Source of the DNA: Polynucleobacter nymphae
GTDB taxonomy: Bacteria > Pseudomonadota > Gammaproteobacteria > Burkholderiales > Burkholderiaceae
DNA: 64,000 nt
Direction of reading: 5' to 3'
Assembly (NCBI RefSeq): GCF_018882155.1
Contig: NZ_JACVPA010000001.1
Coordinates: 434,001 to 498,000, forward strand
The position numbers were made by a program, and so were the translations under genes. This document shows positions 1-64,000 of the stretch, one piece after another (the first letter of the stretch is position 1; every line of letters begins with the position of its first letter). Below the pieces are notes generated by a model. It saw only the letters and a list, made by a program, of their open reading frames with translations. It was not told the origin of the DNA and ran no database searches.

Positions 1-704
1 CTAAACACCAATGCAGTTACTGGTTTCGATTTCTTGGGGTCATCAGAATGAGGCTCTTCTGGCTCGCCAACCGCAATTTCAATTTGGGGCATACGATCCA
101 CAATCGATAAGCCCATTACCAATTTGCGCATCTCTGGTAGTAAATCAGAAACATGCTTTGGCAAAATCTCACAGGCAAGCATGTCGGCTACATAGCCGCT
201 CTTACCTTCATGAAAACCAATCAAGACTGTACCTTTCTTGATTGAGCGGTTCACTACACTTAAGCGTGCCCGTTGCCGATATTCCCAAACAGGACCACCC
301 ATCGGTCGCAAAATTTCTTCTGGTTTGACCTTAGCGATATGTCGCAGGTCATCTTCCAGAACTCGCTGTTTCATGGCAACCTGTGCCCGAATATCTAAGT
401 GCTGCATCGTGCACCCGCCACAGACGCCAAAGACTGCACACTTGGGCTCTGCTCTAAATACTGCTGGTTTTAGGATCTCGCGTAGCTTTGCTTTACTAAA
501 ACGGGCTTTTTCATTGGTGATGGTGTAAGTAACTAACTCAGTTGGTAATGCGCCCTTAATGAAAATCACTTTACCGCTTTGACCAAGCGCTTGCTCTTGC
601 TCATTAGGAGCTAAACGGGCAATCCCTTGTGCGTCTAAATCGAGTGCTTCAACTTTTACTGGCTCAGTCACTTCGATATTGACTGGCTTAGCACCTCTAC
701 GCAT
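1..704 (-). CDS. rlmD: 23S rRNA (uracil-5-)-methyltransferase RlmD, N-terminal part
   Basis: The reading frame is open from an ATG at 704 to the window edge, so only about 234 N-terminal residues are present. The translation shows a TRAM-like start followed by a cysteine cluster (CAVFGVCGGCTMQH, near residues 88-101) that binds the [4Fe-4S] cluster of RumA/RlmD enzymes, and then the RPMGGPVWEYRQRARL segment typical of this family. The enzyme methylates U1939 of 23S rRNA using SAM. The catalytic SAM domain lies outside the window. Its ATG overlaps the stop codon of the upstream exonuclease gene (ATGCGTAG), which suggests one transcript. Identification is from recognised motifs. Confidence 0.85.
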   Translation of the reverse strand, partial: MRRGAKPVNIEVTEPVKVEALDLDAQGIARLAPNEQEQALGQSGKVIFIKGALPTELVTYTITNEKARFSKAKLREILKPAVFRAEPKCAVFGVCGGCTMQHLDIRAQVAMKQRVLEDDLRHIAKVKPEEILRPMGGPVWEYRQRARLSVVNRSIKKGTVLIGFHEGKSGYVADMLACEILPKHVSDLLPEMRKLVMGLSIVDRMPQIEIAVGEPEEPHSDDPKKSKPVTALVF

Positions 705-1518
705 CCGGTGCGAAACCTTGCAGGTACTCTTGCCACTGAGCGCCATGAGGCTCTTTGGCTTCTTTTTCTAGATAGGCTTTTACAAACTCTATTTCTTCCT
801 GGTATTCGGCTAATGAGAATCCACCGCGAAGCAATTGAAAACGGCAATACATGAGATAAGTATTAACGACATCAGTTTCGCAATAGCGGCGAATGTCATC
901 GATCTTGCCGTCTTGGTACGCAGGCCATACTTGACTGCCATCCATACCCATCTTACCTGGAAAGCCGCAGAGTTTTGCTAAACCATCTAAGGGCGCATTC
1001 GCTCTGCCATTGAACTTTGCTAGAAGATCCATCATATCGAGATGACGCATGTGATAACGACTAATGTAGTTATTCCACTTAAAGTCGCGACTGTCAGCCT
1101 CTTGGCTCTCACCCATTTCCCAATAGCGTGGCGCCTGAATGTGATTAGCTAGTGCACGATAATGCAGCACTGGTAGATCAAAGCCGCTACCATTCCAGGA
1201 AACCAATTGTGGCGTGTACTTCTCAATCAAATCAAAGAAGGCTTGAATTAAAACTTTCTCATCATCTTGGGAAGTGCCCAGAGTTCCTACTTTAATTTGG
1301 GGAGCACCCTCTTTAGTGCTTCTGCGAATCACACAAGAAATGGCAACAATCTTTTGCAAGAAGAGTGGCAAAAACTCGCTACCTGTTTTGGCCGCTTTAT
1401 CAGCCATTGCTTTAGCCGCCACTTCAGCGTCGCTCATGGAGTCTGGATAGTCTTCTAGCCGACGTATGCCTGCTACATCTGGAATAGTTTCAATATCAAA
1501 GACTAGGACAGTAGCCAT
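697..1518 (-). CDS. 3'-5' exonuclease, PolB-exonuclease-like (DnaQ fold)
   Basis: This 273-residue protein starts MATVLVFDIETIPDVAG. The FDIET acidic pair is the Exo I motif, VSWNGSGFDLPVL is Exo II, and YCETDVVNTY near residue 215 is Exo III, so the catalytic acidic residues of a DEDD exonuclease are present. The family is the predicted 3'-5' exonuclease related to the PolB proofreading domain, a single-domain protein of unknown substrate. The frame is open upstream to 1659, but that would run into nlpD. The ATG at 1518 has an AAGAG ribosome site before it and begins at the conserved domain, so it is preferred. The stop overlaps the rlmD start. Confidence 0.8.
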   Translation of the reverse strand: MATVLVFDIETIPDVAGIRRLEDYPDSMSDAEVAAKAMADKAAKTGSEFLPLFLQKIVAISCVIRRSTKEGAPQIKVGTLGTSQDDEKVLIQAFFDLIEKYTPQLVSWNGSGFDLPVLHYRALANHIQAPRYWEMGESQEADSRDFKWNNYISRYHMRHLDMMDLLAKFNGRANAPLDGLAKLCGFPGKMGMDGSQVWPAYQDGKIDDIRRYCETDVVNTYLMYCRFQLLRGGFSLAEYQEEIEFVKAYLEKEAKEPHGAQWQEYLQGFAPDA

Positions 1519-1534
1519 ATACTCTTGCCGATCG

Positions 1535-2290
1535 TTACTGCAGATACGGTGTTGGATTGACCGGCTTACCGTTGACGCGTAATTCAAAATGGAGTCTTGC
1601 CGAAGTAGTATCCGTATCACCCATCTCAGCAATCTTCTGCCCTTTACGAACAGCATCACCCTCTTTCACAATGAGCTTACTGTTATGTGCATAAGCAGTG
1701 AGATAAGTATTGTCGTGCTTAACGATGACTAAGTTACCGTAACCACGCAAACTATTGCCGGCATAAACCACTTTGCCATCAGAGGCTGCTAATACAGGCT
1801 CGCCAACTTTACCGGCGATATCGATACCTTTAGTAGTTTCGCTAAATTCAGCAATTACCTTACCTTTAGCAGGCCAAGACAAACGAATGCCAGGCTCTGC
1901 AACGATTTCTGGCTTAGTAGGTTCTGGTGCGGGCTCATCCGCTTTAGCACTTGCAGGTTTTGTATCAACTGCTTTCGCAGGCTTTGGTCCTGCAGGGGCT
2001 TTAATCAATACCAGATCGCCAACCTCAATGATATTTGGATTAAAGCTTGGATTGGCGGCAGTATTCCACTGCGCTACATCACGTGGCGCTTGACCATGAT
2101 CTAAGGCAATGCGCGCTAAGGTGTCACCCTTTTTAACGCGATAGTAACCAGGAGGCGTTGGCTCGGGTAATGGGCTAACGCGATCAGTTACGGTGGCAGG
2201 CTTTGTGCGAGGGGTAGAGCAACCGACAGTCAGCATCAGGGTTGCGGACATGAAGGCAATCAGGAGGCTCTTAGATAAGCTATTAGGCAT
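1535..2290 (-). CDS. nlpD: NlpD-like lipoprotein (LysM plus degenerate M23 peptidase domain)
   Basis: The 251-residue protein has a lipoprotein signal with lipobox LTVGC, a LysM peptidoglycan-binding domain (YYRVKKGDTLARIALDHG, about residues 48-95), a Pro/Ala/Lys linker, and a C-terminal LytM/M23 domain. The zinc ligands of active M23 peptidases are not intact: the first motif reads TTKGIDIAG without its histidine, and the last reads SARLHFEL with Arg at the first His position. This is the pattern of NlpD/EnvC-type activators of cell-wall amidases rather than of enzymes. It follows surE and pcm, the classical surE-pcm-nlpD order. It is expected to sit in the outer membrane facing the periplasm. 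Confidence 0.88.
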   Translation of the reverse strand: MPNSLSKSLLIAFMSATLMLTVGCSTPRTKPATVTDRVSPLPEPTPPGYYRVKKGDTLARIALDHGQAPRDVAQWNTAANPSFNPNIIEVGDLVLIKAPAGPKPAKAVDTKPASAKADEPAPEPTKPEIVAEPGIRLSWPAKGKVIAEFSETTKGIDIAGKVGEPVLAASDGKVVYAGNSLRGYGNLVIVKHDNTYLTAYAHNSKLIVKEGDAVRKGQKIAEMGDTDTTSARLHFELRVNGKPVNPTPYLQ

Positions 2291-2316
2291 ATTGGATATT
2301 CAATTCTGATGAGATC

Positions 2317-2973
2317 TCATACTACCCCTGATTGTAAAGGGACAAAAAAGACCTCGTCCAGCACAGTTCTTTGATAGCGCTGAGAGCTCATCCTTTCAAC
2401 CATGATGAGTTGTTGCTCTTTTTCATTTTTAGCAACTGGGGCAACCAAACGCCCTCCAATAGCCAACTGATCTAACAAGGCATCGGGAATACCGAGGCCA
2501 GCTGCAGCCAGGATGATTCCATCAAAGGGGGCAGCCTGAGGCAAGCCTAAGATACCGTCACCATAAATCAAGCGCAGATTATTAATCCGAAATGGGCGTA
2601 GCTTGGCTCTAGCTAAGTCATGTAGCGACCGAATGCGCTCGATTGAATACACCTCATCGGCCAACAGGCTGAGTACTGCTGCTTGATAGCCACAACCAGT
2701 ACCAATTTCTAAAATCTTACCCAGCTTATGTCTGGGCTTATGCAAAAGCTCAATCATGTGAGCGACTACCGATGGCTTAGAAATTGTTTGTTCTTGTCCA
2801 ATCGGTAACGCTGTATCTTCGTAGGCTTGGGCATGGAGGCCGGCATCAATAAATGCATGGCGTGGCACAGTGGCGATTGCCTCCAGGGTCTTGCCGTGCT
2901 TCACACCACTAGCGTGCACCTTGGCTGCCAGTGCTTGACGATAAGCCGCGAATCTTTCGGTAGGAGCCTTCAA
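2317..2973 (-). CDS. pcm: Protein-L-isoaspartate O-methyltransferase
   Basis: The 218-residue protein contains the family start ([24 protein letters not shown]), the SAM-binding motif [17 protein letters not shown] and the GDGILG segment, all typical of PCMT. It methylates L-isoaspartyl residues in damaged proteins to start their repair, in the cytoplasm. The frame begins with TTG at 2973, which overlaps the surE stop as TTGA. No ATG lies upstream of the conserved domain, so a coupled TTG start is the best choice. The gene sits between surE and nlpD as in many proteobacteria. Confidence 0.9.
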
Positions 2974-3755
2974 CCGCGATCCCAGCCATTAGCGCGCATC
3001 GCCGCTAAGCGTGCATGATGACTTAAGTCTAATTGCATTGGGGTAATGGATATACAACCTTCATTAATTGCATGAAAGTCGGTACCCTCAGAGCCTTCTT
3101 TAACCTCTCCTGCAGCACCAATCCAATAGATCTTGTCACCCCGCGGGCTATCTTGAACAACTACCGGCTGCGAGTGATGGCGGTTACCTAAACGCGTGAC
3201 GCGCCAGCGATATAAGTCAGCATAGGGACGATTGGGAATATTCACGTTGAGCAATGTTGCTGTGCCTTCTGTTCGAGCAAGTGCTGAAACTAACATTTGT
3301 GCCACAACATCGTGAGCAGCCTTAGCAGCATCCTCAATCCGATTCCAGCCACGATCAATTTGTGAGAAGGCAATGCCCGGAACACCGAACATCACCCCTT
3401 CTACCGCCGCAGCAACCGTACCGGAGTACAGCACATCTTCACCCATGTTCTCGCCCTGATTAATGCCCGAGATCACAAGGTCCGGCTTTTCATCTAAGAA
3501 GCCTGTCATTGCTACGTGCACACAATCGGTTGGCGTACCGTTGATAAAGAAGAATCCGTCACGCTCACCACCTGCAACGCGATGGATTGAAAGCGGTCTA
3601 GATAGGGTTAAGGAGTTTGATGCCCCACTATGATTCTGCTCCGGAGAAATCACAGTAATACGCCCTAATGGACGTACCGCATTAACCAAGGCCAATAAAC
3701 CAGGAGCAAGGTAACCATCGTCATTCGAGACCAAGATGTGGGGTTGCTTTGACAT
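2970..3755 (-). CDS. surE: 5'/3'-nucleotidase SurE
   Basis: The 261-residue protein starts [20 protein letters not shown]; the NDDG metal-binding motif is the family signature. [14 protein letters not shown] and the [12 protein letters not shown] segment also match SurE. It dephosphorylates nucleoside monophosphates and short polyphosphates and is linked to stationary-phase survival. The ATG at 3755 is chosen over an in-frame TTG one codon upstream. It overlaps the TGA of the RND pump gene by one base (TGATG), so translation may be coupled to the efflux operon. Downstream it overlaps pcm. Confidence 0.92.
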
Positions 3756-6700
3756 CAAACTAAACCAGGAGAATGCTTACCAGGCGCTCTCATCGCAGCA
3801 TAAATTACTGGTAATACTAAGAGAGTCAGGATTGTGGTTGTTACCATACCGCCAACAATCACAAGAGCTAAGGGGCGCTGCGCTTCAGATCCAATCGCAT
3901 GAGAGAGCGCTGCCGGCAGAAGACCTAATCCAGCTAACATTGCAGTCATCATGACAGGACGAACGCGTAAGGCAGCCCCATCAACCATGGCATCTTTCAT
4001 GGCGCCATGCTCCTCCGCTACTGTCTTATTAATATAGGAAATCAAAATGACGCCGTCCTGAATGGCAATACCGAATAAGGATAGGAAGCCAAATAAGGCA
4101 GAGATACTGAGAGTCTCTCCACCCAAGTGAAGCGCAATGATTCCGCCGATGGCAGCAAAAGGAACGTTAATCAAAACAATCACAGCATCTCGGAGATTAC
4201 CCAGGGCAGTAATGAGCAATAGGAAAATTGCTAGCAAGGTTAGTGGAATAATGACCATCAACTTTTGCTGGGCTGCTTTCATTTGATTAAACTGCCCATC
4301 CCAACTAATCATGTAGTTAGTCGGTAAGGTCACATTCTTTTCGACGAGATATTTGGCATCCTCAACCGCACCACCCAAATCTCGGTTACGGACACTAAAA
4401 ATAACTGCTATGTACCGTTTACCAGATTCACGGTAGATAAAGAAAGGTCCATCTGTTAGCTGTACCTTAGCAACCATTGATAAAGGCACTTTTTGGCCAT
4501 TAGGTGTATCAACCAGCAAACTGCTGACATCAGGAATATCGTTACGGCTAGCCTCGTTTAGGCGCACTACAATCCCGAAGGTTTTTTCATCTTCCAGAAA
4601 GTTAGTTACTGGTGCGCCACCAATCGCATTAGCCACAACAGTTTGAATATCAGCAACATTGACCCCATAGCGCGCAGATTTCTCGCGATCAATTTGGATG
4701 TTCAGAGTCGGCTGACCAAGTTCTTTAAGAATATTCTCATCCTCGATGCCGCGAACTTTTCTCAATTGCGCCACTACTTCATGGGCTTTTTCTGCCAGGA
4801 CTTCTAAATCCGAGCCAAAGATCTTGACTGAGTTTTCTCCTTTAACGCCAGAGAGGGCCTCATTGACATTATCTTGAATATATTGCGAGAAGCTAAAGTT
4901 AATTCCAGGAATCTTACTGAGCTCAGCCTGCAAATGCATTAGAAGTTGATGCTTGCTTGTACCTTTTGGCATTGCGTCTGGGGCTTTTAAATACAGGCCA
5001 TACTCCTGATTAAATACACCAGTAGAGTCAGTACCATCATCAGGACGACCAATCTGGACCGCCACTTTCTCTAACTCAGGTTGCTTTAAAAAGATTTCGC
5101 GCAGCTGGTTAGCTACCTTGGTAGAGTATTCGAGATCTACTGTATTAGGAAGAGTAACACGTAACCAAATATTATTTTCTTCCAGAGTCGGCAAGAACGC
5201 TGTACCCAATCTGGTAGCACTAAATAATGTCACACCTAAAATAAAAATAGCCACAGTAATCACATGGCGTGGATGATCCATCCACCTTCTCAACAAGGGG
5301 CGATAGTGATCTAACATCCAAGCAATAAATTTTGGCGGCTTATGGCTAAAGTTATTACCAAAGACGTATGACATGGAGGCCGGCAAGAATGTCAGACTCA
5401 GAACGATAGAGGCAACCAAAGCAAAGCCCATGGTAAATGCCATTGGCTTAAAAATGATGCCTTCAACACCACCCATTAAGAACAATGGAGAATAGGCAAC
5501 GATGATGATGCTGGTGGAATAAATCATGGCGCGTTGCACTTCGCTAGTAGCCAGAATAATGCTTTGATTGACGCGCTTACCACCCTCTTCCAGATGACGC
5601 ATGACGTTTTCTGTAATGATCACAGCTGCATCTACGATCACGCCAAAGTCAATGGCACCTAGTGAAATCAGATTAGCTGGCACATTAAAGACATACATCA
5701 TGATGAAAGAAAAACCAAGAGCAAGTGGAATGACAGCGGCAACCACTGCAGCAGCCCGCAGATTTCCTAAGAAAACATAAAGTAAGGCCAGCACCATAGT
5801 CATACCAAAAAACATCGTGTGCTTCACAGTGCCTACCGTGATATCCAAAAGCACTTGGCGGTCATAGAAGGGCTTAACCTGAATACCGGGAGGCAATATA
5901 TGGTTATTGATATTCGTAATCTTTTCTCGTACGCGAGCCAATACTTCAGATGCATTCTCTCCGCGACGTAGGTACACAATACCTTCAACAGAGTCAGGAT
6001 TTTCGTCAAACTGGAAAAGACCTAAACGGGGTGCATTGCCAATTTGAACGTTAGCTACGTCACCAATACGAACTGCTACTCCCTTATTCACTGCAATTAC
6101 AACCTGCTTGATATCCTCAATATTGCGCAACAAGCCGACGCCACGCACAACAAATTGCTGTTCACCGCTTGGCAGTACGCCGCCACCAGTATTGTCATTG
6201 GCTTTAGATAAGGCATCAATTAATTGTGAAACTGTAACGCCCTTAGATTGCAAACTCTCTGGGCTCACAATCACCTGATATTGCCGAACCTTACCCCCAA
6301 ATGAGGAAACGTCAGCAATCCCCGGAGTTTGCTTGAGCTCTTTATAAATCTCGTAATTTTGTAACGTCTTTAAGCGCGTGGGCGATGCATAGTCAGAGGT
6401 CACCTGGTAGCGCAAAATTTCACCAGTAGCGTCTGAATCTGGACTAACGCTTGAGTTCACACCGGCAGGAAAAGTTACATTGCCTAAATTAGCAATGAAT
6501 ATCTGGCGAACTTTAAAAGGATCTACATTGTCGTTAAATTTCAGCGTAACAACGGAAAGACCGAATAAGGAAACCGAGCGAAACGCCTTTACACCAGGAA
6601 TTCCAGCTAAGGCATTCTCTACCGGAATGGTGACTTGCTGTTCTACTTCAGTCGTACTTCTGCCAGGCCACTGAGAGATCGCCTGAATCGTAAGTGGCGC

Positions 6701-6832
6701 AACACCTGGATAAGGCTGAATTGGTAACTGCTTTAAGCTAAAGGCGCCAAACACCAATAGTATCAACGCACCAGCAAGAATAATGATGCGCTTTTCTATA
6801 ACTCCCCGAATGAAGGAGGTAGCAAAACTCAA
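3755..6832 (-). CDS. Efflux RND permease, CusA/CzcA heavy-metal type
   Basis: The 1025-residue inner-membrane protein has the N-terminal helix, two large periplasmic loops and twelve-helix plan of RND transporters. TM4 carries [18 protein letters not shown], close to the DFGxxVDGxxxxxEN proton-relay signature of the heavy-metal (HME) group. It should pump a metal cation or related substrate through the adaptor and outer-membrane channel encoded just upstream. The start is TTG at 6832 with a GGAGG site five bases upstream inside the adaptor gene. The metal specificity cannot be read from sequence alone, so no gene symbol is given. Confidence 0.85.
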
Positions 6833-8092
6833 TTATTCCTCCTGTTTGGCAAAACGGTCATTCAATAAGACCGCGCCATCCGTTAATACCTTCATGCCAG
6901 GCTCTAAACCTTCAGTTACAGCAAACTTCTTGCCATCGAGGTCATAACCCTTCACAGAAAATCTACGGAAACTATCAGGACCCGTTTTAATGATGGCATA
7001 ACGCATCTCACGAACGCGGATGATGGCCGACTGTGGCACTACTACCGCCTCGGTTTCTGCTGTTTTCAAACGCGCACTAACATACATATCAGGACGTAGG
7101 AGTCCATCAGGATTTTCAACATCACAACGAATCAGCAAGGCATGTGTCTCAGGATCGATCGCAGGCGCAATATAGTTAGCCGTAGCAATAAATTCTTTAT
7201 CAGGATAAGACTCTGATCGCAGAATCATGGTCTGTCCTTTTTGAATCTTACGAATATCTTGTTCATATACATTACCCAAGAACCAAAGCTCTTTTGGATT
7301 AGCGAGGGAAACCAATACATCACCAGCATTCACGATGGAACCTGGCTCTACAGCACGTTTTACGACAACCCCTTGGAGCGGAGAACGCATAATCAAGTTG
7401 GACTGAGTCTTACCAGTTTTTTCAAGCGATTTAATATCGCCATCACTAGCGCCCAAATTCCGCATGCGGTTACCAGCAGCTTGTTGGGTAATTTGTGCAT
7501 CACCTAGCAAATCGCTCATTGTCTTATTGGTCTCTAAGACCTTTGCAGTTTTAGATGACAACAGATACTCCTGCTGGGCAGATAAAAATTCTGGGCTATA
7601 GAGCTCTATTACTGGTGAGCCAACCTCTACTGGAGCACCATCAAATGCATAGATTCGCTCAACCCTACCTGGCGCCCTTGCAGAAAGTACCTTTGCTTTC
7701 TCGGCATTAAATGCCAAGCGACCAGGAACCTTCAGTTCAACTGGAACTTTAACCAAAGTGGCATCTTGGAAAATATAAATACTCGGATTAAGCTCAATAC
7801 CCGGAAGCTTTAACTCCATCGTACCTGTGCCCTCAACACTCAGTGCCTTTGCTGTTTTTTCTATCTTGACCGGACGATTTACATTGACAAGAAGGCCAAT
7901 AACAAAACCTAGTATCAAAATAGAAACACAAATCATCGCTAAGCGAAGTCGAGCGCGCGTCTCTGGTAAGAGCGCCCAATAGGAGCGGTGGATTTCATTC
8001 GCGCTAGCTTCAACGCGAGCAAGAAATCGATCTTTTAACTTCTTAAACTCTTCAAAAGCGAGCTTCAGGATTTTAATTAGCTTGTCCTTCAA
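6833..8092 (-). CDS. Efflux RND periplasmic adaptor subunit
   Basis: The 419-residue protein has one N-terminal membrane helix (about residues 50-70), then lipoyl/barrel-sandwich halves (FNAEKAKVLSARAPGRVERI and VVVKRAVEPGSIVNAGDVLV) around a coiled-coil hairpin, then a beta-barrel region ending in a membrane-proximal domain. This is the CusB/CzcB-type membrane fusion protein that links the RND pump to the outer-membrane channel. The start is TTG at 8092, with AAGGAG five bases upstream. It lies ten bases after the channel gene and abuts the pump gene, so the three form an operon. No histidine-rich metal-binding N-terminus is visible. Confidence 0.85.
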   Translation of the reverse strand: MKDKLIKILKLAFEEFKKLKDRFLARVEASANEIHRSYWALLPETRARLRLAMICVSILILGFVIGLLVNVNRPVKIEKTAKALSVEGTGTMELKLPGIELNPSIYIFQDATLVKVPVELKVPGRLAFNAEKAKVLSARAPGRVERIYAFDGAPVEVGSPVIELYSPEFLSAQQEYLLSSKTAKVLETNKTMSDLLGDAQITQQAAGNRMRNLGASDGDIKSLEKTGKTQSNLIMRSPLQGVVVKRAVEPGSIVNAGDVLVSLANPKELWFLGNVYEQDIRKIQKGQTMILRSESYPDKEFIATANYIAPAIDPETHALLIRCDVENPDGLLRPDMYVSARLKTAETEAVVVPQSAIIRVREMRYAIIKTGPDSFRRFSVKGYDLDGKKFAVTEGLEPGMKVLTDGAVLLNDRFAKQEE

Positions 8093-8101
8093 AACAACTC
8101 C

Positions 8102-9619
8102 TTAGAAAGGTTCTTTACCAGCGGAGACGAACAATACTGCCTGAGCCTGCAATAAGTTAGCTTCTGCAAAAGCCAATTGAACTTCCAAATTACGCAACTG
8201 GGTTTGTGCTGTCAATAAATCATTAAAACCTTGACCGCTATTAGAATACTGTATCAATCCTACTTTATATGCAGCATCTGCCTGAGGAACCTGACTTCCC
8301 CTTAAAAACTGGGCTTGGTTCTTGGCCTGCTCATAGGCAGCATATGCAGAATTAACGGCAAGCACAATCTGCTGGCGATTAGAGATATTGCCTGCTTCAG
8401 CAGCTGCTTGATTACGCTGTGCCTGCTCTACCCCATACTTTTCTTTGGTAAAGAAATAAAGAGGAATGATGAGATCTAACTCCAACTGATAAAACAAGGC
8501 TCCATTATTTGAGGCAAATGGTCCGCGCGGTGTGAACGAAGAACCAATGACCTGAAAGTCTGGCAGGTATGCTTTCTTGGCAAGAGTGACACCCTTGCGT
8601 GCAGCATCTAGTTGTAGAGCTGAACTTTTTAATGCAGGATGACTCGATTCTGCATAGTCTTCTAATTCGACTAAAGTTGGTACAGCACTAATGGCACGGC
8701 GCACATCTCCACGTAATACTAATTTTTCGCGGGAGTGACGGCCCACCAAAGTATTGATATTGTTGATCCCCACTTGCAGCTGACGCTCAACATTGAACTG
8801 ATCTGCTTGTGCTGAACTTTGTGCAACTTGAGCATTGAGGTATTCCACATAGGCTGCAGCATTATTAGAGTAACGCGCTTTAGCAACGTTCTTGATCATC
8901 TCTAGGCGAATGACTGATTCCTTAAGCACTTGCAATTGCTTCTGCGCAGACAGCGTGTTGTAGTAAAGAGTTGAGAGCTGCGCACCCAATTGCAAATAGG
9001 TAGATTCAGAACTGGCTAAGAGCGCTTCTGCATTAGTATCAGCAATTTCTGCTGCCAAGCTTTTCTTGCCAGGGAACTGAAAGGGTTGCGCTACAGAAAT
9101 CGAGTTATTGTTGCTGATCCCATTAGGGTAAGCTGTAGATGGCACATTCGCTCCACCCAATGCAAATGGTGAATTGGCTGGCATACCAGACCAGACCAGA
9201 CCTACTTGAGGATTTGCTGGTGCTGCAATTTGAGGAACAGTTGCCTTGGCAGATAGATAGGACTCGCGCAATGAAGATAGTTGCGGATTATTCATCTTGA
9301 GTTCATTCCACAACTGACGCAAGTCCATCTCCGTTGGGCCTGATGGCACACTCTTGACATAAATTTTGGGAGTGTTTTCCTTAGCAACTGGAGTAAATAA
9401 TTCAGCCGCTTTAGTACCTTGGTCTTGAGTACTTAGTTGCGAACCAATAGATGGTGGCGCCGCTAAAGAAGAGTCACCCGATTGAACGGTGACATTCGCA
9501 GGAGTTCTATCACCAGATATTTGTGCAAACGCAGAAATAGCAAAAGTAGCCATTGCATATGGTGCAATGTATTTAAGTAGATTGACTACCCTCGTTTTAC
9601 GTTTGCCGTTAATCAACAA
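8102..9619 (-). CDS. TolC/CzcC-type outer-membrane efflux protein
   Basis: The 505-residue protein begins with a signal peptide (MATFAISAFAQ region) and has two repeats of the outer-membrane efflux protein domain, each rich in Ala/Gln heptads forming the periplasmic alpha-barrel (for example the segments around residues 215-300 and 400-500). It is the exit duct for the RND system encoded immediately downstream. It is the first gene of the operon. No ATG is available at a sensible place; TTG at 9619 preceded by GAGGCGG is the likely start, making all three genes of the operon TTG-started. Confidence 0.82.
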   Translation of the reverse strand: MLINGKRKTRVVNLLKYIAPYAMATFAISAFAQISGDRTPANVTVQSGDSSLAAPPSIGSQLSTQDQGTKAAELFTPVAKENTPKIYVKSVPSGPTEMDLRQLWNELKMNNPQLSSLRESYLSAKATVPQIAAPANPQVGLVWSGMPANSPFALGGANVPSTAYPNGISNNNSISVAQPFQFPGKKSLAAEIADTNAEALLASSESTYLQLGAQLSTLYYNTLSAQKQLQVLKESVIRLEMIKNVAKARYSNNAAAYVEYLNAQVAQSSAQADQFNVERQLQVGINNINTLVGRHSREKLVLRGDVRRAISAVPTLVELEDYAESSHPALKSSALQLDAARKGVTLAKKAYLPDFQVIGSSFTPRGPFASNNGALFYQLELDLIIPLYFFTKEKYGVEQAQRNQAAAEAGNISNRQQIVLAVNSAYAAYEQAKNQAQFLRGSQVPQADAAYKVGLIQYSNSGQGFNDLLTAQTQLRNLEVQLAFAEANLLQAQAVLFVSAGKEPF

Positions 9620-9802
9620 ATGCGGCCGCCTCTAAATCAATCAATGCTATTTTTTAGCCCCTGATGCAGGTTTAGAACTTGCAAATGCCCGTTTCAGGGG
9701 GTTTTGTAGATTATAGGTGACAAAAGCCAAAAGTCTAATAATTGGAAATACCTATCTTATTGATTCTAAAGATAATAATGAATAGCTTAGCCCTTTAAGT
9801 CC

Positions 9803-11218
9803 TTAAAACTCGGCATGAATCCTGAAAGAGATGATGTTTACAGGGCCGCGGGCTGCGTTATAAGCGGGATTATTGACGTGCTGAAAGTTCAAGCCTGCCA
9901 AGATATTCTTGATCACGGTAGCGTTGTAATAGACCTCACCTATCCGCTCAGGACGATAAGAAATTGTCTGGCCAGGACCAGCATAGTCACCAATAAAGTA
10001 AGACACACCGCCAGCTTGTAAATACGAACGGCGATAACTGGATAAGCCGTTTTGCATCATCGAAATACCAATGCTGTCGTTTGGACGTGCCCATCGTGTG
10101 CCATTCATACCCATACCAACAGAGACTGAGTTATCAGCTTCTGTGAAAGACATCGTTTCTGTATGGCCATCTGAGGTAAATGCACGAGCATAGATACCGA
10201 GGTCATGAGTTAAGGCCTGCTCTCCATGAATACCCACACCTGTTTTATATTGGTAGTTGGTACGCACATTATTAATCGCTTGTGTGCCCTGCGCATTATT
10301 GGCAGTCACATAATTAGTCGCATCAGAAAAACGCGCCAGGATCATTTTATTGCGATAAGCAAGCACACTCACTTTACCGGGTAAATCGCTAATATGGTGC
10401 TGACGCTCAATCTCAAATTGGTCGCCATAGGTATTGAAAACTTGCCAGTTCAGATCACGGCCATTGGGTTTCTTTGGAGCCAACATACGAGAGGCTCGCA
10501 TTACCCAGTTTTCCAAGTACCACTCGCCCGCTAAGCCAGTACTATAGCCACGTGCGTCGGCAGCATAATCGTATGCTAGATAGGTCATATTGCCCCAGTT
10601 CATAAACTGAATACGAGGATCCTTGGCGTAGCGGCTGTCATCAAAAATATCTAAAGTAGAAAACTGACCAGCAGTAATGACAACACGATTACTACTCACC
10701 GTTTGCGTAATTTGATTAGCCTCATTCTCGAGAACTTCTTTATTACCCTCTTGATTGATGATGTGCCGCACAAAAGCTCTAGCAGAATAAAATTTGGCAT
10801 TTAAGCCAGTCGCTTTAGTTGCTTCGCCATTAGTAAACCCACCTAAACCAGTCAGACCTGAGAATGCAACCCCTGAAATTACTTCGGGATTGAAATACAC
10901 ATCAGTATTTGGAGCAAGCCGAGCGCCAAAGAATAATGTTCCAGACCAGGTATAACTCATCGACTTCTGAGCAGCCAAGCTATTCATACCCGAATAGCTA
11001 GATGTGAAATTGTTATAGCGCTGATTAATGTAAGTAGTTTGGCCGTGTACGTTTACTGGTAAACCCAACAGATCTCCTTCGGTAGGCAAATCTTGAATCG
11101 GTGATGCAAAGGTGGCAATTTGGTCCGAGCCTGATCCCGCCTTCTGTGCAAATGCAGAGGCGCCTAGAAAAGTGCAAATAATGCTTAACAGGAGGAGGAT
11201 GTAAAACTTGCGGGTCAT
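9803..11218 (-). CDS. Carbohydrate-selective porin, OprB family-like
   Basis: The 471-residue protein has a clean signal peptide (cleavage after GASAFAQ) and a beta-barrel-like body. The segments YLAYDYAADARGYSTGLAGEWY and WVMRASRM match carbohydrate-selective porins, as does the terminal aromatic pattern ending SFRIHAEF, with a C-terminal Phe as needed for BAM insertion. It should be an outer-membrane channel for sugars or small organic solutes. It stands alone, transcribed on the minus strand from the 300-bp gap upstream. The substrate is unknown. Confidence 0.72.
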   Translation of the reverse strand: MTRKFYILLLLSIICTFLGASAFAQKAGSGSDQIATFASPIQDLPTEGDLLGLPVNVHGQTTYINQRYNNFTSSYSGMNSLAAQKSMSYTWSGTLFFGARLAPNTDVYFNPEVISGVAFSGLTGLGGFTNGEATKATGLNAKFYSARAFVRHIINQEGNKEVLENEANQITQTVSSNRVVITAGQFSTLDIFDDSRYAKDPRIQFMNWGNMTYLAYDYAADARGYSTGLAGEWYLENWVMRASRMLAPKKPNGRDLNWQVFNTYGDQFEIERQHHISDLPGKVSVLAYRNKMILARFSDATNYVTANNAQGTQAINNVRTNYQYKTGVGIHGEQALTHDLGIYARAFTSDGHTETMSFTEADNSVSVGMGMNGTRWARPNDSIGISMMQNGLSSYRRSYLQAGGVSYFIGDYAGPGQTISYRPERIGEVYYNATVIKNILAGLNFQHVNNPAYNAARGPVNIISFRIHAEF

Positions 11219-11497
11219 TCACAATTTCTAATTGGGATGCCAGTGCAATGCAATAGCAACATGCCGATAGGAAAAACTAGGCAAACACAGCTTGAGATTG
11301 AAGCCCAAGGGTGGCGCAGACCAAATTATCCCCAAAAAAGATCAATTTACCTAGTCTTTATGGCATGGTGATGACAAATACGTCTCGAATTGGGGGTTAA
11401 TAGATGCAGATATACCACTGAATTCCTATATCTCTTGGTGAGCTCCATAGGCCCCGTCAAATCCTGCCCACAATCCATTTCTGATAAAACAGCAACT
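11219..11497. other. Gene-free stretch upstream of the porin
   Basis: No convincing reading frame, RNA gene or repeat was found here on either strand. It lies between the porin start and the terminator next to the DUF6282 gene, so it most likely carries the porin promoter and leader. No clear -35/-10 pair or operator palindrome stood out by eye. Confidence 0.5.
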
Positions 11498-11533
11498 ATT
11501 TTTAAAAAATAAAAAGCCACCCGAAGGTGGCCT
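11498..11533 (-). terminator. Rho-independent terminator after the DUF6282 gene
   Basis: On the minus strand a GCCACC-TTCG-GGTGGC hairpin (11516-11531) is followed by a T-rich run (TTTTTATTTTTT). The stable UUCG tetraloop and poly-U tail are the standard intrinsic terminator. It lies about 20 bases after the stop of the gene ending at 11553. Confidence 0.9.
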
Positions 11534-11552
11534 TAAGTGAACGAAAAAGAGA

Positions 11553-12536
11553 TTAATCCTTTAGACCCAATAATTTTGCTGGGTTCTTTTTCATCATTTT
11601 ATCAATGTCGGCTTGCGATACACCTGCCGCCTTAACGGCTGCAATCTCATTCTCAACGCCATCGGGTGGGGTCATCATGCCTTGTTGACCTAAATCCGTT
11701 GAGAGCACTAAATGATCTGCACCAATCTCTTTAACCGCCTTGGCAACAACTGTTGCATCGACCTTCTCCCAATGTGTCATCCATTTATATTGGGCATTTG
11801 GACCAGTTAAAAACTGCAAATAGCATATTTCAATATACGCGCCCATAGCTGTCACTTGCTTAGCTTGCTCCCAAGAGAGGCCTGGAATATTGGTTAATCC
11901 ATGTGTGATCAAAATGTTCTTCACGCCCAATTCTTTAGCGCGCTTCACAACCGTAACCACTTCATCAGCAGAAATATGACCGGTAGCTAGAATCAAATCT
12001 TCACGAGCAATAATCTTGAGAACCTGCTCCAACTCTGGAGTAATTTGACCGTTTGTTGCAACAACAATTCCTGATTGATTTTTATCAACCAAAGTCTTGA
12101 CATGCATATCCGAATCAAAAGTCGGTAGCCAAACTACTTTTCCGCGACCACCAGACATCCGATGCATCCACTCTACGGCTGCAGGATTTACACCGCCTAC
12201 AGACTTGTTGAGAACAATGCCTCCCCATACCTCAATACCTGGAACCTGCTGCATGACTAATGCAGCGCGATCATTCGTTGTAACCACATGGTTCTTAATC
12301 ACAATTCCCCGCATACCTTTGCGCCTAGCAATGGTTGCCAACTCATTATCAGTTAAAGATCTTCCGAAGACATCAGGATCTGGGTGCACATGCATATCAA
12401 TCACACCGGCTGCAGGGCTCACTTTAGGTGGTGGTGGCGGAAAACCTACTTGAGCCTGGGTAATATTGGAAGCCAATATTAAGCCAGCACTCAATAGGCT
12501 AGCTACTAAAATTTTGCTTGATTGAAATTTACGCAC
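11553..12536 (-). CDS. DUF6282 family putative metal-dependent hydrolase, exported
   Basis: The 327-residue protein has an N-terminal signal peptide (cleavage near ITQAQ) and an amidohydrolase-like TIM-barrel. GVIDMHVHPDPDVFGRSL carries the HxH metal motif; ATGHISADEV, LITHGLTN and STDLGQ supply further His and Asp ligands. Such proteins are annotated as DUF6282; the substrate is not known. The start is GTG at 12536, with GGGAG seven bases upstream. A strong terminator follows the gene and it appears monocistronic. Assignment to the amidohydrolase superfamily is by motif. Confidence 0.75.
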   Translation of the reverse strand: MRKFQSSKILVASLLSAGLILASNITQAQVGFPPPPPKVSPAAGVIDMHVHPDPDVFGRSLTDNELATIARRKGMRGIVIKNHVVTTNDRAALVMQQVPGIEVWGGIVLNKSVGGVNPAAVEWMHRMSGGRGKVVWLPTFDSDMHVKTLVDKNQSGIVVATNGQITPELEQVLKIIAREDLILATGHISADEVVTVVKRAKELGVKNILITHGLTNIPGLSWEQAKQVTAMGAYIEICYLQFLTGPNAQYKWMTHWEKVDATVVAKAVKEIGADHLVLSTDLGQQGMMTPPDGVENEIAAVKAAGVSQADIDKMMKKNPAKLLGLKD

Positions 12537-12692
12537 GATTCATCTCCCTGATTGAACTTCTTTCTTATAATATGCTGACTCTATCCTCTCTATTCCAGTA
12601 GGTAATTAAGTAGTTCCCCTATAAGTCCAGGAAATAGGATTTGGGGAGGTCTTAAAGCAACTTGCTTGTTAGACAAAGGATATCCAACTAGG

Positions 12693-12911
12693 CTATCCGA
12701 AACGAAATCTACTTAGCTTATTAAGGCTCATCTCTACCCTGCTTGCCAAAATATCTTGCAGCATATGGACTGGCAGATCGGGGTTTTCATCACATGCCTT
12801 GCCTAGACGGGCCCAATGCTCAATCTGCTCGGGGAGGGTTCTTTTTGCGATCTTAGATGCAGACTTAGCATCCTGGATTAATGACTCTGATAATTTAATT
12901 GAAGCCAACAT
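12693..12911 (-). CDS. ParD-like antitoxin-family protein
   Basis: The 72-residue protein starts MLASIKLSESLIQDAKSASK and continues with RTLPEQIEHWARLGKACDENPDLP. This resembles the ParD-like family, a ribbon-helix-helix relative found without a partner toxin in many proteobacteria. No toxin gene is adjacent: recR lies directly upstream, one base away, so it may be co-transcribed with dnaX-ybaB-recR. Its role is not known. Confidence 0.6.
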   Translation of the reverse strand: MLASIKLSESLIQDAKSASKIAKRTLPEQIEHWARLGKACDENPDLPVHMLQDILASRVEMSLNKLSRFRFG

Positions 12912-12912
12912 A

Positions 12913-13527
12913 TTAACGACGATCCATCAAAGCTCTGGCCAAGGTACCTGCATCGACGTACTCTAGCTCGCCACCCACCGGAATACCTCTCGCAATACGG
13001 GTAACTTTAATACCTTTAGCTTTGAGCACTTCACCAATGTAATGGGCAGTAGCCTCGCCTTCGCTAGTGAAGTTTGTCGCTAGTACTACCTCCCGAATGG
13101 GCACGTTCGTATCTGGATTCTCAATACGAGCAAGTAAGCGATCAAAATGAATTTCGTTGGGGCCCATACCATCCAGTGGTGAGAGACGACCCATCAATAC
13201 AAAGTAATTGCCTTTGAAACTTAAGGTCTGCTCCACCATCACTTGGTCGGCAGGCGTTTCTACAATACAGAGCAAGGATGGATCACGGCGCTCATCTGAG
13301 CAAGTAATACAGATTTGAGTTTCTGAGAAGGTATTACAACGTGCGCAGTGGCCAACAGTCTGTACTGCCTCACCCAAGGACTGGGCCAGTACTGCAGCCC
13401 CATTGCGATCATGCTGCAAAAGATAGAACGCCATGCGCTGAGCAGACTTGGGGCCTACTCCCGGGAGCACACGCAAAGCCTCAATCAAACGACCGAGTGC
13501 ATCTTGAGGTGCTTCATGACGCGCCAT
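12913..13527 (-). CDS. recR: Recombination protein RecR
   Basis: The 204-residue protein has an N-terminal helix-hairpin-helix ([17 protein letters not shown]), a zinc finger ([16 protein letters not shown]) and a Toprim domain ([15 protein letters not shown]). RecR acts with RecO/RecF to load RecA at gapped DNA. The longer open frame reaches 13587, but this would overlap ybaB. The ATG at 13527 (MARHEAPQ) gives the normal family length and starts 11 bases after ybaB ends. The order dnaX-ybaB-recR is conserved in bacteria. Confidence 0.93.
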
Positions 13528-13537
13528 AAATGATTGC

Positions 13538-13861
13538 TTAGAAAGGCAACTTAAAGCCCGGAGGCATTGGCATTCCAGCAGTAGCACCAGACATCATTTG
13601 TGCGCTAGCGGCTTCTACTTGTTTGAATGCTTCGGTATAAGCAGTAACAATCAAGTCTTCTAGCATCTCACGGTCGTCCATTGCGCCTGGATCAATTTGT
13701 ACCCGCTTAAGTTCGTATTTGCCAGAGATCGTTACTTTCACTAAGCCGCTAGCCGCTTGGCCAGTCACTTCCAGCGCAGCCAACTCAGCTTGCGCAGTTT
13801 TCATCTTCTCTTGCATCTGCTGAGCCTGTTTCATGAGGCCAGCAAGTCCACCTTTCATCAT
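13538..13861 (-). CDS. ybaB: Nucleoid-associated protein YbaB/EbfC
   Basis: The 107-residue protein starts [17 protein letters not shown] and contains the [20 protein letters not shown] core of the YbaB/EbfC family, a small DNA-binding dimer. Two adjacent ATG codons (13861 and 13858) are possible starts. It sits between dnaX and recR, the standard arrangement. Confidence 0.92.
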
Positions 13862-13911
13862 CGCTTCTTTTCCTTAGTGCTGTATTACTGAATTTAAATT
13901 AAAGGGGTGCA

Positions 13912-15558
13912 TTACAGCGGCTTCACAGAGCCGCCAACTACTTTAGCGCCAAACTCTTTTTCTAATTGCTGGATAAAAGGATCAGCGGCAATCATTTGTT
14001 CGGCGTTCATTCTTTTCTCTTGATGAATCTGGGCATCAACCTTAGCAACGGTCTTACCTTCTACTTCACCTTTTTCAATCACGATCTTGACTGGTTTACC
14101 GAAATATGTAGTGAGCGCCTCACCTAAGCGAGCAATAGAAGCTTCTGAAGCGAGTTGCGGCATGGGTGTCACGATCGTTGCCTTTACACCTGCTGCAGAA
14201 TCTTTCCAATCTTGCAACTCTGTCTGAAATGCTAACTGTTGCACCAAACCTTTTACTGGTAATTGCCGCACCAAGCTATGCCAGTCTGGGCGATTTGCAG
14301 CATCACCTACAGGAGTAGCTGCGGCTACTAGCTTCGTTGCTATAGATGCTGCTGCAGACACTACTGTTTTGGCTGTTGGCGCTGGAGCAGACATTGGACG
14401 TGGTGCGCTAGCGACTGGAGGAGACGATGGTGTTGGAGCTGTACCCCCACCGCCACTGCTCCCTGGACGAAATGCCAACATCCGCAAGAGAGTCATGGCA
14501 AAGCCAGTTTGCTCATCTGGCGCGAGTGATAAGTCGGGGCGGCTAGTAATACTGATTTGGTAGAAGAGTTGCGCCTCTTCTTTAGTGAGTTGAGTAGCTA
14601 AGCGACGAATCTCGCCTGCTTCTGGCCAATCCTCTAATACCGATTCTGGAACTACTTGTGCTGCTGCAATCTTTTGTAGCAGGCTAGATAGATCTTGCAA
14701 TGCTAATGAGAAAGACATACTGCGCTCTCCCATTTCATTAGCAACTGCGAGAAGGCTTGCGCCATCTTTTGCAATTAAGCAATCTAAAATACGAATGAGA
14801 TACGCATCGTCTAATGTGCCAAGCATGCCACGTACAGATTCTTCAGTCACTTTGCCTGCTGCATAGGCAATCGCTTGATCAGTTAATGACAGGGCATCGC
14901 GCATTGAACCTTGAGCTGCTTTAGCTAAGACACGCAATGCATTGACTTCGTAAGTCACTTTTTCTGCTGCAAGCACTTTCTCTAAATGCTCAACAATGAG
15001 GGCTACAGGCATTTGCTTAAGGTTGAACTGCAAGCAACGAGACAAAATAGTGACGGGGATCTTTTGTGGGTCGGTAGTCGCCAGAATAAATTTGACGTGC
15101 TCTGGAGGTTCTTCCAGAGTTTTCAGCATGGCATTAAAGGCATGATTGGTGAGCATATGCACCTCGTCAATCATGTAGACCTTGAAACGAGCATTGCTTG
15201 GTGCGTAAGCTGCTTTTTCTAGAAGAGCGGCAATGTCGTCAACACCACGATTACTGGCTGCATCCATCTCTATATAGTCAACAAAACGACCCGCATCGAT
15301 TTCCATACAAGCTGGGCATTTTCCGCAAGGCTGCGAAGTCATCTTGCCTGCACCATCTGCACCTGTGCAATTGAGGGCTTTTGCCATAATGCGCGCAATG
15401 GTGGTCTTACCTACCCCACGAGTGCCCGTAAAGAGCCATGCATGATGCAGGCGTCCTTGATCTAAGGCATGGGTCAAGGCCTTAACCACATGGTCTTGTC
15501 CTACTAACTCAGAGAATGTTTTGGGGCGCCACGAACGGGCTAATGCCAATGCTGTCAT
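13912..15558 (-). CDS. dnaX: DNA polymerase III subunit tau/gamma
   Basis: The 548-residue protein has the AAA+ clamp-loader core: Walker A GTRGVGKTT near residue 45, the zinc site CxxxxxxxxxCxxCxxC (CTGADG...QPCGKCPAC), Walker B IDEVHML and the sensor motif TTDPQKIP. A Pro/Ala-rich linker (about residues 365-410) leads to a C-terminal tau domain that binds the polymerase core. It loads the beta clamp during replication. No obvious internal frameshift signal was identified by eye, so whether a short gamma form is made is unknown. It is the first gene of the dnaX-ybaB-recR group. Confidence 0.94.
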   Translation of the reverse strand: MTALALARSWRPKTFSELVGQDHVVKALTHALDQGRLHHAWLFTGTRGVGKTTIARIMAKALNCTGADGAGKMTSQPCGKCPACMEIDAGRFVDYIEMDAASNRGVDDIAALLEKAAYAPSNARFKVYMIDEVHMLTNHAFNAMLKTLEEPPEHVKFILATTDPQKIPVTILSRCLQFNLKQMPVALIVEHLEKVLAAEKVTYEVNALRVLAKAAQGSMRDALSLTDQAIAYAAGKVTEESVRGMLGTLDDAYLIRILDCLIAKDGASLLAVANEMGERSMSFSLALQDLSSLLQKIAAAQVVPESVLEDWPEAGEIRRLATQLTKEEAQLFYQISITSRPDLSLAPDEQTGFAMTLLRMLAFRPGSSGGGGTAPTPSSPPVASAPRPMSAPAPTAKTVVSAAASIATKLVAAATPVGDAANRPDWHSLVRQLPVKGLVQQLAFQTELQDWKDSAAGVKATIVTPMPQLASEASIARLGEALTTYFGKPVKIVIEKGEVEGKTVAKVDAQIHQEKRMNAEQMIAADPFIQQLEKEFGAKVVGGSVKPL

Positions 15559-15587
15559 GTCTTACATTCTAACAAGCTAAAATGGAA

Positions 15588-15689
15588 GTGGATGGGCCTC
15601 CCCGCATGGTGGGTTGGATAACCTGGTCAGGTCGGGAACGAAGCAGCCAAACCCAATTTCTGCCAGTGCCGGGGGTTTGGCTCATCCAC
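15588..15689 (+). ncRNA. ffs: Signal recognition particle 4.5S RNA
   Basis: The stretch contains the conserved SRP apical core GGTCAGGTCGGGAACGAAGC followed by AGCC, with the flanking arms closing into one long hairpin (GTGGATGGG at the 5' end pairs with CTCATCCAC at the 3' end). This is the small bacterial SRP RNA that binds Ffh. It is divergent from dnaX, a neighbour seen in many betaproteobacteria. The ends were placed by the extent of base pairing. Confidence 0.92.
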
Positions 15690-15826
15690 CCTCCCCTTGA
15701 AAAATCGATGAATCTGAAGATCTTCAGCATCCTTAAACTTGCATAAACCAAGCAAATATCAGTTCAGAAGCAGAAATGGTACATTCAATTACAGAACGAT
15801 TGTGATATGTGAACATAGGAGGCAAT

Positions 15827-16207
15827 ATGAACGAGAACGCAGGTTACAAGGCTGGATTGGCAGTTCGCAAAGAGGTTTTAGGTGAAAAATATGTCAACGA
15901 TTCACTGGCTAATGCTGATGAATTTACCGAACCACTGCAACAGTACTTAACTGAGCATGCTTGGGGGGCTGTCTGGGTGAGAGAGGGTCTGGAGAAAAAG
16001 ACACGGAGTATGTTAAATCTCGCAATCCTGATTGCAACCAATCGCCCTGCCGAACTTCGACTTCATATACGGGGCGCATTAAACAATGGTGTCACCAAAG
16101 AAGAAATGCGTGAAATCTTTTTGCACTGCGGGGTATATTGTGGTGCACCAGCTGCACTTGATGCTTTCCATAACGCCAAAATTGTATTTAAGGAAATGGG
16201 GGTTTAG
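15827..16207 (+). CDS. Carboxymuconolactone decarboxylase family protein (PcaC-like)
   Basis: The 126-residue protein contains a CMD/AhpD-type fold: VREGLEKKTRSMLNLAIL, RPAELRLHIRGALNNGVTKEEMREIFLH and a CGVYCGAPAALDAFH end. This matches PcaC-like gamma-carboxymuconolactone decarboxylases, though the true substrate may differ because no other protocatechuate genes are nearby. The ATG at 15827 has AGGAGG just upstream and is chosen over an in-frame ATG six codons earlier. The Bug receptor gene follows after four bases, so the two likely share a transcript and perhaps an aromatic or dicarboxylic substrate. Confidence 0.8.
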   Translation: MNENAGYKAGLAVRKEVLGEKYVNDSLANADEFTEPLQQYLTEHAWGAVWVREGLEKKTRSMLNLAILIATNRPAELRLHIRGALNNGVTKEEMREIFLHCGVYCGAPAALDAFHNAKIVFKEMGV

Positions 16208-16211
16208 TTTT

Positions 16212-17174
16212 ATGAAACTATTGATGAGCCTATTATGTCTATGGTTAGGTGCTTTCTCGTATAGTCACGCCCAAATCCCAAATGAGAAACCGATTCGTAT
16301 CATCGTGCCATTTTCTAATGGTGGACCCACCGATGTAGTGGCAAGGGTATTGGGACCTAAGCTATCTTCCATTCTCAAACGACCTGTAGTGATTGAAAAT
16401 AAAGTGGGAGCCACTGGTGGGATAGGCGCCCTATTTGTAGCTAAATCAATCCCCGATGGAGATACCCTACTGCTGGGTACCAGCAGCATCATGGCAGCAA
16501 GTCCAAGCCTTACTCTGAATTTACCTTACGACCCGGTGACTGATTTTTCTCCCATCTCCATGGTGGCAACTATCGAAAACATCTTGGTTGTTAACCCTAG
16601 CTTACCGGTCAAAAACATTAAAGAACTGGTGGCGTATGCCAAAGAGAATCCTGGAAAGCTGACTTATGCTTCATCCGGCATTGGTAGTACATACCATTTA
16701 GGCGCAGAACTATTCAGCTCACAAACAGGAATCCAATGGGTGCATGTGCCTTACAAAGGGGCCGCACCTGCAATACAAGACGTATTAGCCGGCCATGTGC
16801 AAGTGATGTTTGATAACGTCTCTTCAGCAATACCCAATATCAAGGCAGAACGTTTAAAACCTTTAGGGGTTGCCAGCTTGAAGCGCTACCCTACTTTGCC
16901 AGATGTACCCACCATTGCCGAACAGGGAGTGCCTGGGTATGAAACGACTATTTGGCTAGGCTTATTTGCGCCTGCAAATACTCCGCAACCAATCATTACT
17001 CAACTCAATAAGGCTGTTCGTGAGGCAGTGAACTCTAGCGAATATAAAGACAAACTCGAATTTTTGGCTATGCAACCCGTTGTTAGCTCACCCCAAGAAC
17101 TAGCCAGACTTTTAAAAGCAGATACCGCTAAGTGGGCCAAGGTTGTCAAAGATGCAGGCATCAAACCTGAATAA
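16212..17174 (+). CDS. Bug-family tripartite tricarboxylate transporter substrate-binding protein
   Basis: The 320-residue protein has a signal peptide cut near YSHAQ, then PIRIIVPFSNGGPTDVVAR, the family ligand-binding start, and WVHVPYKGAAPAIQDVLAGHVQVMFDN, the second signature. Bug receptors bind carboxylates in the periplasm and are greatly expanded in Burkholderiales. No TctAB membrane genes are adjacent, which is common for orphan Bug proteins. The open frame extends upstream into the preceding gene, but the ATG at 16212 begins the signal peptide. Confidence 0.9.
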   Translation: MKLLMSLLCLWLGAFSYSHAQIPNEKPIRIIVPFSNGGPTDVVARVLGPKLSSILKRPVVIENKVGATGGIGALFVAKSIPDGDTLLLGTSSIMAASPSLTLNLPYDPVTDFSPISMVATIENILVVNPSLPVKNIKELVAYAKENPGKLTYASSGIGSTYHLGAELFSSQTGIQWVHVPYKGAAPAIQDVLAGHVQVMFDNVSSAIPNIKAERLKPLGVASLKRYPTLPDVPTIAEQGVPGYETTIWLGLFAPANTPQPIITQLNKAVREAVNSSEYKDKLEFLAMQPVVSSPQELARLLKADTAKWAKVVKDAGIKPE

Positions 17175-17293
17175 CTTTAGGCAGTTAACTTCACCCGCAC
17201 ACACTAAATGTGAAAGCAGACCTACTGAGGTATAGTTTTATTTAGGTAGCTCTCTATTAATCTGAGGACTAGTTTAAATATAGGAGAAAAGTG

Positions 17294-17443
17294 ATGTCTA
17301 GAGATAAATTAGGATTAATTGCGTTTGGTCTTGCGCTCTTGGGCTTCATCGTTTTTGTCAAAACGGGATCGCTACTTTTGTTTGTAATAGGCATGATCTT
17401 AGTAGTCGCATTGGTATTTTCTAAGAATAAATTCATCCAATAA
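17294..17443 (+). CDS. Small two-helix membrane protein, unknown
   Basis: This 49-residue frame starts MSRDKLGLIAFGLALLGF at an ATG preceded by AGGAG at about ten bases. It contains two hydrophobic segments (residues 6-22 and 27-43) and ends KNKFIQ. The stop abuts the ATG of the next small membrane gene (TAAATG), which supports it being real. No family was recognised. Confidence 0.55.
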   Translation: MSRDKLGLIAFGLALLGFIVFVKTGSLLLFVIGMILVVALVFSKNKFIQ

Positions 17444-17635
17444 ATGACGGGTGTCATGCTCGAGCTGGTGATTGAGTTTGGTGTGATTTTGATTTCACCG
17501 ATTGTTTTTCACTACTACCTTTGGAAGTATAAAAAAATAGCTCCTGCAGTCATTCTGAAAGATTTCAAAATTTATGCCGGCTTGTATGGGCTTATCTTAA
17601 TTACCGGCATCTTTGCCATTTGGGGCCAGCATTAA
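17444..17635 (+). CDS. Small membrane protein, unknown
   Basis: The 63-residue protein starts at the ATG directly after the stop of the preceding 49-residue gene. It has two hydrophobic stretches (residues 6-25 and 44-60) separated by a basic loop (LWKYKKIAP). It ends 16 bases before the convergent tspO stop. No family was recognised; tight spacing suggests co-translation with its neighbour. Confidence 0.5.
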   Translation: MTGVMLELVIEFGVILISPIVFHYYLWKYKKIAPAVILKDFKIYAGLYGLILITGIFAIWGQH

Positions 17636-17651
17636 GAGCAAGTAAGCTTTT

Positions 17652-18125
17652 TTATCCAAAGGGACCATTCAGTCGCACAGTATCCCAGTTCAAAACAATC
17701 GCAATAGTGACCCATATTAAATATGGCAGCATATATAAGCTGTATTTAGTAGACACCTTTCGTAGCGTCAGCAATATAGCAAGCACTGAAAGCCATAAAA
17801 ACACCGCTTCATATAAAGACCAGTCTGGTCTTTGAAAGCGAAAGTACAAAATACTCCATAGCAAGTTCAGAAAAGCATTAACCCAAAATAAAAAAGTGAG
17901 GCGACTCAGAAGCGCGGGGTTAGTGGTCAAGTGCTTTACAGCGACCCAAGCAATGCCAGACAAAACAAAAATAGTCGACCAGATCGGGCCAAATGCTGCA
18001 TCAGGCGGTTTCCAAAAAGGTTCTTTTAAGGCTTGATACCAAGGCCCCAAATCCGTTGCTAAACCCCCTAGAATCGCCACCGTTAAACCCCAGGCTAATG
18101 GCATAGCCATTTTTTTATTTAACAT
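17652..18125 (-). CDS. tspO: TspO/MBR family protein (tryptophan-rich sensory protein)
   Basis: The 157-residue protein has five predicted helices and the family motifs WYQALKEPFWKPPDAAFGPIW near residue 30 and WSILYF. TspO binds porphyrins. In Rhodobacter it tunes photosynthesis gene expression in response to oxygen, and it often lies at the edge of carotenoid or bacteriochlorophyll clusters, as here near dxs-hemA. It probably acts in the outer or inner membrane on tetrapyrrole flux. The start is ATG 18125. Confidence 0.88.
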   Translation of the reverse strand: MLNKKMAMPLAWGLTVAILGGLATDLGPWYQALKEPFWKPPDAAFGPIWSTIFVLSGIAWVAVKHLTTNPALLSRLTFLFWVNAFLNLLWSILYFRFQRPDWSLYEAVFLWLSVLAILLTLRKVSTKYSLYMLPYLIWVTIAIVLNWDTVRLNGPFG

Positions 18126-18177
18126 TAATTTTCCTTCAAGAGAAGTAGTGCCGTGGGAGATTCTGAAAGTTTAGTAC

Positions 18178-18318
18178 TTAGGTGTAATAGTAAATTAAGA
18201 AAAAAACGAGAATGAATAAGTTCAGAGTGCCAAAGATGATCAGAACTGGTTTACCAATATATTGCCACTTTGCCTCTTTAGATAACAGCTGTGTCTGATT
18301 TTTTTCTTTCTTAAACAT
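18178..18318 (-). CDS. Small single-helix membrane protein, unknown
   Basis: This 46-residue frame starts MFKKEKNQTQLLSKEAKW and has one hydrophobic helix (residues 24-44, VLIIFGTLNLFILVFFLIYY). It begins 12 bases after the dxs stop and lies before tspO on the same strand, so it could be the third gene of a hemA-dxs transcript. No family was recognised. The charged N-terminus and single anchor resemble other tiny proteins in this window. Confidence 0.5.
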   Translation of the reverse strand: MFKKEKNQTQLLSKEAKWQYIGKPVLIIFGTLNLFILVFFLIYYYT

Positions 18319-18329
18319 AAATAAGTCAC

Positions 18330-20216
18330 TTATATCTGAAAGTGATCTCGCACTTTAGTTAGGATTTTCTTCGGAGATAATCCATATAAATCTAAGAGCA
18401 CATTCACATCGCCATGCTCTACATACTCATCAGGTAAGCCAATTTGTAGAGTCGGTATCTGAATCTTGTGCGTGGAGAGAGCTTCTAAACACGCGCTGCC
18501 GGCCCCACCTTGTGTTGCGCTGTCTTCAATAAAGACTAAAGCATCATGGCTTTTCGCGAGATCCAAGAGCAATTGCTCATCTAATGGTTTTACAAAGCGC
18601 ATATCAGCAACAGTAGCATCAAGCTCCTCTGCAGCCTCTAGTGCGTTATATAACAATGGGCCAAAGCAAACAAAGGCAATCTTTTTCCCAGGAGCTTGCG
18701 CATTTTTTGCTTTGCGAACAATCACACCTTTTCCGACGGGGATAGTCTCTAGTTTTTGAGATGCTTCCGGACCCACTCCAGAGCCGCGTGGATAACGCAC
18801 GACAGAGGGGCCATTGACACCAAAAGCAGTCGTCAGCATATTTCTGCAATCTTCTTGATTAGATGGTGTCATCAAGACCACATTGGGTAAGCATCTTAGA
18901 AAAGCAACATCAAATACACCTGCATGGGTTGGTCCATCTGCGCCAACCATACCGGCTCGGTCGATGGCAAAAACAATTGGTAAATTCTGCAAAGTTACAT
19001 CGTGTATGAGCTGATCGTAGCCCCTTTGTAAAAAGGTCGAATAGATTGCTACTACCGGCTTTAGACCCTCACAAGCAATACCCGCTGCAAAAGTGACTGC
19101 ATGCTGCTCTGCAATTCCGACATCAAAGTAACGATCAGGGAACTGTGCCTCAAACTGGACTAAGCCAGAACCCTCGCGCATTGCTGGCGTAATACCAATC
19201 AGACGCTTGTCCTCTTTGGCCATATCGCAAAGCCATTCACCAAATACTTCGGTATAGGTTTTTTTACCTGGTGCAGAAGGTTTCAGGCCTTCACTAGGAT
19301 TAAATTTGCCGGGGCCATGATAAGAAATCGGGTTTAACTCTGCCCTCTCATACCCTTTGCCTTTTTTAGTAACGATATGCAAGAATTGCGGGCCATCAGT
19401 CTGAGCAATCTTTTTGAGGTTCTCAAGGGTAATGATGAGATCGTCAAGATTATGGCCATCAATTGGGCCATAGTAATCAAAACCAAATTCTTCGAAAATC
19501 GTGGCTGGGCCAATCATCCCTTTTGCATGACCTTCCAGTCTTTTGGCAAACTCTCTTAAGGGAGGCGTATAGGAAAGCATCTTATCCAAACCTTTTTTGG
19601 TAGCACCGTAGAGCGAGCCGCTAATCAGCTTTGCCAAATATCGATTCAGCGCCCCAACCGCAGGAGAAATCGACATTTCGTTATCGTTCAAAATCACGAT
19701 TAAGGGAATCGATTTATCAACTCCTGCATTATTTAAACCTTCATAGGCCATGCCAGCGCTCATTGAGCCATCGCCAATGACTGCGATGACATTGCGCTTT
19801 TCGCCCTTCACTTTGCTGGCGACTGCCATCCCGAGAGCTGCTGAAATGCTAGTAGACGAATGTGCTGTACCAAAAGCATCGTATTGACTTTCTGAGCGCT
19901 TTGGGAAGCCAGATAAGCCACCAAACTGACGCAAACTCGGCATCATTTCTCTGCGCCCTGTCAAAATTTTATGGGCGTAACTTTGATGTCCTACATCCCA
20001 AACAATCCGATCATCAGGAGTATCAAACACATAATGCAAAGCAATTGCTAGCTCAACGGTTCCTAAATTAGAGGATAAGTGCCCGCCAGTACTGGCAACA
20101 GATTGCAGAATGAATTCACGTAACTCATCTGACAATTGGGCAAGCTCAGACTGCTCGAGCTGCTTTAAGTCCTGTGAAGAATTGATGGTGTGGAGTACTT
20201 TGGTTGCCTGGAGCAT
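18330..20216 (-). CDS. dxs: 1-deoxy-D-xylulose-5-phosphate synthase
   Basis: The 628-residue protein has all family marks: [24 protein letters not shown] at the N-terminus (His for substrate), the thiamine diphosphate motif [18 protein letters not shown], and the transketolase-like [15 protein letters not shown] segment. It makes DXP from pyruvate and glyceraldehyde-3-phosphate, the first step of the MEP isoprenoid route, which feeds carotenoids and the (bacterio)chlorophyll tail. It follows hemA by 14 bases on the same strand. This pairs the first committed enzymes of isoprenoid and tetrapyrrole supply in one likely operon. Confidence 0.96.
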
Positions 20217-20230
20217 ATTTAACGCCGAAA

Positions 20231-21532
20231 TTATTTTGGAGAATAAATACTGGAGAGAATTCGCTTGAAATCTTCGATCTCGTTATTGGGTGATTTTTGC
20301 AAGGCATTAATAGGTGCATGCATAAATTTATTAGCCAAGGCTTCTGCCATGATCGATAAGACTGCAACTGGATCCTCACCCCTCTTAATGCGTCGTACTG
20401 CTTTTTCTAATTCAATTTCCTTGAGGCGCTCTGCAGTAGTCTGCAGCGATTGAATAATCGGTACTAGTGTTCTTTTTTGCAGCGTCTGAAAAAATTCACT
20501 CACGCCCTTATCGATAATGGTTTCAGCATCAGCCATCGAAAGTTCGCGGATATGGCGACCTTCATTGACAACGCTACCCAAATCATCAACGGAGTACAGG
20601 TAGGCATCTTCAAGCGATCGAACCTCTGGCTCTATGTCCCGCGGGACAGCCAAATCAATCAATACAATCGGTCTGCTATTTCTGGCCTTCAAGGCGGTTT
20701 TAATCATCCCCATGCCAATGATTGGCAATGCACTTGCTGTACAAGAAACAATCACGTCAAAGTCCTGTAAGCGCGTTGGCAAGGATTGCAAAGGAAAGGA
20801 ATCTGTTTGCAGGCCTTTTTCGGCAAAGACTTTTGCCATCTCATCACCACGATCAACTGTGCGGTTGCTGATTGCAATCTGTTTTGGCTTTCGACCGGCA
20901 AAGTGCGAGGCACACAATTGAATCATTTCGCCTGCACCAATAAATAGGATTTTGGAGTCCTTCAGATCGCCAAAGATCTTTTCAGCCAAGCGCACTGAGG
21001 CCCCAGCCATTGAAACTGAATGCTTACCAATATCCGTTGTTGCTCGGACTGCCTTGGCAACAGAAAAAGTTTTATTGAATAAAGGTTTTAGATATATGCC
21101 TAATGTGCCGGCTTGGTCAGCTAATTCAACCGCTTTTTTCATTTGACCTAGTATTTGAGTCTCCCCCAACACCATTGAATCCATTCCACAACTCACTCTA
21201 AATACATGCTTTACCGCATCAGTCTCTTTTGCCGAATAAATATAGGGCTTCAATGCATCGCTTTGCAAACGCTTTTGAGAAGTTAGCCAATCAAAAGTAC
21301 GCTCTTCTAAATGATGGGTAGGATATGAAACATCATTCGCAGCACAATAAATCTCCATGCGATTGCAGGTAGATAAAATTGCGACCTCAGGCATCAATTC
21401 AGAATCAGCACTTCTTAAATAATTACGAAGATCCAATAAGGAATCCTGCAAATCTGCTGGAGAAATAGCAACGCTCTCTCGAATATCAATTGGAGCCGTG
21501 TGATGATTCACACCAAGATTGAGTATTTGCAT
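20231..21532 (-). CDS. hemA: Glutamyl-tRNA reductase
   Basis: The 433-residue protein starts [19 protein letters not shown] and contains [11 protein letters not shown] with the catalytic cysteine, [15 protein letters not shown], and the NADPH domain ([11 protein letters not shown]). It reduces glutamyl-tRNA to glutamate-1-semialdehyde, the C5 entry to tetrapyrroles. It is the first gene of the hemA-dxs unit. A PpsR-type palindrome lies 77 bases upstream of the ATG, so the unit is probably repressed together with pigment genes. The C-terminal dimerisation domain is present and the length is normal. Confidence 0.96.
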
Positions 21533-21608
21533 GCTAGAGGCTGCTGAAAATAGCTTGTAGTGGGACTAGAAAAATCATGAAAATGATTCTTCATCTTGAT
21601 GAGCAATA

Positions 21609-21626
21609 TGTCAATCAAGATTGACA
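21609..21626. promoter_or_regulatory. PpsR/CrtJ operator upstream of hemA
   Basis: TGTCAATCAAGATTGACA is an 18-base near-perfect palindrome of the form TGT-N12-ACA, the known PpsR/CrtJ recognition pattern. On the minus strand its TTGACA half can serve as a -35 box, with AAGAAT 17 bases downstream. The window encodes PpsR, so control of hemA-dxs by this site is a direct inference. Confidence 0.75.
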
Positions 21627-21670
21627 CCTATTTCCGCTTCCCTACCTAGGGAAAACCCACATATCAATGC

Positions 21671-21910
21671 TTATTGCTGATTCTTGGCGGTAGCCTCGTA
21701 GGCCTTAAATTTTTTGTATGAATTGACTGTGGAATACAAAGCGAAGGCCGTGATCAGCACAAACAGTAGATTGGTAAATGAGTACTCTTGGTACAGAATC
21801 CAGACCTGCCCAGCTAAGGCTATTGGGAATACAACAATGGCAAATTTGAGCCAAAGCATGGTTCTTTTAAATTTGGCATCAATTGGGGTTGATTCAACTT
21901 GCTTATTCAT
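21671..21910 (-). CDS. Small membrane protein, unknown
   Basis: The 79-residue protein has a polar start, two hydrophobic segments (about residues 18-38 and 45-62, VFPIALAGQVWILY and LLFVLITAFALYS), and a Lys-rich C-terminus (YKKFKAYEATAKNQQ). No family was recognised. It lies between the hemA promoter and another small membrane gene on the same strand, within the PGC flank. Confidence 0.55.
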   Translation of the reverse strand: MNKQVESTPIDAKFKRTMLWLKFAIVVFPIALAGQVWILYQEYSFTNLLFVLITAFALYSTVNSYKKFKAYEATAKNQQ

Positions 21911-21946
21911 TACCTATCCTTGTGACTGAAGAGGCTAAGCCTCTGG

Positions 21947-22159
21947 TTAATCTCGTCTCAGTATACGAAAAACAAAGGCGGTAAGGCCTTGGGCAAGGAT
22001 AAAGGTGAAGATTGCCCCCATCAGGCCCATAAAAACCCCAGGGACAATGCCTAAATCCAACTGCTTAGCAAATAGCAGGCCCATACCAAAACCGCCCGCA
22101 GCGCAGGCTATCTCGAATAGTATTTTTAAAGCGCCAAAACCTTGGCCAGTTTGACTCAT
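21947..22159 (-). CDS. Small membrane protein, unknown
   Basis: The 70-residue protein has two glycine-rich hydrophobic helices (ACAAGGFGMGLLFA and GVFMGLMGAIFTFILAQGLTAFVF) and ends RILRRD. No family was recognised. It is divergent from pucB across a 246-base regulatory gap and is 36 bases upstream of the next small membrane gene, so the pair may be one transcript. Confidence 0.55.
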   Translation of the reverse strand: MSQTGQGFGALKILFEIACAAGGFGMGLLFAKQLDLGIVPGVFMGLMGAIFTFILAQGLTAFVFRILRRD

Positions 22160-22294
22160 TTGATGTTTAAAAAAGAGGTTATGTGGGGCTTATTCTATAT
22201 CCAATATGGCCTACAGCATCTAAAAATGCCACTATTACGGATAATCTTTTTGCACTGCAATACGTTGACATATAAGGGAAATTCCTAACAAAAC

Positions 22295-22312
22295 TGTATA
22301 GATTTATTTACA
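22295..22312. promoter_or_regulatory. PpsR/CrtJ-type operator upstream of pucBA
   Basis: TGTATAGATTTATTTACA fits TGT-N12-ACA and lies 93 bases before the pucB start. PpsR is known to repress puc operons in purple bacteria. The half-sites are less symmetric than at hemA or bchH but the outer triplets and spacing fit. Confidence 0.65.
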
Positions 22313-22324
22313 CATTCGTACTAA

Positions 22325-22350
22325 ATTAACCACGTGGTATGTAGGTTAAT
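22325..22350. repeat. Inverted repeat in the puc leader
   Basis: ATTAACC (22325-22331) and GGTTAAT (22344-22350) are perfect 7-base arms around a 12-base spacer that itself contains CCACGTGG. It lies between the PpsR-type site and the pucB ribosome site. It may be a second operator or a leader hairpin; the sequence does not decide. Confidence 0.45.
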
Positions 22351-22405
22351 TAAACACCCTCGTGTGGGTTAGCACGGCGCAGTTAGATTTGAGAGGAAAA
22401 AAGCT

Positions 22406-22549
22406 ATGACAAATAACACTCTTACAGGTCTGAGTGTTGAGGAGGCGGAAGAGTTACACCGTAACCTCATTCAAGGTACGCAATTTTTTGGGATGATTGC
22501 AGCACTCGCCCACTTACTTGCTTATATCTATTCACCTTGGTTGAAATAA
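22406..22549 (+). CDS. pucB: Peripheral light-harvesting (LH2-type) beta polypeptide
   Basis: The 47-residue protein contains LTGLSVEEAEELHRNLIQG and a single membrane helix ending SPWLK. His18 and His36 match the conserved bacteriochlorophyll-ligand positions of LH beta chains; His36 should bind the B850-type pigment. It resembles LH2 beta more than the LH1 beta of this window. At the usual B800 Arg20 and Asp17 positions this chain has Gln26 and Gln23, which may alter the B800 site. It is followed by pucA after 15 bases (AGGAG site) and then pucC. It is preceded by GAGAGGA and a PpsR-type site. Confidence 0.9.
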   Translation: MTNNTLTGLSVEEAEELHRNLIQGTQFFGMIAALAHLLAYIYSPWLK

Positions 22550-22564
22550 TTACAGGAGATTAAG

Positions 22565-22768
22565 ATGATCTACGGAAAAATGTGGACAGTAGTAAGACCA
22601 ACCGTTGGTATTCCATTGTTTTTGGGTGCGTGTGCAATCGGTTCTTTTTCAGTTCATTTAGCATTACTGAATAACACAACTTGGGTGAAGGCTTTTTTAG
22701 AAGGCGGTAAAGCTGCTAAAGCCGGCGCTGTTACATCGGCACCCGCGGCACCAACAGCACAAAAATAA
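22565..22768 (+). CDS. pucA: Peripheral light-harvesting (LH2/LH3-type) alpha polypeptide
   Basis: The 67-residue protein aligns without gaps to LH2 alpha chains: GKMWTVVRPTVGIP start, His31 as the BChl ligand, and TTWVKAFLEGG after the helix. Residues 44-45 are Phe-Leu. In LH2 (B800-850) these are Tyr-Trp or Tyr-Tyr and hydrogen-bond the pigment; in LH3 (B800-820) they are Phe-Leu. The predicted antenna is therefore blue-shifted. The C-terminus extends into an Ala/Pro-rich tail. It pairs with PucB and is probably assembled by the PucC encoded next. A terminator follows. Confidence 0.9.
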   Translation: MIYGKMWTVVRPTVGIPLFLGACAIGSFSVHLALLNNTTWVKAFLEGGKAAKAGAVTSAPAAPTAQK

Positions 22769-22783
22769 GTTTTATCTTGTCTC

Positions 22784-22822
22784 ATAAGACCTAGATCGTT
22801 AGATCTGGGTCTTATTTTTTTG
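22784..22822 (+). terminator. Rho-independent terminator after pucBA
   Basis: ATAAGACCTAGATC and AGATCTGGGTCTTAT form a long hairpin with one bulge, followed by a T run ending at 22821. It lies 16 bases after pucA and before pucC. It probably ends most transcripts, giving much more pucBA than pucC mRNA, as is usual for antenna operons. Confidence 0.85.
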
Positions 22823-22854
22823 TTTCGTGCATCCGCTGTTTAAACTCAACTTTC

Positions 22855-24267
22855 ATGAATCGTTTTAGTCAAAAATTAATGAGTACCTGGGCTAATTTAG
22901 GCCCCCGCTTCTTGCCTTTTGCAGATGCTGCTTCTGCTGAATTACCCCTCGGTAGATTACTCAGACTATCCCTATTCCAAGTATCGGTTGGCATGGCCCT
23001 TGTGCTTCTAGTAGGCACCTTAAATCGAGTGATGATTGTTGAGCTTAAGGTCCCAGCTTCACTCGTTTCAATTATGGTTTCCTTACCCATTATTTTTGCT
23101 CCCATTAGGGCTTTAATTGGCTTTCGCTCAGACACTCATAAATCTGCTCTCGGTTGGCGTCGTGTTCCCTATATTTGGATGGGAACCATGGTCCAATTTG
23201 GTGGACTTGCCATCATGCCTTTTGCTCTACTCGTCTTAGCTGGTGCCGGCAATGCTAGTGAAGCGCCCGCATGGATTGGATTAGCTGCTGCAGGTCTGTC
23301 ATTTTTATTTGTGGGTGCCGGCATTCACACGACTCAAACGGTAGGTCTTGCCTTAGCCTGTGATCTTGCCCCGCCTAAAGCCCAGGCGAATATTGTTGGT
23401 CTGATGTATGTGATGCTATTAATTGGCATGATTGGTAGCGCCCTGATTTTTGGTCAGTTATTAGAAGAGTACAGCCCCGGACGCTTAATACAAGTAATTC
23501 AAGGCAGTGCTGTAGTCACGATCGTATTAAATGCGATTGCGCTCTGGAAGCAGGAAAGCCGCGAAGAAGCCCGCGCAAGAGCGCTCGTAGCCAGAGAGCA
23601 AAACTTTAAAGAATCTTGGGAAACTTTTAAGGAAGGTGGCCAAGCAATTCGTCGCTTAGTTGCGGTGGGTTTTGGCACGATGGCATTTAGCATGAATGAT
23701 GTTTTGCTAGAGCCTTATGGCGGTGAATTATTAAACATGAGTGTGAGCGCTACCACGGTGTTAACCGCTACTTTAGCTGTTGGTTGTTTGTTTGGCTTTA
23801 GCATTGCCTCCAAAGTATTGAGCGCTGGTTATGACCCCTTTAAGATGGCTAGCAATGGAGCCAAAATTGGTATTCCTGCATTCATATTAGTGATTGCTGC
23901 AGCACCCTTTAATAGCACAATCATTTTCATTGTGGGTGTTGTGTTGATTGGATTTGGCAATGGCTTATTTAGCCATGGAACCTTAACTGCCACCATGAGA
24001 TATGCCCCAGAAAATCAAAGTGGCTTAGCCTTAGGTGCATGGGGAGCTGTGCAAGCTACTGCTGCAGGTATTGCGATTGGAGTCGGAGGAGTATTTCGGG
24101 ATATTTTGGCTGGCATGGCATCGCGTAATTATTTTGGCGCAGACCTTAATAATCCAGCAACGGGTTACTGTGGTGTTTATCTCTTAGAAATTGCTTTGCT
24201 GTTCATTACCATTGCAGCAATGACCAATTTTATATGGCCAGCTAAGCCAGTAGAATCGGTTGCCTAA
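22855..24267 (+). CDS. pucC: PucC-type light-harvesting complex assembly protein (BCD family MFS)
   Basis: The 470-residue protein has twelve predicted membrane helices and the family signature GRLLRLSLFQVSVGMALVLL, then RVMIVELKVPASLVS and HKSALGWRRVPYIWMG. PucC proteins help assemble LH2, probably handling bacteriochlorophyll or the antenna chains. It lies 86 bases after pucA past a terminator, so it is expressed at low level or by read-through. It is a clear paralogue of the LhaA encoded at 35.8-37.2 kb. The next small gene starts directly after its stop codon. Confidence 0.9.
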   Translation: MNRFSQKLMSTWANLGPRFLPFADAASAELPLGRLLRLSLFQVSVGMALVLLVGTLNRVMIVELKVPASLVSIMVSLPIIFAPIRALIGFRSDTHKSALGWRRVPYIWMGTMVQFGGLAIMPFALLVLAGAGNASEAPAWIGLAAAGLSFLFVGAGIHTTQTVGLALACDLAPPKAQANIVGLMYVMLLIGMIGSALIFGQLLEEYSPGRLIQVIQGSAVVTIVLNAIALWKQESREEARARALVAREQNFKESWETFKEGGQAIRRLVAVGFGTMAFSMNDVLLEPYGGELLNMSVSATTVLTATLAVGCLFGFSIASKVLSAGYDPFKMASNGAKIGIPAFILVIAAAPFNSTIIFIVGVVLIGFGNGLFSHGTLTATMRYAPENQSGLALGAWGAVQATAAGIAIGVGGVFRDILAGMASRNYFGADLNNPATGYCGVYLLEIALLFITIAAMTNFIWPAKPVESVA

Positions 24268-24504
24268 TTGACTACCTGGCCACAAATAGCCGAAAAGACT
24301 CTCATCATTTTTGGCTTTTTCATTAGCTCAATTAGTTTTATATTGATTATCTTAAGTCTGTGGGGCTTCATTTCTGCAGATCTATTTTCTTTTGGTATTT
24401 CTTCGGGTATTCGCGTATTGGGCAGCTGCGCTATCATGGGATGCCTTCTAAGCGCAGTTGGCTATGGCATTGGAGATTATTTTAATAAGGAAGCGAAGGA
24501 GTGA
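24268..24504 (+). CDS. Small membrane protein downstream of pucC, unknown
   Basis: The 78-residue protein starts at a TTG directly after the pucC stop (TAATTG) and has two long hydrophobic helices (about residues 10-33 and 45-70), ending NKEAKE. No family was recognised. Its translation is probably coupled to pucC. It is the first of three tiny membrane proteins in a row, which suggests a role in antenna assembly, but this is inference from position only. Confidence 0.55.
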   Translation: MTTWPQIAEKTLIIFGFFISSISFILIILSLWGFISADLFSFGISSGIRVLGSCAIMGCLLSAVGYGIGDYFNKEAKE

Positions 24505-24506
24505 AT

Positions 24507-24689
24507 ATGTTTAAAAAATCAGATTACTTCATTCTCATGGCAGTGGTAATTTCTTTCTTTACCTCTGCCTATTTATGGTTTGTTGTCCAAGACCGAGAAC
24601 AATCTATCTTTACAGCGCTATGGGTGCCCTCAATATTTTGCTTTGGGATTTATTTCAAACTATCTGCATTATTGAATCGTAAAAAATGA
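24507..24689 (+). CDS. Small membrane protein downstream of pucC, unknown
   Basis: The 60-residue protein starts MFKKSDYFILMAVV and has two helices. The ATG at 24507 follows an AAGGAG site and is preferred to a GTG two codons upstream. It begins just after the stop of the preceding small gene and its stop overlaps the next start (ATGA). No family was recognised. Confidence 0.55.
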   Translation: MFKKSDYFILMAVVISFFTSAYLWFVVQDREQSIFTALWVPSIFCFGIYFKLSALLNRKK

Positions 24690-24841
24690 GTAACACCACA
24701 TTACTCCTTCTATCGATCTTTGTTTTTTGCCTCTTAATTGCCGGCCTGTATTACATGGTTCGTGAATTTATGGGTGAAGTGCAAGATGCCTTCCCCGATG
24801 TCAACGAATGGCTGGACTCTGACAAGAAGCAAAAGAAGTAA
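24686..24841 (+). CDS. Small single-helix membrane protein downstream of pucC, unknown
   Basis: The 51-residue frame starts MSNTTLLLLSIFVFCLLIAG with one N-terminal helix and an acidic/basic tail (GEVQDAFPDVNEWLDSDKK). Its ATG overlaps the upstream stop as ATGA, strong support for translation coupling. It ends 34 bases before the convergent glutathione peroxidase gene. No family was recognised. Confidence 0.55.
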   Translation: MSNTTLLLLSIFVFCLLIAGLYYMVREFMGEVQDAFPDVNEWLDSDKKQKK

Positions 24842-24874
24842 TTGCTGCTGGTTTACTACTGAACTGAATCTAAT

Positions 24875-25348
24875 CTAGAGCAGTTGTTGAATTGCCTCTG
24901 CCATCTTGCTAGCGCCATCTGCAGATGCAAGTCGGGTGACGGATTGACCATCTTTACTCACAACAAACTTAGTAAAGTTCCACTTAATACCAGTGGTACC
25001 TAAGATGCCAGGCGCTTGATCCTTTAAATAGATATATAAGGGATGAGTACTGTCCCCATTCACATCAATTTTTTCGAACATCGGAAAAGTAACGCCATAG
25101 TTAGCGCTACAAAATTTTTGAATTTCTTCTGCCGAACCAGGCTCTTGTGCCCCGAATTGATTGCAAGGGAACCCCAATATCTCGAGGCCTTTAGCCTGAT
25201 TTGCTGTGTACAGATTTTGTAAATCACGGTATTGAGAAGTAAAGCCACATTTGCTTGCGACATTCACGATCAAGAGTACCTTGCCTGCATAATCCTGCAA
25301 ATTTTCTGAGGATCCATCAAGTCTTTTGAGGGGGATATTCGGTAGCAT
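24875..25348 (-). CDS. Glutathione peroxidase family thiol peroxidase
   Basis: The 157-residue protein has the GPx catalytic set: NVASKCGFTSQY with Cys in place of selenocysteine, GFPCNQFGAQEPG with the Gln, and KWNFTKF with the Trp-Asn pair. It reduces hydrogen peroxide and organic peroxides in the cytoplasm. The location next to photosynthesis genes fits an aerobic phototroph that faces singlet oxygen and peroxides, but this link is inference. Confidence 0.9.
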   Translation of the reverse strand: MLPNIPLKRLDGSSENLQDYAGKVLLIVNVASKCGFTSQYRDLQNLYTANQAKGLEILGFPCNQFGAQEPGSAEEIQKFCSANYGVTFPMFEKIDVNGDSTHPLYIYLKDQAPGILGTTGIKWNFTKFVVSKDGQSVTRLASADGASKMAEAIQQLL

Positions 25349-25484
25349 TATTACTCTCCATATTCATAAAATCGGTCTGCAAATATTTCATATTCAGGTC
25401 ATAATAAATGCATTATGTTTACTTTGCTTTTTGCTCCCTTACCCTATGAATCATCATGTCTAAAAGACTGAGTAAATCCTACTA

Positions 25485-26681
25485 ATGAATCCTGCTAATG
25501 CACCCTATCGAAGCCTCTGCACCGACTGTGGAATTTCTCGAACCGATAACCCAAAACGCTGCGGTGAGGCTTGTCAATTTATTAAGCCTAATTACCCAGA
25601 ACTCGAAACTCAGGTACACGGTAGAGCAAGAGATGTAACCCGTCCTGATGAATTGCATTTTGGTCCCTTTATCAAAATGCTCAGAGCAGGACTTAAAAAT
25701 CCAAGCACCGGTGCACAGTGGACTGGAATTACGACTCGGATTGGCGAGCGTCTCTTAGAAACTGGTGCAGTAGATGCTATTTTGACCATGACTGAGGATC
25801 CTAACGATCGCTGGAAGCCATTGCCGATCATTATTGATAAAGCGTCTGATATGGCCAAGTGTCGTGGCATGAGAATGGGCTATGCACCGCTTCTTTCCCT
25901 TCTAGAGCCTGCGATTGCCAAAGGCTATAAAAAGATGGCTGTCATTGGCATCCCTTGCCAGGTATATGCCTTAAGGGCTCTAGAGAAAGAGCTGGGCCTA
26001 GAAAAGCTTTACGTCATTGGTACACCCTGCTCTGATAACACTACGACCGAGAATTTTCATCACTTTCTATCGCTCGTTAGCTCAGAGCCTGATGAGATTA
26101 ACTATCTAGAATTTAGAGCCGATTACCACGTTGAAGTGCGCTTTAAGAATGGCAAAAAGAAGGAGATTCCATTTCTGCAATTACCGCTCTCGACTTTGCC
26201 AAATGATTTCTTTCCCTTAACCTGCCGCACCTGTGTTGATTACACCAATGTGCTTTCGGACATTACGGTTGGTTATATGGGTGGACAAGGTGAGCAATGG
26301 CTCATCGTACGGAATGAGCGTGGTGAAGAGTTGTTAAATCTTTTAGGTGATGAAGTACGCACCTCAGCACCGGGAACCGCTGGTAAGCGTCACTCTGCTG
26401 TGGTTGGCTTCATGAAAAACGTTGAGCGCGCTGCTGGTGGTCTCCCTTTGAGAAAAATGCCGAACTGGTTAAGGCCGATTGTGGGCTGGTTAATGCCAAG
26501 AGTTGGGCCTCGTGGTCTTGAATTTGCTCGCACACGCGTTGAGATGAAAGCGATTGAAACAGTACTTCACCTACGCAGAGAGCAGCCTGCCAAAATGGCC
26601 TCGATGGTTCCCAAGCACATCTGGCCCCTCGTAGAGCCCTATGGCATCAAGCCTAGCGAACAAGAGATTCATAAACCCTAA
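25485..26681 (+). CDS. bciB: Divinyl chlorophyllide a 8-vinyl-reductase, ferredoxin-dependent (BciB)
   Basis: The 398-residue protein belongs to the F420-hydrogenase beta-subunit family. It has an N-terminal cysteine region (CTDCGISRTDNPKRCGEAC), FrhB N- and C-terminal domains, the AVIGIPCQVYALRALEKEL segment, and CRTCVDYTN for iron-sulfur binding. Among these, proteins in photosynthesis clusters are BciB, which reduces the C8 vinyl group of chlorophyllide intermediates using ferredoxin and FAD. No bchJ or bciA is seen in the window, so this is the candidate C8-vinyl reductase. Confusion with other FrhB proteins is possible but the context argues for BciB. Confidence 0.85.
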   Translation: MNPANAPYRSLCTDCGISRTDNPKRCGEACQFIKPNYPELETQVHGRARDVTRPDELHFGPFIKMLRAGLKNPSTGAQWTGITTRIGERLLETGAVDAILTMTEDPNDRWKPLPIIIDKASDMAKCRGMRMGYAPLLSLLEPAIAKGYKKMAVIGIPCQVYALRALEKELGLEKLYVIGTPCSDNTTTENFHHFLSLVSSEPDEINYLEFRADYHVEVRFKNGKKKEIPFLQLPLSTLPNDFFPLTCRTCVDYTNVLSDITVGYMGGQGEQWLIVRNERGEELLNLLGDEVRTSAPGTAGKRHSAVVGFMKNVERAAGGLPLRKMPNWLRPIVGWLMPRVGPRGLEFARTRVEMKAIETVLHLRREQPAKMASMVPKHIWPLVEPYGIKPSEQEIHKP

Positions 26682-26706
26682 ACCTATTTTTCCTTTGGAG
26701 TATTCC

Positions 26707-27291
26707 ATGGCTTTATTTCTGATTGGTCTCATTATTTTTCTTGCTAGCCATTCTTGCCGCATCTTTGCTGAGTCATGGCGCAATCACATGATTGATCGTA
26801 TCGGTGAAGTGAAGTGGAAAGGTTTGTACACCATCATTTCCTTAATTGGATTTGTCATCATGGTGATTGGTTATGGCCAAGCAAGACAAAATACAATTGT
26901 TTTATGGCAACCCAATGCTGCTCTCATCTACATTGCCCTAGCCTTAAATCTGATAGCCTTTATCTTCCTAGCAGGAAGCTCGCCATCGAATAATGCAATT
27001 CGCCTCAAACTCAAGCATCCAATGATTTTGGGTGTCAAAGTATGGGCACTAGCGCATCTCATCTCCAATGGCACCCTAGTAGATCTCATTCTCTTTGGCG
27101 GGTTTTTAATCTGGGCTGTGTTGGATTTTCGTTCAGCCAGAAAGCGCCCTGTTCATATTCCCGAGCAAGCTCAAGTGAGCACCAAAGCTACAGTGATTGC
27201 GATTGCTTCTGGAGTCATTCTCTGGGTAGTCTTTATATTTGGATTACACCAATACCTCATTGGAGTTTCTCCTCTCGCCCAGCTGTCTTGA
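26707..27291 (+). CDS. NnrU family membrane protein
   Basis: The 194-residue protein starts MALFLIGLIIFLASHSCRIF after a TTGGAG site and has about five helices. HSCRIF, the GLYTIISLIGFVIMVIGYG segment and HLISNGTLVDLILFGGFLIW match NnrU proteins. NnrU is related to the plant heme enzyme 15-cis-zeta-carotene isomerase, so a role in heme-linked or carotenoid chemistry is possible; the bacterial function is not settled. The ORF is open further upstream inside bciB but the ATG at 26707 begins the domain. Confidence 0.75.
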   Translation: MALFLIGLIIFLASHSCRIFAESWRNHMIDRIGEVKWKGLYTIISLIGFVIMVIGYGQARQNTIVLWQPNAALIYIALALNLIAFIFLAGSSPSNNAIRLKLKHPMILGVKVWALAHLISNGTLVDLILFGGFLIWAVLDFRSARKRPVHIPEQAQVSTKATVIAIASGVILWVVFIFGLHQYLIGVSPLAQLS

Positions 27292-27314
27292 GCCCTCCTT
27301 TGAAATCATCCGGT

Positions 27315-27671
27315 ATGCGCACTCAGGAGCTCTTAATCAGCATCCTCTTGTCGCTAGCTTTATGGGGTTGTGATTCTCAAGCCCCCAAAGTGGAAGCGAT
27401 TGATAGTCAAAGCAAAGTACTGACATGCTCTCTCAATGGCAGCCCTACTCAGATAGGAATTACTAAAGGATCTCTTGATGCAAACCTACTCTATGAGGGC
27501 AAGGAGTTGAAGGTGAACTTGCTAGAGGTAAAAGATTTCTATCAGATATTGATGCGCTTTGACCCGCAAATTGGGCAACTCAAAATCAATAAGATGGGTA
27601 ATGAATTGACTCAAGTCAAAAGTGGCAATGAACAAGTGAGTACTTGTGTGGCAGAATTAAAAAAATCATAG
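27315..27671 (+). CDS. Putative lipoprotein, unknown
   Basis: The 118-residue protein starts MRTQELLISILLSLALWGCDS, a lipoprotein signal with the lipobox LWGC. The body is short, beta-rich and unrecognised, with two further cysteines (LTCSLNG and STCVAEL) that could form a disulphide. The frame is open upstream inside nnrU but that part is a shadow. It sits ten bases before the lipocalin gene. Confidence 0.6.
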   Translation: MRTQELLISILLSLALWGCDSQAPKVEAIDSQSKVLTCSLNGSPTQIGITKGSLDANLLYEGKELKVNLLEVKDFYQILMRFDPQIGQLKINKMGNELTQVKSGNEQVSTCVAELKKS

Positions 27672-27681
27672 GGTAAATATC

Positions 27682-28254
27682 ATGAGAAAAAATTACTACA
27701 TTTTTGGCTTGCTTCTTTTTTGTTGCTCACAAAATTGGGCTATAGCTCAGGGGGCTCAAGCAGAACCAAAGCCGGTGGCGCCGATTAAAACGATTGCTTC
27801 ATTAGATGTTGCTCGCTATCAGGGCACTTGGTATGAGATTGCTAAGTTTCCGAATTGGTTTCAGAGAAAATGTATTGCTGATACCAATGCTACCTACAAG
27901 ATCAAAGAAGATGGCAATGTCAGCGTGACTAATCGCTGCTCATTTGAGGGTGGTGAAAAAGGTGAGGCAATTGGTACGGCAAGGCAGATTGGTGACTCCA
28001 CTTCCCCTACCCTAGAAGTTCGCTTTGCACCGGCTTGGCTGGCTTTTCTGCCCATGGTGTGGGGAGATTATTGGGTGATCGATATCGACCCTGAATATCA
28101 GCTGGCGGCCGTGAGCGACCCCGGGAGAAAATATCTCTGGATACTCTCTCGTACCAAGAAAGTGGATCCCAGTAAATACCAGGCGCTGCTTGGTCGCCTA
28201 GTGAATGACAACGGCTTCAGCCTTGAGCAGCTGAGCCTGACACCACAAAATTAA
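27682..28254 (+). CDS. Bacterial lipocalin (Blc-like)
   Basis: The 190-residue protein has a signal peptide (cleavage near AIAQG) and the lipocalin barrel: first motif LDVARYQGTWYEIAKFPNWF, then TNRCSFEGG, VRFAPAW, YWVIDIDPEYQLAAVSDPGR and LWILSRT. It should bind a hydrophobic ligand at the periplasmic side. Unlike E. coli Blc no clear lipobox is seen. Its place beside pigment genes might point to a lipid or pigment ligand, but that is speculation. Confidence 0.85.
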   Translation: MRKNYYIFGLLLFCCSQNWAIAQGAQAEPKPVAPIKTIASLDVARYQGTWYEIAKFPNWFQRKCIADTNATYKIKEDGNVSVTNRCSFEGGEKGEAIGTARQIGDSTSPTLEVRFAPAWLAFLPMVWGDYWVIDIDPEYQLAAVSDPGRKYLWILSRTKKVDPSKYQALLGRLVNDNGFSLEQLSLTPQN

Positions 28255-28373
28255 ACTGAGAACAGGAATTTAATAAAGGTAATCCCGATAATCAAGCCTG
28301 AAAATGCAATGATCCCAATCAGGTACATTTTGCCGGTTTTATTTTTTAAGCTTGTTGCGCTGTTATCTCTCAT
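28251..28373 (-). CDS. Small single-helix membrane protein after bchP, unknown
   Basis: The 40-residue frame starts MRDNSATSLKNKTGKMYLIG and has one helix (residues 17-39, with IIAFSGLIIGITFIKFLF). It lies 58 bases downstream of bchP on the same strand and its stop overlaps the convergent lipocalin stop by three bases. No family was recognised. The basic N-terminus and single anchor fit a membrane microprotein; it could be the last gene of the bchF-to-bchP run. Confidence 0.45.
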   Translation of the reverse strand: MRDNSATSLKNKTGKMYLIGIIAFSGLIIGITFIKFLFSV

Positions 28374-28431
28374 GATTCCACTTCCCTTCAGTTTTGGGAT
28401 TAATTTAAAACTACTGCTGATTGACTACTTC

Positions 28432-29634
28432 TTAAACTTTCGCAAAACCCAATAAATGGGCAGTATCTTTTAAGAAGATCTTCAAGTGCGCCATAGGGTC
28501 ACGGCGAACAAGCTTCTTATTCATATACGATTCAAATGTTAAACGCTGAACGTCTTTATCTTCACACATTTTGACAAAGCGCTCGCGACGTTTATCGTTG
28601 CTGTACCAAAAACGCTGCATGATTCCAAGCACCAAAAATACAGTGCCATGCTCTTTCATAAATTTTTTCCGGGCTTTTGCCAAGACTTTTCCGTTACCAG
28701 TCACCAGCAGGTCTTCTACCGCTTCTGCAGCCACACGGCCACCATACATGCCGTAATAGATACCCTCACCAGAAGCAGGAGCTACCACTCCAGCAGCATC
28801 TCCAGCCAAGATCACATCTCTGCCGTTATCCCATTTCTTTAATGGCTTCATTGGTAGCGGTGCGCCTTCATGCCTGAGCATTTCAGCATTCTCTAGGCCA
28901 GTTTGTTTTTTGAGAGTCTCTACTGCACTTCTTAAAGAAAAACCTTTGTCAGCCGTACCTGTACCAATACTCATGGTTGTACCGTGAGGAAAAATCCAGC
29001 CATAAAAATCTGGTGATAAAGCGCCTTGATAAAACACATCGCAGCGTGAGCCATCAAAACCCTCTGGTGGGTTTTCAGGAACTTTAACGATCTCGTGATA
29101 AGCGAAGACATACTCCACATCTTTAGCACCTGGAATTGCTTGGCGTCCTACACCAGATTTAGCCCCATCAGCACCAATCACTGCCCTAGCGCGAACGGAC
29201 ATGGTTTCATCGGGAGCGCCATGCTTGCCACGCACGACATAGTGCACAACTGAGACTCCATCTGGGTCTCTAGTCAGTTTCTCAAAGACGCCGGTTCTTC
29301 TTTCGGCACCATCATTGGCGGCACGGACACGCAAAAATTCATCAAACTTATCGCGATCAACCATTCCTACAAAGCCGCCCTCAATATGCATATCTACAGC
29401 CTTATCTGACGGCGCAATCATTCTGGCGCAATTGGCCTTGGCTACTAAAAGCTCATCGGGGATTTCAAAATCTTTAATTAAGCGAGGAGGTATAGCGCCA
29501 CCGCAAGGCTTAATGCGGCCCATACGATCTAATAAGAGGACTTTTCGACCTTTCTTTGCAAGATCACTTGCAGCTGTGGCTCCAGTAGGACCACCGCCAA
29601 CCACAACGACTTCAAAAGTTTCTAGGGCACTCAT
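28432..29634 (-). CDS. bchP: Geranylgeranyl reductase BchP
   Basis: The 400-residue flavoprotein has the FAD motif VVVVGGGPTGATAASDLAKK, DRMGRIKPCGGAIPPRL and AGDAAGVVAPASGEGIYYGM, the signature of the ChlP/BchP reductases. It reduces the geranylgeranyl tail to phytyl on bacteriochlorophyll a. The ATG at 29634 (MSALETFE) follows a GGAG site at six bases and is preferred to ATGs at 29640 and 29649. It lies downstream of bchG and the PucC-like orf428, the usual bchG-orf428-bchP order. Confidence 0.93.
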   Translation of the reverse strand: MSALETFEVVVVGGGPTGATAASDLAKKGRKVLLLDRMGRIKPCGGAIPPRLIKDFEIPDELLVAKANCARMIAPSDKAVDMHIEGGFVGMVDRDKFDEFLRVRAANDGAERRTGVFEKLTRDPDGVSVVHYVVRGKHGAPDETMSVRARAVIGADGAKSGVGRQAIPGAKDVEYVFAYHEIVKVPENPPEGFDGSRCDVFYQGALSPDFYGWIFPHGTTMSIGTGTADKGFSLRSAVETLKKQTGLENAEMLRHEGAPLPMKPLKKWDNGRDVILAGDAAGVVAPASGEGIYYGMYGGRVAAEAVEDLLVTGNGKVLAKARKKFMKEHGTVFLVLGIMQRFWYSNDKRRERFVKMCEDKDVQRLTFESYMNKKLVRRDPMAHLKIFLKDTAHLLGFAKV

Positions 29635-29684
29635 GTTCATCTCCATCATACTCAGTTAATTGATTTAGTTAATTGATTGATTTA

Positions 29685-31037
29685 CTACACACCCACTAAA
29701 TGACTCGAAATATTGCTTGTTTGTTTTTGCATTCTGGTCTGATAAGACAAGTACGCAGCCACAACAAATAAAACACCTTCTAATAAAAAGACAAAAGCAT
29801 AGGCTGAAGCGGGATCACCCAAAATGATTCTGGCAATATCGCTTAAACCAGTTCCAATAATTCCACCTAAACCAAAAGCCATCGCTTGCGATGCGCCCCA
29901 TATCCCCATACGAACACCCTCACGCCGTGCGCTGCCGATACTCGCAAATTGCATCATCGAACCGATGGCAGCAATCGAAAATGCGCCATTAAAGATGCCC
30001 AATAAGAAAACGGCCACCTGAAAGAAAATGACATTGGCAATCGGGCCAGATAAAACCAGACCTAACATCGCTAAGGCTGAAGCGAGGCACCCACCAATCG
30101 TCCAAGTACTCAATGACGTTAAAGTCTGAGATTTAGCCTGGCTCGTAATAAAGGCTAAAAAGAGCATTCCAATGAGTACGCCACCATTTTGCAAGCCAGA
30201 TAATGTCGTTGTCTCTGCAGGTGAGAACCCAAAGGCAACTGCAGCAAAAGGTTCTAAGATCAAATCTTGTGAGCTATAAGCGAGCATGGATACAAAGACA
30301 AACCAAGTAAACGAACGCACCCTACTTTCTTTCCAGACCTCAGCAAAGGCTTCACGAAAACTCGCTTTACTTGGATTCTCTGACTCCGCTTCATCTACGC
30401 CCGGTATTAACTGGACAGTTTTAGCAACGGGTGACTCCATTCCCCAGATTGCCAAGAATGTGACTATCACGGCAATCACCGATACGGTCGATGAAACTAT
30501 TAATAGACGCTCAAATGAAAATGGTGTGAGGAACTTGCCACTGACGCTAGCTGTAAAAGCAAACCCAAAAATCATCATCAACCAAACGCAAGTGGCAGCG
30601 GCAGCCTTCTTTTTAGGCTCGACTCTTTTTGCTAGAAGTACGAGCAATGCAGTGCCACTTGAACTCACACCAATACCGATCATTAAAAAGGCAAGGGTTG
30701 CCAGTGCAATGCCCAAAACAACGGAACTGCTTAAAAGAATAGTCGAGGCAGCAGCTAATACGCCGCCACTAGCTAATACCAATATTCCTCCACGAATCCA
30801 TGGGCTGGCTCTGCGTGTTTGATCGGAACCAAAACCCATTCTTGGTCGTATTAACTGAATAAAATAATGGATTGTCACCAATGCACCAGGCAAAATTGCA
30901 GGAAGAGCTAACTCAATCACCATCACCCGATTTAAGAGTGAGGTCGTTAACACCACAATCGATCCCAAAGATGCCTGGACCAAACCTAGTCTGGCAATTT
31001 GGGGCCAAGTGAGATAAGTAGTTTCAGGAGTGCTCAT
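29685..31037 (-). CDS. PucC-family MFS protein between bchG and bchP (ORF428/Bch2 type)
   Basis: The 450-residue protein has twelve predicted helices and the family layout (LGLVQASLGSIVVLTTSLLN and RVMVIELALPAILPG, then RPRMGFGSDQTRRASPWIRGG). It is the third PucC-family member in this window and more divergent than PucC and LhaA. The equivalent gene is found between bchG and bchP in many purple bacteria and is often labelled a bacteriochlorophyll synthase 44.5-kDa chain, though its exact role is unsettled. Confidence 0.85.
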   Translation of the reverse strand: MSTPETTYLTWPQIARLGLVQASLGSIVVLTTSLLNRVMVIELALPAILPGALVTIHYFIQLIRPRMGFGSDQTRRASPWIRGGILVLASGGVLAAASTILLSSSVVLGIALATLAFLMIGIGVSSSGTALLVLLAKRVEPKKKAAAATCVWLMMIFGFAFTASVSGKFLTPFSFERLLIVSSTVSVIAVIVTFLAIWGMESPVAKTVQLIPGVDEAESENPSKASFREAFAEVWKESRVRSFTWFVFVSMLAYSSQDLILEPFAAVAFGFSPAETTTLSGLQNGGVLIGMLFLAFITSQAKSQTLTSLSTWTIGGCLASALAMLGLVLSGPIANVIFFQVAVFLLGIFNGAFSIAAIGSMMQFASIGSARREGVRMGIWGASQAMAFGLGGIIGTGLSDIARIILGDPASAYAFVFLLEGVLFVVAAYLSYQTRMQKQTSNISSHLVGV

Positions 31038-31044
31038 AGTTCAA

Positions 31045-31968
31045 TTAATTTACCGAGAAACGTCCTGCCACTGCAAATGCACTGACCATCATTCCTGCAA
31101 CAAACAATGGCACCCCAAAACCACTCAGAAATAATGCGCGCTTGACTGGATCTTGTAAAAAATAATGCATCATTTTGATTTGTCCGCCGATAAGCAGCAA
31201 GATCACGAATGCTTGCCAATAAGCACCCCATACTAATAAGAGTCCAATAACGCCAAACTGTGGCGCTAACATCATGAGGCATGCATTCTCGGCCGCACCA
31301 GCGATACCAAGTTGAACTGGTAGTGAAAGCACGCCCATCTTACGGTCGCCTTCAATTGCCTTGAAATCATTTAAGGTCATGATGCCGTGCGCACCAATGC
31401 TATACAGAATGGCGAGAAGAATCGATGGAGTGGAAGGTAGCAAGTCACCCATCATCACTGCTGAACCTGTAAACCAGGCCAAGCCTTCATAAGAAATTCC
31501 GCAAGCAGCATTACCGTACCAGCCGTTTTGTTTAAAGCGGAGTGGCGGCATGCTGTAAAGCCAAGCTAGTAAGAGCCCTAACAAAGTCGCTGCAAATGCC
31601 CAAGGACTAATCAGCCAGCCCAATAAGAGTGATAGGCCAGTCCAAATACAGGCAACATACAGACCCCAAGTACCAGGCATGCGGCCAGAAGGGATTGGAC
31701 GCTGTGGTTCATTGATGGCATCCACCTCGCGATCAAACCAATCATTGACCGCCTGACTAGCAGCGCACACCATGGGACCAGCAAGAATCACACCAGCAAT
31801 TAATAAATGCCAACGTCCCTCAAAGGAAACGCCAGTAGCAATCACGCCACAGGCAAAAGCCCACATTGGCGGAAACCAAGTAATGGGCTTGAGTAATTCT
31901 AGAATAGCGGATGGCGCGGGGAAACGGCGCACAGTCAATGTATTTATGATCGCATCCCCCACTTCCAA
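31045..31968 (-). CDS. bchG: Bacteriochlorophyll synthase (UbiA family)
   Basis: The 307-residue membrane protein has the prenyltransferase aspartate motif NDWFDREVDAINEPQRPIPS and a second motif near LNDFKAIEGDRKMG. These define ChlG/BchG, which attaches the geranylgeranyl or phytyl diphosphate to bacteriochlorophyllide a. The predicted start overlaps the end of puhE by 25 bases; a GTG two codons downstream or a later TTG is possible. It precedes orf428 and bchP. Confidence 0.93.
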   Translation of the reverse strand: MEVGDAIINTLTVRRFPAPSAILELLKPITWFPPMWAFACGVIATGVSFEGRWHLLIAGVILAGPMVCAASQAVNDWFDREVDAINEPQRPIPSGRMPGTWGLYVACIWTGLSLLLGWLISPWAFAATLLGLLLAWLYSMPPLRFKQNGWYGNAACGISYEGLAWFTGSAVMMGDLLPSTPSILLAILYSIGAHGIMTLNDFKAIEGDRKMGVLSLPVQLGIAGAAENACLMMLAPQFGVIGLLLVWGAYWQAFVILLLIGGQIKMMHYFLQDPVKRALFLSGFGVPLFVAGMMVSAFAVAGRFSVN

Positions 31969-32696
31969 AGACGCTCGCTTGAGAAAGGCACCACCATCAA
32001 AATATGCTCTAAGACTGCTAGCGACAAAATAGCGCCAGTCAATGACATGGAGGCAACCTGAAAGTCACTTGAACTAGGATGGACTGCAGAAAGCCACAAA
32101 GGAATTGCGCAAAGAACACCGCCGATCACTGATAGCGGGAGCAAAGGGTTCATCGGCTTACACGTGAAATAGGTAAATATGTACTTGAGATGATTTGGCA
32201 AGAAACGTTCATTGAGATTTGCAACACCCAAAAATACGTTGAGCTTAGCGCTCTGACGCATCAACCAGAGGATGATAAAAGTCCAGAAGCCCGTTTGGTT
32301 AGAACCACCCCAAGTCATTACTGTCACAGCCAATGCCAAGACAACTAAAGCAATTTCATGATGCTGAATTGTCTGGAACGCAAAATACATCTTTTGTAAG
32401 CCCCGACAGTTTTCTGGGCATGGCTCTCGACGAGGGCCAGTCACATAACCAAATAAGAAACCGATTTCTTGCCAACCCCAAACTAGTATTGCGCAAGTAA
32501 AGCCACAATAAGCGCCCGCTACCGTACTTAAATTAGCGCTGGTTTTTAATCCCACCAAAGCCAAGGCCAAAACCATACCGCTTACCCAAAAGGTATTTTT
32601 ATAGGTCGAAGGATTGCGCTGGTTTAGTAAGAGAATGATCCCAGTGCTAAACCACCATATAAAAATCGCGTAGAGGATAGGCCAAACAATGCTCAT
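31944..32696 (-). CDS. puhE: Photosynthetic complex assembly protein PuhE
   Basis: The 250-residue protein has about seven predicted helices (MSIVWPILYAIFIWWFSTGI start) and matches the DUF3623/PuhE family through GVANLNERFLPNHLKYIFTY. It is needed for normal reaction-centre and pigment levels in purple bacteria. The ATG at 32696 is chosen over an in-frame TTG one codon upstream. It lies between acsF and bchG, consistent with the puhABC-acsF-puhE order of this family of clusters. Confidence 0.85.
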   Translation of the reverse strand: MSIVWPILYAIFIWWFSTGIILLLNQRNPSTYKNTFWVSGMVLALALVGLKTSANLSTVAGAYCGFTCAILVWGWQEIGFLFGYVTGPRREPCPENCRGLQKMYFAFQTIQHHEIALVVLALAVTVMTWGGSNQTGFWTFIILWLMRQSAKLNVFLGVANLNERFLPNHLKYIFTYFTCKPMNPLLPLSVIGGVLCAIPLWLSAVHPSSSDFQVASMSLTGAILSLAVLEHILMVVPFSSERLWKWGMRS

Positions 32697-32700
32697 CAAA

Positions 32701-33795
32701 TTACCAGGTAGGAACCATACGAACGTTAGCAGGCAAGGTGTTGTCTTGGACCGGAATAAAGTACAGCTTTACGAACACTAAACCAGCTCTGGCACCCAAA
32801 ACAGCAGACTTCACTTTATTGATCAGACCACCCTCTTTTTTATAGGCATCCATTTTCTCAAACAGTGCTCTCATCTCTTCAAGATAGCGATAGAAACGAG
32901 GATCATCTAGATTCACAGAAATTGGGAACACCTGCTTAATAATTTCGTTAGTGATGAACAATACTTTCTTATCGTAATCCGTTGGAGAAATCTGCATCGC
33001 CTTGTAGAGCTCAATACGGGTATGGTCACGAACATACATCGTGGCATATACCGCAAGAATGAAGAAGCGAATCCATAGCTTATTAACGCCTTGGAGTAAC
33101 TTTGGATTAGCGCGCATGATCAGTGCAAATGATTCACCATGGCGGAACTCGTCATTACACCAGCGCTCAAACCATAAGAAGATCGGATGAAAACGTGTTT
33201 CAGGGCGACTTTCAAGTTCCCGGAAAATAGTGATGTAACGGGCATAGCCGATTTTCTCGGAGAGATAAGTAGCGTAAAAAATGAACTTCGGCTTGAAGTA
33301 AGTGTATTTCTTAGCTTTCGCTAAAAAGCCTAGATCAATACCAATATTGAAGTCCTTGAGCCACTGGTTAATAAAGCCAGCATGCCGACTTTCATCTCTG
33401 GCCATATAACCAAAGAGATTACGCATATCTGGGTTACTAACCTTACGCTTAATCTCGGCATACAAAATGCAACCAGAGAACTCAGAGGTAATCGAGCTGA
33501 TTAAGAATTCAACAAACTCATCGTATAAGGCGGGATGGAGATTGGAATAATCCTTATCCATGTCCGCAGGACGCTGGAAGTGATCCGCATTATTGTCACC
33601 CTCATACTCTGCCATCAATGCATCCCACTCTGGCCGCAAGGAATCAATGTTAATGCGATCCATCTCTTTAAAATCGGTCGTATAAAAGCGCGGGCTTAAT
33701 ACCGCATCTTCCAACGCCATCTTGGTGGACTCATTAACTGATCCCTTTGCAGGGATCTGACTTTGCAACATGCTTTCTGCGCTATCTAAATTCAT
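32701..33795 (-). CDS. acsF: Mg-protoporphyrin IX monomethyl ester oxidative cyclase
   Basis: The 364-residue protein is a ferritin-like diiron enzyme with two EXXH sites, [15 protein letters not shown] and [11 protein letters not shown], and conserved [20 protein letters not shown]. AcsF forms the fifth ring of (bacterio)chlorophyll using O2. No bchE (anaerobic cyclase) is visible here, so pigment synthesis in this organism appears oxygen-dependent at this step. The ATG at 33795 with GGAG upstream is preferred to the TTG at 33807. Confidence 0.95.
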
Positions 33796-33814
33796 TTCCA
33801 ACTCCAATAAATAT

Positions 33815-34279
33815 TTATGACTTATTCACTGCTACAACATTTGACGCATTAAATAACCTAAAAAATGTTCCCGCATTGGTAGGACCAAAAGACTCTAAAT
33901 CCACCAGGCGGCCCGTTGCGGTATCCGATAAAGTTAGGCGGCCATCGGCGCGATAAATTAACTCAAATGGTGGCCCGCTATCCAAGCCTCTACGTTTTCT
34001 TTCTTGCGCAAGGCCACGTAAAGTACCTCTTACAAAACCCGCCTCACCTTGAACAGCCTCAATTTGCTTGCCAGACTTGTAATCGATTACTGCAATTGAG
34101 CCATCAGGACGATCCTCAAAACGTAGCTGTAATACTTTTACTGGGGATGCATCGGGCTCACGTACGGTACTCAGGTCACGACTATTAATAAACACTAGCA
34201 GCAAAACAATGATGATCACATCAGCGATCAGCATCTTCCCAACAGGAGATAAAAAATCTTTCCCTTGAGTGACGCTCAT
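33815..34279 (-). CDS. puhC: Photosynthetic complex assembly protein PuhC
   Basis: The 154-residue protein has one N-terminal anchor ([16 protein letters not shown]) and a periplasmic domain with [19 protein letters not shown] and [16 protein letters not shown], typical of PuhC. It aids RC-LH1 assembly. Its ATG overlaps the puhB stop (ATGA), supporting coupled translation. Confidence 0.9.
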
Positions 34280-34941
34280 GCTGTTTGCGCTCCCGCATGA
34301 TTATCCAAGGCAGAAACTCTTGGATCTACTTTTACCGCAAAGCCACTGGCCTCGCTCCATGCCTGGGTAAGTAAACTCGCAACCTGCTGCGCTTCTGGAA
34401 CACAGCGCATCATCGGCTCTGGTTTTGCCAAGCGCCATGGGCGTGCATGAGGCCACAAATGAGAGAAGGCAATCTTATCTTCAGTGGCAATTTGCATTGG
34501 AATATCACCAGTGCCATCTTTATATAGCTTCAGATCTGCGCTCTTCAGTGATTTATAGGGCAGATTAAAGGTCACTGTAAGAACAATGCCCACCCTCATC
34601 ACAATACGACGATTTGTTAAGGTATACATAGTGGTGGTGGCTGACCAGTAGGCCAATAGACCTACCAGCAGCAAACCAATGAGCGCTAAAAAAACAGCAA
34701 GAGCAACACTACTCCAACCTGCAGCTAACCCGCCTTCACTCCCCGCTACTGAAAAGACCTGCAACACCACAATCACCGCAAAATAGACTGCGAGCCACTG
34801 CAGACGAAATACATGCTTAGCCATGGCTATCCAATTTGGAGCGCCTTGCCAAAGAATTTTTTCGCCAGCAGGTAATGGTTCGGGCAACCCTAAGGCTGCC
34901 TCGAACTCATGTTCTGCTGATTCATATGGTTTTTGATTCAC
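34276..34941 (-). CDS. puhB: Photosynthetic complex assembly protein PuhB
   Basis: The 221-residue protein starts with GTG and has EPLPAGEKILWQGAPNW, two central helix regions (residues 50-95) and a bacterial PH-like domain (YTLTNRRIVMRVGIVLTVTF). PuhB assists reaction-centre assembly. It lies between puhA and puhC as in other purple bacteria. Confidence 0.9.
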   Translation of the reverse strand: MNQKPYESAEHEFEAALGLPEPLPAGEKILWQGAPNWIAMAKHVFRLQWLAVYFAVIVVLQVFSVAGSEGGLAAGWSSVALAVFLALIGLLLVGLLAYWSATTTMYTLTNRRIVMRVGIVLTVTFNLPYKSLKSADLKLYKDGTGDIPMQIATEDKIAFSHLWPHARPWRLAKPEPMMRCVPEAQQVASLLTQAWSEASGFAVKVDPRVSALDNHAGAQTA

Positions 34942-34972
34942 AAAATACTTTCTACTTTCAATTTATAGCGAT

Positions 34973-35743
34973 TTAAATGAGGGGCTCTTGACGCTCAGGG
35001 GTTGCATACAAAGTACCGCCACCGTAGTAAGCCATGATCTTTTCTTCCTCTAGCAGGGTAATTTGATCCTGGCTCTTTAAGCCTGGTACCAAAGCGAATT
35101 GATTGCCAAGAATCGATTCCACCTTGATAGAGTTTTTACCAATTCTAGAAAAATTCATTGGCAGCAACACTCTTCTGCCGCCAAACTCTGGCAAGGTTTC
35201 AATTTCAAAATAGCGAATCACGACTTCAGCCTGGTCAATCCAGAGTTCTTTAACGGTGCCAGCTACTACACCATCATCACCGACTACCTGCATGCCAACA
35301 GGAGTTTTATCTTGCTTGGCAACACTAAATTGACCCAGTAAGCGGCCTGGCAGAATGCGCTTTTGGCCTTCCGATGTCATATCAGGAATATCGGCGCGCT
35401 TCGTATATGCGCCTGGCCCCACTCCATCTAACATGGGATTGCCTGTTGGCACTAAAGGGGCTCCATTGAGATAGCTTGAGGGTCTTGCAGCAACTGATTC
35501 AAGCGGCTCATCTTTAGGAACAGTCACATCACCCCAAAACTCGGTATGGAAAGTCTTTGGCATCGGCATGCCAGCTATTCCCGCCGCTCGCCTAGTCTCA
35601 CCGCGAACGTCATACTCTAGCGGAAAGCCTTCACGCTTACTTTCTACAGTAAGGTAATAAACGAGGGCCGCAAAAAATACCCAAAATGCATATAGAACCA
35701 ATTGTGCAACATCTACATACTCTGTAATTGCTCCGGTTGCCAT
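34973..35743 (-). CDS. puhA: Photosynthetic reaction center H subunit
   Basis: The 256-residue protein has one N-terminal helix (QLVLYAFWVFFAALVYYLT), the REGFPLEYD segment and a cytoplasmic PRC-barrel domain with YFEIETLPEFGGRRVLLPMN. This is the H subunit that caps L and M on the cytoplasmic side and guides proton uptake. It begins puhABC and follows lhaA. Confidence 0.95.
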   Translation of the reverse strand: MATGAITEYVDVAQLVLYAFWVFFAALVYYLTVESKREGFPLEYDVRGETRRAAGIAGMPMPKTFHTEFWGDVTVPKDEPLESVAARPSSYLNGAPLVPTGNPMLDGVGPGAYTKRADIPDMTSEGQKRILPGRLLGQFSVAKQDKTPVGMQVVGDDGVVAGTVKELWIDQAEVVIRYFEIETLPEFGGRRVLLPMNFSRIGKNSIKVESILGNQFALVPGLKSQDQITLLEEEKIMAYYGGGTLYATPERQEPLI

Positions 35744-35799
35744 CTTGCTCTCCCTTTTAACAATAACGCTTATTGAGAAAAAACATACTTTGCTACTAC

Positions 35800-37248
35800 T
35801 TAACTTGGTAATTCATCTAAACCAAACTTCTTTGAAACATTCATTACGGCATGCTTATTCATCACCACTAAAGGCCCAATGGCGATCAATGTAGCGAACA
35901 GTAAATAAAATTCAATGTGATACACAAAGCTATAACCTGTAGCAGTGGAAATGAGGCCGTCTCCTAAAACACCACTAGTCGCTAGACTAGAAATGACATC
36001 CCGTATCACTCCTCCAGCTGCAATCGCAATACCAGATGCAGTAGCATGCACCGCACCCCAAGCACCAAGGACTAAACCATTCATCCCGCCTGACTCAAAA
36101 CTCATTGCGGCAGTTAAAGTGCTAACCGCAAATAATCCGCCGCCAAAACCAATCAAAAATGCACCGCAACGAAATAGCAAAGGTGAAAGTAATGGTTCGG
36201 AAAAAATTACGCAGCTAAATGCCAGAATTCCAAACAAGGCGCCAATGGAAGCAAGACGATAGGGATCAATCGTGCGATTTAAGTAACGTGCAGCTACACC
36301 AAATGCAAGTAGCGCACCTAATGAAGTAAGACTGGTTAACACTGTCGTAGCGCTAACTGATAAGCCCAGCACTTCAGCGCCATAAGGCTCCAAAATAATG
36401 TCTTGCATGCTAAATGCGGCAGTGCCTAAACCTAAGGCTAGTAAGAAGCGCATTACTTTGCCCTGCTGAGAAAAGGTGGCCCAAGTTTCTTTAAAGCTTG
36501 GTGTTGGAATGGAGTGCGCGGTTAAATGAGGTTGGCGAGGTTCTTGTTTCCAGGCGGCAATTAAATTTAGTATCAAAGTGGTTGCTGCGACACCCTGCAC
36601 TACCCGTATCAACAGAATGGGTGTGATATCAATCAGCAAATAGCCAAAGATGGCGCTACTGACTGCCATACCAACTAAGAGCATCATGTACATCATCGCA
36701 ACTACTCTCGGTCTAGCTTCTGGCTGGGCAAGGTCTGATGCTAGAGCGAGGCCAGCAGTTTGAGTCGTCTGCATGCCAGCGCCGACCAATAAGAAGGCAA
36801 GTCCAGTTGCTCCTTGCGCAAACCAAGCAGGCCAGGTGGTATCGCCAGACAACAGGATCAGTGCAAAGGGCATGATGGCAAAGCCACCGAATTGCAACCA
36901 AGAGCCAATCCAGATATAGGGTACCCTGCGCCATCCCAAAAATGACTTATGACTATCACTCTTAAAGCCAACTAGCGCTCTAAAAGGAGCAAACAACAGC
37001 GGCAAGGCAACCATAATAGAAACTAAAGCGGCGCTCACTTGCAACTCAATAATCATCACTCGGTTAAGCGTGCCAATCAGCATCACCATTGCCATGCCAA
37101 CAGAGACCTGAAATAGTGACAGCCTTAAGAGACGACTTAATGGCAAATCTTTGGTGGCGATATCGGCAAAAGGTAAGAACCTTGGACTCACTCTCTTCCA
37201 ATTTTCAAATAACTCTTTGCCACGCCAGGTCAGAGTAAACATTTTCAT
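35800..37248 (-). CDS. lhaA: LhaA, LH1 assembly protein (PucC family)
   Basis: The 482-residue protein has twelve helices and RLLRLSLFQVSVGMAMVMLI, RVMIIELQVSAALVSIMV and HKSFLGWRRVPYIWIG. The position between bchM and puhA is the signature location of lhaA, which is required for LH1 assembly. It shares long blocks with PucC at 22.9 kb, so the two are paralogues assigned by context. Confidence 0.92.
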   Translation of the reverse strand: MKMFTLTWRGKELFENWKRVSPRFLPFADIATKDLPLSRLLRLSLFQVSVGMAMVMLIGTLNRVMIIELQVSAALVSIMVALPLLFAPFRALVGFKSDSHKSFLGWRRVPYIWIGSWLQFGGFAIMPFALILLSGDTTWPAWFAQGATGLAFLLVGAGMQTTQTAGLALASDLAQPEARPRVVAMMYMMLLVGMAVSSAIFGYLLIDITPILLIRVVQGVAATTLILNLIAAWKQEPRQPHLTAHSIPTPSFKETWATFSQQGKVMRFLLALGLGTAAFSMQDIILEPYGAEVLGLSVSATTVLTSLTSLGALLAFGVAARYLNRTIDPYRLASIGALFGILAFSCVIFSEPLLSPLLFRCGAFLIGFGGGLFAVSTLTAAMSFESGGMNGLVLGAWGAVHATASGIAIAAGGVIRDVISSLATSGVLGDGLISTATGYSFVYHIEFYLLFATLIAIGPLVVMNKHAVMNVSKKFGLDELPS

Positions 37249-37250
37249 GG

Positions 37251-37976
37251 TTATCGCGCTTTACTCTGATCAGATGGCTTTTTGCTTAAACGCATAGCCT
37301 GTGAAAAATAAAATGCGCGTTGCACTTTTTGCGTACTCACTGGTGCCCAATCTACCAAACCATCATGCTTACTAAAGGTCCTTGTGAGGGAGTCAATCGA
37401 AATCGGCTGAATAAATGGTGATCGATCGCTTCTCGGAAATACGCTACCGATGGTCAATAAGGTACTCAGTGCTGCATTGTTGGGAGCAAAGGTAAAGGCA
37501 ATATTGGCTCGGGTACGAGCAGCAAGCTTTGCCATCGCATCAGCAATATCCAAATGGTGATAGTGAATCATCGAATCCATGCAAACTACATGATCAAACT
37601 CACCTAGAGAAGGATCTAACATATCGCCAGAGCGAAACTCAATGGAGCCAGAGCCAACATCTTGACCAATTCTCTCGCGAGCCAAATCAACTAAGGTCGG
37701 TGATAAATCAATCGCGACGACATGAGCGCCCCGCTTTGCTAAATCGGCTGCTAAGACTCCGGTTCCACAGCCAGCATCCAAAACGCGCTGGCCGGTCAAA
37801 TCACTCGGTAAATAACTGAGCAACACATGGCGCATCTCTTCGCGCCCAGCACGAACCTTGGCACGAATACCGCTTACCTTAGCAGTGGACGTGAGCTTTG
37901 CCCAAGCGTCTACCGCAGTGCGATCGAAATACTCTTGGAGCTGACTGCGCTTTTGGGTGTAAGAATTTTCAAGCAT
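37251..37976 (-). CDS. bchM: Mg-protoporphyrin IX O-methyltransferase
   Basis: The 241-residue protein has the SAM motif RVLDAGCGTGVLAADLAKRG and LGEFDHVVCMDSMIHYHH, typical of BchM/ChlM. It methylates the C13 propionate before ring closure by AcsF. The frame could start at a TTG at 37994 directly after bchF, but the ATG at 37976 (MLENSYTQKR) fits the family. The immediate bchF-bchM junction is unusual: bchN, bchB, bchH and bchL normally lie between them. Confidence 0.93.
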   Translation of the reverse strand: MLENSYTQKRSQLQEYFDRTAVDAWAKLTSTAKVSGIRAKVRAGREEMRHVLLSYLPSDLTGQRVLDAGCGTGVLAADLAKRGAHVVAIDLSPTLVDLARERIGQDVGSGSIEFRSGDMLDPSLGEFDHVVCMDSMIHYHHLDIADAMAKLAARTRANIAFTFAPNNAALSTLLTIGSVFPRSDRSPFIQPISIDSLTRTFSKHDGLVDWAPVSTQKVQRAFYFSQAMRLSKKPSDQSKAR

Positions 37977-37994
37977 CAAATCATCGCCTATCAA

Positions 37995-38663
37995 TTATTT
38001 CAACCATGGGGAATAGATGTAGGCCAATAGATGGGCTATTGCCGCTACGAAGCCAAAAAATTGCGTCCCTTGTACTAGGCTGCGATGCAACTCTTCTGCT
38101 TCTGCCGTAGTCAAACCTGTCAAGGTTGTAGCTGAAGCTCGGGCCATTACTGCCTGAACGCTTGCCATTGCAGGATTGAGAGTGGCAGCTGCCAACTTTT
38201 TTTTAGCCTCATCCAAACGGGCCATGCGCAACTTCCAAATAAATTGGCTGGCATTAATCACATAGGTCGCATAAGCAGCTAAAGCGAGCAACATGAGTTG
38301 GGTTTGATCTAAATACCCTGTTCCTAGGGCTACCAGATATAAGGTATGTAAAAGTAATACCAACATACTGAATACGTCTTCCCAGAAAAATGCTGGGGCA
38401 AATAAATAACAATTGAAAACCACTTTTTCCCAAATACAACCGGTAATCATGATGGTATAGAGCGTGAGTGTTTTAACTACTACTGAAATATTTGCTGCTT
38501 GCTCACCTTCTCCAGTGAATAAAAAACGCAGAACGAGATAAAGGCTAACTAGGAAAACAACAAACTGAATGGGCGCTAAAATTCCTTGAACTAGAGTCCA
38601 TTTAGTTGCATCCCTTCTTACCCTCTCTTCTGGGGTATAAAGTGGTCTATAAGTATTTTCCAT
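37995..38663 (-). CDS. bchF: 3-vinyl bacteriochlorophyllide hydratase BchF fused to an LH2 beta-like domain
   Basis: The 222-residue frame is uninterrupted. Residues 1 to about 150 are BchF: YTPEERVRRDATKWTLVQGI, EKVVFNCYLFAPAFFWEDVF, and a helix pattern of about four or five segments. BchF hydrates the C3 vinyl group. Family members usually stop near residue 155-175. Here a linker (about 150-178) leads to 44 residues that match PucB of this window at 35 positions, including both histidines (193, 211) and the same SPWLK end. No stop or start codon divides them. Of the 35 identical residues, 19 use a different codon, so the domain is old and under protein-level constraint. The fused part could be an antenna chain or a pigment-docking module. 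Confidence 0.9.
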   Translation of the reverse strand: MENTYRPLYTPEERVRRDATKWTLVQGILAPIQFVVFLVSLYLVLRFLFTGEGEQAANISVVVKTLTLYTIMITGCIWEKVVFNCYLFAPAFFWEDVFSMLVLLLHTLYLVALGTGYLDQTQLMLLALAAYATYVINASQFIWKLRMARLDEAKKKLAAATLNPAMASVQAVMARASATTLTGLTTAEAEELHRSLVQGTQFFGFVAAIAHLLAYIYSPWLK

Positions 38664-38730
38664 GCGCAGTCTGCTAAATTTTCTAAAACACCTCTAAAAC
38701 AATGAAGAGCCCACTTTTAAAGTCTAAAAG

Positions 38731-38748
38731 TGTCAACCAAAGTTTACG
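38731..38748. promoter_or_regulatory. Imperfect PpsR-type site before bchF
   Basis: TGTCAACCAAAGTTTACG fits TGT-N12-ACA except for the last base. It is 68 bases upstream of the bchF start, and its minus-strand TTGACA could be a -35 box. A better site lies 87 bases further on. PpsR is known to bind cooperatively to paired sites, so the pair may act together. Confidence 0.45.
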
Positions 38749-38835
38749 GTATTTGGGAAAATATACCCCTCGGGGTAACCCTATTATTAGTAGTATCCCT
38801 ATGGCAATTTATGGAAAAAGAATGCCAAATGAAGT

Positions 38836-38853
38836 TGTTATAAATTTGTTACA
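38836..38853. promoter_or_regulatory. PpsR-type operator between bchF and ppaA
   Basis: TGTTATAAATTTGTTACA fits TGT-N12-ACA. It lies in the 289-base divergent gap between bchF and ppaA/ppsR, so it could repress bchF-bchM and auto-regulate ppaA-ppsR. The spacing to both starts is reasonable for an operator. Confidence 0.6.
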
Positions 38854-38952
38854 AATTAGCCCCCTTAGAGGGCAAAGAACTCATTAATTTTTGCGGTGCA
38901 GCATTTAGCATCCATCATTTGTATTAATCACTGCATCCTAAGGAGATGGGTT

Positions 38953-39792
38953 TTGTCGGACTCGCTGAAAAAAACATACCAGTCTAGTTTAGGCGAATTA
39001 GATAGCGCGGAAATGATGCTGTGGCTCAATAAAACCATAGAGTCAGAAATCATTCCCCGCTTACTGATGGGGCAAAAGCTGGAATCAGCCAATCGGCTTG
39101 CTGATGCTCAAAGTAGCAACATCGAGGTGAAGCAGGCGGAAATTATCGATTTTTGCCAGACTTTGCTAGATGGCCCCATAGCGGACTGCTTCACTTTTAT
39201 CGATCAAATGCAAAAATCGGGCCACAGTCTGGTATCGCTCTATATGAATTTGATTCCAGCATCGACTAGGCGCTTGCAACAGCTCTGGGAAACCGATGAA
39301 AATAGCTTTACAGAGGTGACTTTGGCGCTAGGCAGAGCCCAGAATCTGATTCATCAGCTCAGCCCTGCCTTTATGAGCCAAGGCAAACTCTCTGAGTACC
39401 AAGGAAATGCTCTCCTGATCAATGCTCCAGGATCACAACACACCCTGGGCATCCTGATCATGGGTGAATTTTTCAAATTGAACGGCTGGAATACGACGGT
39501 CGAAATTGAAACGACCAGTGCCGGCCTCCAGGATCGAATTCGTACACAAGCTTATGATTTATTAGCAATTTCTATCTCCTGTGAGGATCAATGGAGTACT
39601 ATGGAAACATTGCTCAATGAAGTAAAAAAGGTCTCAAAAAACAAGGGGATACTGACAATGGCAGGTGGCCCGTTATTCGATTTCAAACCGGAACTCATTC
39701 AAGAGTGTTCCGCAGATGTTTGCGAGCTCACAGCTGAAGCGGCCATTAAAAAAGTTTCAGACTTGATAGCACAAAAATCTGCCTTAAATTAA
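38953..39792 (+). CDS. ppaA: PpaA/AerR-type cobalamin-binding photosynthesis regulator
   Basis: The 279-residue protein has a helical N-terminal region and a B12-binding fold: GSQHTLGILIMGEFFKLNGW (xHxxG motif), LLAISISCEDQWSTM and MAGGPLFDF. This matches PpaA/AerR, the antirepressor that binds cobalamin and modulates CrtJ/PpsR. The start is TTG at 38953 with AGGAG seven bases upstream; the in-frame ATG at 38896 has no such site. ppsR follows after one base, the classic ppaA-ppsR pair. Confidence 0.88.
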   Translation: MSDSLKKTYQSSLGELDSAEMMLWLNKTIESEIIPRLLMGQKLESANRLADAQSSNIEVKQAEIIDFCQTLLDGPIADCFTFIDQMQKSGHSLVSLYMNLIPASTRRLQQLWETDENSFTEVTLALGRAQNLIHQLSPAFMSQGKLSEYQGNALLINAPGSQHTLGILIMGEFFKLNGWNTTVEIETTSAGLQDRIRTQAYDLLAISISCEDQWSTMETLLNEVKKVSKNKGILTMAGGPLFDFKPELIQECSADVCELTAEAAIKKVSDLIAQKSALN

Positions 39793-39793
39793 T

Positions 39794-41206
39794 ATGCCCA
39801 TCTCACATCATCCAGACAAACTCTTCGCAGAATTAAGCGGAAAAGAGCTCAGTCAGATAGCGCGAGCATCGGCAGATATCTCCTTTGTTTTGGATGACCT
39901 AGGATCGATACAAAGCATCTACTCAGATAATAAAAATTTATCCAAACAAATTTCAGAAGATCTGATTGGGAAAAAATGGTCAGAAGTAGTAGAACCTGAT
40001 AGTAAAAAGAAGGTTCAAAGCTTGCTAGACGATGCCAGCCCAGACACCATCACTAAGTTTAGACAAATTAATATGATTGGCAATGAGAGAAACGTAGCGT
40101 TGCCAATGATGTGCGCTTCCATCAAAACATCGTCGAATCAAAAGATTATCGTTATTGGCAGAGACATCACCGAGGTCTCTCGCTTGCAGCAAAATTTAGT
40201 GTCGGCTCAAAAAGAGATTAGTCAAAATTATCTACAAATAAGCCAGATTGAAGAACGGTTTCGATCTATCTTTGAAATTGGTACAGAGTCTATCGTCATC
40301 GTTAAAGCAGATGATGCATACCCGATCATCGAGATGAACAGAAATGCCATTAAGCAGCTGCTTCTTGCTAAAAATAATTGCATTGGAAATTCGCTTCTAT
40401 CGCTCTTCCCTGCTGGTGAGCTAAGTAAGGCTGCGAATTTTCTGGAAGGTGTTCAAGAGACAGATGAGCCTAGTATCCTAAAAACAGTATTGAGCAATGG
40501 CGAAGCAACTCAAATTAGTGCAACTTCTTTTATAAACAGTGGAATTCCCTACTTACTGCTGAATCTGAAGCCGCTGGATTTAGCTAAAGCATCTAGCCTA
40601 TTAGATGCTGACTCGTTAACCGTTAAGGCGATTGAAAATAACGCCTATGGTTTTGTTGTTTGCACCCCAGAGGGTCTGATTCTGAAGACAAATAAAGCCT
40701 TCAATAAACTCAGCGCCACCAGGGGTGAGCAAGAACTCATTGGTACCAATATCCGAAATTACTTAGGGCCAGAGAGAACGGATTTTGATCAAATGATGCA
40801 ATCCTTACAAGGCAAGGCTAGCTCACAATCTTGCGTCTCTTCGATCACTAACGCCACGAGTAGCATTAAGTTAGTGGATATTTCCGCGGTATCCGTAGCG
40901 CAACCACGCGCCTGCATTGGCATGATCTTTCGCCAAGTAGATTCGAGGCAAAATAAAGGTGCGCGCATCGACAAAAAACTCGTGCGTAGCTCCCAAGAAC
41001 TATCAATGCTAGTTGGAAAAGTCCCTTTAAAAGATATTCTCGCTGAAACAACCGACTTAATTGAGCAGCTTTGTATTAAAGCCGCATTAGATCTGACTCA
41101 AGATAATCGTGTTTCTGCCTCGGAAATCTTGGGACTATCAAGACAAAGTCTGTACATCAAACTCAGAAAGTACGGTCTCGTAGACCTCAATAAGGATATT
41201 GATTAG
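39794..41206 (+). CDS. ppsR: Transcriptional regulator PpsR/CrtJ
   Basis: The 470-residue protein has tandem PAS domains (one near residues 25-120, one near 155-270 and one near 280-375) and a C-terminal Fis-type HTH, ASEILGLSRQSLYIKLRKYG. This is the aerobic repressor of photosynthesis genes. Cys290 (FVVCTPEG) and Cys427 (EQLCIKAAL) sit near where the redox-active cysteines of CrtJ/PpsR occur. It sits with ppaA, and its likely targets carry TGT-N12-ACA sites in this window. Confidence 0.92.
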   Translation: MPISHHPDKLFAELSGKELSQIARASADISFVLDDLGSIQSIYSDNKNLSKQISEDLIGKKWSEVVEPDSKKKVQSLLDDASPDTITKFRQINMIGNERNVALPMMCASIKTSSNQKIIVIGRDITEVSRLQQNLVSAQKEISQNYLQISQIEERFRSIFEIGTESIVIVKADDAYPIIEMNRNAIKQLLLAKNNCIGNSLLSLFPAGELSKAANFLEGVQETDEPSILKTVLSNGEATQISATSFINSGIPYLLLNLKPLDLAKASSLLDADSLTVKAIENNAYGFVVCTPEGLILKTNKAFNKLSATRGEQELIGTNIRNYLGPERTDFDQMMQSLQGKASSQSCVSSITNATSSIKLVDISAVSVAQPRACIGMIFRQVDSRQNKGARIDKKLVRSSQELSMLVGKVPLKDILAETTDLIEQLCIKAALDLTQDNRVSASEILGLSRQSLYIKLRKYGLVDLNKDID

Positions 41207-41216
41207 AAAGTCAGTG

Positions 41217-41903
41217 ATGAGCAGTCAAGTTGCACTGATGGTTCTTGTAGATATCCAGTCATCAGCAAAAATCAGTGGCATTTTAAGGCTCATGTTTGCA
41301 AGGCTATGGCTTTGGTCGACGCCAGGTCTTGAGTTTTTCAAACATATGGGCTCAGGAAAAAATGGTGGTTTCTCCATTCATCCAAGTGGAACCCATCAAG
41401 CGCTTTTTTGTGTGTTTCAAGATGGCGCGAGTCTCGATGCATTTTGCCAATCCTCTAAGCTCCTACGATGGTACAAAGAGCATGCAGAAGAATTCTTTTC
41501 CGTAAAGCTAAAAGCGTATTCACTAAAAGGCCAGTGGTCAGGATTCGTTCCGCAAATTACAGCGCAGGCTCCACAATCAGGCCCAATTGTTTCAATTACC
41601 AGAGCTTCAATTAAACCTATCTATTGCATACCATTTTGGCGCAAGCAACCTGCAGCAGAAGTGTCTCTTGAACAATCATCGGGCTGCATCATTGCTGCTG
41701 GTGTTGGTGAGGCACCTTTTTTTCGTCAGGCTACTTTCACAATTTGGGAGTCCCAAGCAGCCATGGATGAATATGCCAGGCAGGGAGCGCATCAGCAGGC
41801 TATCCGAGCAGCCTTAAGCGGTCATTATTTTTCTGAATCGATGTTCTCTCGCTACCTACCCTTTGATGTGCAAGGTAGCTGGAAGGGTCGTACTCTTGGC
41901 TAA
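41217..41903 (+). CDS. crtA: Spheroidene monooxygenase
   Basis: The 228-residue protein carries the CrtA family segments FFKHMGSGKNGGFSIHPS, ASIKPIYCIPFWRKQP, GVGEAPFFRQATFTIWES and the YFSESMFSRYLPF end. CrtA adds a keto group to spheroidene or spirilloxanthin, an O2-dependent step. The ATG at 41217 is chosen; the longer frame begins inside ppsR. It lies between ppsR and crtD, which suggests one transcript of regulator and carotenoid genes. Confidence 0.92.
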   Translation: MSSQVALMVLVDIQSSAKISGILRLMFARLWLWSTPGLEFFKHMGSGKNGGFSIHPSGTHQALFCVFQDGASLDAFCQSSKLLRWYKEHAEEFFSVKLKAYSLKGQWSGFVPQITAQAPQSGPIVSITRASIKPIYCIPFWRKQPAAEVSLEQSSGCIIAAGVGEAPFFRQATFTIWESQAAMDEYARQGAHQQAIRAALSGHYFSESMFSRYLPFDVQGSWKGRTLG

Positions 41904-43461
41904 AGCTCCCGTCATTATTATTGGTGGTGGCATTGGTGGACTGACTTGCGCCCTTGATCTCGCCTCCTCTGGCGTTGAAGTTATCTTGGTTGAAAAAGAA
42001 GCTCAAATTGGCGGCAAGATTCGTCAAATCAATTGCTCTGATGATCCTCTAGCACCTGCGCCCATTGACTCTGGACCTACTGTCTTTACGATGCGCTGGG
42101 TCTTTGATGCTCTTTTTGAAAAGGCTGGCACCACTTTAGAGTCTGAGTTAAGTCTGGAGAAACTGAATATTCTGGCGAGGCATGCCTGGAGTAAAGATGA
42201 AAGATTGGATTTATTTTCAGATGTAGAGCAGTCAGCTCAAGCGATTGCAGAGTTTTCTTCTCCTGCAGAAGCAAAACGGTTTCTCCAATTTTCTGCCCAG
42301 TGCCGCGATCTCTACAAGGCGCTTGAAAAGCCTTACATGCTTTCAGCTAAGCCAAACTTTGGGGGCATGATTGCTGACTTAGGCATTTCTGGATCAAAGG
42401 TCTTATATGACATTGGCTCATTTAGCACCCTCTGGAAATCCTTAGGAAATTACTTCCATGATCCTCGATTGCATCAATTGTTTGGTCGTTATGCTACCTA
42501 TTGTGGTTCATCCCCATATGAAGCGCCTGCCACCCTGATGCTCATTGCTGATGTTGAAACCCAAGGAGTATGGGCGATTGAAGGCGGCATGTATAGCCTC
42601 GTTGCGGCCATTCGTAAGTTAGCACAGGATAAAGGTGTGCAGTTAATGACTGGCAAAGCTTGTGAAGAAATCCTTCTCAAGAATGGCAAGGTCAGTGGAG
42701 TTCGGCTAGCGGATGGCACCCTGCTCTATTCAGATCATGTTATTTTCAATGGCGATCTTGCTGCCCTTCAAACTGGCCTGCTCAATGCAGAAGGCATCAA
42801 AGCATTCAATGCAAAGATGGCTCCGCCATCACCTGCCAAGAGATCGCTTTCTGCCATTACTTGGTCAATGAATGCCAAGGCAGATGGCTTCCCTTTGCTG
42901 CGACACAATGTTTTCTTCAATCAAGACTATCAAGCTGAGTTTGACGACATCTTCAATAGGGGCCGCCTCCCCCGTAAACCCACCGTCTATGTCTGTGCCC
43001 AAGATCAAGGGGATAGCTACCAAGCCAAACCCGACTTACAAAGACTGCTCTGTCTGGTGAATGCCCCAGCCAAAGGCGATCAATCTGAATTTAATGCCCA
43101 GGAAATCGAACAATGCGAACACGAAACCTTTGGTCTTCTGCAACAATGTGGTTTGAACATCGATTTGGACAGCGCAATATGTCACCGTACGACACCCGCT
43201 ATTTTCAACCGTCTTTTTCCGGCGACGGGCGGAGCCCTCTATGGCCAAGCCAACCATGGATGGATGGAAACTTTTGGGCGAGCTTCAGCGCAGAGTCCAA
43301 TTCCGGGACTACTACTAGCGGGGGGCAGCGTTCATCCGGGGCCGGGAGTTCCAATGGCAGCCCTATCGGGACGCATGGCGGCCGCAACCCTGATGGGACA
43401 CCTCGGTTTGACCAAGCTGTCGGGACGAACGCTTATCTCTGGTGGTACATCGACGCTCTGA
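41896..43461 (+). CDS. crtD: Carotenoid 3,4-desaturase (methoxyneurosporene dehydrogenase)
   Basis: The 521-residue flavoprotein starts at a probable TTG just before PVIIIGGGIGGLTCALDLAS, its FAD motif, followed by EKEAQIGGKIRQ. The C-terminal signature is LLLAGGSVHPGPGVPMAALS. CrtI is encoded elsewhere in the window and this gene is paired with crtC, so the CrtD assignment is by context. An in-frame ATG at 41866 inside crtA is the alternative start. The gene overlaps the upstream crtA stop and a long part of crtC. Confidence 0.88.
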   Translation: MAKAPVIIIGGGIGGLTCALDLASSGVEVILVEKEAQIGGKIRQINCSDDPLAPAPIDSGPTVFTMRWVFDALFEKAGTTLESELSLEKLNILARHAWSKDERLDLFSDVEQSAQAIAEFSSPAEAKRFLQFSAQCRDLYKALEKPYMLSAKPNFGGMIADLGISGSKVLYDIGSFSTLWKSLGNYFHDPRLHQLFGRYATYCGSSPYEAPATLMLIADVETQGVWAIEGGMYSLVAAIRKLAQDKGVQLMTGKACEEILLKNGKVSGVRLADGTLLYSDHVIFNGDLAALQTGLLNAEGIKAFNAKMAPPSPAKRSLSAITWSMNAKADGFPLLRHNVFFNQDYQAEFDDIFNRGRLPRKPTVYVCAQDQGDSYQAKPDLQRLLCLVNAPAKGDQSEFNAQEIEQCEHETFGLLQQCGLNIDLDSAICHRTTPAIFNRLFPATGGALYGQANHGWMETFGRASAQSPIPGLLLAGGSVHPGPGVPMAALSGRMAAATLMGHLGLTKLSGRTLISGGTSTL

Positions 43462-44333
43462 GTGATGATGGACAACATGGCATTGTCTTAATCGCGTTTG
43501 TTGGTAGTGTATTTTCACCCTACTATGCCTGGGCTAGAAGAGGTGGGGCTTCTGTTAACCCTGAAAATCATTGCTCACTCAATGTTGCCATTTACAGCAA
43601 AGGCAAAAATCGCTGGGCAATGACTGAGCGTGGTGAAAAACAAGTCACCCGCAGCTCTACTGAATTTGTCATTGGTCCGAGTAATCTTCGCTGGGATGGT
43701 AATAAGTTGATCGTTCAAATTGAAGAGCGTGCAGTACCCTTTGGGCAAAAAGTTTCAGGCACGGTTGAGCTCTATCCAAATGCCCTCTTTAACTTTAGTA
43801 CACCCTTAGATGCAGCAGGCAAACACCGTTGGGGCCCCCTTGCTCCTTCAGCACGCGTCAAAGTGAACTTAAATTCTCCTGATTTGAAATGGGAAGGTAG
43901 TGCCTATTTAGACTCCAATGAAGGTGATGAACCTATCAGTAAATCTTTTCATGAATGGGACTGGTCAAGAGCGGAGATGAGTGGCGGCAGAACTTCAGTC
44001 ATTTATGATGTGCGCGAAAAGAACGCTCAAGAAAAAATCTTAGCGCTGACCTTTAATCCGAATGGCACGATTGATCATTTTGAAGCTCCGCCAAGACAGG
44101 CTCTACCAAAAACTATCTGGGGTATTCAAGGGCATATGCGCAATCAAAGCTCAGAGGGCTTAGAAGTCATTCAAATGTTAGAAAATACGCCGTTTTATAC
44201 GCGCTCTGTTTTAAATTCAGAGCTCTTAGGCGAGAAAGTCATCTCTTTTCATGAGAATTTGAATGTACCGAAGCTGACTTCAGCTGCAACCCAATTCATG
44301 CTACCTTGGAGAATGCCTCGTATTACTTGGTAG
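43260..44333 (+). CDS. crtC: Hydroxyneurosporene synthase / carotenoid 1,2-hydratase
   Basis: The conserved part begins FDQAVGTNAYLWWYIDAL and contains FVGSVFSPYYAWARR and SFHEWDWSRAEM, typical of CrtC. It adds water to the carotenoid end group. The family domain begins near 43404, inside crtD. No ATG, GTG or TTG occurs in this frame between 43263 and the crtD end, so the start is ATG 43260, an earlier in-frame ATG, or a rare codon. From 43260 the protein is 357 residues and overlaps crtD by about 200 bases; the first ~45 residues are Gly/Ser-rich. Confidence 0.85.
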   Translation: MDGNFWASFSAESNSGTTTSGGQRSSGAGSSNGSPIGTHGGRNPDGTPRFDQAVGTNAYLWWYIDALSDDGQHGIVLIAFVGSVFSPYYAWARRGGASVNPENHCSLNVAIYSKGKNRWAMTERGEKQVTRSSTEFVIGPSNLRWDGNKLIVQIEERAVPFGQKVSGTVELYPNALFNFSTPLDAAGKHRWGPLAPSARVKVNLNSPDLKWEGSAYLDSNEGDEPISKSFHEWDWSRAEMSGGRTSVIYDVREKNAQEKILALTFNPNGTIDHFEAPPRQALPKTIWGIQGHMRNQSSEGLEVIQMLENTPFYTRSVLNSELLGEKVISFHENLNVPKLTSAATQFMLPWRMPRITW

Positions 44334-44345
44334 TTAGCCTATAAG

Positions 44346-45380
44346 TTACTGTAAGGCCCTACCGCTCTTGCGAGGATTACGACGTCGCTCTTGACGCTCC
44401 ATCAGATCAACAAACCACAGCAAATGATCATGCGTGGTCCCTTCAAAACGCTTGTCGTGTGGAATCTCAATGACGGCATCTACTAAGTACTGAATCGCTT
44501 TATCAGCATCCACCTGATGCTGCCTAGAAAATACTTTAGAGATAGCAGTAAAGGCTTCTGCCAAAAGAACCACTTTTCTTTTCGAGGGTACATATGCCCG
44601 AGTAGAGATAGAGTCTAGATTCAGCTTTTCTACTTGGCGACCAATTTCGGCATAAATCAGGCGTGCCGCCTGAATGGCTGGACGGCAATCCCAGGGTAAA
44701 TCCGAAATACCATTCTCCGCACGAGAATACAAAACATCAGCATGCTTTAAGAGACGTGCAATCACACTAGCAATTTGATCATTGAACTCAGGTTTTTGTA
44801 ACCAGGCCTGTGGATCCAGTCCCGCCTCTCTGAGCCAATTGAGTGGTAAATAGATCCTGCCATTTGCAGCATCCTCCCCTACATCACGCGCAATGTTGGT
44901 GAGTTGCATTGCAAGACCAAGCTCGCAAGCTCTTGCTAAAGTCTCAGGCTCTCTGCGATCCATGATCACACACATCATAGCGCCCACTGTACCCGCGACG
45001 CGTGCGCAGTAATCTAGTAAGTCTTCTAAGCTATCGTAAGTTTTAAACTGGGTGTCCCACTCATAGCCCTCAATGAGTGCGAGCGGTAAGCTGATAGGTA
45101 AATCAAATTCTTTAACCACAATCGATAAAGCGCGATCAGCAGCAATATCATCTGGCGTACCTTGATAGATTCGATCAAGCCGCTCACGCAATTTTGGTAT
45201 GGCATCTGGCTCTGCGTCTACTGCATCAGCCACATCATCGGTAATCCGACAGAACGCATAAAGCGCAGTTGCTGGATCTCTGACTCTTTGCGGCAAAATT
45301 CTGGAGGCAGCAAAGAAGGACTTAGATCCATCTCGCATCGTTGCGACGCACTCCTGAAGGTCTTTCATATTTTGAGTCAT
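44346..45380 (-). CDS. crtB: Phytoene synthase
   Basis: The 344-residue protein has the squalene/phytoene synthase motifs ALYAFCRITDDVADAVD and NIARDVGEDAANGRIYLP, with the metal-binding aspartates. It joins two GGPP to make phytoene. Its ATG overlaps the crtI stop (ATGA). It is the last gene of the long minus-strand run and converges on crtC with 12 bases between stops. Confidence 0.94.
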   Translation of the reverse strand: MTQNMKDLQECVATMRDGSKSFFAASRILPQRVRDPATALYAFCRITDDVADAVDAEPDAIPKLRERLDRIYQGTPDDIAADRALSIVVKEFDLPISLPLALIEGYEWDTQFKTYDSLEDLLDYCARVAGTVGAMMCVIMDRREPETLARACELGLAMQLTNIARDVGEDAANGRIYLPLNWLREAGLDPQAWLQKPEFNDQIASVIARLLKHADVLYSRAENGISDLPWDCRPAIQAARLIYAEIGRQVEKLNLDSISTRAYVPSKRKVVLLAEAFTAISKVFSRQHQVDADKAIQYLVDAVIEIPHDKRFEGTTHDHLLWFVDLMERQERRRNPRKSGRALQ

Positions 45381-46894
45381 GCTAATGCTTTTCTCGGTTC
45401 GGCCACTACTGACATCAATGCCTTTGCAGAAGACAACACTCCAGGAATGCCTGCACCCGGATGGGTTCCAGCTCCCACCATGTATAGACCTTGGACATCT
45501 TCGCTACGGTTATGAGGTCTAAACCAAGCGCTCTGAAGTAAGAGTGGTTCAAAGCCGAAGGCAGCACCTTTAACAGACAAAAGGCGATCCTGAAAATCTT
45601 GCGGCGTCATGAGAAAGGATGTTTTAAGATGCTTTTCAAAACCAGGCAGAACACTTTCATCTAAGTACTTGGCAATCGTTTGACGATAAGGCTCAGCCTC
45701 TTTAGCCCAGTCTGTGCCGCTTGCTAAATTGGGGACTGGGGCCAACACATAAAATGCATCACCTCCAGCTGGCGCCAACGATGGGTCAGTAGCGGTTGGT
45801 CTGTGTAAATACAGACTAAAGTCATCTGCTAGTTTATGTTTCTTAAAAATATCCGTGAGCAGTTCTTTATAACGCTTGCCCAATAAGATCATATGGTGGG
45901 GAACATCTGGATATTGCTTATCTGTACCAAAGTACCAAACAAATAGACTCATCGAGTACTTGCTCTTATTAACTTTAGCGTCAGTCCACACTTTCCGATG
46001 CTCTGGAGCGATGAGCTTTTGATAAGTCCATGCTGCATCTGCATTGGAGACCACAATATCTGCAGGAATAAATTCACCATTGGCTAGCGTGACGCCTTGA
46101 GCTTTGCCATTTTCTACTTCGATACGCTTTACTTCTGAGTTCAGACGAATTTGCACTCCTCTGCCCGCTAATAAACCTGCTAAGCCTTTAATTAAAGAGC
46201 CTGTGCCACCCATTGCAGAGTGAACGCCATGGCGTCGCTCTAAAGAGTTGATAAGTGCATAGACTGCTGTAACCGAAAAAGGATTGCCGCCGATGAGGAG
46301 CGGATGAAAACTCATTACTTGGCGAATTTTGTCGTTCTTTAAGTGACGGGCAACTAATTTATAGATGCTCTCCCAAGCACGCATCTTAATCATTGAAGGA
46401 ATTGCTCGAATTAAATCCCCAATCGAGTCAAATGCAGTAGAACTTAATTCTTGAAATCCAAGCTTGTAGCATTTTTCTGCTTCTGCTAAAAAGCGCTCGT
46501 AACCTGGTAAGTCTTCTGGCGCAAACTTAGCCACTTCAGCGCGCATTCTAGCTGGGTCACCTGTGTAATCAAAATGAGTACCATCGTCAAAACGGATTCG
46601 ATAAAAGGGATCCATCAAACGCAGATCAACATCATCTGACATCTTCTTGCCACACAATTCCCATAACTCTTCGAGTAAGAATGGTGCAGTAATAATGGTT
46701 GGACCGGCATCAAAGGTATAGCCATTACGATGGTGGACATATGCCCTGCCACCTGGAGCATCCAGCTTTTCTAGAACAACGACCTTGTAGCCTTTGCAAG
46801 ACAAACGAATGGCAGCAGCTAATCCACCAAATCCACTTCCAATCACAATGGCAGTAAATTCTTGGTCTTCCTTAAAGTCAGCTTTCTTTAACAT
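45377..46894 (-). CDS. crtI: Phytoene desaturase
   Basis: The 505-residue flavoprotein has the FAD motif IVIGSGFGGLAAAIRLSCKG and a C-terminal QSAWFRPHNRSEDVQGLYMV plus GAGTHPGAGIPGVLSSAK, the CrtI signature. It converts phytoene to neurosporene or lycopene. It starts 23 bases beyond a terminator-like hairpin that follows pufC and overlaps crtB by four bases. Confidence 0.95.
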   Translation of the reverse strand: MLKKADFKEDQEFTAIVIGSGFGGLAAAIRLSCKGYKVVVLEKLDAPGGRAYVHHRNGYTFDAGPTIITAPFLLEELWELCGKKMSDDVDLRLMDPFYRIRFDDGTHFDYTGDPARMRAEVAKFAPEDLPGYERFLAEAEKCYKLGFQELSSTAFDSIGDLIRAIPSMIKMRAWESIYKLVARHLKNDKIRQVMSFHPLLIGGNPFSVTAVYALINSLERRHGVHSAMGGTGSLIKGLAGLLAGRGVQIRLNSEVKRIEVENGKAQGVTLANGEFIPADIVVSNADAAWTYQKLIAPEHRKVWTDAKVNKSKYSMSLFVWYFGTDKQYPDVPHHMILLGKRYKELLTDIFKKHKLADDFSLYLHRPTATDPSLAPAGGDAFYVLAPVPNLASGTDWAKEAEPYRQTIAKYLDESVLPGFEKHLKTSFLMTPQDFQDRLLSVKGAAFGFEPLLLQSAWFRPHNRSEDVQGLYMVGAGTHPGAGIPGVLSSAKALMSVVAEPRKALA

Positions 46895-46916
46895 TTCTAC
46901 AAACCAACTTTTCTAC

Positions 46917-46952
46917 AAAAAAATAGCGTCATATTGTTCCTATGACGCTATT
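46917..46952 (-). terminator. Terminator-like hairpin between pufC and crtI
   Basis: AATAGCGTCATA (46922-46933) and TATGACGCTATT (46941-46952) are perfect 12-base arms around a 7-base loop, followed on the minus strand by a run of about seven T. It is a strong intrinsic terminator or 3'-end stabiliser for puf mRNA. crtI starts only 23 bases later, so crtIB needs read-through or a promoter inside pufC. Confidence 0.88.
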
Positions 46953-46971
46953 GGTTATCACAAGCTATAGA

Positions 46972-48042
46972 TTACTTCATTGCTACCGATTTCGTTGGTG
47001 GAGGAGGAGCATCTTTTGCCTTCAGAGCTGGCTTAGCTGGACCAGTTAAGAAAGGATAGTCTGGCAACATCGATACTCCATAAAGCGGCTTATAAGCACC
47101 TTGGTGACAAGTACCACAATTAGCTTTAGCTACATCGCCAGTTGGGCCTAAACGATGCTCTGGGAATAAGCCCTTAATCGGCTCCATGTAATTGTTGTTA
47201 ATATCCTGCGCCATGCGGATTCCATACCAAGCCCTCGCTCTTTGAGGTGGACTCTCTTCCCATGAAGATAAATTGCGAGTGTTATGACAATACGTGCAAT
47301 TGACCCCTAATGAGTTTGAGAAATGCATCATCAATGCATAGGTTGATTCAGTTTCATGAATACTATGTTTATTACCAGTTGGTAATGCGGTACCACCCTG
47401 CACGCGAATATTGCTCGATTTCGTGAGATAACTAGAGAAATAATCATTTGGCAAGGAAGAATAGCCTGAGGCAGCAACCGGAGTATTTTGCCCATCCTTA
47501 TCGCCCAAGAGCCCATTACCTGTTTGCTGTTTCGGATCCTTAAACCAAACTTGCTGAGGGATATTGTTGCCGCGGTGACAGGTATAGCAAGTTACGCCAG
47601 TCTGAGCAACGTGATCTTGCCATTGAGTATTAACCCGCTGCGTCATCAAAATCATATTGCGTGCAACTTGCTTGGTATAGAGTGAATCATCTGCAAAGTT
47701 AGCAGCGTTATGGCAGTAAGTGCAACCCTGCTCTGGCGCAACCCAGCTTGTCATGGAAACCATGAAAGCAGTAAATTGCGCAACGCTTAAATTATTGAGA
47801 ACTTTGACATTCTTATAAACAGCGCCAGCCTTAGGCCCCTCTGCTGGAGCTGGTCCATATGAGACAGGTACCGCATTTTTCTCTGCTTGTTCAGCCAATA
47901 TGCGCGGGTTATAAATTAAATCCATCCCCGTGCCACGGAATCCATGCTGGACAGTTTCCATTGGGGGTCTCTCACAGCCAGACAGTATCAGAACGCTTGC
48001 CAGTAGAGCCGGCAATATCAGAAATTTTCTCAATTGCTTCAT
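46972..48042 (-). CDS. pufC: Reaction center tetraheme cytochrome c subunit
   Basis: The 356-residue protein has a lipoprotein signal ([14 protein letters not shown]) and four CXXCH heme sites: [27 protein letters not shown] and CGTCHQGAY. It donates electrons to the special pair from the periplasmic side. It overlaps pufM by four bases (ATGA). The C-terminus extends into a Pro/Lys-rich tail. Confidence 0.96.
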
Positions 48043-49061
48043 GGCTTAACTCCTGTAATAACAGGTGCAGCAGGTGCAGCAGGTGGGATGAATCCAGAAG
48101 TGGCTGGATCAGGTATTGGAACACCAAAGACATCAGGGTAAGAAGGCGCAACATTATGTTTTACTGCCCATAAATACCAGTTATCTACTACTGTGCCGGT
48201 GAGCAAAATACCAATGCCACCAACTAAAGGTGTTAACACTGCAAACCACCAAGCCCAACGGTGAATCGATTCCATCGTGGCATTAAAGCCCATGGTCCAT
48301 CTCCAGAACAAAGCAGCTCTTTCTGAGGCTGTACCACGATCAACGATTTGCTCAATCTCACGTTCGCCTCCAAAGCGACTCACTGCCAAAATGGTTGCGC
48401 CATGCATCGCAAATAAGAGTGCTGATCCATAGAGGAAAGCAATCGAGAGCATGTGGAAGGGGTTATAAAATAAATTTCCATATCGAAGAGAAAAAGCCGC
48501 AGTCCAATCCAAATGGGAGAAGACTCCAAAAGGAACTGCTTCGCTCCAACTACCCATCATGATCGGACGAATAAATCCGAGCACAAGATATAGCCAGATG
48601 GCTGCCAAGAAACCCCAGGCAATATGAGTGCCCATACCCAGAGCGATGGCACGACGATACATTCTTGCCCACCACAACAAAATTGACAAGGTGAGGAAGA
48701 AGCCTGCCATCATCCACCAACCACCCTCGTTTAAGGGCATAAACAAGGACAGACCATGCTTAGGTAAAGGTGGATCTAGTGATAACCAAAATAATTGGCG
48801 CACAAATTGAATGGGGCTCCAATTGACCGAGGCCAACATATTCCAGCCCATAATCTGAATGGCGATAATGCCGAAAAATAAAGAGGCTAAACCTAAGCGG
48901 CCTAAATAAATCGGACCTAGCTGCGCATTACCAAGCCGGCCAAATAAATGGTAAAGCTTAGGCTCTCCAAAACGCTCACGCTCATCATAGGGATCAATAG
49001 AGGTTCCATGATGTGGAGGGGCAACTACTTGAACTTGGGTAAAAAGGTTTTGATATTCCAT
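48039..49061 (-). CDS. pufM: Photosynthetic reaction center M subunit
   Basis: The 340-residue protein has five membrane helices, [20 protein letters not shown] and [18 protein letters not shown], with the His ligands of M. It binds the reaction-centre pigments together with L. The C-terminus carries an Ala/Pro-rich extension ([12 protein letters not shown]) beyond the usual M length, facing the periplasm near the cytochrome subunit. Confidence 0.96.
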
Positions 49062-49079
49062 AGTTTTTATAGTCCCTTC

Positions 49080-49904
49080 TTATCGCCAGATCGGCAGGTT
49101 CAACCACCAGCCCCACCATTCTGGCCAACCACGAGACCAAAATGGGCCGCTAATCACAATACACACGGCGCTCCAGAAAACTGCTGCTAAAGCTAAAAAC
49201 AATCCAAGGCGATGAATTCCTAAAGTACCAATTGAATAACCAATCGCATCTCTAAAGAAAGTATCTTCATGTTCAGGCGTTTTAACAAACTGCCCTTTCT
49301 GTGGATTAGTAGATGACAAGACCAAGCCGCCATGTAATACCAAAGCAAAAGTTGTTGCAAAGAATAAAGACACAGCGATCATATGTGCTGGGTTGTAATG
49401 AAAATGTAAGTACTGATAGCCCGTATTGGATACCCAATCAAGGTGACTCAAAATGCCGTACGGGAAACCATAGCCCCATGCACCCATGAGAACAGGCCTA
49501 ATCACTACCAGAGTGAAATAAGCAAAGACTGCCATTAAGTAGGCAAAAGGAACATGTAAGCCCATGCCGAGTTTTCGGCAAATTTCGATTTCGCGTAAGG
49601 CCCATGAAAGGAATGCGCCTAAAGCACATACCGTAATCAGCTGCCACAGGCCACCTTTTAATAAGGGGGCAAAACCTAATCCATAACTAATATCCGGTGG
49701 CGCAATATTAATCTGCCAGGGGTTCCATGTTGGGCCCTGTGAAGCGCCCCATAAAATCAGTGCGGTGCCTAAAAAAGCAAAGAAGACAGTAGTGACACCA
49801 AAAAAACCAACATAAAACGGCCCTACCCAAAAGTCGAATAAGTCCCCACCAACTAAGGTACCGCCTCGTACTCGGTACTTTCTCTCAAAACTGAGCATGG
49901 CCAT
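49080..49904 (-). CDS. pufL: Photosynthetic reaction center L subunit
   Basis: The 274-residue protein starts [17 protein letters not shown] and has five helices, with [14 protein letters not shown] and [13 protein letters not shown]. This is the L subunit with its pigment-binding histidines. It starts 89 bases after pufA, across a strong intercistronic hairpin, and is followed by pufM after 18 bases. Confidence 0.97.
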
Positions 49905-49930
49905 TTTTTATATTCTCCAATGAATGGATA

Positions 49931-49970
49931 AATAGGGTTGAGCTAAAAAGTTGTTTAGCCTAACCCTATT
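49931..49970 (-). other. pufA-pufL intercistronic mRNA hairpin
   Basis: Outer arms AATAGGGTT and AACCCTATT enclose inner arms GCTAAA and TTTAGC, giving a two-part stem of about 15 base pairs. No long T run follows on the minus strand, so it looks like a stabilising hairpin. In Rhodobacter a hairpin at this position protects the pufBA part of the transcript and sets the LH1 to RC ratio. Confidence 0.8.
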
Positions 49971-49993
49971 CACCATTTTTCTTATCAACTCAA

Positions 49994-50200
49994 TTACTTT
50001 CCTGCTGGAACAGAGGCTGGTGTTGCAGAACCTGTTTTTGCTTCCATCGCCTTGAACTGGGCTTGGCTTAAACCATCCAACCAGTTGTAACGAACGCTGC
50101 TGAGCAAAATCAAGTGAATCATTGCTGCAAGACCAAACAGAAAAATACCTTGAACAACCATTGATCGCAAAGGATCATACAGTTTCCAAATTCTCCACAT
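49994..50200 (-). CDS. pufA: LH1 alpha polypeptide
   Basis: The 68-residue protein starts [20 protein letters not shown] and has one helix with His29 as the BChl ligand, followed by RYNWLDG, typical of LH1 alpha. A polar 20-residue tail ([13 protein letters not shown] end) follows. It begins with AGGAG upstream. It is separated from pufB by an unexpected 74-residue gene. Confidence 0.94.
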
Positions 50201-50209
50201 AATCTTCTC

Positions 50210-50434
50210 CTAATTTAAGTAAGACATAAAACCATAAACTGCCGACTTCGTACCATCGATAAGCGATTTTTCTTCAGCTCCAGGAAGCCAAGAATTCCAC
50301 TTATTTGGCAAAATCTGGGTAAACAAAGAAATAACAAAGCACACTAAAAAACACAAAATAAAAATAAGATTGAAAGTAATTGAATCCTCTCTGATCATAT
50401 TTTTTTCTTTGCTCATAACGTGACTATTTTTCAT
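50210..50434 (-). CDS. Small membrane protein inserted between pufB and pufA, unknown
   Basis: The 74-residue protein has one strongly hydrophobic helix (SITFNLIFILCFLVCFVISLF region, residues 18-38) and a soluble tail ending SAVYGFMSYLN. The ATG follows an AGGGGG site at five bases. It lies 27 bases after pufB and 9 bases before pufA on the same strand. Standard puf operons have pufB next to pufA. It has the size and single-helix form of PufQ, which lies before pufB in Rhodobacter, but the match is not clear. It is not an LH chain: no histidine is present in the helix. Confidence 0.65.
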   Translation of the reverse strand: MKNSHVMSKEKNMIREDSITFNLIFILCFLVCFVISLFTQILPNKWNSWLPGAEEKSLIDGTKSAVYGFMSYLN

Positions 50435-50461
50435 TTCATCCCCCTAAGATTTAGTCCGATT

Positions 50462-50614
50462 TCAATGGAACCAAGGACGCCAAGCCCAAACCAAAATATG
50501 GGCCACTACAGCAATTGAACTAAAACCAACTAAGCCTTGGATATACAACTGGTGAAACTCCTTGGCTTCGTCATCAGTAAGGCCGGATATTGAACCTGAT
50601 CTGTGGTCGCTCAT
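50462..50614 (-). CDS. pufB: LH1 beta polypeptide
   Basis: The 50-residue protein contains [19 protein letters not shown] and one helix ending WAWRPWFH. His39 is the BChl ligand and His21 is the second conserved histidine. The WxWRPW end is typical of LH1 beta. A GGAGG site lies in the end of the overlapping upstream 48-residue frame. It is clearly different from the LH2-type beta at 22.4 kb and from the BchF tail. Confidence 0.93.
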
Positions 50615-50757
50615 AACCAAATACCTCCTTCAAAAATAGCCTTGCGGCCGTTACCGCGCTTAACCCGCGCGACATGGGCTGTAGCGTACGGCATGCCACA
50701 TTCCGTTTCCAACAAATCGGGCGACTTGTTGTACTCAATGGTTATCAAAGAGGCCAT
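50611..50757 (-). CDS. Small soluble protein between bchZ and pufB, unknown
   Basis: The 48-residue frame starts [20 protein letters not shown] and ends FEGGIWL. Its ATG overlaps the bchZ stop by one base (TAATG) and its TGA overlaps the pufB ATG (ATGA), so it fills the bchZ-pufB gap exactly. The pufB ribosome site is inside it. It is hydrophilic with no membrane helix, and basic at the C-terminus ([10 protein letters not shown]). In Rhodobacter this position is taken by pufQ, which is a membrane protein and unlike this one. A translation-coupling leader peptide is an alternative. Confidence 0.55.
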
Positions 50758-52214
50758 TAAGCTTCAACCTCCTCAATGATTTCTTTGCAAGAAGACTTCA
50801 CTCTTGCCGCTGTAACTCTTTCTTCGCTAGCTTTTTCTGCCTCTTGCTCTACACGATCACGCATCTCTTTAGCAGCAGAAATCTGAACCAGAACTGGTCT
50901 CGTTTTAATATAGTCAGCCACCAATTTCTGCGCATCTTGATCCCAAGGCAGAGAGTTAGAGCGATAAGTGCGGGTTAACGAGGAATCCACCTTATCCATA
51001 TCAGTGCCCAAAGGCAGGATATAAAAGAGTGCATCGAATAAACCGTTACAAAATTCTTGAATGATGTAGGTAGCGCCGGCATAACCCATAAATGGAGTGC
51101 CAGTATGACGTCGAATAATCGCGCCAGGGAATGATGATGGAATATAAGATGCTTTACTACCGTTCTCTGCCAAATACATTCTTTCGTTATAGCTACCAAA
51201 CATCACAAGTGGAGGCTTCTCTTTTGTGAGCTTGCGCACCTCTTGATTGTTTGTTTTTTCACCAGGCTTTCTGGGAACAGCAAAGCTACAAGGTAAACCC
51301 ATCTCATCGGATAAGAAATGACGGATACCTCGGGTATAGGTTTCATTCGCAACGACTGCATAACTTGCCGTACTGAAAAAATCCTGGGTAACTGAACGCC
51401 ATAAGTCCCAGATCGGTTTAATGGTGGTGTGCTTCTCGCGCTCAATAAATGGCTCTGGATCTAAGCCGAGTAGTTCACCGAGCTTGCGCAAGAATTGAGT
51501 AGTGCTATGTAAGCCGAGGGGTGCTTGTAAATAAGGACGCTCTAATGCTTCGCACAACATGCGCCCAAACTCACGATACATACAGATATTCACATCTGCA
51601 TTCACTAGATTCTCCACTTCTGCCAAATGAGATCCTAGCGGAAACACCATATTAATTTCAGCGCCAATCCCTTCAGCTAAGCGGCGAATCTCTGCAAGAT
51701 CGCTAGGCATATTGAAGGTGCCGTAGCATGGGCCAATAATATTGACACGGGGCTTCTCACCTTCTGCTCTCGGTTTACGTTCTGGAATCTTACGAGTACC
51801 GTATTCAGTCCACAACCAATACATCGCACGGTTAGCGCACTGCCATTGATCTTCATCAATGGTTCTTGGCAAGAAGCGAGCAATATTCATTCCCTCAGGA
51901 GTAACACCCCCACCAATCATTTCTGCAATGGAACCGGTCACCACCACTGCCGGTAGATCAGGATCTAAAGTAGCATGTGCGCGCTTCATCGCACCTTCGG
52001 TACCCTCGCGCCCCAACTGCTCTTCCTCTAAACCAGTCACCACAATCGGTAACTCGTGTGGCGGCAGGGCATCGGTGTAATGCAGCACTGAAGTAACGGG
52101 TAAGTTTTCACAGCCCACTGGACCGTCAATGACTACCTGCAAACCTTTGATGGCAGTAAATACATAGACTGCACCCCAATATCCACCTGCGCGATCATGA
52201 TCGATGACAAACAT
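50757..52214 (-). CDS. bchZ: Chlorophyllide a reductase subunit Z
   Basis: The 485-residue protein starts [20 protein letters not shown] and has [20 protein letters not shown] with a cluster-binding Cys, typical of the NifK-like BchZ. With BchX and BchY it reduces the C7-C8 double bond to make the bacteriochlorin ring. Its ATG overlaps the bchY stop. The next frame starts on its last base. Confidence 0.96.
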
Positions 52215-53752
52215 TACATCATCTCCTCAGCTTTACGCTTCTTCAATTTCTTCTCTAGCTTACGGCGTACTTCAGCCTTAAAGTCTGGAAAATCTTGTGG
52301 AATATTTTCCCAAACACCAGATTTATAACCAGATCCAACATCACCAAAGAATGCTTTCATCTCATCAAAGCGGGCTTGATTACCAATCGCGGCGTTAATC
52401 ACTTGCGCTAATGAGCCAGCACCTGCAGGTCCCATCAATGGTCTTGCTGAAATCAGATTCGTAAAGTACAGCGATGGGATCGAAGCTTGCTTAGCCGCTT
52501 GCACTACTGGCGTCGTTCCAATTGCTAAGTCTGGCTTGAACTCTTTCATCGCTGCTAAATCTTGTTCTAAGGAAGCCCGGAATTGAACATGAACGCCTTT
52601 TGCCTCTAACCATTCACGATCTTCATTACTCCAAGGAGTACGTGGGCAGGCAGAGCCAACATAACGCACATCTGCACCACTCTCAATTAAGAGGCGCGCA
52701 ACAATCAGTTCAGAACCTTCATAGCCACTCAAAGTAATCCGCCCTTTAATTGGAGCAGCAGCAAGTACACCCTTAATTGCTGGCAGGATACGATTTTGTG
52801 CAGCTGCAATTAAGTCTTGTGGCGTATTGGTTGATTTGCCAATGGCCTCCAACCAACGCGCCGTACCTTCATAGCCTACTGGAGCTGATCCTACGATGTT
52901 GCGCCCCGCTGCTTCAAACTCACGAATACAAGAGGTATAGAACGGATGTAATGCGGCAACGGTTGCGCAATCAAGTGCTTGATACATTTCACGCCACTCA
53001 CGCGTTGGTACTGAAGCACCGACAGCCAAGCCCATCGGCTCAATCATCATGCCAATACCCACTGGGTCAGCTGGGAAAATTTCACCTAACAAAGTAATGG
53101 TTGGCTTGCTTGAGCGGCCAGTACGTGGCGCTTGTACCGGGCCAGACATCGCCTCATTACGCGCGTAATTGAGCATGGCACCAGCGAGTACATCTTTTGC
53201 TTCAGCATGGGTTGGCACACCAAAGCCTGGCACATCAATACCGATGATGCGCACACCGTTAATTTCTTTTGGTAATAACTGCAGTGGTACACCGCTGGCT
53301 GTTGGTACGCATAAATTAATAATCACGATAGCGTCGTATTTTTCTGGGTCAGCTTCTTGATAGACCGCATCGCGAATGTCTTCAAATAACTTACCAGTCA
53401 CTAATGTCTCTGAATTGAATGGCACATAACCAACACTGCGACGTGCGCCATAAAAATGAGAGGTAAAAGTCAAACCGTATACGCAGCATGCAGAGCCCGA
53501 AAGAATCGTGGCAGTTCTGCGCATCCGCAAGCCTACCCGTAATGCTCCAAATGCAGGGCACATACTTTGCGGTTGATCATGCGGCCCCTTTGGATAGTCT
53601 TTGGCATATTGCTGCAAAGTCTCCGACTTACCCGCTGCCTTAGCAGCAGCGAGCATCTCTGCTTCACCGGAGTGACAACCCAGACCATCACCTAAAGTAG
53701 GATCGGTCTTTAACTTTTCCTCTGGGGTAATCGGAATGATGGTTTTATTCAT
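52214..53752 (-). CDS. bchY: Chlorophyllide a reductase subunit Y
   Basis: The 512-residue protein contains [40 protein letters not shown] and [16 protein letters not shown] with the cysteines for the [4Fe-4S] cluster, as in BchY (NifD-like). It pairs with BchZ. The C-terminus is Lys-rich ([11 protein letters not shown]). It follows bchX after 24 bases. Confidence 0.96.
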
Positions 53753-53776
53753 AACAGCAGATTGCTCTCTATGTCT

Positions 53777-54784
53777 TTAGGCTTGATCGTAAATAACTTC
53801 GAGTGTTTTCTTGATGACTACATCTTTGCCCATCATGTCTTTAACAGTTGCTGGCTTGAGCACAATATCGCGACCAGTCACTTCTGAAGAGAACAAGCCT
53901 AATAGCTCATCTTGAGTTAATGGCTTAGGGCGCACTGGCGGAGCTTCTGAAACATTAGTAGCAAGCTCTTCGAATAGCGGAGCCCACTGCGTGCCAGGCT
54001 GACCAATAATTTCATAGCTAGCACTCTTACGGCGAATATCTTCGTTCGCAGGAATGGCAGCCAATACTGGAATGCCCGCCTTTTCAGCAAAAGCCTGTGC
54101 TTCGCCAGTGAGGTCATCTTTATTGATCACCATGCCTGCTACACCCACGTTGCCGCCTAATTTACGGAAGTACTCTACGGCTGAGCAAACGTTATTAGCA
54201 ACATAGAGGGATTGCAAATCGTTACTAGCAACCACGATTACCTTTTGGCACATATCACGCGCGATTGGTAAACCAAAGCCACCGCAAACCACGTCGCCTA
54301 AGAAGTCAAGAAGTACATAATCAAAGCCCCAATCATGGAAGCCCAGTTTTTCTAAGGTTTCAAAGCCATGAATAATTCCGCGGCCACCGCAACCTCTTCC
54401 CACTTCTGGGCCACCTAACTCCATCGCAAATACGCCATCACGAATAAAGCAAACATCACCAATCGAGACTGACTCACCAGCCAATTTTTTCTTCGATGAA
54501 GTTTCAATAATGGTTGGGCAAGCTTTGCCTCCAAACAAGAGTGAAGTGGTATCGCTCTTAGGATCGCAACCGATCAACAACACTTTCTTACCTTGTTGAG
54601 CCATCATGTAAGACAGGTTGGCGAGCGTAAAGCTCTTGCCAATACCACCTTTGCCATAAATCGCAATGATTTGGGTTTCTTTGGTCACTGGACCTGTGGA
54701 AACTGGATCAGGTTCGATAGCAGCTTCTTTTTTGAGGTCCATAAACTGAATTGTTGCTGTTGCTGGGATGCTTGATGAACTCAT
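53777..54784 (-). CDS. bchX: Chlorophyllide a reductase iron protein subunit X
   Basis: The 335-residue protein has the P-loop IIAIYGKGGIGKSFTLANL and cluster cysteines in GGRGI (RGCGGRG) and DVVCGGFGL, as in the NifH-like BchX. It passes electrons to BchYZ using ATP. The ATG at 54784 overlaps the bchC stop (ATGA); the longer frame begins inside bchC and is not needed. Confidence 0.96.
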   Translation of the reverse strand: MSSSSIPATATIQFMDLKKEAAIEPDPVSTGPVTKETQIIAIYGKGGIGKSFTLANLSYMMAQQGKKVLLIGCDPKSDTTSLLFGGKACPTIIETSSKKKLAGESVSIGDVCFIRDGVFAMELGGPEVGRGCGGRGIIHGFETLEKLGFHDWGFDYVLLDFLGDVVCGGFGLPIARDMCQKVIVVASNDLQSLYVANNVCSAVEYFRKLGGNVGVAGMVINKDDLTGEAQAFAEKAGIPVLAAIPANEDIRRKSASYEIIGQPGTQWAPLFEELATNVSEAPPVRPKPLTQDELLGLFSSEVTGRDIVLKPATVKDMMGKDVVIKKTLEVIYDQA

Positions 54785-55728
54785 TGCAGATTTCTCCAAT
54801 CTAGAACCATTTTTAAACAATCAATATTGTTAAAAGCCGTGTGATAGGCCTCATTTGCATCATTAGGTGAAGAGCGATGTGTAATCAAGCCATCTAAACT
54901 TAACTTACCCGACTCCACCAAATCTTTAATTGCCACTAAATCTCCAGGCGCCCACTGTGCTGCGATACGAATGCGTGCTTCCCGCATAAATGCTTGCGGA
55001 AATGAAAAAGAAATCGTGTCATAAAAACCAGCCAATACAATTTCGCCGCCAGGAGCAAGGCAGCTGATCAATGTATCTACTAATCTGGCGTCGCCACTCA
55101 CGTCCACTATTGTTTTATATTTTTTGAGCAGATCATCTTTAGGATCAATGACGTCATAACCTACAGCGCCTTCTCGGCGACCTGCATTGGTCTCCCAAAC
55201 TACAGGGCGCTTACCTTTGGCAACGGCGATACGTGCAATCAAGCGACCCAATACGCCATGTCCAATAATTAAATCGGGTTGTTCCTGTCCGGGACCAGAC
55301 GTGACGTGATATCCAGTTGCAGCTAAAGCAAAGAGAATTGCTTCTTCACCCAAATGATCTTGAATCGCAATCACGCGATTACTGTCCACAATCACTCGTG
55401 AGGCTGCGCCACCAAACAAACCTTTAATTTCACCGTAGCATTTCGCTCCGGGAACAAATACTCTTTGACCTACTTTGAGTGTGGAGTCTGCGCCTACCTT
55501 CACTACTCTGCCTACAGATTCGTAACCGGGAACTAGCGGATAGCCCATTCCAGGAAAGTTAGGCATTTTGCCTGTCCACAATAATTTTTCTGTGCCAGTG
55601 CTAATGCCACTCCACTCCATATCAACCAAGATATCAATCGGGGTCATCGGTGTTAATTCAAGATCGGTAAGAGCGACACTTTCTGGCTTTTCCAGAACAA
55701 TTGCCCTTGTTTGATACTTATCGGTCAT
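54781..55728 (-). CDS. bchC: Bacteriochlorophyllide a dehydrogenase
   Basis: The 315-residue protein is a zinc-less MDR-type dehydrogenase with MEWSGISTGTEKLLWTGKMP and DLIIGHGVLGRLIARIAVAK (nucleotide binding). It oxidises the C3 hydroxyethyl group formed by BchF to the acetyl group. It heads the bchCXYZ part and has a PpsR-type site 34 bases upstream. Confidence 0.95.
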   Translation of the reverse strand: MTDKYQTRAIVLEKPESVALTDLELTPMTPIDILVDMEWSGISTGTEKLLWTGKMPNFPGMGYPLVPGYESVGRVVKVGADSTLKVGQRVFVPGAKCYGEIKGLFGGAASRVIVDSNRVIAIQDHLGEEAILFALAATGYHVTSGPGQEQPDLIIGHGVLGRLIARIAVAKGKRPVVWETNAGRREGAVGYDVIDPKDDLLKKYKTIVDVSGDARLVDTLISCLAPGGEIVLAGFYDTISFSFPQAFMREARIRIAAQWAPGDLVAIKDLVESGKLSLDGLITHRSSPNDANEAYHTAFNNIDCLKMVLDWRNLQ

Positions 55729-55761
55729 GTCTCACTAAGCAGTCTATTTTGATATTCAATG

Positions 55762-55779
55762 TGTAAAAAAATGTTTACA
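55762..55779. promoter_or_regulatory. PpsR/CrtJ operator upstream of bchC
   Basis: TGTAAAAAAATGTTTACA fits TGT-N12-ACA and lies in the 152-base gap between crtF and bchC. The bchC promoter is a known CrtJ/PpsR target in Rhodobacter. This marks an internal promoter of the superoperon. Confidence 0.75.
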
Positions 55780-55880
55780 CATTAGTTTTTAAACCTTAAT
55801 TGCCCACTTGTCATCTAGGGGTTTTCTCTACTAAATTGGGCGTTTTTATAGGTCTGTAGGGCATATTTTTGAAATGCGCT

Positions 55881-57008
55881 TTATGTACTAAGACCGCTAG
55901 GTTTATTGCACCGCAATATTTGAGCATTCAGTGGCATATAAGAATTTAATAATTCGATTCCAGTAAAACCAGCATCGCCTAATAAGCCTCGAATTTCAGC
56001 TTCAGTTCGCGGCCTTCCCCTGCCCATTGCCAGTAAATAAAAACCAAAATAGGCATGGCCCATCGCCTCAAAACCTTTGGTCTCAGCCATCGGTTCTGCA
56101 AGCAATAAAGTGCCACCTGGTTTGAGGGCATCAAACACATTGGCAAGCAATTGTTTTACGCGGGCATCATCATGATCAAAAATCACCCGCACCAGCGTAG
56201 CTAAATCACACCCCTTGGGCAAAGGATCCTGGAAGAAGTTTCCGCCAATTGCTTGAGCGCGCTTTGAGAGCCCAATTTCCTGAAAGTGGGCATTGGACAG
56301 CTCCGCTACCCCAGGAATATCAAATAATTTGAACGCTAAGTGTGGGTAGCGCGCAGCCAACCTTTTAATAAAGACTCCCTGACCACCGCCAATATCAAGC
56401 ACTGTTTGATGCTTGTCCATGGGATAGGCATCCAGAATCTCGTCTGTAACTAAGGATTGGGTGTGCGCCATCAATTTGGAGTAAGCGGCCACCTTTTCAG
56501 CGGATAAGTTTTCTGGCGCGGCACCCTGCTCTGGGGTGATATAGGGCCAGTACTCATTCAGAGCCGCAGAACTTCTATCGCCCTGCAACAAAGCAATTGG
56601 ATCGGAGAGATCACGATAAAAATCAGCATGGTGCTTGACCATATCCAAAATGGCGACATTTCCCACTAGGGGGGCGCTCTTCATGCTTAAGGCATAACGG
56701 TCTTCACTCCGCTTAGCGAGTAACTTGATCGCTACTGCAGCATCTAATAAACGCCTTAGACCGGCTGGCTTTAATGGAATTTGTTTTTGCAGCTCATCAA
56801 AGCTCAGAGCCCCTTTAGACAAAATATCAAAGAGATTAACTTGGGTGCAGGCAAGCAGGACCTGGGTATACACAAACCCTGCCATCAAATCAAAGATCTC
56901 GGATGCTTGCTTTTTAACTATCCAACGGGTGAGTGGAAAACGGGTAGCCCAGCGCTGAAAGCCGGGTGAGGCAATGAGACGATTTCGCCAATCGAAGAAG
57001 CTTTCCAT
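55881..57008 (-). CDS. crtF: Hydroxyneurosporene O-methyltransferase
   Basis: The 375-residue protein has a winged-helix dimerisation N-domain and the SAM motif QTVLDIGGGQGVFIKRLAAR, then LLLAEPMAE, typical of CrtF. It methylates the C1 hydroxyl made by CrtC, toward spheroidene or spirilloxanthin. The ATG at 57008 (MESFFDWRNRL) is preferred to the TTG three codons upstream. It is 39 bases after crtE. Confidence 0.93.
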   Translation of the reverse strand: MESFFDWRNRLIASPGFQRWATRFPLTRWIVKKQASEIFDLMAGFVYTQVLLACTQVNLFDILSKGALSFDELQKQIPLKPAGLRRLLDAAVAIKLLAKRSEDRYALSMKSAPLVGNVAILDMVKHHADFYRDLSDPIALLQGDRSSAALNEYWPYITPEQGAAPENLSAEKVAAYSKLMAHTQSLVTDEILDAYPMDKHQTVLDIGGGQGVFIKRLAARYPHLAFKLFDIPGVAELSNAHFQEIGLSKRAQAIGGNFFQDPLPKGCDLATLVRVIFDHDDARVKQLLANVFDALKPGGTLLLAEPMAETKGFEAMGHAYFGFYLLAMGRGRPRTEAEIRGLLGDAGFTGIELLNSYMPLNAQILRCNKPSGLST

Positions 57009-57047
57009 GAATGGCAATTCAGAACTTAGACAACAGCGGTATGAAAA

Positions 57048-57956
57048 TTAAGAATGGCTGGTTTGACGAAACAAAATTTTTCTTTTCGCATCCTTAAACC
57101 AATCTGAAGGTACTAAACGCTCAGACTCCTGAGTGACTAGAGCACGCAACATCTTCTCGCCTTTGCAATGGGGTATCGAAGCAATCGCCTTTTGTACCAA
57201 CTCATCAAAGCGTTGCACGGCTCCACTCAAACCCAAATCCTTTGCAGAGCTGGGTCGATCATGGGCTACATCCTGACCAGCAGGCTTGCCTAATTCAGTT
57301 TGATCAGCGACAACATCACGAATGTCATCTGCGACTTGATAGGCCTCACCAAGCCATTCACCCAGGGGTCTCCAAGTTGCTGCATCAGCACCTGCAGCTT
57401 GAGCTCCAGCAGCAGTAGCCGCCTCAAATAATGAACCCGTTTTCGCGCGTTGATAATCTCGTAATACGACTTTGGGCTCGCACTCCCAGGCCTGACCAGC
57501 CACAATGCCATTAGGCGAGCCAACGCTCATCGCAATGATATTCATGAGAGGGCCCAAACGGAAGATGGAACGTGTACCCGAGTTCGCTAGGACCTGGAAA
57601 GCTAAAACAATCAAGGCGTCACCTGCGAGCACTGCAATGCGCTCACCATAAGCAGCATGTACTGATGGTCTGCCACGCCTAAGCTGGGCATTATCAAAGC
57701 AAGGTAAGTCATCATGTACTAATGAAGCGCAGTGCAACAGCTCAATTGCGCTTGCTGCCGCGTTCGATAGTGCAGGATCATCATCACCGCAAGCTGCAGC
57801 TACAGCTAAACATAATTGAGGACGAATCCTGGCGCCACCAGGAAACACTGAGTAGTGCATCGCTTCTTGTAAGAGCTGTGGCCCTTGTTTTGAGTGAGCC
57901 AAAATCATGGCTTTTTCAAGGCTTTGATTGATTCGGTCTAAGGTGCTCATAGTCAT
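57048..57956 (-). CDS. crtE: Geranylgeranyl diphosphate synthase
   Basis: The 302-residue protein has the two aspartate-rich motifs LVHDDLPCFDNAQLRRGRP and YQVADDIRDVVADQTELGKP, typical of a short-chain prenyl synthase. In this position (next to crtF) it is CrtE, making GGPP for phytoene and the chlorophyll tail. It follows bchH by 51 bases. An ATG at 57950 is an alternative start. Confidence 0.93.
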   Translation of the reverse strand: MTMSTLDRINQSLEKAMILAHSKQGPQLLQEAMHYSVFPGGARIRPQLCLAVAAACGDDDPALSNAAASAIELLHCASLVHDDLPCFDNAQLRRGRPSVHAAYGERIAVLAGDALIVLAFQVLANSGTRSIFRLGPLMNIIAMSVGSPNGIVAGQAWECEPKVVLRDYQRAKTGSLFEAATAAGAQAAGADAATWRPLGEWLGEAYQVADDIRDVVADQTELGKPAGQDVAHDRPSSAKDLGLSGAVQRFDELVQKAIASIPHCKGEKMLRALVTQESERLVPSDWFKDAKRKILFRQTSHS

Positions 57957-58007
57957 TTTTGTATTGAAGTGTTGTGTTTAAGGAATAGGTCTAGTTTCTG
58001 AAATAGA

Positions 58008-61000
58008 TTAAGCTGCTAAAGAGTTGTTGTCGTAGATACCTTCTAAGCGATCCTCTAGCTCATCATTAGCTTCTTGCATTGCTTTGAGCATTTCTGGTTC
58101 AGGCTGCCAATAATTTCTCTGCGAAGCTTCGGTGAGGCGATTGGCTAAACGGGCAGCAGCAGTCGGATTAAGCTTAGCTAAGCGCTCACGCATTTCTGGG
58201 TTGAGCATGAAGGTCTCGGTCAGTTGCTTATAGACCCAAGGCTGAACTTGGCCGGTGGTAGCAGACCATCCCATCGTATTGGTAATGTGCACCTCAATTT
58301 GGCGCACACCTTCATAACCACTCTCTAACATGCCTTCATACCATTTTGGATTGAGCATGCGAGTACGAGTTTCTAAAGAGACTTGTTCCGAGAGCGTTCT
58401 GACTGCGCCCTCACCTTTGGTTTGATCACCAATAAAGACTGGCACATCTACTCCGCCTTTGGCGCGCTTCACAGCCCTGGTGATTCCGCCCAAGGTATCG
58501 AAATAGTTATCAATGGTCGTAACGCCCAACTCCATCGAGTCCAGATTTTGATAAGTCATTTGCACATCAGATAAAACGCTCTTCAACAGAGCATTATTCT
58601 GAATCGGTATGCCGGCACGGCCAAAAGCAAAACCTTTTCTGCGTGTGTAGGTTTCTGCTAGCTCATCTTCCTCTTCCCACACGCTGTTCTCGACCATATT
58701 GCTCACGTTAGAGCCGTAGGCGCCGTCAGCGTTTCCATACACACGCAATGCGGCAGTCTCTAAATCACAGCCGTGCTCTTTTTGATAAGCCAAGGCATGC
58801 TTACGAATAAAGTTTTGCTCAAGTGGCTCATCTTCTGCAGAGGCGGCCATAAATGCTGCTTCAGCCAACAACTTAATTTGCAGTGGCAAGAGATCACGGA
58901 AGATGCCAGATAAAGTAATCACAACATCTACTCGCGGACGCCCTAATTCACTTAAAGGAATGAGTTGCGCACCAGCCAAGCGACCATAACTATCAAAGCG
59001 AGGTTTGGCACCCATCAATGCGAGCGCCTGACCAATTTGACCGCCTTCCGATTTCAAGTTATCACTGCCCCATAAAACCATCGCAATGGATTCTGGAAGT
59101 GAGTCGCTATCTTCTTGGTATTTATCGAGAATGCGCTGAGCTTGCTTAGCGCCATCTTTGACAGCGAATACGCTGGGGATTCTGAATGGATCAAAACCAT
59201 GCAAGTTACGACCTGTTGGTAGCACTTCAGGGTTGCGCATCACATCACCACCTGCTGCCGGGCGAATAAAGCGTCCATCGAGCGCATCTAACATGCCAGC
59301 CACTTCAGTCTCTGCAGACATCAGCTCGTTGGACTTGACCATCTTGCCAAATAGCTCTTCTAATATCTCGCGGGTGCCAAGCTCTAGTAACTCTGGATGG
59401 GCATCAATGACCTTGCCAAAATCCTCACCATTCATGAGCGCCTCTACTACGGCATCTTCTACCGGATGATCTAAAGCAACATCAGCCATGGCTTTTAATA
59501 AACCAAAGCGCTCAGCAAGAGGAGGAGCCGCGCCAACCACATGCAAGCCATGTGGTATTAAGGTGTACTCTAGTTCAAGCAACTCATTAAAGAGATTGCT
59601 CACGATATTTTGCAAACCATTCAGATCCGTCTTATCCCATACCGGCTCTGCTTTGCACAAATCAATCTCTGCTGCTTGTGCCTGAATCAGATCTCCTAAA
59701 TCAATCCGCTCCTGATCTGCATCTTTATCCAAGGATCTAAAGCGCTCAATCGAGGCTTTTAAATCGGCAAGGCCGGCATATAAACCGGCTTGCGTTACTG
59801 GAGGAGTTAAATAGCTAATCAGAGTTGCGCCAGAGCGGCGTTTTGCAATCGCGCCCTCTGAAGGATTATTCGATGCATACAAATAAATATTAGGCAGATC
59901 ATTAATTAAGCGATCAGGCCAACATGCTCCACTCATCCCCGTTTGTTTGCCTGGCATGAACTCCAGAGCGCCATGGGTGCCAAAGTGAATCACTGCTGTA
60001 GCAGCAAAGTCTTCACGCAAGTAACGGTAGTAAGCCGAGAAAGCATGGGTTGGTGCAAAGCCACGCTCAAACAGCAAGCGCATGGGGTCACCTTCATAAC
60101 CAAAGGAAGGTTGAACTGAAATCAGAATATTGCCAAACTGCTTTCCAAGAACAAAGATGGAGCTGCCGTTAGAGAGTTGTTTACCTGGAGCTGGGCCCCA
60201 CTGCGCTTCAATCTCTTTTAACCAGCGCTCACGACGCACATGGTCATCTACCGGAATCAAGGTATGCACGTTAGCATCGGCGCCATATTGCTGAGCATTG
60301 CCTTTGAGAATTGAATCACGCAACTCATCAACCGATTCTGGAACATCGACGGTATAGCCACGCTCTTTCATACCAAGTAACAAGTTCTGTACCGACTGAA
60401 ATACGCTTAAGTAAGCTGCACTACCAATATTGCCGGCATTTGGTGGGAAGTTAAACAATACGATGCCCACTTTACGCTCTGCGCGCTCTGAGCGACGCAG
60501 GTCAACCAATTTACCAACGCGTGCAGCCAACATACCAACGCGCTCGGTACAAGTGAACATGTCTTGTGGGTTATGGTCATCTGTAAATGCGCATTGCTTA
60601 TGGCAACCAGTACAGGTGGTACCCGATGCGCCAGGACGTCCACCGTAAACCATTGGAATAGTAGAGCCGTCTAACTCAGGTATCGCTACCATGATGGTGC
60701 TCTCTACTGGGAGTAAACCGCGCTCGGAACTACCCCACTGCTCTAGATTCTGAAACTCCACTGGGTGAGCAGCGATATAAGGAATATCTAACTTAGCCAA
60801 TACTTCTTCAGCAGCGTGCGCATCGTTATAAGCAGGGCCGCCTACTAAAGAGAAGCCTGTTAAAGAAATCATGGCATCGATGGTTGGCTTGCCATCTTGA
60901 GTGAAGTAATCATCAATTGCGGGACGAGCATCTAGGCCAGCAGAAAATGCAGGAACTACTTGTAGGCCTTGCGCCTCTAATGCCGCAATGACCGGATCAT

Positions 61001-61826
61001 AGTGACCACTGTTACCAGAGACCAAGTAAGAGCGCAGCACTAAGAGCCCCACTCGGCCACGGGCCTTGGCATCTGGCACTACTTTTGGTAAATCACTTAA
61101 ATTGCTACTCAAGCGATTTTTCATGCGGGGGTGATACACACCAGAGTCTGGATACTCGACTGGATCGAGCGCCTTGGCAGTTTTACGCAAAGCCTCACGC
61201 GAGCCAGAGGCATAGCGATTAATCAGGTTGGCCATCATGTTGTACATGTTCTCTTGAGAACCGCCCAACCAATACTGCAAGGATAAGAAATACGCCCTGA
61301 GATCCTGAGCAGTACCTGGCACAAAGCGCAACATCTGCGGAATCACGCGCAGCATCTTCATTTGCTTAGCACCTGCGGTCGAGCTCTTGCTCTTACCGTC
61401 TTTATCTTTGGCGCTCGGACGTAATTTTTTCAGCATGGCCATCAAACCACTAGCCGGCTTACTCATATCTAACTTACCAATTTTGGTGAGCTTGGTAACG
61501 TCTCCTGCAGACATAGCGCAAACCATGGCGTCACAATGATCTCGCCTTGCTTTTAGATCATCCAAGATTGGTAAATAGTGATCTTCGAGGAATAACATCG
61601 TGGCAATCACAATGTCAGCGCTAGCAATATCCTCTTTGCACTGCTTTAAATGGGTGGGATTGCCAGAAAACTCGCTAGCCGAATGAATGCTCAGTGTTGC
61701 CCCTGGAATTGTCTTCTTCAGATCCTGATAAGCGCGGTTTGCTGCACTATTCAGGTGGGTATCCATCGTAACGAGTACAAGCTTGATCGGCTCATGCAAG
61801 TTAGAAGATTTTGTTTTGGTCAACAT
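58008..61826 (-). CDS. bchH: Magnesium chelatase subunit H
   Basis: The 1272-residue protein has the CobN/BchH architecture, with VGLLVLRSYLVSGNSGHYD, FGTHGALEFMPGKQTGMSG near the middle and the QMTYQNLDSMELGVT region of BchH. It binds protoporphyrin IX and inserts Mg2+ with BchI and BchD. It starts the long minus-strand run and is divergent from bchI across a 259-base regulatory gap. In most clusters bchH lies between bchB and bchL; here it is with crtE. Confidence 0.96.
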   Translation of the reverse strand: MLTKTKSSNLHEPIKLVLVTMDTHLNSAANRAYQDLKKTIPGATLSIHSASEFSGNPTHLKQCKEDIASADIVIATMLFLEDHYLPILDDLKARRDHCDAMVCAMSAGDVTKLTKIGKLDMSKPASGLMAMLKKLRPSAKDKDGKSKSSTAGAKQMKMLRVIPQMLRFVPGTAQDLRAYFLSLQYWLGGSQENMYNMMANLINRYASGSREALRKTAKALDPVEYPDSGVYHPRMKNRLSSNLSDLPKVVPDAKARGRVGLLVLRSYLVSGNSGHYDPVIAALEAQGLQVVPAFSAGLDARPAIDDYFTQDGKPTIDAMISLTGFSLVGGPAYNDAHAAEEVLAKLDIPYIAAHPVEFQNLEQWGSSERGLLPVESTIMVAIPELDGSTIPMVYGGRPGASGTTCTGCHKQCAFTDDHNPQDMFTCTERVGMLAARVGKLVDLRRSERAERKVGIVLFNFPPNAGNIGSAAYLSVFQSVQNLLLGMKERGYTVDVPESVDELRDSILKGNAQQYGADANVHTLIPVDDHVRRERWLKEIEAQWGPAPGKQLSNGSSIFVLGKQFGNILISVQPSFGYEGDPMRLLFERGFAPTHAFSAYYRYLREDFAATAVIHFGTHGALEFMPGKQTGMSGACWPDRLINDLPNIYLYASNNPSEGAIAKRRSGATLISYLTPPVTQAGLYAGLADLKASIERFRSLDKDADQERIDLGDLIQAQAAEIDLCKAEPVWDKTDLNGLQNIVSNLFNELLELEYTLIPHGLHVVGAAPPLAERFGLLKAMADVALDHPVEDAVVEALMNGEDFGKVIDAHPELLELGTREILEELFGKMVKSNELMSAETEVAGMLDALDGRFIRPAAGGDVMRNPEVLPTGRNLHGFDPFRIPSVFAVKDGAKQAQRILDKYQEDSDSLPESIAMVLWGSDNLKSEGGQIGQALALMGAKPRFDSYGRLAGAQLIPLSELGRPRVDVVITLSGIFRDLLPLQIKLLAEAAFMAASAEDEPLEQNFIRKHALAYQKEHGCDLETAALRVYGNADGAYGSNVSNMVENSVWEEEDELAETYTRRKGFAFGRAGIPIQNNALLKSVLSDVQMTYQNLDSMELGVTTIDNYFDTLGGITRAVKRAKGGVDVPVFIGDQTKGEGAVRTLSEQVSLETRTRMLNPKWYEGMLESGYEGVRQIEVHITNTMGWSATTGQVQPWVYKQLTETFMLNPEMRERLAKLNPTAAARLANRLTEASQRNYWQPEPEMLKAMQEANDELEDRLEGIYDNNSLAA

Positions 61827-61901
61827 TGAATAATTTTTATTAAAAAGGCTAAATTTATATAAATTTACTTTTCACTCTTTTTTGTCTTTTTGTCTCGAAT
61901 T

Positions 61902-61916
61902 GATTCTTAAAGAATC
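61902..61916. repeat. Perfect palindrome in the bchH promoter region
   Basis: GATTCTTAAAGAATC has 7-base arms and a one-base centre. It lies 76 bases upstream of the bchH ATG and 10 bases from the PpsR-type site. An AAGAAT at 17 bases from the TTGACA half-site overlaps it, as also seen before hemA. It could be a -10 region or a second operator. Confidence 0.45.
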
Positions 61917-61925
61917 CTACAATAC

Positions 61926-61943
61926 TGTCAATTAAAATTGACA
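61926..61943. promoter_or_regulatory. PpsR/CrtJ operator between bchH and bchI
   Basis: TGTCAATTAAAATTGACA is a perfect 18-base palindrome matching TGT-N12-ACA. It lies centrally in the divergent gap and overlaps possible -35 boxes (TTGACA) on both strands, so PpsR could block both bchH and bchI. Confidence 0.8.
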
Positions 61944-61967
61944 TCTATTTCACTAGAAAGCTATTAT
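61938..61967 (+). promoter_or_regulatory. Putative promoter of bchI
   Basis: TTGACA (61938-61943) is followed after 18 bases by TATTAT (61962-61967), a good sigma-70-type pair. The -35 box lies within the PpsR-type palindrome. The leader to the bchI ATG is about 110 bases. Confidence 0.55.
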
Positions 61968-62085
61968 TTAAGGGTAAATCCCAATAAAAAATGAATGCCA
62001 GTATATTTAGATCGTCATCTTCTAATAGAGCGTTTTGTTGCTCTGCAATAAGTTAGTTTCAGTACAAAAATTTCAAGGAATCTTA

Positions 62086-63132
62086 ATGGCGCGTAATTAC
62101 CCTTTCTCAGCAATCGTTGGGCAGGAGGATATGAAGTTAGCAATCTTGATTGCAGCTCTCGATTCCAGTGTGGGTGGAGTTTTGGTGATGGGAGATCGCG
62201 GGACTGGAAAATCTACTGCCGTTCGTGCACTTGCAGCATTGCTCCCCGAGATGAATACAGTGCAAGAGTGTGTCTACGCTTGCGATCCAAATGCCCCAGC
62301 AGGAACCTGCCCTATTTGCGATGAACTACGTACAAAACTCAAAATTGGTGGAAAACTCAAAACAGTCAAAAAACCAGTACCCGTGGTTGACTTGCCCTTA
62401 GGCGCTACTGAAGACCGCGTGATTGGCGCATTGGATATTGAAAAAGCGCTGAGCTCTGGGGAAAAAGCTTACGAGCCTGGTTTACTTGCTAAAGCCCATC
62501 GTGGCTTTTTGTATATCGATGAGGTTAATCTTTTAGAAGATCACTTGGTAGACTTATTGATTGACGTTGCTGCTTCCGGGGCAAACGTGGTTGAAAGAGA
62601 AGGCTTGAGTATTCGTCACCCTGCTAAATTTGTCTTAGTAGGTAGCGGTAACCCTGAAGAGGGCGAGCTGCGCCCTCAACTACTCGATCGCTTTGGTCTT
62701 GCTGTGGAAGTGAAGACACCGCAAGAACCTAAAGCCCGTGTAGAAATTATTAAGCGCCGTGATGAGTTTGAGCGCAATCAAGCCAAGTTCATGCAGACCT
62801 GGGAAAAAGAAGACGACATCATTCGAGCACAGATCCAAGCTGGCAAAAAGAAATTGCCTAATGTCAAAGTGGATGACGCCATGCTCGAAAAGGTCACTCA
62901 GCTTTGTAGTCACTTAGGCACCGATGGTTTACGTGGTGAGCTCACCCTTCTCAGAGCAATGCGTGCTTATGCTGCCTTGTGCGGAAAAAATCATGTGACG
63001 ATTGAGCATCTAAAAAAGATTGCAGTGCCTGCGCTTCAGCATCGACTCAGACGCAATCCTTTGGATGACTCGAGTTCTGGCGTCAGAGTCAAAAGAGCCT
63101 TAGAAGAATTGTTTCCTGAAAAAACGAAGTAA
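62086..63132 (+). CDS. bchI: Magnesium chelatase ATPase subunit I
   Basis: The 348-residue AAA+ protein has Walker A VMGDRGTGKSTAVRALAAL, Walker B FLYIDEVNLLEDHLVD and RHPAKFVLVGSGNPEEGELR. It drives Mg2+ insertion with BchD and BchH. The ATG at 62086 has AAGGA upstream and begins MARNYPFSAIVGQEDMK; a longer frame from 62035 is not supported. bchD follows after 52 bases. Confidence 0.96.
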   Translation: MARNYPFSAIVGQEDMKLAILIAALDSSVGGVLVMGDRGTGKSTAVRALAALLPEMNTVQECVYACDPNAPAGTCPICDELRTKLKIGGKLKTVKKPVPVVDLPLGATEDRVIGALDIEKALSSGEKAYEPGLLAKAHRGFLYIDEVNLLEDHLVDLLIDVAASGANVVEREGLSIRHPAKFVLVGSGNPEEGELRPQLLDRFGLAVEVKTPQEPKARVEIIKRRDEFERNQAKFMQTWEKEDDIIRAQIQAGKKKLPNVKVDDAMLEKVTQLCSHLGTDGLRGELTLLRAMRAYAALCGKNHVTIEHLKKIAVPALQHRLRRNPLDDSSSGVRVKRALEELFPEKTK

Positions 63133-63184
63133 GTAGCTTAATAAGTGCATTTAATAAATAAGCTCAATCAATAAACACTGTCTT

Positions 63185-64000
63185 TTGGAAAATCCAGAAC
63201 AAACGCAAGAGATCAGTAAGAGCGCCAAACTAGAAACTTGGTTGCGTGCACTCCAGGTCGCTCAGCTCTTGGTCATTAACCCCCATGGTTTAGGCGGCGT
63301 CATCCTGCGAGCACGCTCTGGCCCTGTGCGAGATCGCTGGTTGGCTTATCTCAATACCGTCGCTCAATTAGGCGGTATGCGCCTACCCCTACGCAAGATG
63401 CCCCTTGGAATCTCCGATGAAAACCTGATTGGGGGAATCGATCTGGATCAAACACTGCGCACTGGGAAGGCTGTTCTCAGACAAGGCTTACTAGCTCAAT
63501 GCGATCAGCAGCTATTACTCATGCCAATGGCAGAGAGAGTGGAAGTAGGTGCTGTAGCAAAAGTCGTGAGCGCTTTAGATAATGGGTTTATCTCGATTGA
63601 GCGTGATGGTCAAAGCCGCAGAATTGAAAGTCACTTTGGTGTTGTGGCTTTAGATGAGGGCATCGAAGATGATGAGCATCCTAATGAAAAGATTCGGCAA
63701 AGAGCAGCCTTTCTATTAAATCTCGATATCCTGGGCTGGAGAGATTTACCAGAAACTGATGATGACTTAGTGCCAGATGCCCAGTTACTTCAAGATGCGC
63801 GTGAGAACTTCTCAAACGTCACTGTCAGTGAAGATAGTCTAAATGCCTTAGTAGATGTTGCCGAGCAGTTAGGCGTGATATCAATACGCGCTCTGACTCT
63901 AGCAATCAATACTGCAAAATGTTTGGCTGCTTTTGACAGAGAAGATGAAGTCAGTAGCATGCACTTGCAACGGGCGATTGCTTTGGTTCTATCCCCACGT
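63185..64000 (+). CDS. bchD: Magnesium chelatase subunit D, N-terminal part
   Basis: The open frame from a TTG at 63185 to the window end encodes 272 residues with LLVINPHGLGGVILRARSGP, RLPLRKMPLGISDENLIGGI and QLLLMPMAERVEVGAVAK, typical of the AAA+ part of BchD. No ATG or GTG lies between the preceding stop (63155) and the conserved start; TTG is the only common codon. BchD is the platform that links BchI to BchH. The integrin-like C-terminal domain lies beyond the window. Confidence 0.9.
   Translation, partial: MENPEQTQEISKSAKLETWLRALQVAQLLVINPHGLGGVILRARSGPVRDRWLAYLNTVAQLGGMRLPLRKMPLGISDENLIGGIDLDQTLRTGKAVLRQGLLAQCDQQLLLMPMAERVEVGAVAKVVSALDNGFISIERDGQSRRIESHFGVVALDEGIEDDEHPNEKIRQRAAFLLNLDILGWRDLPETDDDLVPDAQLLQDARENFSNVTVSEDSLNALVDVAEQLGVISIRALTLAINTAKCLAAFDREDEVSSMHLQRAIALVLSPR

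Follow-up and report, generated by a model that had tools for sequence, protein, structure and literature searches.

BchF fused in frame to an LH2-type beta domain in one clade of Polynucleobacter

The fused gene and its product

The stretch of DNA analysed here, 64,000 nucleotides of a Polynucleobacter nymphae contig (the window), carries a gene in which bchF is joined in frame to a domain resembling the LH2 beta polypeptide (Table 1). The N-terminal part is a predicted 3-vinyl (bacterio)chlorophyllide hydratase BchF, matching the Pfam BCHF profile PF07284 over its full length (profile positions 1–139 of 139; E 1.4e-60; 203.8 bits against a cut-off of 25) as well as NCBIfam TIGR02020 (183.4 bits, cut-off 101.35). 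The C-terminal tail belongs to the Pfam LHC family PF00556 (E 4.4e-8; 33.7 bits, cut-off 23), and its score with the NCBIfam beta equivalog NF040862 (59.4 bits) places it just below the cut-off of 61 and outside that family; the window's PucB scores 65.0 bits. The best match of the tail among solved structures is the LH2 beta chain 7zcu_B (E 1.1e-13), and all PDB matches listed lie in the tail, with none in the BchF part. Five LHC matches were identified in the window's genome, corresponding to pufB, pufA, pucB, pucA and the fused tail. Only BCHF and LHC or LH beta families were matched by the fused protein in Pfam and NCBIfam, with no match to ferrochelatase or CAB families. A Foldseek search against the PDB gave no match at E ≤ 0.001, and PHROGs gave none.

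Table 1. Coordinates in the window of the fused gene, its parts and related genes.
Feature	Position	Strand	Remarks
bchF-LH beta fused gene	37995..38663	-	ATG start; 222 aa plus stop
BchF domain, residues 1-150	38214..38663	-	Pfam BCHF 9-147, NCBIfam TIGR02020 8-149; omega 0.036
Linker, residues 151-180	38124..38213	-	4/32 alignment columns invariant (15 fusions); omega 0.50
LH2-type beta domain, residues 181-222	37998..38123	-	Pfam LHC 187-221; PDB LH2 beta chains; 25/42 columns invariant; omega 0.11
His193, beta-domain position -18	38085..38087	-	Invariant in 15/15 fusions
His211, beta-domain position 0	38031..38033	-	Invariant in 15/15 fusions
bchM, directly downstream of fused gene	37251..37994	-	TIGR02021 E 3.5e-75; ATG at 37976 likelier start
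PucC-family antenna assembly gene	35800..37248	-	Pfam PUCC E 1e-131
pucB, free LH2 beta gene	22406..22549	+	Likely source family of tail
pucA, LH2 alpha gene	22565..22768	+	Possible partner

LH beta chains are recognised by two histidines 18 residues apart, Ala-4 and Trp+9. These hallmarks are present in all 15 fusions that we identified, in which His-18, His0, Ala-4, Pro+8 and Trp+9 are unchanged and positions 0 to +11 are constant save for one Ser to Phe change. On the basis of LH2 structures, His211 is presumably the ligand of a B850 BChl. The original prediction had reported that the tail matches the window's PucB at 35 of 44 residues, 19 of these 35 being encoded by different codons, and that it retains both histidines; our recount returned exactly these numbers, and between 32 and 39 of the 44 residues match the clade's PucB across the 15 tails. 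Because the tail and PucB agree at only 94 of 132 nucleotides and the tail is shared across the clade, recent duplication was rejected, as the prediction had argued. These comparisons support the derivation of the tail from an LH2-type PucB. The sequence TGGTTGAAATAATT, which spans the stop codon, is common to pucB and the fused gene, a weak hint that the pucB copy may have carried some of its 3′ flank bases along.

The tail also departs from a free LH2 beta polypeptide. Unlike PucB, it is the C-terminal domain of an enzyme, has no start codon of its own and carries fixed changes at position -6 (M to F in 13/15 fusions) and -2 (L to I in 14/15), which suggest that it has a role of its own. LH beta polypeptides are free short chains, and no internal start codon is conserved from which such a chain could begin. 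No ATG, GTG or TTG occurs in alignment codons 148–188 of two genomes (G039 and G104), and in the other fused genomes some start codons do occur within the linker or close to it, at varying places. A separately initiated beta chain is therefore not a shared feature, and free beta arising from an internal start was rejected as a general explanation. BchF-beta is probably translated as one stable chain.

The AlphaFold2 model of this chain, for which the input comprised 47 rows with only six fusions and two free beta chains, had a mean pLDDT of 87.6 and is composed of four long BchF helices, a linker helix and a beta helix (residues 186–221). Confidence in the beta helix was moderate (block means mostly 67–79, and 45 at the end), and the packing of the modelled tail is not to be trusted. 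Residues 144–186 include seven K+R versus two D+E, and the loops corresponding to residues 50–58 and 114–121 include no K+R. Given the four BchF helices and the beta helix of the model together with the seven K+R in residues 144–186, the C-terminus of BchF and the N-terminus of the beta domain are predicted to be cytoplasmic, as LH beta chains start on the cytoplasmic side.

Distribution, gene order and loss of the tail

BchF was identified in 77 of the 186 Polynucleobacter genomes searched, at 78 places (the window and 77 further loci), all of which were read. It had been proposed that BchF homologues in Burkholderiales be searched for C-terminal LH domains, and within the genus this search was positive: 15 of the 78 places encode the fusion, as proteins of 222–224 aa. 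Six relatives carry truncated genes with BchF cores 94–97% identical to that of the window. The remaining 57 loci have no beta domain, and 56 of them end at 158–176 aa in the window's numbering; the other one (L112), near a contig end, encodes only about 135 aa. Among 80 BchF loci from named genomes, five are fused and six truncated, all in this same clade, and the remaining 69 lack the fusion; some of the 80 represent the same genomes as the other sets. The named relatives assign the clade to Polynucleobacter: the isolate Polynucleobacter sp. AP-Melu-500A-A1 (L151) and a MAG labelled P. meluiroseus (L143) are fused, and P. campilacus (L152) has the truncated form.

The fusion was absent from 79 BchF loci outside the genus, comprising 47 of the 48 order matches and 32 new loci (class and phylum samples, two long frames). 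One order match (G549), a fragment of 30 residues only, was left out, and the contig ends inside another locus (L134). Because the order, class and phylum searches were samples, the fusion may also occur elsewhere. Ten plasmid records contained BchF matches, none covering >73% of the query and none reaching the tail. Five of the 15 fused genomes (G039, G073, G076, G079 and G083) are single-contig assemblies, which makes an assembly error unlikely.

The six truncated genes end in ...AMASPHG or ...AMASPMVE(I/V)I because a deletion, counted from the alignment at about 148 or 149 nt, shifted the reading frame, and the two deletion forms differ by one C within a C run. The DNA of these genes keeps the end of the beta domain out of frame, as CCATGGTTGAA(A/G)TAAT in five and as CAATGG... 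in one. Such a scar of the beta C-terminus indicates that the fused state came first, and on this evidence the fusion is ancestral to the six truncated relatives. Since the tail was lost there by deletion, it is dispensable in them. The scar itself is nearly unchanged in L045, L049, L051, L053, L054 and L060 although it no longer codes for beta; the deletion may be recent, or the sequence may serve a function at the DNA level close to where bchM starts.

A tree of the bchF core that included six outgroup genes placed the truncated genes among the window's close relatives and not basally. Fused and truncated genomes were interspersed both in a bchF+bchM tree, in which L054, L056, L059 and L065 had partial or no bchM, and in an independent puc/puf tree of 17 of the 21 genomes (G027, G024, G148 and G179 were absent because of too little sequence). 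Mixed pairs included fused G091 with truncated G165 (99) and fused G055 with truncated G010 (95). Because the junctions are near-identical and this placement is mixed, the pattern suggests that the deletion either arose once and was spread by recombination or occurred repeatedly.

The clade also differs in gene order. In 56 of the 57 other genus loci bchF adjoins bchN, with an ATGA overlap in the examples inspected, and the remaining locus is cut by a contig end, whereas in the window, the 14 other fused genomes and the six truncated genomes bchF is followed by bchM. The fusion therefore coincides with a breakpoint of rearrangement. In the window, the fused gene is followed by bchM, a PucC-family gene that we take by its position to be lhaA, and puhA. 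The window's genome retains bchN outside the window, about 32 kb away (C9:504510-505736), and replacement of the dark protochlorophyllide reductase by the light-dependent enzyme was thus rejected as the cause of its absence from this locus. The original prediction of a real, old, in-frame fusion stands, with the qualification that the tail was lost in six relatives and that bchF left the bchN operon in this clade.

Several other features of the region were recorded. A gene for a B12-binding-domain protein followed by ppsR (38896-41206) is divergent from the fused gene, and a TspO/MBR family gene (17652-18125) is located close to a border of the photosynthesis cluster. Palindromes of the form TGTN12ACA, which we assume to be the PpsR-type motif, occur upstream of bchF (38836-38853) and of pucB (22295-22312) and are possible PpsR sites. 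This motif is not enriched in the window (11 observed, 14.1 expected), and a promoter scan returned nothing above chance.

Selection on the tail

Omega was estimated with a purpose-written codon likelihood script, with topology and relative branch lengths fixed, one omega per region and recombination ignored. Over the 15 fused genomes the profile ranges were 0.09–0.14 for the tail and 0.4–0.6 for the linker, BchF being the most constrained region (0.036; 123/150 columns invariant). Neutrality of the tail (omega 1.0) was rejected with a 2dL of 158, and the difference between 0.11 in the tail and 0.50 in the linker argues that selection acts on the beta helix itself rather than just keeping the frame open. 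The claim that the protein has been kept is thereby borne out: the fused genomes have no frameshift, no lost histidine and an omega well below 1. Chance or a frame artefact was rejected by the profile scores, the occurrence in 15 genomes and the codon selection. The BchF-LH beta fusion is real, clade-specific and under selection.

This constraint is weaker than that on pucB, for which omega was about 0, and weaker still in the window's subclade of four genomes, where omega was 0.23 for the tail (2dL 15.7) and 0.91 for the linker; the other subclade, of 11 genomes, gave 0.084 for the tail. For pufB, omega was 0.065 (13/15 genomes). Invariance among the 15 fusions was not enriched at tail positions common to PucB and PufB (Fisher p 0.34). 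On the scale of synonymous rates, the tail and bchF are about alike (9.0 and 8.5) and pucB is lower (2.4). The PucB protein is almost invariant in the 21 clade genomes, and the inferred synonymous rate of pucB in the 15 fused genomes, about a quarter of that of bchF, is compatible with codon selection under high expression.

Possible roles of the joined beta domain

That selection has kept the tail joined to the enzyme suggests a physical link between pigment making and antenna building. We tentatively favour, at a little below an even chance, the reading that the beta domain docks BchF at antenna-assembly sites through an LH2 alpha partner or an assembly factor and so couples synthesis to assembly. 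On this reading, the ancestor of one Polynucleobacter clade would have acquired an in-frame junction between the 3′ end of bchF and a duplicated pucB, at the position where bchM replaced bchN as the neighbour of bchF. The product would be a single chain in which a four-helix BchF with a cytoplasmic C-terminus is connected by a flexible linker to another membrane helix, the fifth, which matches an LH2 beta polypeptide in sequence and predicted orientation. This helix would act as a docking module, pairing with LH2 alpha (PucA) or being recognised by a PucC/LhaA-type factor, and docking would hold BchF, and with it the bacteriochlorophyll pathway, where the antenna is built. We infer the docking partner, the localisation and the benefit alike.

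Co-located machinery has a precedent in Rhodobacter, where FLAG-LhaA is described as capturing RC subunits, LH2-beta and several BChl enzymes (PMC4949548), and where pigment synthesis has been proposed to be coupled to LH polypeptide insertion. Against docking, the LhaA paper does not name BchF as a partner, and the enzyme does not occur in its main text. The six relatives without the tail, the interspersion of fused and truncated genomes in two trees, the tail omega of 0.23 in the window's subclade, the weaker constraint on the tail than on pucB, the lack of concentration of invariance at PucB/PufB-shared positions and the moderate confidence of the modelled tail also count against it. That six relatives have lost the tail is in keeping with a tuning function, as opposed to an essential one.

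These deletions, together with the weaker constraint in the window's subclade and the missing enrichment at PucB/PufB positions, also favour a dispensable by-product: stop loss or a rearrangement would have joined a pucB copy to bchF, and the helix would be kept mainly since a misfolded membrane helix harms the enzyme, and be lost without cost. We consider this unlikely, given the tail omega over all 15 genomes and in the 11-genome subclade, the invariance of all five hallmark residues and the near constancy of positions 0 to +11; the two histidines and the tryptophan need not survive under generic hydrophobic constraint. It is unlikely that BchF-beta is a pigment-loaded coupling device, whose beta helix would pair with PucA, bind BChl, report assembly to an early pathway step and hold the pathway at the assembly site. 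If true, an enzyme and an antenna polypeptide would have become covalently linked in a purple-type phototroph, independently of ferrochelatase-CAB. A quite unlikely alternative, modelled on a proposal for the CAB domain of cyanobacterial ferrochelatase, is a pigment-sensing regulator in which the beta domain, alone or with PucA, would bind finished BChl and its occupancy would alter the activity or stability of BchF, so that antenna demand feeds back. To our knowledge BchF is not an established flux-control step, which speaks against such a regulator; in its favour, the tail retains the whole of the presumed pocket, including both histidines, and removal of the CAB domain of the Synechocystis ferrochelatase is reported to alter kcat (PMC3563542).

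A genuine antenna chain, with BchF-beta paired with PucA as a minor subunit of the LH2 ring and BchF as its cargo, appears improbable. The beta features of the tail are complete, PucA is encoded in the same genome and the predicted topology is compatible, but a four-helix cargo should hinder ring closure, and the tail has about the synonymous rate of bchF and not the low rate of pucB, which fits ordinary and not antenna-level expression. Among tether, antenna chain and direct pigment hand-over by BchF-beta, the last is the weakest, because BchF acts on (bacterio)chlorophyllide several steps ahead of finished BChl a. The reaction is hydration of the C3-vinyl group of a (bacterio)chlorophyllide, with substrates as given in PMC10101016.

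The nearest analogue of BchF-beta in design appears to be the type II ferrochelatase-CAB of cyanobacteria and plastids, likewise described as an enzyme of the tetrapyrrole pathway that continues through a linker into one C-terminal helix of an antenna family; this helix can be removed without loss of catalysis and yet alters activity (PMC3563542). The enzymes are unrelated, and the helix belongs to the chlorophyll a/b-binding family in one and to LH alpha/beta in the other; without homology to ferrochelatase or the CAB family, the fused protein would resemble ferrochelatase-CAB in working at most. Ferrochelatase-CAB also occurs across oxygenic phototrophs, whereas BchF-beta was found in one genus. 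The LhaA/PucC machinery with the BChl synthase BchG in Rhodobacter similarly sets BChl enzymes beside nascent LH polypeptides, but consists of separate proteins with no fusion, and BchF is absent from the main text describing it (PMC4949548). In the PufQ-ferrochelatase complex of Rhodobacter, as described in PMC5725709, a small pigment-binding membrane protein sits on a tetrapyrrole enzyme of a purple bacterium; this association is non-covalent, at the haem/BChl branch point, and PufQ differs from LH beta. No report of a BchF-LH beta fusion was found in the open-access literature searched.

The fusion bears on how cells match the making of pigment to the supply of antenna protein, and the fused species and their cleanly deleted sister species form a natural experiment on BChl intermediates and antenna level. 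Should the tail dock at or sense the antenna, the fusion would be a case of convergence with the ferrochelatase-CAB found in oxygenic phototrophs, and it would point to a modular means of directing tetrapyrrole enzymes to antenna assembly.
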